Program-made: the position numbers and the translations under genes
The notes under the pieces: model-generated
Told to the model about the DNA's origin: nothing
Database searches by the model: none
The model's input: the letters and a program-made list of their open reading frames with translations, nothing else
Shown: in pieces, positions 1-33,809 of the stretch
Numbering within the stretch: the first letter of the stretch is position 1
Layout: each line of letters begins with the position of its first letter
NCBI GenBank assembly: GCA_020720105.1
Contig: DYPF01000002.1
Location: 4,473-38,281, forward strand
Length of the DNA: 33,809 nt
Source of the DNA: Chloroherpeton thalassium
GTDB lineage: Bacteria > Bacteroidota > Ignavibacteria > Kapaibacteriales > UBA2268
Direction: 5' to 3'

Positions 1-20
1 TAAAGTATAAAGTATAAAGT
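1..20. repeat. Short tandem repeat, 7-bp unit TAAAGTA (about 3 copies) truncated by window edge
   Basis: TAAAGTA TAAAGTA TAAAGT read directly. Confidence 0.7.
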
Positions 21-27
21 TTTAATG

Positions 28-2037
28 TTATTTAATTAATTCTAAAAATTCATTCTCACTTATTATTGTGCATTTCAAATCTTGTGCTTTCTTGAGTTTC
101 GAACCGGGATTAGCTCCTACCACAAGATAATTGAGTTTCTTCGAGACTGAGGAGACAATTCTACCACCCAAACTAACTACAATTTGTTCAGCTTGGTTAC
201 GAGTATATTTTTCCAATTCTCCAGTGAATAAAAAAGTTTGATTATCAAATCTATTCTCAACAACTTTGCTAATGCCTTCAGATTCAAATTTCAAACCTAC
301 TTGTCGTAGTGTGACAAGTAATTCAATATTTTCACTTTGGGATAGGAATATTTTAATTGATTTTGCAATTTTAATTCCAATTTGATTAATGGATATTAAC
401 TCCTCTTCGGTCATTTGTATTAACTTATCAATATTGCGGATTTCTTTTGCTATAATGTCAGCAACAAATTCACCAACATAACGAATGCCTAAACCAAATA
501 GCACATTCTCAAAAGGTTTTTCTTTGGATTTTTCAATTGCGTCCAATAAATTATTGATACTTTTTTCGCCCCAGCCATCTAATTTTCTTATTTCTTCTCT
601 GTATTTGCCCAAGAAATATATATCTGATAATTTATTCATAAAACCAAGAGATACTAACTCATCAATAGTTTTTTCTCCAAGAAATTCAATATTCATTGCA
701 TTACGTGAAGCAAAATGTTCAATTTTTTTGCGGATTTGCCAAGGACAATTAGGGTCAATGCAATAATATCCTGCTTCATCTTCGAATTTCACTAAATTTG
801 TTTGCAAGTGGCAAGGACACTTCTTAGGAAATTCAAATATTTTTGAATTGATATCTCTTTTCTCAAAATTAACACCCACAACTTTTGGAATTATTTCGCC
901 TCCCTTTTCAACATAAACATAATCTCCAACACGCAAATCTATTTCCTTTATGTAGTCCTCATTGTGTAGAGTAGCTCTTTTTACCATTGTTTGTGCTAAA
1001 TGCACGGGTTCTAACTCTGCTACAGGCGACACAACGCCTGTTCTGCCAACTTGATAGGTAATATCAAGTAACTTTGTTTCAACTTGTTCTGCAGAATACT
1101 TATAAGCAATTGCCCACTTAGGAAAGCGGCTTACTGTCCCTAACTCTTTTTGATAATTTATAGAATTTACTTTTATCACTAATCCATCGATATAAAATGG
1201 GAGTTCATCTCTTTTTTGGTCCCATTCTTCAATAAATTCTTTTAAATCATTCAAATTACTTGTAGTTAAGTTTGAATTGATGATATCAAAGCCTAATTGT
1301 TTTAAAAGTTCAGTATTTTGTGATAATAAAGATAGTTGCTTATTATCAGAAAATAAATAATAAGACGCAAAATACAAACCTCTTTGAGAAACTTCCTTAG
1401 GATCTAAAAGTTTAAGAGTACCAGAAGCCAAATTTCTAGGATTTGCATAAGTCTTCTGATTATTTGCAATTTGGCGATTATTTATTTCAGCAAATGTATG
1501 CTTAAAAATAAGCACCTCACCTCGAACTTCAATATCATTTAAATTATATCCATCAATTTTGTTGAGCATATTAGGAATATTTTGTATTTGTAGTGCATTC
1601 ATTGTAACTTCATCGCCTACTTCGCCATCTCCACGTGTTACGGCATATTCTAGTTTGCCATTTTCATAAACACAACTAAGCGAAACACCATCTAATTTTA
1701 ATTCCACAAAATATTCTATGCTGTCCACTCCCAGCTGCTCCCTGTTTCTTCGGTCAAAGTCAATAATCTCTTGGAATGTATAGGTGTTAGGCAAAGAAAG
1801 CATTCTTTGTTTATGCTTTACTTTTATGAATGTATTCAGCTTATCACTTGGAACATTTTGAGTAGGAGAGCCAGATGTGAATAAATCGGGATTTTCTTGC
1901 TCCAAGCGAGTTAATTCCTTATATAATTGATCATACTCAAAATCGTTGATAATTGAATTATGATTTATATAATATTCATAATCATATTTTTCTATCAAAC
2001 TTCTAAGTTCATTTATCCTATCTTCTGAATTCTTCAT
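28..2037 (-). CDS. ligA: NAD-dependent DNA ligase LigA
   Basis: 669 aa; KxDG adenylation motif (VELKLDGVSL), four-cysteine zinc finger, HhH region (LFGLGIRYVGE), C-terminal BRCT (FTGELEKYTRNQAEQIVVSLGGRIVSSVSKK). Confidence 0.97.
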   Translation of the reverse strand: MKNSEDRINELRSLIEKYDYEYYINHNSIINDFEYDQLYKELTRLEQENPDLFTSGSPTQNVPSDKLNTFIKVKHKQRMLSLPNTYTFQEIIDFDRRNREQLGVDSIEYFVELKLDGVSLSCVYENGKLEYAVTRGDGEVGDEVTMNALQIQNIPNMLNKIDGYNLNDIEVRGEVLIFKHTFAEINNRQIANNQKTYANPRNLASGTLKLLDPKEVSQRGLYFASYYLFSDNKQLSLLSQNTELLKQLGFDIINSNLTTSNLNDLKEFIEEWDQKRDELPFYIDGLVIKVNSINYQKELGTVSRFPKWAIAYKYSAEQVETKLLDITYQVGRTGVVSPVAELEPVHLAQTMVKRATLHNEDYIKEIDLRVGDYVYVEKGGEIIPKVVGVNFEKRDINSKIFEFPKKCPCHLQTNLVKFEDEAGYYCIDPNCPWQIRKKIEHFASRNAMNIEFLGEKTIDELVSLGFMNKLSDIYFLGKYREEIRKLDGWGEKSINNLLDAIEKSKEKPFENVLFGLGIRYVGEFVADIIAKEIRNIDKLIQMTEEELISINQIGIKIAKSIKIFLSQSENIELLVTLRQVGLKFESEGISKVVENRFDNQTFLFTGELEKYTRNQAEQIVVSLGGRIVSSVSKKLNYLVVGANPGSKLKKAQDLKCTIISENEFLELIK

Positions 2038-2044
2038 TTAAAAC

Positions 2045-3763
2045 CTAATATTTAATAAAATCACAATTAATTTCATTATTAATAATTGAATTTGCGTTTT
2101 GAATGGCTTCTTCATAATTAATTGATAAAACCTTTTCCTTAATTTCAAGATATGAAGATGGAGCTACACTTAATTCATTTATTCCCAGACCAATAAAAAT
2201 GTCAGTCAAATTGCTATAACCAGCAAGTTCACCACAAATTGCTACTGGAATTTTGTGCTTTATTCCAGCATTTGCTACTTGTTGGATAATTCTTAAAATA
2301 CTTATATGTACTTGATTAAAATATTCTGAAAGTTGCTCATTTGTCCTATCTGCTGCAAGTACATACTGCACTAAGTCGTTAGTGCCAATGCTGAAAAAAT
2401 CAACAATTTGAGCAAAGTCATTTGCAATAATAGCAGCCGCGGGTGTTTCAATCATTATACCAATGGGCAATTTATCATCAAATTCAACACCTTTACTAAT
2501 TAATTCTGCTTTTACAATATTTATTAATTCATTGGCTTTTCTGACTTCACAAATCGAGGAGATCATCGGGAGCATTAATTTGACATTTTTCAGTTTGGAA
2601 GCCATAAGTATTGCTTTCAGTTGATTAGCAAACAACTCTGTGTTTTTTAGCAAATATCTAATCCCACGCAAGCCCAAAGCGGGATTTTCTTCTTTTGTTA
2701 ATATATCATCAAGATATTTATCGCTTCCAAGGTCAAAGGCTCGGAAAATTACTTGTTTTGGATGTGATTTTTCAGCAATATCAATGTAATTCTTATATTG
2801 CTCTTCTACAGAAGGCAATTTACCATATTTCATCACAAGTGTTTCAGTTCGTACTAAGCCCAGCCCATCAGAATTCAACTTTATTGATTCATCAATATCT
2901 TCATCATTATTGATATTACACCACAAAGACACAATATGATTATCTTTGGTTTTTGTTGGTTGATCGTTTAGGTTAAGCAAAAGTTTTTGTTTTTTCTTGA
3001 TTTCGGCAATTTTCTTTTTATATAAATTTATTTCTTCCTCGTTAGGATTGATAATTATTTCAGAATCAATTGCATCAACAATAACTATATCATTATTCTT
3101 TACTAATTCTGTAGCATTTGCTACTCCAATTATGGTAGGAATTTTGTAAGAGCGAGCCAATATAACAAAATGAGACGTAATTCCACCAATTTCAGTAATT
3201 ATTGCTTTTACATTTTTCTTCTTAATTTGAACCAACTCAATAGGTGTTATTGAATGTGCCACTATTATTGAGTTCTTTTCAATTTTATTTTTAATATTAA
3301 TATTTTGTAAATGAAACAGAATTTTTTTCTTAATATTTTCGAATTCGAAGTATTTTTCACGAATTATTGGGTCTGCAGCTTGCCTAAGAATTGATTCGCT
3401 TTTTAAAAATTCATTAATAACAGAGTTTTCAGCATTAATTTCATTTTCAATATTTTTATGAATTTGATTTAGAAAATAGTCATCTTCTAGAATCATCAAC
3501 TCGGATTTTAATATGCTTATTGTTTCTTTTTCATCTTTAAAAATTACTTTAAGTGCACTTTTATACTCATTTTTAACAGCATTATATGCACCTTTCAATC
3601 GGAGTTTTTCTTTGTCGATACCTGTAAATTCATTTGAATACTGGTCATTTATTTCTTGAAAATGATTAAGTACACAAACTTTTCCCATTTCAATTCCGCT
3701 TAATACAGAAGTGCCTGATAATACTTTCATTGTTTCTACAGTTGTTGAGTTTTTGTCAATCAT
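2045..3763 (-). CDS. ptsI: Phosphoenolpyruvate-protein phosphotransferase (PTS enzyme I)
   Basis: 572 aa; phospho-His motif GGITSHFVILAR, PEP-binding barrel LGLRGIRYLL, FFSIGTNDLVQYVLAADR, CGELAG. Confidence 0.95.
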   Translation of the reverse strand: MIDKNSTTVETMKVLSGTSVLSGIEMGKVCVLNHFQEINDQYSNEFTGIDKEKLRLKGAYNAVKNEYKSALKVIFKDEKETISILKSELMILEDDYFLNQIHKNIENEINAENSVINEFLKSESILRQAADPIIREKYFEFENIKKKILFHLQNINIKNKIEKNSIIVAHSITPIELVQIKKKNVKAIITEIGGITSHFVILARSYKIPTIIGVANATELVKNNDIVIVDAIDSEIIINPNEEEINLYKKKIAEIKKKQKLLLNLNDQPTKTKDNHIVSLWCNINNDEDIDESIKLNSDGLGLVRTETLVMKYGKLPSVEEQYKNYIDIAEKSHPKQVIFRAFDLGSDKYLDDILTKEENPALGLRGIRYLLKNTELFANQLKAILMASKLKNVKLMLPMISSICEVRKANELINIVKAELISKGVEFDDKLPIGIMIETPAAAIIANDFAQIVDFFSIGTNDLVQYVLAADRTNEQLSEYFNQVHISILRIIQQVANAGIKHKIPVAICGELAGYSNLTDIFIGLGINELSVAPSSYLEIKEKVLSINYEEAIQNANSIINNEINCDFIKY

Positions 3764-4026
3764 AATTCTCCAAAACCACTTGAAATTAAATTAAAAAGTT
3801 CTTCAATTGCTTCATTTTCGTCTTTACCATCTACCGATAAAATCAATTTTGTGCCCTGACCAGCACCAAGAGTCATTACCCCTATAATACTTTTAGCATT
3901 TATGCTAAACCCTTGATTTATAATATAAATTTCAGATTTATATTTTGCCGCTGTCTTCACAATCAAAGAAGCGGGGCGAGTGTGAATGCCAGATCTATTT
4001 TCAACTACTACTTCTTTTTCTATCAT
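3760..4026 (-). CDS. ptsH: Phosphocarrier protein HPr
   Basis: 88 aa; active-site GIHTRPAS and NAKSIIGVMTLGAGQG; overlaps ptsI start by 4 nt. Confidence 0.95.
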   Translation of the reverse strand: MIEKEVVVENRSGIHTRPASLIVKTAAKYKSEIYIINQGFSINAKSIIGVMTLGAGQGTKLILSVDGKDENEAIEELFNLISSGFGEL

Positions 4027-4029
4027 AAT

Positions 4030-5310
4030 TTAATTATTATTATTTAAAGCTCTATGACCAATATCATTTCGAAAATATTTATTCTCAAAGTTGATATTTG
4101 AAATCATTTTGTAAACATTTTCCAAGCTTTGTTTTAACGAATTATCCGAACTTACAATGGCTAAAACTCTTCCTCCATTTGTAACAATTTGGTTATCTTT
4201 CTCTGAAGTTCCCGAATGGAAAATCTTAACACTATCATCTATTTGAGTATTTAGACCATTGATAACAAAACCCTTCTTGAATGATTCAGGATAGCCCTCC
4301 GAAGCCAAAATAACACAACTTGCGAACTTATTTTCAACAATCTGAATTGCCGTTTTATCAATTTTACCAATAGCCGAAGAATAAAGCAATGCTGCAAAAT
4401 CACCTTCGACTAATTCAAGTACAGCTTCTGTTTCGGGGTCGCCAAACCTTGCATTAAATTCAACTACCTTTGAATTGCTATTTTTATCAATCATTAAACC
4501 TACATACAAGCATCCTTTGAATATACGATTTTCTGATTTCATTGCTAAAAGTATAGGTTTTATAATTGTTGATTCTACTTTCTCAAGAATTTCATCAGTA
4601 ACAATTGGAGCAGGTGAAAAAGCACCCATTCCTCCAGTATTCAGTCCAGTATCGCCTTCACCAATCCGTTTATGGTCTTGAGCTGAAGGTAAAAGTACGT
4701 AATCGTTGCCATCTGTTATTGCAAAAATACTTGCCTCCTCGCCTTCCATAAATTCTTCAATTACAATCCTTTGGCTTGCTTCGTTAAATTTGCCAGAAAA
4801 ATACTCTTTGATCGTATCTTCAAATTCTTCTAAATCATTACAAATTGCTACACCTTTTCCTGCAGCAAGACCATCGGCTTTAACAACAATTGGAAAACCC
4901 AAGGAATTTGCAAATTTAGTTATTTCTTCATTAGAGTCAGTTCTGGAAAATGATTGAAATCGTGCGGTTGGGATTCCATACTTTTGCATTAAATCTTTGG
5001 AAAATACTTTTGATGATTCAATTTCAGCTGCTAATTTGCTTGGACCAAATACTGCGATATTTTTTTGTTCTAAATAGTCTACAATTCCCTCGGCAAGTGG
5101 TTGTTCGGGACCAATTACAACTAAATCAATAATATTTTCATTGCAAAAACCGAAGATTTCATCAAAGTTCATTGAAAGCAAGTTTGTTTTTAGGGCAAGT
5201 TGAAAAATACCTGGATTACCTGGGTATGCCCAAATTAAATTTGTATCTGAATGCAATTTATTAATTAACGAATGTTCTCTCGCACCGCTACCAATTACAA
5301 GTATGTTCAT
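4030..5310 (-). CDS. purD: Phosphoribosylamine-glycine ligase
   Basis: 426 aa; MNILVIGSGAREHSL N-terminus, GPEQPLAEGIVD, VKADGLAAGKGV, AQDHKRIGEGDTGLNTGGMGAFSPAP. Confidence 0.97.
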   Translation of the reverse strand: MNILVIGSGAREHSLINKLHSDTNLIWAYPGNPGIFQLALKTNLLSMNFDEIFGFCNENIIDLVVIGPEQPLAEGIVDYLEQKNIAVFGPSKLAAEIESSKVFSKDLMQKYGIPTARFQSFSRTDSNEEITKFANSLGFPIVVKADGLAAGKGVAICNDLEEFEDTIKEYFSGKFNEASQRIVIEEFMEGEEASIFAITDGNDYVLLPSAQDHKRIGEGDTGLNTGGMGAFSPAPIVTDEILEKVESTIIKPILLAMKSENRIFKGCLYVGLMIDKNSNSKVVEFNARFGDPETEAVLELVEGDFAALLYSSAIGKIDKTAIQIVENKFASCVILASEGYPESFKKGFVINGLNTQIDDSVKIFHSGTSEKDNQIVTNGGRVLAIVSSDNSLKQSLENVYKMISNINFENKYFRNDIGHRALNNNN

Positions 5311-5446
5311 ATTTAATCCAATTAAGAAACAATAGACGAATAATAATCGTAAAGAACTTTTGAATAATGTTAAAATTTTTAAAAATACTCAGTTAAAATT
5401 TTTAATCATTTTATAAGTCTTATTAATTTAAAAAAAACTCAAAATT

Positions 5447-6232
5447 ATGAAAATTAAACTGATTATTGTTACTGCAATCTTAATAGGCATTATTTCAACT
5501 ATTAGTCTTTTTGCTAATTCGATTTTTCAAGCAAATGAATATCTTGAATATGATGTTTCGTACTTAGGTATTAAATTGGGCACAATAACTGTGAAAACCT
5601 TAGAACCCGAAAAAGTAAATAACCAACTTTTATACAAAGCCTCGTCCTTGATGCAATCAGCCAAAGGTATTCCGTTTATTTCACTATATACACGATTTAC
5701 TACTTGGATGAGCGAAAATTTGGCTTATTCATACAAATTTGTTGGTGATGTGAAAACTTCAGAGGGTTGGGACCATAATAAGATATTTTTTGATTATGAA
5801 AAAAATAAAATTTACAATAAACACTGGCTGAATGATAGTATGATTACCAATGATGTGTTCGACAATACTCAGAAGGTTAATGATGGTTGTTCATTATTTT
5901 TCTATGCTCGTCAGTACGCTAATTTAAATAAAAATATCACTGTACCTACTTTTATTGATGATGTTTATAAAACAAAAATAAATTTTACAGATAAAATTGA
6001 ACCAACAGAAATTGATGCAATCCCGTATCCAGTAAGAACTAAATATCTTGACGGCAAAGCAGAATGGGAAGGTATCTATGGGCTAACAGGAAAATTTAAG
6101 GGTTGGTTTTCTGACGATGAAGCTCGTATTCCAATAGTCGCCTATATGAATGTTTATGTTGGCAAAGTGGTAATTGAATTAAAGAAATGGAAGCGTGAAG
6201 GTTGGACTCCACCTAAATATATTAAAAAATAA
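5447..6232 (+). CDS. DUF3108-like exported protein
   Basis: 261 aa with N-terminal signal/TM segment; EYLEYDVSYLGIKLGTITVK and the overall beta-rich pattern resemble DUF3108 proteins. Confidence 0.7.
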   Translation: MKIKLIIVTAILIGIISTISLFANSIFQANEYLEYDVSYLGIKLGTITVKTLEPEKVNNQLLYKASSLMQSAKGIPFISLYTRFTTWMSENLAYSYKFVGDVKTSEGWDHNKIFFDYEKNKIYNKHWLNDSMITNDVFDNTQKVNDGCSLFFYARQYANLNKNITVPTFIDDVYKTKINFTDKIEPTEIDAIPYPVRTKYLDGKAEWEGIYGLTGKFKGWFSDDEARIPIVAYMNVYVGKVVIELKKWKREGWTPPKYIKK

Positions 6233-6266
6233 ATTTTTAATATTTTAATGTTTCTATGCTTATTTG

Positions 6267-6274
6267 TAATTTTG
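6267..6274 (+). promoter_or_regulatory. Candidate -7-like element TAATTTTG upstream of gatC
   Basis: Exact TAATTTTG 20 nt before the gatC ATG; fits Bacteroidota TAnnTTTG consensus. Confidence 0.4.
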
Positions 6275-6294
6275 TATAATAATAAAAAAGCACT

Positions 6295-6576
6295 ATGGAT
6301 AAAGACCAAATTCAGAAAATCGCATCACTTGCTCACTTGAACTTTAATGACTCGGAATTGGAGCAATTTACTGAACAATTCAACAAGATTTTAGGTTATA
6401 TTTCATCAATCGACAAATTAGATATTGCTGATTTAGAACCACTTACACGCCCAAGTGAAGAACAAAATAATTTCAGAGAAGATATAACTAAACCCTCTAT
6501 TTCAAAAGAAGAAACATTGAAAAATGCTCCCCAAAAGAATGAAGTTTTCTTTAAAGTCCCAAAAGTATTGGAATAA
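6295..6576 (+). CDS. gatC: Asp-tRNA(Asn)/Glu-tRNA(Gln) amidotransferase subunit C
   Basis: 93 aa; IQKIASLAHLNFNDSELEQFTEQFNKILGYISSIDKLD and C-terminal FKVPKVLE. Confidence 0.93.
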   Translation: MDKDQIQKIASLAHLNFNDSELEQFTEQFNKILGYISSIDKLDIADLEPLTRPSEEQNNFREDITKPSISKEETLKNAPQKNEVFFKVPKVLE

Positions 6577-6605
6577 CTGATTTCTTAAAAAAAATACGGA
6601 TTTAG

Positions 6606-7361
6606 ATGAAAACTATAGCAATTATTCCTGCAAGATTGAATTCAACTCGTCTGCCTCGTAAATTATTAGCAAAACTTGGTAATAAGTATATTTTTCAATA
6701 TGTTTACGAAAATGTTTCAAAAGTCAAAAATATTGCAAAAACATTAATCGCAACAGATAGCGAAGAGATTATGGATATTTGCTATGAATTAGGTTTCAAC
6801 GCAATTCTTACACCAGATTATTTCCAGAGTGGTACAGATAGAATTTGGTATGCTTACCAATTGATAAATGAAAGCTACGATTTAATACTAAATGTTCAAG
6901 CTGATGAACCTTTTATTAGCGAAAATTTATTAAGTGATTTTCTTAACTATCTTTATATGAATATGTTTGATGTTGGAACAATAATTACGCCTAACTTAGT
7001 AATAACAGAAATTAGTGATCCAAATGTAGTAAAAGTAGTTTGTGATTCAAATAATTATGCAATGTATTTTTCACGTTCACCGATTCCCTCCATTCGTGAT
7101 AAAGATGAATTTGAGAATGCCGAAATTTCTAAGTTGAATATTTATTACAAGCATATTGGAATTTATGCTTACAAACCAGAAGCATTAAAGATATTTGCAG
7201 AATTGCCTCAATCCTCTCTCGAAAAATTGGAAAAATTAGAGCAACTACGTTTATTACAAAATGGCAGTAAGTATTTGTGCTTCCAAACTAATCAAGAGCT
7301 ATTATCAATCGATACTGCTCAAGATTTAGTGGAAGCACAGAAAAAATTCAACTTTAAATAA
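6606..7361 (+). CDS. kdsB: 3-deoxy-manno-octulosonate cytidylyltransferase
   Basis: 251 aa; IIPARLNSTRLPRKLLA, ATDSEEI, NVQADEPFI, YFSRSPIP, KHIGIYAYKPEAL, IDTAQDL. Confidence 0.93.
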   Translation: MKTIAIIPARLNSTRLPRKLLAKLGNKYIFQYVYENVSKVKNIAKTLIATDSEEIMDICYELGFNAILTPDYFQSGTDRIWYAYQLINESYDLILNVQADEPFISENLLSDFLNYLYMNMFDVGTIITPNLVITEISDPNVVKVVCDSNNYAMYFSRSPIPSIRDKDEFENAEISKLNIYYKHIGIYAYKPEALKIFAELPQSSLEKLEKLEQLRLLQNGSKYLCFQTNQELLSIDTAQDLVEAQKKFNFK

Positions 7362-7368
7362 TATCAAA

Positions 7369-9753
7369 TTATTGTTTATTCTCTAAAACTTGGTTATCAA
7401 ATTCAGTCTTACATTCTGGACATTTGATAAATTTATCCCATTCACCTTCAGCATTCTTTCTGAAATGATACTCCAAGTAAGGATTATTACAATTCGGACA
7501 AGCATGGCTAATTGGTTCATAATTAGTCAAGTAATTGCATTTTGGGTAATCTGAACAAGACCAAAACTTCTTTTTTGTTTTGGGTGAATATCTTTCAACT
7601 AAATGACCTTCATTACATTTTGGACACTTTACGTTTGAAGTAAGCGGCAAAATTCCCTTGCAATTTGGATAATCAACACAGCCAAGGAATTTACCATATC
7701 TTCCTTCTCTTAAGTACATTGGTTTTCCGCAGTTAGGACAAACAACTCCCGGATAAATCTCAGGTTGCTTTTTCTCTTCGTTGTTTTTGGGTAAAGGCTT
7801 TGTAAATTTGCAAGTTGGATAATTCGAACAGCCTAAAAATCTTCCTCTTCTACTAACCTTGATTGTTAGTGTTCCGCCACATTCTGGGCATATTGTTTCA
7901 GTATTTGTTGATGGATCTGATTGAGCATTATTTAATGTTTGTGAAAATGGTCCGTAAAATTCATTCACTGTTTGTAAGTAAGTTTTATCGCCATCTGCAA
8001 TTTCATCTAAGTCCTCTTCCATTTTGGATGTGAAATTAACATTGAAAATTGAATCAAAACTTGCAACTAAAATATCATTAACATCAAATCCAAGTTGAGT
8101 AGGTCGGAATGATTTTTTATCCAATTCCACATATTTTCTATCTGATAAAGTAGAAACAATTGTTGCATAAGTGCTTGGACGACCAATCCCTAATTCATCT
8201 AAAATCTTAATTAAACTTGCTTGTGTAAATCGTGAGGGAGGTTTAGTACCTGCTTGTTTAGAGGTTGCAGAAGTCAATGCAAGTTTTTTGCCAACTTCAA
8301 TTCCTTTTGGTAGAATAATATCTTTGTCTTCATCATCATTTACTGCATTTTCGTCCTTCTCATCTTCTGCTTCAGAATATATTTTCATAAATCCATCAAA
8401 CTTAATAACCGATCCAGTTGCTCTAAAGATAAATCCATTCGAGGAAATTTCTACAACGGTTTGCTCCAAAACTGCATTACTCATTTGGGATGCAACAAAC
8501 CTAAAGTAGATTAGTTGATACAAAGCCATTTCGTCTTTTGTAAGCGACTTCTTCAACTCTTTTAAGTCATATTGCACATTTGTTGGTCTTATTGCTTCGT
8601 GAGCATCTTGCATATTCTTAGATTTTGATTCATAAGTATTTGGAGTATTTGGCAAATATTTTTCACCATAATTGCTCGAAACATATTCGCGGACGCTGTT
8701 TATTGCATCATCGCTTACTCTAACTGAGTCGGTTCTCATATATGTAATCAAACCAGCAAGTTCATCATCACCAATATTCACACCTTCGTATAACTTTTGG
8801 GCAATTTGCATTGTTTTTTTGTTTGTAAATCCTAATTGTTTGGCTGCTTCTTGTTGTAATGTACTTGTTGTAAAAGGCGCATTTGGTCGGCGAACAACAT
8901 CTTTTGTTTGTTTCTTTGTTATTTCGTAATCTTGAATTTGCTTAATTTGAGCGAGTAAATTATCGGCTTGTTCTTTGTTTTTAATAAAATGTAATTTTGA
9001 TATTTGATTCTTTATTTTGTCAGTTTCTTCGGGGGTATTTCCTTTGGCAGAGCCACTTGGTTTTTGAATTAACTTGTTTTCGAACGCAACTAATTGTGTA
9101 GGTAATTTACTTATACTCGGACATTTAAAATCTGCAAAAATATTCCAATATTCGATAGAATCAAAACCTAAAATCTCACGTTCCCTCTCGGAAATTAACC
9201 TAAGTGCTACTGACTGAACGCGTCCAGCACTCAATGCTTCACTTGTTTTGCCAATCATTTTATTTGATAAAAAAGGTGAAACTTGGAAACCAATAATTCT
9301 ATCCAAAACTCTACGGGCTTGTTGGCTCATAAATAAATTATGATCAATATCTCTTGCACTTGTAATACCTTTGTTAATTCCACTTTTGGTGATTTCGTTA
9401 AAAATAACACGCTTGATATTATTATTAACTGGAGTAATTTCATCAGCTAAGTGGAATGCAATTGCTTCGCCTTCACGGTCGGGGTCAGTCGCGATTAATA
9501 TATCACCACTCTCTTTGGCAATATCCTTTAATTCTTTAATTACTTTTGCTTTTCCTTTGATAACTTCATATTTTGGCTCAAAATTATTGGCTAAATCAAT
9601 GCCAAGGCTATAGCCCGGCAGGTCCTTAATATGCCCAATAGATGATTTGACTATATAATTATTGCCCAAATATTTATTTATTGTTTTTGCTTTTGCTGGT
9701 GATTCTACTACAACTAATGTTTTTGATTGGTTTTTTGATGGTGATTTACTCAT
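7369..9753 (-). CDS. topA: DNA topoisomerase I (type IA) with four C-terminal zinc-ribbon motifs
   Basis: TLVVVESPAKAKTINKYLG Toprim, ITYMRTDSVRVSD active site, ELGIGRPSTYATI; four CxxC...C(x4)C-type C-terminal motifs. Listed ORF starts at 9786; ATG at 9753 (MSKSPSKNQ) is the more likely start. Confidence 0.95.
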   Translation of the reverse strand: MSKSPSKNQSKTLVVVESPAKAKTINKYLGNNYIVKSSIGHIKDLPGYSLGIDLANNFEPKYEVIKGKAKVIKELKDIAKESGDILIATDPDREGEAIAFHLADEITPVNNNIKRVIFNEITKSGINKGITSARDIDHNLFMSQQARRVLDRIIGFQVSPFLSNKMIGKTSEALSAGRVQSVALRLISEREREILGFDSIEYWNIFADFKCPSISKLPTQLVAFENKLIQKPSGSAKGNTPEETDKIKNQISKLHFIKNKEQADNLLAQIKQIQDYEITKKQTKDVVRRPNAPFTTSTLQQEAAKQLGFTNKKTMQIAQKLYEGVNIGDDELAGLITYMRTDSVRVSDDAINSVREYVSSNYGEKYLPNTPNTYESKSKNMQDAHEAIRPTNVQYDLKELKKSLTKDEMALYQLIYFRFVASQMSNAVLEQTVVEISSNGFIFRATGSVIKFDGFMKIYSEAEDEKDENAVNDDEDKDIILPKGIEVGKKLALTSATSKQAGTKPPSRFTQASLIKILDELGIGRPSTYATIVSTLSDRKYVELDKKSFRPTQLGFDVNDILVASFDSIFNVNFTSKMEEDLDEIADGDKTYLQTVNEFYGPFSQTLNNAQSDPSTNTETICPECGGTLTIKVSRRGRFLGCSNYPTCKFTKPLPKNNEEKKQPEIYPGVVCPNCGKPMYLREGRYGKFLGCVDYPNCKGILPLTSNVKCPKCNEGHLVERYSPKTKKKFWSCSDYPKCNYLTNYEPISHACPNCNNPYLEYHFRKNAEGEWDKFIKCPECKTEFDNQVLENKQ

Positions 9754-9783
9754 AAAATGATGAAATTTATTTTTAGATAAAAA

Positions 9784-9791
9784 CAAAATTA
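9784..9791 (-). promoter_or_regulatory. Candidate -7-like element TAATTTTG upstream of topA
   Basis: CAAAATTA on + strand = TAATTTTG on -, about 30 nt upstream of the 9753 ATG. Confidence 0.35.
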
Positions 9792-9823
9792 AAACAAATT
9801 TTTCAATTAATTGGTTTTAAAGA

Positions 9824-11287
9824 TTAAAAGACGCTTTCATCATCATATTCTTGAAAATTATTATCATATCCAGAATAATTCATTTCTTCATTATTTTCAA
9901 TTCTTTCATCAATATTATCAGTTTCTTGTGGTTCATTCATACCAATAGCTGCATTTTCGAATCTGGCATAACTCTTAATGAATGCTAACCTTGCTGTCCC
10001 CGTAGGACCATTTCTTTGTTTGCCTACAATTACTTCTGCCATATTTAGTGTAGAATACTTTTTCTCTTTATCGAAAAACTGAATACCAAAATATTCGGGT
10101 CGGTGTACGAACATCACAACATCCGCATCTTGCTCAATAGATCCAGATTCACGCAAGTCGGATAACATTGGTCTTTTATCTGGTCGTTTCTCTACATCAC
10201 GATTAAGCTGCGATAATGCAATTACAGGTATATCCAATTCTTTTGCTAATTGCTTTAACGAACGCGAAATCATCGAGATTTCTCGTTCGCGTGATTCGGC
10301 TTTGTGGGAGCTTACTAATTGCAAGTAATCAATGAAAATTGCACGAATTCCATTTTCAGTCTTCATTCTTCTGGCTTTAGCTCTAATTTCCATTATTGTT
10401 AATGCAGCACTATCATCTATGTAAATTGGTAATTCTGCTATCACGCCCAAACTATCAACTATTCTGCTATCTTCTTCATTCGAAATAATTCCTTTAGTGA
10501 TTCTATGTTGGTCAATCTTTGCTTCTGAACTTATTAAGCGAGTTACTAATTGATGAGCACTCATTTCGAGTGAGAAAAATGCTACAGGCATTCTTGAGTG
10601 AAGAGCAATATTTCTTGCAATAGACATCGCTAATGCTGTTTTACCCATCGATGGACGAGCTGCCAATATTATCAAATCCGATTTATGCAATCCACCAAGC
10701 AAATGATCTAAATCATAAAATTGTGTAAGAACATTTTCTTGACTATTCAAGTCACCTTTTCGAATATTTTTGATTATTGTATATGTTTCTCGGGAAAGTG
10801 CTTTCAAGCTCATGTATGATTTTTTTAACCTTTTTTCAGCTATAGTAAAGATTTTAGCTTCGGCATTGTCTATTTGTTCCAATGCATCAGAAGTTTCGCT
10901 GCGTGCTGATTCTATAATACTTTCAGAGGTTTCGATTAGACTTCTTTTAATATATTTTTCAGTTACAATTTTAGCATAATCATCAAAATTTGATGAATTT
11001 GCAACATAATTGGTTAATTCAACTAAATATCGCGAACCACCAATATCCTCTAATTGATTCCGAGACGATAAGAATTCTGACACTGTTAATGGGTCGGCTG
11101 CTTGATTTTTTTCATATAAGCTCATTATTGCTTGATAAATTTGCTTGTTTGATTGATTGTAAAAAGCATCTTTATCTAACATTTCGATTGCTTTTGAAAT
11201 GTTTTTATTGGATATTAACATTGCCCCAAGCAGAGCTCTTTCGGCATCTTCGGAATGGGGCATTGTTTTGAATTCAAAATCACTCAT
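9824..11287 (-). CDS. dnaB: Replicative DNA helicase DnaB
   Basis: 487 aa; MPHSEDAERALLGAMLI, Walker A AARPSMGKTALAMSIARN, IFIDYLQLV, LSQLNRDVEKRPDKRPMLSDLRESGSIEQDADVVMF; no intein seen. Confidence 0.97.
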   Translation of the reverse strand: MSDFEFKTMPHSEDAERALLGAMLISNKNISKAIEMLDKDAFYNQSNKQIYQAIMSLYEKNQAADPLTVSEFLSSRNQLEDIGGSRYLVELTNYVANSSNFDDYAKIVTEKYIKRSLIETSESIIESARSETSDALEQIDNAEAKIFTIAEKRLKKSYMSLKALSRETYTIIKNIRKGDLNSQENVLTQFYDLDHLLGGLHKSDLIILAARPSMGKTALAMSIARNIALHSRMPVAFFSLEMSAHQLVTRLISSEAKIDQHRITKGIISNEEDSRIVDSLGVIAELPIYIDDSAALTIMEIRAKARRMKTENGIRAIFIDYLQLVSSHKAESREREISMISRSLKQLAKELDIPVIALSQLNRDVEKRPDKRPMLSDLRESGSIEQDADVVMFVHRPEYFGIQFFDKEKKYSTLNMAEVIVGKQRNGPTGTARLAFIKSYARFENAAIGMNEPQETDNIDERIENNEEMNYSGYDNNFQEYDDESVF

Positions 11288-11371
11288 AGTTTATATTAAA
11301 TCTGTTATTCATAAAAATATAAATGCAAATTATCTCAAATTCCAAAAATTGTACTGCAGTTTTGATAACTT

Positions 11372-11755
11372 TTACTTTTCCACAAGTTTTGCACACAAAA
11401 ACAACAAATTTTCAACATCCTTGCGCGATTCCGATTCCTGCTTGTCCTGCTCCTTCAATATCGGCGAATTGTCCGCATACATTGACTTCCCCAAAACCCT
11501 TGTAAACTGATATTCCTTCTCCATAAGTTTGCTTTTTGATGTTGCCAACATCGTTTTTCCTGTTTTCACAGCACTTTCCACTCCTGCTTCAGTCCTAAGC
11601 TGAACATAAATATCATAACAATCAGTTGCCCAAGCCTCGATATGCGATGGTGCAGCCAAAATTGGTTGAATAGAAGCAAAATTATACTGAATAATTCTCA
11701 ATCTTTCGGTTCTTGTACTATGAGAATCTCTGTTAAAATTATTGTCATATACCAT
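11372..11755 (-). CDS. Orphan hypothetical protein, probably all-helical
   Basis: 127 aa ORF with ATG (MVYDNNFNRDSHSTRTERLRIIQYNF...); no recognisable family; locally elevated GC compared with flanks. Confidence 0.6.
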   Translation of the reverse strand: MVYDNNFNRDSHSTRTERLRIIQYNFASIQPILAAPSHIEAWATDCYDIYVQLRTEAGVESAVKTGKTMLATSKSKLMEKEYQFTRVLGKSMYADNSPILKEQDKQESESRKDVENLLFLCAKLVEK

Positions 11756-11815
11756 TGATATAAATAATTATTAATTAGTTTAAATAAATATTAATATGAT
11801 TCAATATTATCTATA

Positions 11816-11831
11816 ATTGATTATAATCAAT
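11816..11831. promoter_or_regulatory. Perfect 16-bp palindrome ATTGATTATAATCAAT, possible operator
   Basis: Self-complementary; 61 nt upstream of orphan ORF start; lies in very AT-rich DNA so chance is possible. Confidence 0.2.
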
Positions 11832-11890
11832 AAATACTTTAATTATATCAATATATCATTAAATACAATCAATTTAAATATAAAACAATG

Positions 11891-11929
11891 TAAAGTTTGT
11901 AAAGTTTATAAAGTTTGTAATGTTTTTAA
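11891..11929. repeat. Short tandem repeat, 9-bp unit TAAAGTTTG (about 4 degenerate copies)
   Basis: TAAAGTTTG TAAAGTTTA TAAAGTTTG TAATGTTTT TAA read directly. Confidence 0.85.
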
Positions 11930-11989
11930 TGTGAAATTATTAAAATTATTATCAGAACCTCTCCCCCTGACCCCTACGAGAGTGGGAAT

Positions 11990-13126
11990 TTACTTTGTGT
12001 TGTTGTGCCAATAATCAAGAAACTCTTGTTTCCACTTTGTAAATTCATTAACGGCAATCTTTTCCCTTGCAATATTAACTAACCACAAGTAAAAAGAAAT
12101 ATTCTGCAAGGAGGCAATAGATAAAGCCAATAGTTCATTAGCCATAAACAAGTGCCTTAAATAACCGAGTGAATAATAATTACTTGGAAAGAGCCCAAGA
12201 TTCTCATCTATTAATTCATCAGAGAATTTATATTTTTGATTACGAACATTTATCTTTCCTCTTGTAGTAAAGATTTGTGCATTCCGAGCATTTCTGGTAG
12301 GAATAACACAATCGAACATATCAACGCCCATTTCGATGGCGTGTAAAATATCATCGGGCATCCCAACGCCCATCAAATATCGTGGCTTATCCTTTGGAAG
12401 CAATTCAACGCTATGCGAAACCACTTCCATCATAAGTTCTTTGGGTTCACCAACCGATAAACCCCCGATAGCATAACCATCAAATCCTTGCTCGATGACT
12501 GCGTTGAGGTATTCAGCACGCAAATCCAAGAAAACGCCACCTTGTCCTATTGCAAATTGAAGTTGGTTGAGTCCGTAATGAGACTCGGTGGAGTTAAAAT
12601 ACTTTCTGGATCGTTGTGCCCAATCTAAAGACAAAGCAGCGGACTTCTTAATGTAGGATCTATCTGCAGGATAGGGGGCACATTCATCTAAAACCATTAG
12701 AATATCACTTCCGATAGTTCGTTGAATATCTACAACCTTTTCAGGAGTAAATAAATGCCGCGAACCGTCAATGTGGGATCGGAATTCGACACCTTCGTTG
12801 GATAATTTCCGAAGCGGAGACAAGGAAAAAACCTGAAAACCACCTGAATCAGTAAGAATGGGTCCTTGCCAATTCATAAAGTTGTGTAAACCACGAAATG
12901 TGTTGAGGACATCGAGCCCTGGACGTAAGTATAAATGGTATGTGTTTCCGAGAATAATCTTAGCGTTGAGTGCAACGAGGTCTGTTTGCTGTACAGCTTT
13001 AACAGTTCCCTGTGTACCGACAGGCATAAATATTGGAGTAGGAATTATACCGTGGGGAGTATATAGTTCTCCCAACCGAGCATTAGAATTAATGTCTTGG
13101 TGGAGAAGTTTAAAATGTGGAACCAT
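11990..13126 (-). CDS. tgt: tRNA-guanine transglycosylase (queuosine)
   Basis: 378 aa; TPIFMPVGTQGTVKAV, ILGNTYHLYLRPG, LTDSGGFQVFSL, YAIGGLSVGEPKE, RYLMGVGMPDDIL, MFDCVIPTRNARNAQ. Confidence 0.96.
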   Translation of the reverse strand: MVPHFKLLHQDINSNARLGELYTPHGIIPTPIFMPVGTQGTVKAVQQTDLVALNAKIILGNTYHLYLRPGLDVLNTFRGLHNFMNWQGPILTDSGGFQVFSLSPLRKLSNEGVEFRSHIDGSRHLFTPEKVVDIQRTIGSDILMVLDECAPYPADRSYIKKSAALSLDWAQRSRKYFNSTESHYGLNQLQFAIGQGGVFLDLRAEYLNAVIEQGFDGYAIGGLSVGEPKELMMEVVSHSVELLPKDKPRYLMGVGMPDDILHAIEMGVDMFDCVIPTRNARNAQIFTTRGKINVRNQKYKFSDELIDENLGLFPSNYYSLGYLRHLFMANELLALSIASLQNISFYLWLVNIAREKIAVNEFTKWKQEFLDYWHNNTK

Positions 13127-14333
13127 AAAAATCTATATTTAGAATTGCAATATCATCATTGAAAGAATCAGTAATACGAATTGTTTTTAAAGAATCGATA
13201 AGGGAAAATAGCAAGTTGGGAGCGGATAAATGAGACTGAACAAGGGAAAACAGTTTGGATTCATCCCAACTGAAAGGATTATAAGTGTGCGGATCAATTA
13301 AACCATCGGAATAAACGAAAAGTTTAAAGGAATCGGGCAGGAGAATCGAGGAAGAAATATATTTAGCATTGTCTTTTGCCCCGATAAGAATGTTTTGCGA
13401 CTCAAGAAACCTTGAATTATCTTTGGAAAATATGAAAGATGGAGGATGACCTGCTCCAGAATACTTGAGAGTCTTTGTACGGAAATTATAAACAGCATAA
13501 AATATCGTAAAGAAAAGGAAATTATGATACTGAAGAGGGAAAGCGCGATTAAGTTCCGTGAGAACCTGAGCGGGTTCAGTGAAATCCACGTTGGGAAGAG
13601 TACCAAACCGAAGCATATTAAGAACACTAACAGATTCGAGGGCTGACGCCACGCCGTGTCCCGAGACATCTAAGAGATAAATAGCGAAATTATCTTCATC
13701 AACCCAGTGATATCCAAAGGAATCCCCTCCCAGATTATGAGAAGGCTCGAAATACCAATCAAAATCAAGTCGTTTATCGTTGGAAACCTTTGATGGCAAG
13801 AGAGAATGAACGTATTCCGAAGCAGAATCAATTTCATTTTTAAGAATACGATAGAAACGTTCTGTATCTTCCTTTGACTTTTCGAGGCGTTGGTTTATTT
13901 CCTTAATATCTTTCACTTTTAATTGAATGAGTTGATTGGAAAACTTCAAAACGAGATGTGATTTTATTTTGGCGATAAGGACTCTTGAACTAAAAGGTTT
14001 GGAAATAAAGTCGATGGCTCCAGCATCCAAAGCATTGATAATGGAATCCTCGTCATTATGCGATGTTACAAAGATAATGGGAATGTTATTTAATTTGGGT
14101 TGAGCTTTAATCTGTTTGCAAATACTTAATCCCTCCGAAAAAGCAGTGGAATAATCAATAATTATAATATCGGGAAAAGAACGTTCAAGGGAATCCATCG
14201 AAAAAGGAAAGTTGGAAAAAGTTACGACACGGAAAAAATTATCAAGAAGAATTGTTCGGAGATTAGAAACACTTATTTCAGAATTATCAGCAATGAAAAT
14301 CAAGGGTTTATATTTGGCAAATGAATCAAGCAT
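13110..14333 (-). CDS. Response regulator with C-terminal SpoIIE/PP2C-type serine phosphatase domain
   Basis: 407 aa; receiver (IIIIDYS, FVTSH, FISKPFSSRVL) then PP2C (LGGDSFGYHWVDEDNFAIYLLDVSGHGVASAL, YSGAGHPPSF, VYSDGLIDPH, NDDIAIL). Confidence 0.93.
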   Translation of the reverse strand: MLDSFAKYKPLIFIADNSEISVSNLRTILLDNFFRVVTFSNFPFSMDSLERSFPDIIIIDYSTAFSEGLSICKQIKAQPKLNNIPIIFVTSHNDEDSIINALDAGAIDFISKPFSSRVLIAKIKSHLVLKFSNQLIQLKVKDIKEINQRLEKSKEDTERFYRILKNEIDSASEYVHSLLPSKVSNDKRLDFDWYFEPSHNLGGDSFGYHWVDEDNFAIYLLDVSGHGVASALESVSVLNMLRFGTLPNVDFTEPAQVLTELNRAFPLQYHNFLFFTIFYAVYNFRTKTLKYSGAGHPPSFIFSKDNSRFLESQNILIGAKDNAKYISSSILLPDSFKLFVYSDGLIDPHTYNPFSWDESKLFSLVQSHLSAPNLLFSLIDSLKTIRITDSFNDDIAILNIDFYGSTF

Positions 14334-14745
14334 CGTGGGAAATAGTCTGAGAATTATGGAAAAATATATTAATTAAAAGAAATCTAAATAGGAAATAAGA
14401 GAAAATGATTCCACTACAATCGGCAATTAAGTCAAAAGGGTCCATCAATCTTCCTGGAATAAAACTTTGATGAAGTTCATCGGAGAACGCAAAGAGTGTT
14501 GCAAGGGAAATAGTAAAAAGATAACGAAATTTGAATGATTTAGAAGGAAACGCAGTCCAAATCACAAGGAACGAGGAAATACCATAAAGGAAAAAGCCAG
14601 CAAGATGTAGCAACTTATCGTAATCCCAAATGCTAATTGGGATATATTCATTGTGAGGCTGATGCGATAAAATAAATATAATAGCTGAATAAAGAAACCA
14701 TTGCAATATATAAAGGACTTTGATATGTGGAGAAGGAGATATCAT
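14326..14745 (-). CDS. VanZ-like family membrane protein
   Basis: 139 aa; DKLLHLAGFFLYG and FSDELHQSFIPGRLMDPFDLIADCSGI. Confidence 0.9.
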   Translation of the reverse strand: MISPSPHIKVLYILQWFLYSAIIFILSHQPHNEYIPISIWDYDKLLHLAGFFLYGISSFLVIWTAFPSKSFKFRYLFTISLATLFAFSDELHQSFIPGRLMDPFDLIADCSGIIFSYFLFRFLLINIFFHNSQTISHDA

Positions 14746-16256
14746 TGCTGTGGAATTGCATTAGGTAAATAATCAATCAAATTAGACGCAGAAAACCCGA
14801 AATGCGAGATATTCTCAAGGAAATAATCGCCAGATTTACTGTGAATAAAAGCACCGAGACTTGCCGATGTAATGCCGTCAAGTCCTTGTGCAAGAAATGC
14901 GGCGATAATTCCAGTAAGGACATCTCCACTGCCAGCAGTTGCCATTATCGGATTGCCATAAATATTCCAATACGATAAATCACCATTGGAAATTACAGTA
15001 GGAATGTGTTTCAATAAGATAGTACAATTTAGTTTTTCAGCCCATTCCTTAGCCAACAGGTAGTGTTGCTCGGCAACTATACTCCGTGGAATGGAAGATA
15101 ACTTAGAAAACTCTCCAATATGTGGAGTAAGAACAATATTTTCTCTAAGAGGAAAGTTTAATAATTCAGGAGTAATTGCATCTGCATCAAAAACAATTGA
15201 CACTCGGTTAGGAATATCTTTGATTATCCTCTCCACAATTAGACTTGTGAATAAATTCTTTCCCAATCCAGGACCGATAGCGATAGCATCCATATTTTGA
15301 GCAAACTCAATAATTCTATCAATTTCGCTTGTGTTGATATGTTCTCCATCTTTTGCAAGTTCAATTGGAATTACTTCTGGAAAGAGATGAGAATGAACAC
15401 GAGGTGTCATTAGATAAACCAAACCAGCACCAGACTTGATAGCAGCATTTGAAACAAGTGCAGCAGCACCGGGCATACTACTCGAACCAGCAATTACTAA
15501 CAATTTACCATTGTCAAATTTACTGCTGACTCTTTTCCTAATTGGCAAAAGTGTATTAATGTCTTGATCTTCTAAAATATGAACTTTACTTAGAGAATTT
15601 GCAATTTTATTTGGAGCTCCCAAGTAACCTACAGATATTTCACCACACATTTCTGGACCTTGATTGAGCAACATTCCAGTTTTGATAGCGAACATAGTAA
15701 TTGTATAATCTGCTTTAAAGCATAGTGAATGAGCAATTCCATTTTCGGCGTTCAATCCTGTTGGCACATCAACAGCTATTTTAGCTGTTTGGATAGAATT
15801 CAATTTTTCCATTATATTCACAACTAAACCACGAAGTATTTCCGAACCACCGACTCCAATTAAAGCATCAATAATTATTGGATAATCAAAGTCAAGGGAA
15901 TTAATCTCGTACTCAGTTTCGAGCTTATGAGTTTTGATCAAAAGATTTTGCAATACTAAATAGTTCTGGAATGTTTCGGGAGTCATCTTATCAACTGAAC
16001 CTATCCACATTACTGTAATGTCGAATTCATCGCAGAGTTGGCGAGCAACAGCAAATCCATCTCCACCATTATTGCCACTTCCACATAAAATCAATATTCT
16101 TTTATCATTACTTTTCTTATCATCAATAATAGTTTTAATCTTTTCGGCAACCGAGCGAGCGGCATTTTCCATCAATATTTCAGATGGGATTTTATATTCA
16201 ATAATAGCAGTAGAATCTGCAATTCTTACTTCATTCGGTTTTAAGATATATTTCAT
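14742..16256 (-). CDS. nnr: Bifunctional NAD(P)H-hydrate epimerase / ADP-dependent dehydratase
   Basis: 504 aa; N-terminal YjeF (LCGSGNNGGDGFAVARQL, DALIGVGGSEILRG) and C-terminal kinase-like domain (AGSSSMPGAAALV, AIGPGLG, LTPHIGEFSKL, TAGSGDVLTGIIAAFLAQG). Confidence 0.95.
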   Translation of the reverse strand: MKYILKPNEVRIADSTAIIEYKIPSEILMENAARSVAEKIKTIIDDKKSNDKRILILCGSGNNGGDGFAVARQLCDEFDITVMWIGSVDKMTPETFQNYLVLQNLLIKTHKLETEYEINSLDFDYPIIIDALIGVGGSEILRGLVVNIMEKLNSIQTAKIAVDVPTGLNAENGIAHSLCFKADYTITMFAIKTGMLLNQGPEMCGEISVGYLGAPNKIANSLSKVHILEDQDINTLLPIRKRVSSKFDNGKLLVIAGSSSMPGAAALVSNAAIKSGAGLVYLMTPRVHSHLFPEVIPIELAKDGEHINTSEIDRIIEFAQNMDAIAIGPGLGKNLFTSLIVERIIKDIPNRVSIVFDADAITPELLNFPLRENIVLTPHIGEFSKLSSIPRSIVAEQHYLLAKEWAEKLNCTILLKHIPTVISNGDLSYWNIYGNPIMATAGSGDVLTGIIAAFLAQGLDGITSASLGAFIHSKSGDYFLENISHFGFSASNLIDYLPNAIPQQ

Positions 16257-16269
16257 TTTTTATTTTTTT

Positions 16270-16277
16270 CAAAATTA
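16270..16277 (-). promoter_or_regulatory. Candidate -7-like element TAATTTTG upstream of nnr
   Basis: CAAAATTA on + strand, 13 nt upstream of the nnr ATG. Confidence 0.4.
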
Positions 16278-16337
16278 ATTAATTTTTTTTGATAAATAAA
16301 TTATTTTTGCTAATTAAAGAGTTTATTCATTCTTTCG

Positions 16338-16345
16338 TAATTTTG
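16338..16345 (+). promoter_or_regulatory. Candidate -7-like element TAATTTTG immediately upstream of SpoIIE gene
   Basis: Exact TAATTTTG ending 4 nt before the ATG at 16350. Confidence 0.4.
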
Positions 16346-16349
16346 CTTT

Positions 16350-18464
16350 ATGATAAGTAAACAAGATATATTTTCTCTAATTCAGGACAGAAAAAAATTG
16401 CTTTTTGCAATAATAATTGCCTTAATCATCAAGTTAATAGGTGATTTTGGGTTTTATTATTTTTTTGGAGCATTTGCTTTTGATAAAAATATCATCTGGA
16501 AATTAACAACAACAATAATAATTACAATATTAATTATTTCTTACTTCTCATTAGCTGTAAAGCCCAAAGTAGAGAAGTTTGATAATTTATTTGTTGATAA
16601 ATTTATTAATGATATTAAAAATCTCGCAATTATATTTGCAGTTGGAGTGGGATTACTTTTGCTTATTCCAAACACTCGAAAATTGCTAAATGATCAAGAA
16701 ATTCCTTATAATTTAATAGTTCAATTATTTGGTTGGTATTTTGTTGTTCTTAGCTTTTTAACTGCAAGATATTTTTTACGATGGGTTACTGTTCTTAAAA
16801 ATTCAAGAACATTAAAATATCTACAATTTTCCAAGTGGGCAATAATTTTTGTCTTGAGCAATATTTTTGTTGTTAAAACACTGAATTATTATTACGATAT
16901 AGGGATAATAGTAAATATTCTCGATACATTACAGTTTTTCTTGTATATTTATACATTTATTGTTAGTTACCAACTTGCGTCAGATAATAATTGGCTAAGG
17001 TATTTAAATAAATCTCAGAAGAGACAATTTAATTATTTGTTAAGTTTAACAATAATTATGGCTTCGATTATTTTGGCAAGCACTTCGGGCAACTTAAGAG
17101 CATCAACAGATTTAATTTTTCCGAACATCAAAGATTTTGTAATTTATGTAATAGTTGTAATTGTTGGTTTCCAGATAAATCTGATATTTCAGAATAGAAC
17201 AAGCAATAAAGCAGAATTGGATCAAGGCGCTTCAACAATTTCAGCTCTTGATAGATTTAATAAATATATATTGAAATCTGATATTTTAGACAATACTGAA
17301 TTATTAAAAAAATTTATTTCATCTTTGAGCGAAGTAATACAAATAGATTTTTCTTGGAGTGAAAGTTATTTAGTTGAAGGAAAATCTTCTATTATTACAA
17401 TGAATGGTGTGGAAGAAAAATTTTATAATTTTTTAACAAATAGTCCAAACTATCAATCAACCCTTAACAATGCTTCAAATACTATTGTTATAGCTGGATT
17501 ATATGAATTAGGATTGAATCTTAAATACAATAATTATAGAAAATCAATAATATTAATCCCAATTTTTCAAGGAAACCAGAAAACATCAACAATAATAATT
17601 GGCAGAAATAAGGAATATGCATTTTCTATTGGTGAAGTGCAAATAATCAACACTTTTGTTACAAATTTCGCAGTAGCAATTCAGAATAATAAATTGATGC
17701 AAGAGGCAATAGAAAAGCAAAGATACCAATTTGAATTAAATTTAGCTCAGAGTATTCAGAGGAAAATTTTGCCTGAGAATTTGCCCGAGTTGAAGAATTA
17801 TTCAATAGCAGGAAAATCTATTCCAGCAAATGAGTTAGGTGGAGATTATTTTGATTTTGTTTATTTAAGGAACAAGAAACCGGTGATTTTGATAGCAGAC
17901 GTTTCGGGAAAAGGGGTCTCGGCGGCTTTGTATATGGCAGAATTGAAAGGTATTATTATTTCAATTGTAAAATATGTAGATGATATAAAGGAATTAGTTC
18001 TCCAGCTAAATGATATTTTAGTAAAAAATACAGAAAAACAAATTTTTATTACTTTAGCAGCGATTGCAATTAATGATGATGAGGGTGAAATTTGCTATAT
18101 TAGAGCGGGTCACACTCCTTTGTTAGTTAAGCAGAATGGAATTATTCAACAAATAAGTTCGAAAGGAATGGCTTTGGGGCTGGTAGCTGGCAAGGTATTT
18201 GAAGAAAATTTAGAAGTGAAGAAATTAAAACTTCAAAGCGATGACTTTTGTTTTGCCTTCACTGATGGATTAAGTGAAATGAGAAATGCAGAAAATGATG
18301 AATTTGGATTATTCCGAATTGGAAACCTTTTACAAAATAGCAACATCGATGATGCCAAAAACGTATTAAATATTATAATTGAAGAATCTAATAAATTCAA
18401 GCAAAATAGGCAACTTGTAGATGATTTGACAATAATGTCTTTAATGTTCAAAAAAACGGAGTAA
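16350..18464 (+). CDS. Membrane-anchored SpoIIE/RsbU-type PP2C serine phosphatase with GAF-like middle domain
   Basis: 704 aa; several hydrophobic N-terminal segments, then ELNLAQSIQRKILPENLPEL...NELGGDYFDFVYL...VILIADVSGKGVSAALYMAELK...RAGHTPLLV...FAFTDGLSEM...DDLTIMSL. Confidence 0.92.
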   Translation: MISKQDIFSLIQDRKKLLFAIIIALIIKLIGDFGFYYFFGAFAFDKNIIWKLTTTIIITILIISYFSLAVKPKVEKFDNLFVDKFINDIKNLAIIFAVGVGLLLLIPNTRKLLNDQEIPYNLIVQLFGWYFVVLSFLTARYFLRWVTVLKNSRTLKYLQFSKWAIIFVLSNIFVVKTLNYYYDIGIIVNILDTLQFFLYIYTFIVSYQLASDNNWLRYLNKSQKRQFNYLLSLTIIMASIILASTSGNLRASTDLIFPNIKDFVIYVIVVIVGFQINLIFQNRTSNKAELDQGASTISALDRFNKYILKSDILDNTELLKKFISSLSEVIQIDFSWSESYLVEGKSSIITMNGVEEKFYNFLTNSPNYQSTLNNASNTIVIAGLYELGLNLKYNNYRKSIILIPIFQGNQKTSTIIIGRNKEYAFSIGEVQIINTFVTNFAVAIQNNKLMQEAIEKQRYQFELNLAQSIQRKILPENLPELKNYSIAGKSIPANELGGDYFDFVYLRNKKPVILIADVSGKGVSAALYMAELKGIIISIVKYVDDIKELVLQLNDILVKNTEKQIFITLAAIAINDDEGEICYIRAGHTPLLVKQNGIIQQISSKGMALGLVAGKVFEENLEVKKLKLQSDDFCFAFTDGLSEMRNAENDEFGLFRIGNLLQNSNIDDAKNVLNIIIEESNKFKQNRQLVDDLTIMSLMFKKTE

Positions 18465-18466
18465 TA

Positions 18467-18817
18467 ATGGAAAACACAAAAAACATAGAAAAATTCAGTC
18501 TAACAATTGAACATTTTCAGGGATGGGTAGTAATTAAAATACAAGGCTATCTTGATGCTCATACATCTCCAATCTTAGAAAGCACTATTTCTGATACTAT
18601 TAAGAATGGTGAAAATAAAATTGTAATTGATTTTGAACATTTGGATTATATTAGTAGTGCTGGATTTGGAGTATTTATGGAATTTATCGAGGAAATAAGA
18701 GAAAACGAGGGAGATATTGTATTGGTAAATTTGAATGAAAAAATTCACAAACTTTTCGAATTATTAGGTTTTACATATTTATTTAAGATATATCCAACAA
18801 TCAATGAACTTATATAA
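18467..18817 (+). CDS. STAS-domain anti-sigma factor antagonist
   Basis: 116 aa; VVIKIQGYLDAHTSPILE and IDFEHLDYISSAGFGVFMEF with the predicted phosphorylatable Ser. Confidence 0.93.
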   Translation: MENTKNIEKFSLTIEHFQGWVVIKIQGYLDAHTSPILESTISDTIKNGENKIVIDFEHLDYISSAGFGVFMEFIEEIRENEGDIVLVNLNEKIHKLFELLGFTYLFKIYPTINELI

Positions 18818-19257
18818 TGAACAATAATTCATCAATATTGCATTTTGAGACTGAGGTTTGTGCCGATACTTCTAATTTGCTTAAAATTAGAGAGCAATTA
18901 ACCCAATTTCTAAACGAGATAAACTTTGATAAAGACAATATTATCAAGGTTTTGTTAGTCGTTGATGAATATATTACCAATATTATCCGTTATTCATATA
19001 AAGAAGATTCGTCAAAAAGTATCAAAATGATAGCTGATTCAGATGGTTATCTATTGAAAATAGAAGTTTTTGATGACGGAGATTCATTTAATGTTTTAGA
19101 CTATCAAACAAATGCAATTGAAGATCATATTAAAAGACCACATAAAGGTGGTCTGGGAATACCATTTATGAAACTTTTTGCTAATTCGATTGAATACTTT
19201 CCGAAAAGTGAAAAATCCAAATCTAATGTAACTCGCTTCAAATTTATTTCTAATTAA
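18817..19257 (+). CDS. RsbW/SpoIIAB-like ATP-binding serine kinase (anti-sigma factor)
   Basis: 146 aa; HATPase N-box VVDEYITNIIRYSYKE, EVFDDGDSFNVLD, GGLGIPFMKLFANSIEY; start overlaps STAS stop by 1 nt. Confidence 0.92.
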   Translation: MNNNSSILHFETEVCADTSNLLKIREQLTQFLNEINFDKDNIIKVLLVVDEYITNIIRYSYKEDSSKSIKMIADSDGYLLKIEVFDDGDSFNVLDYQTNAIEDHIKRPHKGGLGIPFMKLFANSIEYFPKSEKSKSNVTRFKFISN

Positions 19258-19268
19258 ATTTTTTTTCA

Positions 19269-19276
19269 TAATTTTG
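19269..19276 (+). promoter_or_regulatory. Candidate -7-like element TAATTTTG upstream of ccmC
   Basis: Exact TAATTTTG 15 nt before ATG 19292. Confidence 0.4.
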
Positions 19277-19291
19277 TAAAAATAATATCTT

Positions 19292-20278
19292 ATGCAAGGC
19301 TTAGTAATAGCATCAAGCGTGATTTTAGGTGTAGTTGTTGGTTTTTTACCTCAACTATCCAGACCCAAACCTAATTGGTGGAAAATATCAATTTTATTAT
19401 TATTTTTTATTAATTTATTTTTAATATTAACCCCAACTTTAGTTAGTGATACCTCTTATGCTGCTTATTTAGCAAACCAAGATATTCAAGAGAAAATAAC
19501 ATTAGAATATAAACCAATTTCATTTTCATCGCAAAAGGATACGTTTTACTTAGCAAACTTAAATTATCCAATTCTGAATACTCAAAAAATTAATATTGAA
19601 AATACAAAATTAATTGACGTTCAGTATAATCAAGAATTAAAAGTTTTTAATATAGTTAGTGTAAATAAATACAATATCATTCCAATTTCCTATCCGTTAA
19701 TATTGGAATTGAAGGAAAGAATCAAGATAATGGTTATTCACGTGCCAATTGCATGGGTTTCGGTTCTGGCTTATTTACTTTCAATGATATACTCAATAAT
19801 GTATTTACGCAACGGGAAATATGAACACGATATAATCGCCAATGCTTCCGCAAATGTTGGAGTAATGTTTACAATTTTAGCTACAGTTACTGGAATGATT
19901 TGGGCAAAATTCAACTGGGGAAGCTACTGGAATTGGGACCCACGCGAAACATCAATATTTATATTATTGCTGATTTATTTTGCATATTTTGCTTTACGTT
20001 CATCAATCGATAATCCACAAACAAAGGCTAAATTATCTGCAGTTTATCTGATAATTGCATTTGCCGCTGTTCCTTTTTTAGTTTTTATTTTACCAAGAAT
20101 ATCAAGTGGCTTGCATCCAGGTGCTTCTGGCGAAAATACTGCGGGTCCTGTTTTAGGTGGTGGAGCCGAAATGCTAAATCCAAATTTGTTAATGACTTTT
20201 GGATTTTCGATGTTCTGCTTTTCATTATTATTTTTCTGGATTTTAAATTTAAAAATTCGTTCTGAATTAATTAAATAG
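19292..20278 (+). CDS. ccmC: Cytochrome c assembly protein CcmC-like (extended N-terminus)
   Basis: 328 aa; RIKIMVIHVPIAWVSVLAYL, tryptophan-rich WGSYWNWDPRETSIFILLLIYFAYFALRSS, SGLHPGASG. Confidence 0.9.
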   Translation: MQGLVIASSVILGVVVGFLPQLSRPKPNWWKISILLLFFINLFLILTPTLVSDTSYAAYLANQDIQEKITLEYKPISFSSQKDTFYLANLNYPILNTQKINIENTKLIDVQYNQELKVFNIVSVNKYNIIPISYPLILELKERIKIMVIHVPIAWVSVLAYLLSMIYSIMYLRNGKYEHDIIANASANVGVMFTILATVTGMIWAKFNWGSYWNWDPRETSIFILLLIYFAYFALRSSIDNPQTKAKLSAVYLIIAFAAVPFLVFILPRISSGLHPGASGENTAGPVLGGGAEMLNPNLLMTFGFSMFCFSLLFFWILNLKIRSELIK

Positions 20279-20287
20279 AGGTTTTAA

Positions 20288-20440
20288 ATGGATTTTTTAG
20301 GAAATCATACTTTATATATAGTTTTATTAATTTCTCTAATTGTTTGGATTGTTTTCTTTGTTTATATGTTTATGATTGACAAGAAAATATCAAAATTAGA
20401 GAAACTCCATACTTATGACTTAACAAAAAAGGATAGTTAA
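20288..20440 (+). CDS. ccmD: CcmD-like small membrane protein (not in supplied ORF track)
   Basis: 50 aa ORF translated by eye: MDFLGNHTLYIVLLISLIVWIVFFVYMFMIDKKISKLEKLHTYDLTKKDS*; single TM plus charged tail, lies between ccmC and ccmE. Confidence 0.75.
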   Translation: MDFLGNHTLYIVLLISLIVWIVFFVYMFMIDKKISKLEKLHTYDLTKKDS

Positions 20441-20441
20441 T

Positions 20442-20834
20442 ATGAACAAAAAATATATCATAATTGGAGGCATCGTCGTTGCTTTTACAATTCTTGCAAT
20501 TTTTTCCTTTGATTCTGGTAAAATAGAATATAGTGATTTTGCAACTGCTAAGAAAAATGAAAAAGTAGTTCAAATTATTGGTAAAGCATCGAAAGATATG
20601 CCTGTAGATTACGATGAGAAGAATAATAAACTCACATTTCTACTTGTTGACGAAAAGAATCAATCTGCACCAATAGAATATAATGGTCCAAAACCAAACA
20701 ACTTCGACATTGCACCAATGGTAGTTGTGAAAGGAAAATTTGAAAATAACAAATTCGTAGCAAATGAAATATTAACAAAATGTCCCTCAAAGTACGAAAG
20801 TAAATTTGAAGACGTTAAAAAGCAGGGGATATAA
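20442..20834 (+). CDS. ccmE: Cytochrome c maturation heme chaperone CcmE, CXXXY type
   Basis: 130 aa; N-terminal TM, OB-fold-like pattern, VVVKGKFENNKFVANEILTKCPSKYE with CPSKY in place of the HxxxY heme ligand motif. Confidence 0.88.
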   Translation: MNKKYIIIGGIVVAFTILAIFSFDSGKIEYSDFATAKKNEKVVQIIGKASKDMPVDYDEKNNKLTFLLVDEKNQSAPIEYNGPKPNNFDIAPMVVVKGKFENNKFVANEILTKCPSKYESKFEDVKKQGI

Positions 20835-20836
20835 TT

Positions 20837-23104
20837 ATGTTTGGTCAGGTTGCTGTTTGGATAAGTGTTGTCTTATCCATACTTTTTACTATTCTATTTT
20901 TTATTTCTCACTTCAAAGATGGAAGAATCCGCAGATTTACGAATATTTTCTATTACACATTGCCAATAACACTTGGAATTACCTCTGTATACTTACTGGT
21001 GAATATATTAAATCACAATTACCAATTTACTTATATTTGGCAATATTCCAATAATAGTTTGCCATTGCATTTACTTGTTACTTCATTTTTCTCAGGACAA
21101 GAAGGTTCATTCTTGCTTTGGGCATTGTTAGTTTCAGTTTTTGTGCTTTTTGTTAAGAAAAATGCTCGTGAATATGGCTATGACAATTTGGTGATGGCTC
21201 ATTTCAATATGGTGATGATATTCCTTACCTTAATGATGGTTTTGAAAAGTCCATTTACTTACATTTGGGAATCATTTCCAAACGAAGGGCTAACTACTGA
21301 TTTTATGCCCGTTGACGGAAGAGGATTAAATCCTATCTTAGAGAACTTTTGGAATATGATCCACCCTCCAATACTCTTTGTGGGCTTTGCAGCAATGACT
21401 GTTTCATTTGTTTTTGCTGTATCAGCATTAATAAAAAAAGATTATCAAAATTGGATAAAAGTTGCTACTCCTTGGATACTTTTTGCTTCGGGAATGCTTG
21501 GTACAGGTATTATTTTAGGTGGATTTTGGTCTTATGAAACATTAGGATGGGGAGGCTTTTGGGGTTGGGATCCAGTTGAAAACGCATCTCTTTTACCTTG
21601 GATAGTTTCTGTTGCATTGATACATACTTTATTAGTACAGAAAAAAAATGGAGGTCTGGTAAAAACGAACTTTTTCCTTTCGCTGCTATCATTCATTTTG
21701 GTACTATTCTCAACATTTTTAACACGAAGTGGAGTGTTGGGTGATATGTCGGTTCACTCATTTGGAGAACCGGGTGGGCTAACTTATGCTGTATTGCTCG
21801 GCGGTTTGTTATTATTCTTTTTCTATAGTTTAATATTTTTACTTATTAGATTTAAAGAGATCAATAAAACAATTCCAAATAATCCATTAATTAGTTCCTC
21901 GCGTGAATTTATTTTATCACTTGGTGCTTTATCTTTGCTTGTTTCTACAGTGATAATCTTCGTTGGAACTACTTGGCCTATTACTACTGAAATTCTTGGA
22001 GCTACCAAAGCATCTGTTGATATAAGTTTCTATGATAAATGGAATTTACCAATTGCAATTGTTATGCTTTTACTTAATGGTGTTGCATATTATTTTGCTT
22101 GGCGTGGTTCCGATATGCAAAAAGTTGTTAAAAGGGCAATTTTACCAATAGTTATTTCAATTATTATTACTACAATTGTATATTTTTTGAAAGTTGATAG
22201 ATTTGATTTGTTGTTATTATTCTTTGCTTCAATTTTCTCATTTATAATCAACTTCGAGATATTAATAAAAACCGCAAAGACATCTCTGGTTAAAACTGGA
22301 GCAGCTTTATCTCATATTGGAGTGGCATTACTTTTGATTGGTGTTATTTTTAGTGGTGGATATGCCGAAAAAGAAACTCACACGCTTGCTTTAGGCGAAG
22401 AAGAAGAAATCTATGATTATAAAGTAAAATTTATTGGACGTGAATTAGTCAATCCAGATAGAACTGATCAAGAAAGATATAATTACAAATTACAATTTAC
22501 AAAAGGAAATAATAGTGCTGTTATTGGTTCTATAATGTACTTGAGTGATTTTAATGATAGAACAGAAATTTTTTTAGAACCAGGTATTCTAACTACTTTT
22601 TGGAGTGATTTATATGTATCACCAGTTACATTCCATCAAAATCAAGATTATCCTCAATTTATTCTGAGCAAAGGAACATCTCAATCAATTCCGGGAGATG
22701 ATGATATTCAAATAAAACTTACTGCATTTGATATGTCCGGAGGCGAAACTAACGAAGAGGGTGCATTACTTTTTGGTGCGGTATTTGATATTTCTAACAA
22801 AGGACAAGTTTATACTGATACCCTATATACTTGGATGAATACAACTAATTTTTCAGGAGAACCAGTTTGGGAGGAAGTGCCCGGTACTGGTTGGGAAGTT
22901 GCATTTGGAGGTTTAGCATCGGGTGTGAATAATATGGGAAATACTAAATCTGTTGTTTATTATCGCTCTGCTGGAAATGAATCTCAAAGTATTACTGAGG
23001 CATATACTTTCCAACTTGAATTAAAGCCCTTTATGTATTTAGTTTGGATTGGATCATTTTTTACTGTTTTGGGATTCTTTATTGCTATATTGAAAAAATG
23101 GTAA
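20837..23104 (+). CDS. ccmF: Cytochrome c maturation heme lyase subunit CcmF
   Basis: 755 aa; SFFSGQEGSFLLWALL, WNMIHPPILFVGF, WGGFWGWDPVENASLLPWIV, STFLTRSGVLGDMSVHSFG. Confidence 0.95.
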   Translation: MFGQVAVWISVVLSILFTILFFISHFKDGRIRRFTNIFYYTLPITLGITSVYLLVNILNHNYQFTYIWQYSNNSLPLHLLVTSFFSGQEGSFLLWALLVSVFVLFVKKNAREYGYDNLVMAHFNMVMIFLTLMMVLKSPFTYIWESFPNEGLTTDFMPVDGRGLNPILENFWNMIHPPILFVGFAAMTVSFVFAVSALIKKDYQNWIKVATPWILFASGMLGTGIILGGFWSYETLGWGGFWGWDPVENASLLPWIVSVALIHTLLVQKKNGGLVKTNFFLSLLSFILVLFSTFLTRSGVLGDMSVHSFGEPGGLTYAVLLGGLLLFFFYSLIFLLIRFKEINKTIPNNPLISSSREFILSLGALSLLVSTVIIFVGTTWPITTEILGATKASVDISFYDKWNLPIAIVMLLLNGVAYYFAWRGSDMQKVVKRAILPIVISIIITTIVYFLKVDRFDLLLLFFASIFSFIINFEILIKTAKTSLVKTGAALSHIGVALLLIGVIFSGGYAEKETHTLALGEEEEIYDYKVKFIGRELVNPDRTDQERYNYKLQFTKGNNSAVIGSIMYLSDFNDRTEIFLEPGILTTFWSDLYVSPVTFHQNQDYPQFILSKGTSQSIPGDDDIQIKLTAFDMSGGETNEEGALLFGAVFDISNKGQVYTDTLYTWMNTTNFSGEPVWEEVPGTGWEVAFGGLASGVNNMGNTKSVVYYRSAGNESQSITEAYTFQLELKPFMYLVWIGSFFTVLGFFIAILKKW

Positions 23105-23140
23105 TATTACAATTTTATAATATATTACTCTACAATAATA

Positions 23141-23148
23141 TATTTTTG
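23141..23148 (+). promoter_or_regulatory. Candidate TAnnTTTG element (TATTTTTG) upstream of tlpA-like gene
   Basis: TATTTTTG about 50 nt upstream of ATG 23199. Confidence 0.25.
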
Positions 23149-23198
23149 CTTTCGTTAATAATCATTGAATAAAATATTGAATAAAATAATAAAAAAAT

Positions 23199-23780
23199 AT
23201 GAAAAAACAATTATTTGCAACTTTAACAATATTATTTGTTAGCTTTTTAGCACTTTCTCAAGCTGCTTGTTCTAGAGATTCACAAGCTAACAACAAACCT
23301 GTTTCATCATTCGTTCACGAGGTTAATGCAATTTCCTTAGCTGGTGAAAACGAACCTGTTAATTTCACATGGAAAGAAAACGGCAATGAGATGAACTTAA
23401 CAACAGAATTAAAAGGAAAAGTTACTTTCTTGAATTTCTGGGGAACTTGGTGTCCTCCTTGTCGTGCAGAAATTCCTCATTTTGTCGACTTACTTTCAAC
23501 TTATTCTGCAAGTGGTTTTCAAGTAGTAGGAATTGCATTAGAAAGAGATCCAAATAAAGAAATGGAACTTGTGAGCAATTTTGTTGAAAAACAAAAAATG
23601 AATTATCGTAATTTTCCAAGTAGAAAATACGCAGACGAATTTGCTAAAGTATTTGGGACTATTCAATATGTACCAACAACCTATGTAATTGGTAAAGACG
23701 GTAAAATTATGGAAAAAATTGTTGGCGGAAGAACAAAAGAGGGCTTTGAAGAAATAATCAAAAAGTATCTTAACCAATAA
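23199..23780 (+). CDS. TlpA/ResA/CcmG-like thiol-disulfide oxidoreductase, exported (possible lipoprotein)
   Basis: 193 aa; signal peptide ending near LSQAAC, FLNFWGTWCPPCRAEIPHF, VPTTYVIGKDGKI. Confidence 0.92.
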   Translation: MKKQLFATLTILFVSFLALSQAACSRDSQANNKPVSSFVHEVNAISLAGENEPVNFTWKENGNEMNLTTELKGKVTFLNFWGTWCPPCRAEIPHFVDLLSTYSASGFQVVGIALERDPNKEMELVSNFVEKQKMNYRNFPSRKYADEFAKVFGTIQYVPTTYVIGKDGKIMEKIVGGRTKEGFEEIIKKYLNQ

Positions 23781-23792
23781 AAAAAGATTAAT

Positions 23793-24350
23793 ATGGCAGC
23801 TGAAGGAAATAAAATTGAATTAGGAAGTAATATTGTAGAATTCAATTTGCTAAACCCTAAAACAAAACAATTCACTGCATTAAATGAAATTAAATCTAAT
23901 AAGGGCAATGTTATCATAATTATGTGTAATCATTGCCCTTATGTTATTCATATAATGCCGAAATTAGTTGAAATATCAAATAAATTTATGCAACTTGGTA
24001 TAAACTTCATAGGTGTAAATTCAAATGATATTGAGGCATATCCAGAAGATTCACCCGAAAATATGATTGATTTCATTGAAAAATTCAATATTCAATTTCC
24101 GTACTTATTTGATGAAACGCAAGAAATTGCCAAGAATTATGATGCAGCTTGCACTCCTGACTTTTATGTCTATAATCAGAATGATATGTTGGTTTATCAC
24201 GGTCGATTCGACTCATCTCGTCCAAAAAATAATGATGAAATTACTGGTATAGATTTAATCGATGTTTTAGAAGCAATTCTATATGGAAGCGATATTACCA
24301 AACAACAGTACCCAAGTATTGGTTGTAGTATTAAATGGAAAGATTCCTAA
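23793..24350 (+). CDS. Thioredoxin-like/AhpC-TSA redoxin family protein
   Basis: 185 aa; VIIIMCNHCPYVIHIMPKLVEIS, CTPDFYVYNQNDMLVYHGRFD, C-terminal PSIGCSIKWK. Confidence 0.9.
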   Translation: MAAEGNKIELGSNIVEFNLLNPKTKQFTALNEIKSNKGNVIIIMCNHCPYVIHIMPKLVEISNKFMQLGINFIGVNSNDIEAYPEDSPENMIDFIEKFNIQFPYLFDETQEIAKNYDAACTPDFYVYNQNDMLVYHGRFDSSRPKNNDEITGIDLIDVLEAILYGSDITKQQYPSIGCSIKWKDS

Positions 24351-24452
24351 AATTAAGGATAGTTATGAAAAAGTTTTTTCAATTATTTATGATGGCGGAG
24401 TTGGTATAATAGATATTAATAAGATATTTGCAAAATTGAAGATAAAATGTAA

Positions 24453-25415
24453 TTAATCAGAGTCTTTTGTTTTCTCAAAATTTTCGATTAAATTAGTTGC
24501 ATTAAGTTTCAAGCCCGATAACTTTCTTCTTTTTATTGGGCTTTTTTTGTATCTTTTATTAAAATCTTCAGTGTTTAATTCAATTACTTCCATTAGGTTT
24601 TGATAGAAATTGCTGAGGTTTAGAAATTCTGCTGTATGTGTATTTTCGGTTATTACTTTATTATACGGACAAACTTCTTGACAAATATCACACCCAAAGA
24701 GCCATCCTGAATTATTTTCTTTTACTATATCTGGAATTTCTTCTTCGGGTTTTGCTTCTACTGTCCAATATGCGATACATTTATTAGCATCTAATACTTT
24801 GGGCTTAACTAATGCATTTGTCGGGCAGGCAACAATACACCTTTGGCAAGTGCCACATTTATCCAAAACTGGTGTATCTTCTTCGAAGTAATAATCTGTA
24901 ATGATTACTCCAAGAAAAACATACGATCCAAATTTTGGTGATATTATCAACGAGTGTTTGCCTTGCCAACCAATGCCTGCTTTTTCAGCAAAATACTTTT
25001 CCAAAATATGACCAGTATCTACATAACTTCTTGTTTTTATTTCGGGAATAACTTGTCTAATGTATTCTTCTAATAATTTAATTTTATCTAATAATACAAA
25101 ATGATAGTCTATATTTTGAGCGTACCTTGAGATTTTGCCCACCAATTTATTGCCATTATCAATAGTTGGATGATTGCCGGGAAAATAGTTCAAAGCACAT
25201 ACAATCACAGATTTGGAATTTTCTAAAATTATTGAGGGATTCAGTCGTTTATCTACATTATTTGCGATATACTGCATATTCGCATAATATTTTGAATCAA
25301 TCCAATTTTGCAGGTTGATTTTGGTGCTTTCTTCAACATTGCTTGATGTGAATTTTAAATCACTCAAACCGATTTCGAAGGCTTTTGCAATAATATTTGA
25401 TTTTAGTTGATTCAT
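24453..25415 (-). CDS. queG: Epoxyqueuosine reductase QueG
   Basis: 320 aa; two 4Fe-4S motifs CGTCQRCIVACPT and CDICQEVCPYN, YVDTGHILEKYFAEKAGIGWQGKHSLII. Confidence 0.96.
   Translation of the reverse strand: MNQLKSNIIAKAFEIGLSDLKFTSSNVEESTKINLQNWIDSKYYANMQYIANNVDKRLNPSIILENSKSVIVCALNYFPGNHPTIDNGNKLVGKISRYAQNIDYHFVLLDKIKLLEEYIRQVIPEIKTRSYVDTGHILEKYFAEKAGIGWQGKHSLIISPKFGSYVFLGVIITDYYFEEDTPVLDKCGTCQRCIVACPTNALVKPKVLDANKCIAYWTVEAKPEEEIPDIVKENNSGWLFGCDICQEVCPYNKVITENTHTAEFLNLSNFYQNLMEVIELNTEDFNKRYKKSPIKRRKLSGLKLNATNLIENFEKTKDSD
24511..24548 (+). terminator. Intrinsic terminator on + strand, located in antisense of the queG 3' coding region
   Basis: AAGCCCGATAA (24511-24521) / TTATTGGGCTT (24533-24543): 11-bp stem with one G-U, 11-nt loop, 7-T run 24542-24548. 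Confidence 0.65.
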
Positions 25416-25417
25416 TT

Positions 25418-25885
25418 ATGCAATTTAATATAAACGAACTTAAAAATAGTATAAAAAATAAAAAAATTTTGGCTATTGATTATGGCGAGAAAAGGGTAGG
25501 ACTTGCTTCGACCGATATTTTTCATATTACTTTTAATCCCATTACAACATTGCAGAACGATGAAAAGTTAGAAAGCAAAATCAATCAAATTATTCAAAAA
25601 GAGAATATTCAAGTTGTAATTATGGGCTTCCCTTATAGAAATAATAGTTCTGAATCCATAATACATCAAAAAATTAACGATTTTAAAGAAAGTTTATTAA
25701 CTCAGTTAAATATACCAATTTATTTATTTGACGAGTCTGGCTCATCTAAACAAGCAATGCAAAATTTAGTAAATTCAGGAATTTCCAAAAAAAGTAGAAG
25801 AAATAAACAAGATTTTGATAAATTTGCAGCTGTTGTAATTTTACAAAACTTTATTAATGAAATTGAAGGTGAAAATTATGTTTAA
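25418..25885 (+). CDS. ruvX: Putative pre-16S rRNA nuclease YqgF/RuvX
   Basis: KILAIDYGEKRVGLASTD, VVIMGFPYRNNSS, DESGSSKQA; ATG at 25418 preferred to the TTG at 25397. Confidence 0.88.
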   Translation: MQFNINELKNSIKNKKILAIDYGEKRVGLASTDIFHITFNPITTLQNDEKLESKINQIIQKENIQVVIMGFPYRNNSSESIIHQKINDFKESLLTQLNIPIYLFDESGSSKQAMQNLVNSGISKKSRRNKQDFDKFAAVVILQNFINEIEGENYV

Positions 25886-27203
25886 CAAAACGATAAATAT
25901 TATTCTTTTTTCAGCTATATTTTTGTTTGCTATTGCACTTAATGCACAAAAGCCTCAACAAAAAATATCTCAAAAGAACTTTTATTCAAATAGATTAGCA
26001 ACCCTTTCTACATTTACTGAAACATATAATAATTCAGATTCATTAAAATTAAACTTGTATTATTCATTGCCGATAGAAAACTACTTACTAAAACAAAACG
26101 AAAAGGGATACTATCAAACAATCTCGCGATTGGAAGTTACTTTTTCGGATAAAGATGGAGTAGTGAAATTCTATAAAATTATTCAAGATACAATCATTTT
26201 ACAATTAAGTGTAGAAAGCAAGTCTAAAACTACTCTAAAAAATGGGTATGTTGAAATAATTTTTCCAAAAAATGAAATGGAAATTAAAATTAGAGTTACT
26301 GATATTAATTCTAAGAAAAGTGAAACAGTCGAAGCTAATCATTTATTGATTGATTCTACTACGAAAGCCAAAGTATCTTTGCTTTTTCTTTCTGTAAAAG
26401 GGAACGAAAATATTCCTAACATTTTGAATAATTCTCTGGAATATTCTCCATTTTCCAAAAAAATATTGCTTTCTTTTCCTTATTCCGAATACGATAATTT
26501 ATCATATAAAATAATTTATAAAAAAAGTGAGGAACAACCAAATATTTTCTTTAAAGAAATTTCAGGTAAAGTTAAAACATTAGACATCAATAACATCACC
26601 GTTACTAAAGACTATTCAGTCTTGTTGGAGAGGGAGAGTCAGGCTGCTGCTGGAAACTATTATTCAGCCAATTTTATTTCGATGATTGAATTACCCGATA
26701 ATCCTTTTTTACCTGGCGAATATACTTTGGAGATATTTAATAATAATAAGAAAATAATAGCCAATCCAATTAAAGTCGTTTGGGCAAATCAGCCTTTTAG
26801 CTTAAATAATATTGACTTTGTTCTGCAAGCATCATCTTTTTTTCTAAATGAAAAAGAAATTGATGAAGTACGTTCAGCTAATCGAAAGAATCAATTTGTT
26901 AAGCTATACGATGTTTGGAAAAAATTTGATTCTTCTCCACAAAACAATTTTAACGAAAAATTATTTGAATTTTATAATCGAGTAGATTATGCCTTTCTGA
27001 ATTACTCTACATTTGCCGAAAAGAATGGAGCATTAACCGATAGGGGAAAGGTTTATATACTTAATGGAGCACCAACCCAAATTCAAGAAGTATTCAAAAT
27101 GAAAAAGCTTAACGAGATTTGGACTTATTCAAATCTCATTAAGCAATTTACTTTTGAAAGCATCGAGCCGGGTGTATTCAAATTAGTTGAAGTAAAAGAA
27201 TAA
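25878..27203 (+). CDS. GWxTD-domain exported protein
   Basis: signal peptide MFNKTINIILFSAIFLFAIALNAQ; C-terminal NGALTDRGKVYILNGAPTQIQEV...EIWTYSN matches the GWxTD module with W->A; ATG at 25878 preferred, overlapping ruvX stop by 8 nt. Confidence 0.82.
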   Translation: MFNKTINIILFSAIFLFAIALNAQKPQQKISQKNFYSNRLATLSTFTETYNNSDSLKLNLYYSLPIENYLLKQNEKGYYQTISRLEVTFSDKDGVVKFYKIIQDTIILQLSVESKSKTTLKNGYVEIIFPKNEMEIKIRVTDINSKKSETVEANHLLIDSTTKAKVSLLFLSVKGNENIPNILNNSLEYSPFSKKILLSFPYSEYDNLSYKIIYKKSEEQPNIFFKEISGKVKTLDINNITVTKDYSVLLERESQAAAGNYYSANFISMIELPDNPFLPGEYTLEIFNNNKKIIANPIKVVWANQPFSLNNIDFVLQASSFFLNEKEIDEVRSANRKNQFVKLYDVWKKFDSSPQNNFNEKLFEFYNRVDYAFLNYSTFAEKNGALTDRGKVYILNGAPTQIQEVFKMKKLNEIWTYSNLIKQFTFESIEPGVFKLVEVKE

Positions 27204-27257
27204 TACCTAATTTTATGTTTTAAATTTTACTAATATTTATACTTTTGTAGTTTAACA

Positions 27258-27620
27258 CTACATTTCGTCCCAAGGCAAATTTTCTTTAATAGGTATTGCT
27301 CTGGGAGCGGCATCACCAAGAATAGCCGGATTTAATGTATTAATCAAATAAATCAATACTCCAGATCGCTTTAGTGGTGGAACTTCAACCCACGAAACCA
27401 TTACCCCGTGAGCAGCAAAAGCCTTAAATATAATTTCATTTTGAAGCTTCAATATTTCTGAATAAATACTTCCTTGTCCAACCCGTAGGACTTTTCTATT
27501 GGCTCCGCTACCATACCAAATTACATAAACACCATTAGTATTTCTAATAGAAGAGTGGTTTAAATCAACTTTAAATAAATCGCACCAAACTTCTCCTTTA
27601 CATCTGTACCATTCTAACAT
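27258..27620 (-). CDS. Small protein with degenerate GIY-YIG-nuclease-like fold
   Basis: 120 aa; NGVYVIWYGSGANRKVLRVGQGSI and LIYLINTLNPAILGDAAP fit the GIY-YIG beta-beta and C-terminal helix pattern. Confidence 0.55.
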   Translation of the reverse strand: MLEWYRCKGEVWCDLFKVDLNHSSIRNTNGVYVIWYGSGANRKVLRVGQGSIYSEILKLQNEIIFKAFAAHGVMVSWVEVPPLKRSGVLIYLINTLNPAILGDAAPRAIPIKENLPWDEM

Positions 27621-27663
27621 AAATTTTCACTTTAATAAATTATAAATAACAAAAATATAAAAT

Positions 27664-28527
27664 TTACTTCAAAGAAAGTGTTTTTTCTTTCTTTTTTAGC
27701 GATTTTTCTAATTGTGTAGTAACATAATCGAACGCTTCGTCAGGAGTATCTGCAAATTTGAATAATTCCATATCTTTTTCGCAAATTAAACCTTTTTGCA
27801 TTAATAAATCAAAATTGATTAATTCTTTCCAAAATTTACTTCCGTAAAGAACAATAGGCAAAGGTTTCGTAACTTTGAGAGTTTGCCTTAAAGTTAGTAT
27901 CTCCATCAATTCATCTAATGTACCAAAGCCGCCGGGCATTGTTATTATTGCCTTTGCTAAATAAACGAACCAAAATTTTCGCATAAAGAAATAATGAAAT
28001 TCAAAATTTAAATCAGGACTGATAAATTTATTAGGATTTTGTTCAAATGGCAAACTGATATTTAGTCCTATGCTGTCTTGGTCTGCTAAAAACGCACCCT
28101 TATTAGCAGCTTCCATCATTCCACCGCCACCTCCAGAAGTAACGTATATGCCGTTTACTGGTGATTGGTTTTTTATCCATTCTGCAAAACGTTTGGCGAG
28201 AATAACACCATCTTCATAATATTGTGTTAAATCAGCTCTACTCTTCAAAGATTCAATTTCGTCTTTCAGTTTTTTCTGGTCTTTTGGGATTGATTTCTTC
28301 AAATCTTCTTCTAACTTTGCCAATTTGTGATTGTATTGCTCTTGTGATAATGTTCTTGCGGAGCCATAAAAGACAATAGCACCTCGAACATTTTTCTTTC
28401 TTAGATATTGGTCAGGATATAAATATTCAGCAATTAAACGCATAATTCTGCCATCACCACTATGAATGAACTCAAAATTATCGTAAGCCTTCTGACTACT
28501 TAGTATTTTTTCTGGATTTTTTTTCAT
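27664..28527 (-). CDS. LOG-family protein (Rossmann-fold, TIGR00730-type)
   Basis: 287 aa; YVTSGGGGGMMEAANKGAF and ITMPGGFGTLDELMEILTLRQ. Confidence 0.92.
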   Translation of the reverse strand: MKKNPEKILSSQKAYDNFEFIHSGDGRIMRLIAEYLYPDQYLRKKNVRGAIVFYGSARTLSQEQYNHKLAKLEEDLKKSIPKDQKKLKDEIESLKSRADLTQYYEDGVILAKRFAEWIKNQSPVNGIYVTSGGGGGMMEAANKGAFLADQDSIGLNISLPFEQNPNKFISPDLNFEFHYFFMRKFWFVYLAKAIITMPGGFGTLDELMEILTLRQTLKVTKPLPIVLYGSKFWKELINFDLLMQKGLICEKDMELFKFADTPDEAFDYVTTQLEKSLKKKEKTLSLK

Positions 28528-28536
28528 TATTTTATG

Positions 28537-30306
28537 TTATTTTAATATTGGGTTTGAGAAAAATGGTGGTTTTGGTGTATCTTTTTCAATTGGATTTATT
28601 TCTAAATCTTCAAATAATAATGCTGGGGAGATAATACTTGTAGGAATATATGGAGAACCTTCACCCATAAAGCCACCTGAATTTACGGATAGATGATTAA
28701 ACACATAATTTTCTGTCCCAGCAAATATTATATCTTTGAAAGTAGGAGCACTAATTGAACTAATTTGAATATTACTTACAAATTCTTCTCTGCCATCTTG
28801 ATAAATTTTGTATGCTTCAATTATCGGGCTTGAGTTTTGGTCAACTAAATAACTTGTTATTCCGTAGGTCTTGCTCATAATGGATGTTGACATTATATTT
28901 TGATTAGCAATTTTTGTAATGATTATTCCAAAAGGCAAATCCCTTTGTTTGATTAATTCTATTAACTTTGTCTTAATTTCATTATTATTTAGTGTTTTTT
29001 CTTTTTCAACTTCAATGAATAAATTGCTATAAGTGATTGCACCTTCCCGTTTATGACCATTAGAAACGAGTAGTCTTTTAGTTGGTGTTCTGTCGTTAAG
29101 CAATGATTTTAAGTAACCTTTTTCTACTAAATTAATAGTCTCTGGTTTAATTCCTTGGTCATCTATTTTATAAAACCCCAAAAATGTTGATTTTTCATAT
29201 TTGTTAATTGTTGGATTATCCACAACTGAAATAAATTCAGGCAACACTCTTCCGCCTATTTTTTTCTGAAATGATGAATTGCGTTGTGAGACAATTCCCA
29301 TCATACTTTCGGTAAGTTGTTGCCTTTGAGCTATAAAATTTGGAGCCAAACTTCGTGAAATTAACTCTCCCGTTGCCTCGCCGACTATCAGTACTGGACC
29401 ATTATATGGTTCATCAAGTGATTTTGCAATAAGGGACTTTTCTGTTGTAGTTGCCATTTTATTAATTGCTTTGCTTAATGAATCGGCATTTGGCAAAAAT
29501 TCAGGATATGTTGTATAAGAATGATAATGATTAATTACTGGAGTTCCATCATCTTTTTGGGCAAACGCTATTGATTCTAATCCAGAAAAATAACTATCTT
29601 TCACATATTCCATTCCTTCGGAATTTACATAAAATGTCCTATTTTGTAAATATTCGAATGCAACTTGCGAAACAAAAATTTTTGAATAATTTTGGAAAAT
29701 CTTGCTTAATTCTTTGACTACATTTGTGTATTTTGCAAAATCAAAATCTTTTGTTTTTGCTGTGTCATAAGATTTTACAGGTGAAACTACACTAAAATCA
29801 GGAATAGTATCTTTACGAATAATGTTTTTAAGAGTTGCAATTTTCTTGGAATATACTTCTGATGATTGTTTATAAGCAGCATCAGTAGCAAGCCATATTT
29901 CTCTTCTGATATTATCGTAAGTTAATTCAACTGGCATTATCCTATTCTGGTAATTCTCCTCATCATCTGTGCTACCAAAGAAGGAAAAACCAATATCGAA
30001 AAAATTTGAATTATCAAATTTATAATCGCCAATTCTAATTCCAACATTGAGAGTAATTCTTAATGGGTTATCATTACTAAGTACTTGTCCCATATCACTT
30101 GTTGTTAAATATTGCTGGCTTATTGTCAATTTATATTCAATATAATATGGTTTTTCTAAATTTTCAATCTTTAATTCACTCATTGACCTATTCAATTCAT
30201 CTTTCATAGCTTTCAGAATAATATCTGAATTGTATTTTGCAAAAAGATTTGAACTCGAGAAAACTACAAATAATGCAAAGATTGATATTTTTATTAAATT
30301 TTTCAT
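28537..30306 (-). CDS. Exported TldD/PmbA-like protein lacking HExxxH (TldE-like partner)
   Basis: 589 aa with signal peptide; co-linear with downstream-coordinate paralog (YNGPVLIVGEATGELISRSLAPNF; GRVLPEFISVVDNP; GFYKIDDQG; LLNDRTPTKRLLVSNGHKREG) but no HExxxH. Confidence 0.85.
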   Translation of the reverse strand: MKNLIKISIFALFVVFSSSNLFAKYNSDIILKAMKDELNRSMSELKIENLEKPYYIEYKLTISQQYLTTSDMGQVLSNDNPLRITLNVGIRIGDYKFDNSNFFDIGFSFFGSTDDEENYQNRIMPVELTYDNIRREIWLATDAAYKQSSEVYSKKIATLKNIIRKDTIPDFSVVSPVKSYDTAKTKDFDFAKYTNVVKELSKIFQNYSKIFVSQVAFEYLQNRTFYVNSEGMEYVKDSYFSGLESIAFAQKDDGTPVINHYHSYTTYPEFLPNADSLSKAINKMATTTEKSLIAKSLDEPYNGPVLIVGEATGELISRSLAPNFIAQRQQLTESMMGIVSQRNSSFQKKIGGRVLPEFISVVDNPTINKYEKSTFLGFYKIDDQGIKPETINLVEKGYLKSLLNDRTPTKRLLVSNGHKREGAITYSNLFIEVEKEKTLNNNEIKTKLIELIKQRDLPFGIIITKIANQNIMSTSIMSKTYGITSYLVDQNSSPIIEAYKIYQDGREEFVSNIQISSISAPTFKDIIFAGTENYVFNHLSVNSGGFMGEGSPYIPTSIISPALLFEDLEINPIEKDTPKPPFFSNPILK

Positions 30307-30319
30307 TTCAATTCCTAAT

Positions 30320-31984
30320 TTATGGTGCTGGTAAAACTGGTGGTTTTGCTTGTGATTTTAACTTCTTCTGAACTTCGATTCTTGATACCAATATTGATGG
30401 TGAGCAAGCAGAAACTGGCACTCCACCCGATTCTGCGCCACAAATGCCATTGAATACGCCCATATCATTACCAACTCCAACAATGTTAGCAAATGTTGTT
30501 AATGGTGTTCCAATTAAATCCACACCACGAACTAATTCATCGGGTCTGCCATCTGCATACACTTTATAAACAACCAGAGGAGTAACATTAAAAGCGTTAG
30601 GAATATGGCGATTAGTGAAAGTAAAGCCACCCGAAACCTCAACAAAGTACAATCCGTATTCTTTGCCTTGCTCCTTTGCTATTTTGCGTAATTCTTCTTT
30701 TAAATTATCAAAGGTTTGTATCTTAGAACTTTCTACAATCAAATTTGATTGACGAGTAACAGGTGAATAGCCCGGTGCTTTTCGTCCATGACCATTTGAA
30801 TTATCGAAACCCTCAATTGGAGTGCGGGACATCAAAAAGTTCGAAAAAACTCCATCTTTTACCACATCAACTTTGCTTGCCTTTGTACCTTCATCATCGT
30901 ATTGATAGTATCCAGCTAATTGTGTATTATTCAATTCTCGTTTTGTTGGATCAAAAATTATGCTCATATACTCTGGCAGAATTTTTGTCCCAACCGATTT
31001 TTTGAATGTTTGGCTTGAACTTGGATCTTTCTCGCGATGTCCTTCCACTCTATGACCAAAAATCTCATGGAAAAATACACCCGAAGCTCTGCCAGATAGC
31101 AAAGCAGGACCAGTGAACACATCTGCATAAGGTGCAGTTCGCAATTTGTCAAGTAAGTCAATCATTTCATCAATACTTTTTTCAATTGTTTGAGTATTCG
31201 GCAAAGAATCAGGGTTGAAAGCAAAGAAACTATGATAAAGTGGAAGTGTCATTCCGTCATCGGCTTTTGTATCGGCGGTAACAAAAATATAAAAATAACT
31301 TTCTGATGTATAAAGTTTTGTACCTTCGCTTGAAACAATTGTTTTAACTTTGGAATTTCCAAATAATGAAACAGATGAATTCAATATCCATTTGTGTGAA
31401 TTGAATTTTGACGATAATTTGTTTAGGATTGGCTCCCATTTATCCAAATCAACTGTATATAATTGCTTGGGATAGATAGCAAATACTGGATTTGGTTGGG
31501 TGAAATCAGCAGAAGTGTCATCTTCCTGTACTTTAACTTTAGTATTAGTTAAAGCTTTCTCGTAGCGTTCAATTGCATTTTTATATGCTTTATCTGTTGC
31601 AAACCACATTGTTTTGGCAATCAAACTTTCATCATCATTATAAGGTAACTCAATTCTACCAAAACTTGATGAAAAATTGAGTGGATTGCCACGAATTAAG
31701 TGAGTGTTGTCAAATTTATAATCGCCAACTCTAATTTGAATGTCAAGCATTCTATTGCTGTCTATGTTTTTACTTTCTGTAGCACCAAAGCTACTTGCAA
31801 TGCGATAACTCTTAGTTTCAGTTATATAATGTTCTAAGAAATAGGGGGGATTTTGATTGCTTTTTAATTCTTGCATTGTCCGAGCAATTTCTCTTTCAGA
31901 AATTTGGACAATTTTTGGAATATCCTTGGTCTGTGCAAATACAAATCCATAAGCTACCAAAAAGATAAATATTTTATTAATCAT
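30320..31984 (-). CDS. Exported TldD-like metalloprotease with intact HExxxH
   Basis: 554 aa with signal peptide; FTGPALLSGRASGVFFHEIFGHRVEGHREKD, GYYQYDDEGTKA, FLMSRTPIEGFDNSNGHGR, CGAESGG. Confidence 0.93.
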   Translation of the reverse strand: MINKIFIFLVAYGFVFAQTKDIPKIVQISEREIARTMQELKSNQNPPYFLEHYITETKSYRIASSFGATESKNIDSNRMLDIQIRVGDYKFDNTHLIRGNPLNFSSSFGRIELPYNDDESLIAKTMWFATDKAYKNAIERYEKALTNTKVKVQEDDTSADFTQPNPVFAIYPKQLYTVDLDKWEPILNKLSSKFNSHKWILNSSVSLFGNSKVKTIVSSEGTKLYTSESYFYIFVTADTKADDGMTLPLYHSFFAFNPDSLPNTQTIEKSIDEMIDLLDKLRTAPYADVFTGPALLSGRASGVFFHEIFGHRVEGHREKDPSSSQTFKKSVGTKILPEYMSIIFDPTKRELNNTQLAGYYQYDDEGTKASKVDVVKDGVFSNFLMSRTPIEGFDNSNGHGRKAPGYSPVTRQSNLIVESSKIQTFDNLKEELRKIAKEQGKEYGLYFVEVSGGFTFTNRHIPNAFNVTPLVVYKVYADGRPDELVRGVDLIGTPLTTFANIVGVGNDMGVFNGICGAESGGVPVSACSPSILVSRIEVQKKLKSQAKPPVLPAP

Positions 31985-32008
31985 TACTATCCTTTAATTT
32001 TAATTGTC

Positions 32009-32413
32009 TTAATATTTTGGTTGGCAAAGTTCGGTTAATACTCCATTTGTTGATTTTGGATGGAGAAAACCTATTAACATTTCGTGTGCTCCTTGCACTC
32101 CACTCTCGTTAATCAATTGGAATTCTTCATTTTTTAATCGTAAAAGTTCATTATTTACATCATCTGTTTGGAAAGCGATATGATGAATTCCTTCGCCTTT
32201 TTTTTCGATGAATTTGGCAATTGGAGAGGTTTCGTCTGTTGCTTGTGTTAATTCTAATCTTACTTCACCTACTTTGAATGAAGCAACTTTAACTTTTTGA
32301 TCTGCAACTGTTTCAGTGTGAATATCTTCTACTTGGAATAATTTTTTAAATGTAGCCAAAGAAATATCTAAATCTTTAACTGCTATACCGATATGATTGA
32401 TTGATTTAATCAT
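32009..32413 (-). CDS. mce: Methylmalonyl-CoA epimerase
   Basis: 134 aa; INHIGIAVKDLDISLATFKKLF, VRLELTQATDETSPIAKFIEKKGEGIHHIAFQTDDV, FLHPKSTNGVLTELCQ. Confidence 0.94.
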   Translation of the reverse strand: MIKSINHIGIAVKDLDISLATFKKLFQVEDIHTETVADQKVKVASFKVGEVRLELTQATDETSPIAKFIEKKGEGIHHIAFQTDDVNNELLRLKNEEFQLINESGVQGAHEMLIGFLHPKSTNGVLTELCQPKY

Positions 32414-32435
32414 TTTAATTCTAAATTTTATTAAA

Positions 32436-33185
32436 CTATAATGAAAGATTATTTTGTAAATTTTCTAAATCTGTTAATTGGTTTACACCTTGGATTTCAT
32501 TAAAATCTGCAATGGAAAAAGCCTTAACAATGTGGTTTTGCTTGTATAAAATATCAATTACATCTGTTAAATAATACTCGTTTTGTGAATTATTATTGGA
32601 AATTTTTTTCAATGAATCAAAGAGTAATTTTGAATTAATCAAATAAATGCCCGAATTTATTTCTTTAATGGATTTCTCTTGTTCGTTAGCATCTTTTTCT
32701 TCGGTAATTCTGATAAAATTACCATTATTATTACGAATAATTCTACCATACCCATAAGGATTATCCGCAATACTTGATAAAACTGATGCCGATGAATTAT
32801 TTTCAAAGTGCATATTTATAAAATCTTGAGTAGTTGATTTGCTAAGCAATGGTACATCGCCCGATAAAATCAGAATATTTCCATCAAATTCAGTCAAATT
32901 GGATTCCGTTTGTGCAACAGCATGTCCCGTTCCTAATTGTTCATCTTGCGCTGCATATTCAAATTTTGGATTTTTGTGAGAAGCAATGAAATCAATTACT
33001 TGCTCTTTGTGATGTCCTACAATTACTACAACTTTTTCTGGATTCAGATTTGTAGATAATTCTAATACATAATCCAGCAATGGTCGATTTTTGAGTTCTA
33101 CTAATACTTTTGGGAGATTCGGATTATTCATCCTCTTTCCTTTGCCTGCGGCAAGGATAACTATTGCTAACTTGTTATTTGACAT
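32436..33185 (-). CDS. Stand-alone sugar nucleotidyltransferase, GlmU N-terminal-domain-like
   Basis: 249 aa; AIVILAAGKGKRMNNPNLPKVLVEL, DEQLGTGHAV, ILSGDVPLLS, EINSGIYLI, NEYYLTDVIDIL; no left-handed beta-helix domain. Confidence 0.9.
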   Translation of the reverse strand: MSNNKLAIVILAAGKGKRMNNPNLPKVLVELKNRPLLDYVLELSTNLNPEKVVVIVGHHKEQVIDFIASHKNPKFEYAAQDEQLGTGHAVAQTESNLTEFDGNILILSGDVPLLSKSTTQDFINMHFENNSSASVLSSIADNPYGYGRIIRNNNGNFIRITEEKDANEQEKSIKEINSGIYLINSKLLFDSLKKISNNNSQNEYYLTDVIDILYKQNHIVKAFSIADFNEIQGVNQLTDLENLQNNLSL

Positions 33186-33194
33186 AGAACTATT

Positions 33195-33587
33195 TTATTT
33201 TTGAGTAATTAAGGATTTAGGTGAAGTCTTATGAGAAATTGATTTAACATTATTCTGCTTATCCACAAGAACAATTTTGGGTTGAAAATCTTGTATTTCA
33301 TTGTCTTCAAAAAAACCATAAGTGATAATTATTACTTCATCGCCAACAGCAACTTTTCTTGCAGCAGCACCATTTAAGCAAATATCCCGCTTGCCGTAGT
33401 CGCCTTCAATTACATAAGTATCGAAACGCTCGCCGTTATTAATGTTAAGCACCGATACCTTTTCATTTTCCAAAATATCGGCTATTTCCATCAACTCTTT
33501 GTCGATTGTAATGCTTCCTTCATAGTAAAGATTTGCTTCGGTTACTGTTGCTCTATGTATTTTTGATTTAAATAGTATTCTTTGCAT
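33195..33587 (-). CDS. panD: Aspartate 1-decarboxylase
   Basis: 130 aa; [23 protein letters not shown] with Gly-Ser self-cleavage site, [34 protein letters not shown]. Confidence 0.95.
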
Positions 33588-33761
33588 AATTCTACCAAAA
33601 TGAATTATTTTAAACGAATTACAAATTGTAAAATTTTAATTTAGAACTACACATTTCAAAATCTTACAATTACAAAATTAACTATAATCTCAAGATTAAT
33701 GATTAAATCAATTTTAAAAGTATAAGAATGAGTTTCGTGATTGTCCCATAAGTCAGCTTTA

Positions 33762-33802
33762 ATAAATCTCAAAAAAAAACTTTACGTTTTTGTTAGATTT
33801 AT
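33762..33802. other. Imperfect inverted repeat/hairpin
   Basis: TAAATCT (33763-33769)...AGATTTA (33795-33801) plus an inner A-run/T-run arm around loop TTTAC. Confidence 0.35.
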
Positions 33803-33809
33803 ATTAGAT

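What the first reader, a model, noticed from the sequence alone, without database searches (positions are those of the whole stretch)
28537..31984. Tandem exported TldD/TldE-like pair: one partner with HExxxH, one without
Seen: two adjacent minus-strand genes 13 bp apart encode co-linear paralogs. The first-transcribed (30320..31984) has HEIFGHRVEGHR. The second (28537..30306) aligns through GPxLxxGxAxG but reads ELISRSLAPNF where the metal site should be. Both start with clear signal peptides (MINKIFIFLVAYGFVFAQ; MKNLIKISIFALFVVFSSSNLFAK) and both end in proline-rich tails (KPPVLPAP; KPPFFSNPILK). Established: E. coli TldD/TldE (PmbA) is a cytoplasmic heterodimeric protease with one metal-binding subunit, acting on unfolded peptides such as microcin precursors and CcdA. 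Inference: this is a heterodimer moved to the periplasm or cell surface, with an unknown peptide substrate.
Basis: partly seen in the sequence, partly recalled or inferred. Interest (0 to 1): 0.6.

Follow-up and report, generated by a model that had tools for sequence, protein, structure and literature searches.

The report
Exported TldD-type protease with dead partner
Two neighbouring genes encode the halves of an exported protein-trimming enzyme, one with the metal active site and one without; this exported pair evolved separately from the well-known TldD/TldE enzyme inside cells and appears to have invented the 'one live half, one dead half' design a second time.

Summary
30320-31984(-) encodes a TldD-like protein (sTldD) with HExxxH and the third metal ligand, a C-terminal Cys. 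28537-30306(-), 13 bp on, encodes a co-linear partner (sTldE) lacking all ligands. Both have signal peptides. The pair is not a chance local duplicate. At least 121 of 123 genomes of the same order have it, and it occurs in Ignavibacteriota, Bacteroidota, Acidobacteriota, Planctomycetota and a few Myxococcota. HE..H+Cys is intact in 65/65 exported catalytic sequences and in none of about 45 partners. At least three independent lineages fuse the genes into one ~1,100-aa protein with one signal peptide, direct support for an exported heterodimer; AlphaFold models agree. sTldD and sTldE are each other's closest relatives, apart from cytoplasmic TldD/TldE (support 100/100; grouping TldD with sTldD rejected, p=0.0009 and 3e-7), so the metal-free partner arose twice. 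About 80% of the order has no detectable cytoplasmic pair. Most Myxococcota carriers have a single exported copy with the site intact. Most likely mechanism: a periplasmic 'pencil-sharpener' metallopeptidase trimming unfolded peptides. Heterodimer and export are well supported; substrate and role are inferred.

The parts
30320..31984 (-). sTldD: exported catalytic TldD-like subunit, 554 aa
   Evidence: PF19289 E=1.7e-28; PDB 5nj5_A TldD E=7.6e-13
31934..31984 (-). signal peptide of sTldD, MINKIFIFLVAYGFVFA|Q
   Evidence: rule-based check; conserved in family
31052..31069 (-). metal site HEIFGH (residues 306-311 = E. coli H262, E263, H267)
30440..30442 (-). third metal ligand C515 (= E. coli C454), the only invariant Cys of the exported catalytic group
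30323..30358 (-). conserved C-terminal tail KSQAKPPVLPAP
   Evidence: motif in 40/44 sTldD, 0/17 TldD
28537..30306 (-). sTldE: exported metal-free TldD-type partner, 589 aa
   Evidence: PF19289 E=4.1e-16; all 16 significant PDB fold matches are TldD/TldE entries
30238..30306 (-). signal peptide of sTldE, MKNLIKISIFALFVVFSSSNLFA|K
   Evidence: rule-based check; conserved in family
29341..29358 (-). vestigial metal-site position SRSLAP (residues 317-322) where sTldD has HEIFGH
28540..28578 (-). C-terminal tail TPKPPFFSNPILK of sTldE
   Evidence: motif in 33/37 sTldE, 0/16 TldE

Best explanation
The two genes encode an exported (most likely soluble periplasmic) heterodimeric metallopeptidase of the TldD fold. 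sTldD carries the metal site (H306, E307, H311, C515). sTldE is a structural half-shell that has lost every ligand and closes the hollow chamber around sTldD's active site. By analogy with E. coli TldD/E, unfolded peptides enter through a narrow channel and are shortened from the N-terminus, with little sequence specificity, as a housekeeping activity of the cell envelope. The pair descends from an exported TldD-like ancestor that duplicated and lost one metal site independently of the duplication that made cytoplasmic TldD/TldE. Shown: fold, ligand conservation, co-occurrence, fusions, phylogeny. Strongly supported: export and heterodimer. Inferred: peptidase activity, periplasmic location, substrate class.
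For: Fold: sTldE model (pLDDT 80, pTM 0.81) matches only TldD/TldE entries in the PDB, over essentially full length (best 2.6e-25). Metal site: HE..H+C in 44/44 sTldD, 5/5 fused D halves, 16/16 Myxococcota single copies and 17/17 TldD; absent from all 37 sTldE and 5 fused E halves. The columns invariant in catalytic members but free in sTldE cluster at the metal site, while structural Gly, Asp, Arg and Pro stay invariant. Heterodimer: D and E 1:1 in 19 of the 21 named genomes searched (one Myxococcales genome has D alone, one Bacteroidaceae match is a D-E fusion reported once); natural D-E fusions without an internal signal peptide in one genus of the same order (L047, L154, L155), in an acidobacterial MAG (L082) and in Prevotellaceae/Bacteroidaceae (L093-L095, L115-L122); fused model pTM 0.74 over 1,119 residues. 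Export. Independent origin: plus residues shared by sTldD and sTldE but not TldD (W127, R85, P293, terminal P554) and the C-terminal tail.
Against: No activity, localisation or complex was measured. The signal-peptide rule is my own, not SignalP. Model coordinates and PAE were not available, so the interface was not inspected. TldD-family proteins also include N-deacetylases, so peptide hydrolysis is not guaranteed. Most Myxococcota carriers have an intact exported single copy, so a partner is not universally needed.
Confidence: 0.68

Rival explanations
1. The complex is an exported amidase or N-deacetylase acting on a small envelope molecule rather than a peptidase.
For: The TldD/TldE family is described as containing N-deacetylases as well as peptidases (title of Vobruba et al. 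2022, cited in PMC10885120; paper not held). In Myxococcota a UDP-sugar dehydrogenase gene neighbours the single-copy gene in at least three loci examined.
Against: No consistent small-molecule or sugar gene lies beside the gene outside Myxococcota. The metal site is the same as in the E. coli peptidase.
Confidence: 0.15
2. sTldD works alone (homodimer), as in Myxococcota, and sTldE has a separate, regulatory or substrate-delivery role.
For: Most Myxococcota carriers have one exported copy, all 16 examined with an intact site. A Sulfolobus TldD homodimer is reported active (cited in PMC5810440).
Against: Repeated D-E fusions and retention of both genes even when unlinked. sTldE keeps the full fold and structural residues.
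Confidence: 0.1
3. The pair matures one dedicated exported peptide (RiPP-like product).
For: E. coli TldD/E removes RiPP leader peptides, usually from outside the gene cluster (PMC10885120).
Against: Nearly universal in the order, with a conserved housekeeping neighbourhood (panD, nucleotidyltransferase, glyoxalase/epimerase-type gene) and no precursor or modification genes beside it.
Confidence: 0.05
4. Ordinary cytoplasmic TldD/TldE with a hydrophobic N-terminus that is not a signal peptide.
For: Export rests on sequence rules only.
Against: Signal-like N-termini in 74/93 family ORFs against 0/17 cytoplasmic TldD; fusions keep only the first one. The same genome separately encodes a cytoplasmic pair.
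Confidence: 0.02

Closest known systems
E. coli TldD/TldE (PmbA), MEROPS M103; PDB 5NJ5 and others (Ghilarov 2017, PMC5810440)
   Same: Fold; HExxxH plus remote Cys in one subunit only; two homologous subunits, one catalytically dead.
   Different: Cytoplasmic, 450-481 aa, no signal peptide, no C-terminal KPP tail; its TldE is closer to TldD than to sTldE, so its dead partner has a separate origin; PF01523 is recognisable only in the cytoplasmic proteins.
TldE/PmbA structures (1VPB, 1VL4, 3QTD, 3TV9, 6J6A)
   Same: Overall fold of sTldE.
   Different: sTldE is a separate metal-free lineage, 11-14% identical in structural alignments, and exported.
Own-genome cytoplasmic TldD/TldE pair (G000:C375, L071)
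   Same: Adjacent live/dead pair in the same cell.
   Different: No signal peptide, recognisable PF01523 domain; PF01523 is present in only 27 of 123 genomes of the order, whereas the exported pair is in at least 121.

Membership tests
TldD/PmbA superfamily (M103 fold) | PmbA_TldD C-terminal domain PF19289 | tested here: met
   1.7e-28 and 4.1e-16, above cut-off in both
TldD/PmbA superfamily (M103 fold) | Overall TldD/TldE fold | tested here: met
   sTldE model and fused model match only TldD/TldE PDB entries significantly
TldD/PmbA superfamily (M103 fold) | N-terminal domain PF01523 recognisable by sequence | tested here: not met
   No match in either protein, though the fold comparison spans the N-terminal region
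TldD-type metallopeptidase, catalytic subunit | HExxxH plus C-terminal Cys ligand | tested here: met
   H306, E307, H311, C515
TldD-type metallopeptidase, catalytic subunit | Peptidase activity on unfolded peptides | not testable with these tools
   needs purified proteins
Cytoplasmic TldD/TldE heterodimer (NCBIfam TldD, PmbA equivalogs) | Scores above the equivalog cut-off | tested here: not met
   88.6 and 49.3 bits against a cut-off of 635; 39.0 against 513; 18.3 against 438
Cytoplasmic TldD/TldE heterodimer (NCBIfam TldD, PmbA equivalogs) | sTldE orthologous to TldE, sTldD to TldD | tested here: not met
   sTldD+sTldE clade 100/100; TldD+sTldD clade rejected, p=0.0009 and 2.7e-7
Cytoplasmic TldD/TldE heterodimer (NCBIfam TldD, PmbA equivalogs) | No signal peptide | tested here: not met
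   Signal peptides on both
TldD/E-like heterodimer (works like) | Obligate association of live and dead subunit | tested here: inconclusive
   Fusions and 1:1 occurrence support it; no interface or co-purification data

The most novel reading that the evidence does not exclude
The live/dead heterodimer of the TldD fold evolved at least twice: once in the cytoplasm (TldD/TldE) and once outside it (sTldD/sTldE), from an exported single-subunit ancestor resembling the Myxococcota proteins. In most of this order the exported form is the only TldD/E system.
Probability: 0.7. Interest if true: 0.65.

Novelty: new variant of a known kind. Interest (0 to 1): 0.55.

Why it matters
TldE is assumed to be a TldD copy that lost its catalytic centre once (PMC5810440). 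A second, independent instance outside the cytoplasm, with single-copy exported relatives, allows a test of why closing a chamber with a dead homologue is favoured. It also points to an uncharacterised exported peptidase that is nearly universal in one bacterial order and present in some Prevotella relatives as a single chain, which may be easier to purify and crystallise.

Tried and rejected
Mixing D and E singles with fusions in one MAFFT alignment put E rows on the D half, so the fused model used fusions, one in-frame tandem with its stop read as Q (L081) and E singles. Looked for a partner or substrate gene in the neighbourhood: none beyond lineage-specific synteny. Considered alternative metal ligands in sTldE: the only commonly conserved His or Cys is H418, which sTldD shares, so no alternative site was found. 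Considered whether Myxococcota single copies are the pre-duplication state: the tree joins them to sTldD (98/93), but the alternative is not rejected (p=0.34), so undecided. A third clade test (sTldE+TldE) did not finish. The plasmid search found no relative. Literature searches found no description of the exported pair; the 2022 family review (Vobruba et al.) is not held, so earlier description cannot be excluded. A Leptospira exoproteome paper lists a TldD of 49.9 kDa (PMC5881292), a size typical of the cytoplasmic form, alongside other cytoplasmic proteins; not counted as evidence.

Full report
OBSERVATION. They are co-linear paralogs, 28% identical end to end (E=3e-64). The first-transcribed protein (sTldD) has HEIFGH at residues 306-311 and also the third ligand of E. 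coli TldD, a C-terminal Cys (C515; alignment). The second (sTldE) has S, R and P at the HE..H positions and M at the Cys position. Pfam PF19289 is significant in both, PF19290 is sub-threshold and PF01523 is absent. NCBIfam TldD and PmbA models match far below cut-off, so no curated family in these libraries names this pair.

EXPORT. A simple rule (positive n-region, uncharged hydrophobic stretch, small residues at -3/-1) finds signal peptides at the expected start in both window proteins. It finds them in 35/48 sTldD ORFs, 34/40 sTldE ORFs and 5/5 fusions, against 0/17 cytoplasmic TldD and 67/313 neighbouring ORFs. For a second set of exported relatives, with start codons searched more loosely, it found 23 of 25. 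Pfam reported no T9SS sorting domain in either protein and the cleavage sites lack a following Cys, so soluble periplasmic proteins are the simplest reading (inference).

METAL SITE. On one alignment the four positions E. coli H262, E263, H267 and C454 read HEHC in 44/44 sTldD, 5/5 fused D halves and 17/17 cytoplasmic TldD. They read HEHC in none of 37 sTldE, 5 fused E halves or 16 cytoplasmic TldE. Sixteen of 16 Myxococcota single copies also read HEHC. Among columns at least 97% conserved in the exported catalytic proteins, those around the metal (including E314 and R411, also invariant in TldD) are free in sTldE, whereas structural Gly, Asp, Arg and Pro stay fixed. C515 is the only Cys conserved in the exported catalytic group, and 7 of 34 proteins have no other Cys; this fits a metal ligand better than an intrachain disulfide.

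DISTRIBUTION. In the order of the window's genome, 122 of 123 genomes match sTldD at E<=1e-12. One of those (G346, 1.6e-17) is probably only the cytoplasmic protein, leaving 121 with a strong exported match (some of these, in fragmented assemblies, show only one of the two genes). The cytoplasmic family marker PF01523 is found in only 27 of 123, and in 19 of 101 near-complete genomes, including the window's own genome, which has both pairs. So in most of the order no cytoplasmic TldD/E was detected. Named carriers include Ignavibacteria and Kapaibacterium, Bacteroidales, Cyclobacteriaceae, Prevotella, Acidobacteria, a planctomycete and Myxococcales. In a sample of 297 genomes of the phylum, 30 carry it.

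HETERODIMER. In the phylum sample the two genes are adjacent (or fused) in 19 genomes and at separate places in 9, yet both are kept; where separated, sTldD often stays beside panD, a nucleotidyltransferase and a glyoxalase-type gene (L035, L036, L040, L045). In 21 named genomes D and E are 1:1 except in one Myxococcales genome with D alone; two acidobacterial genomes have two pairs each, and one Bacteroidaceae match is a D-E fusion reported once. D and E are one continuous frame, D first, in three separate lineages: one genus of the order (L047, L154, L155), an acidobacterial MAG (L082), and Prevotellaceae/Bacteroidaceae (L093-L095, L115-L122; in the Prevotella family 9 of 10 carriers have a full-length fusion and the tenth match is partial). 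In the five fusions read out, the first half carries the only signal peptide and the second half begins without one. AlphaFold2 of the L082 fusion gave pLDDT 78.6 and pTM 0.74 over 1,119 residues, with 127 residues below 50. Two independently floating halves would be expected nearer 0.5 (my estimate), so their relative placement is probably confident; coordinates and PAE were not available. sTldE alone gave pLDDT 80.1, pTM 0.81, and its significant PDB matches are 16 TldD/TldE chains and nothing else; the fused model gives the same list.

ORIGIN. A tree of 75 proteins with the metal columns removed gives four groups, with sTldD+sTldE separated from TldD+TldE at 100/100. Restricted to the C-terminal domain, holding TldD and sTldD together is rejected (AU p=0.0009). 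With the full alignment and Myxococcota included, holding all catalytic proteins together is rejected (p=2.7e-7). Attraction between the fast-evolving metal-free groups would favour the opposite result. sTldD and sTldE also share residues that TldD lacks (W127, R85, P293, the tail P554) and a C-terminal [KR]xPP tail (40/44 and 33/37, against 0/33 cytoplasmic). The simplest reading is that a metal-free partner arose twice. Ghilarov et al. assume one TldD copy lost its centre to give TldE (PMC5810440). In Myxococcota 56 of 97 sampled genomes have an exported member, mostly one copy, and all 16 single copies aligned keep the metal site. Whether these preceded the duplication or lost sTldE is undecided (p=0.34).

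MECHANISM. E. coli TldD/E is a hollow heterodimer in which unfolded peptides thread to a metal site on TldD and are shortened from the N-terminus (PMC5810440). The same fold, ligands and live/dead pairing make the same mechanism the best guess for this exported enzyme. Near-universal presence and housekeeping neighbours argue for general envelope peptide turnover rather than a dedicated product. Neighbouring genes give no substrate clue. The family is said to include N-deacetylases, so a small-molecule amidase remains the main rival. Activity, location and complex formation are untested.

NOVELTY. Membership of the TldD fold family is met; membership of the TldD/TldE ortholog families is not. 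I found no paper describing an exported pair in the library held, but the 2022 family review is not held. I rate it a new variant of a known kind.

Noticed in passing
window 32009-33587 (-): Upstream neighbours (glyoxalase/epimerase-type gene, nucleotidyltransferase, panD) stay with sTldD in many genomes of the order, even where sTldE has moved elsewhere.
   Followed up: partly
window 27664-28527 (-): Gene directly downstream is a TIGR00730/LOG-type (Lysine_decarbox) Rossmann protein, 9 bp after sTldE; its link to the pair was not tested.
   Followed up: no
window 27258-27620 (-): 120-aa ORF with no Pfam or NCBIfam match.
   Followed up: no
L085 5911-7608 (Paludibacter MAG): sTldD reading frame is interrupted by one in-frame TAG; could be decay, sequencing error or recoding.
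   Followed up: no
Genomes G408 and G410 (Acidobacteria, L088, L090): Two separate exported D/E pairs in each genome.
   Followed up: partly
L136 and L137 (Myxococcota genomes G632, G600): Genomes holding both the single-copy exported TldD and an additional D/E pair, with very divergent E subunits; possible horizontal acquisition.
   Followed up: partly
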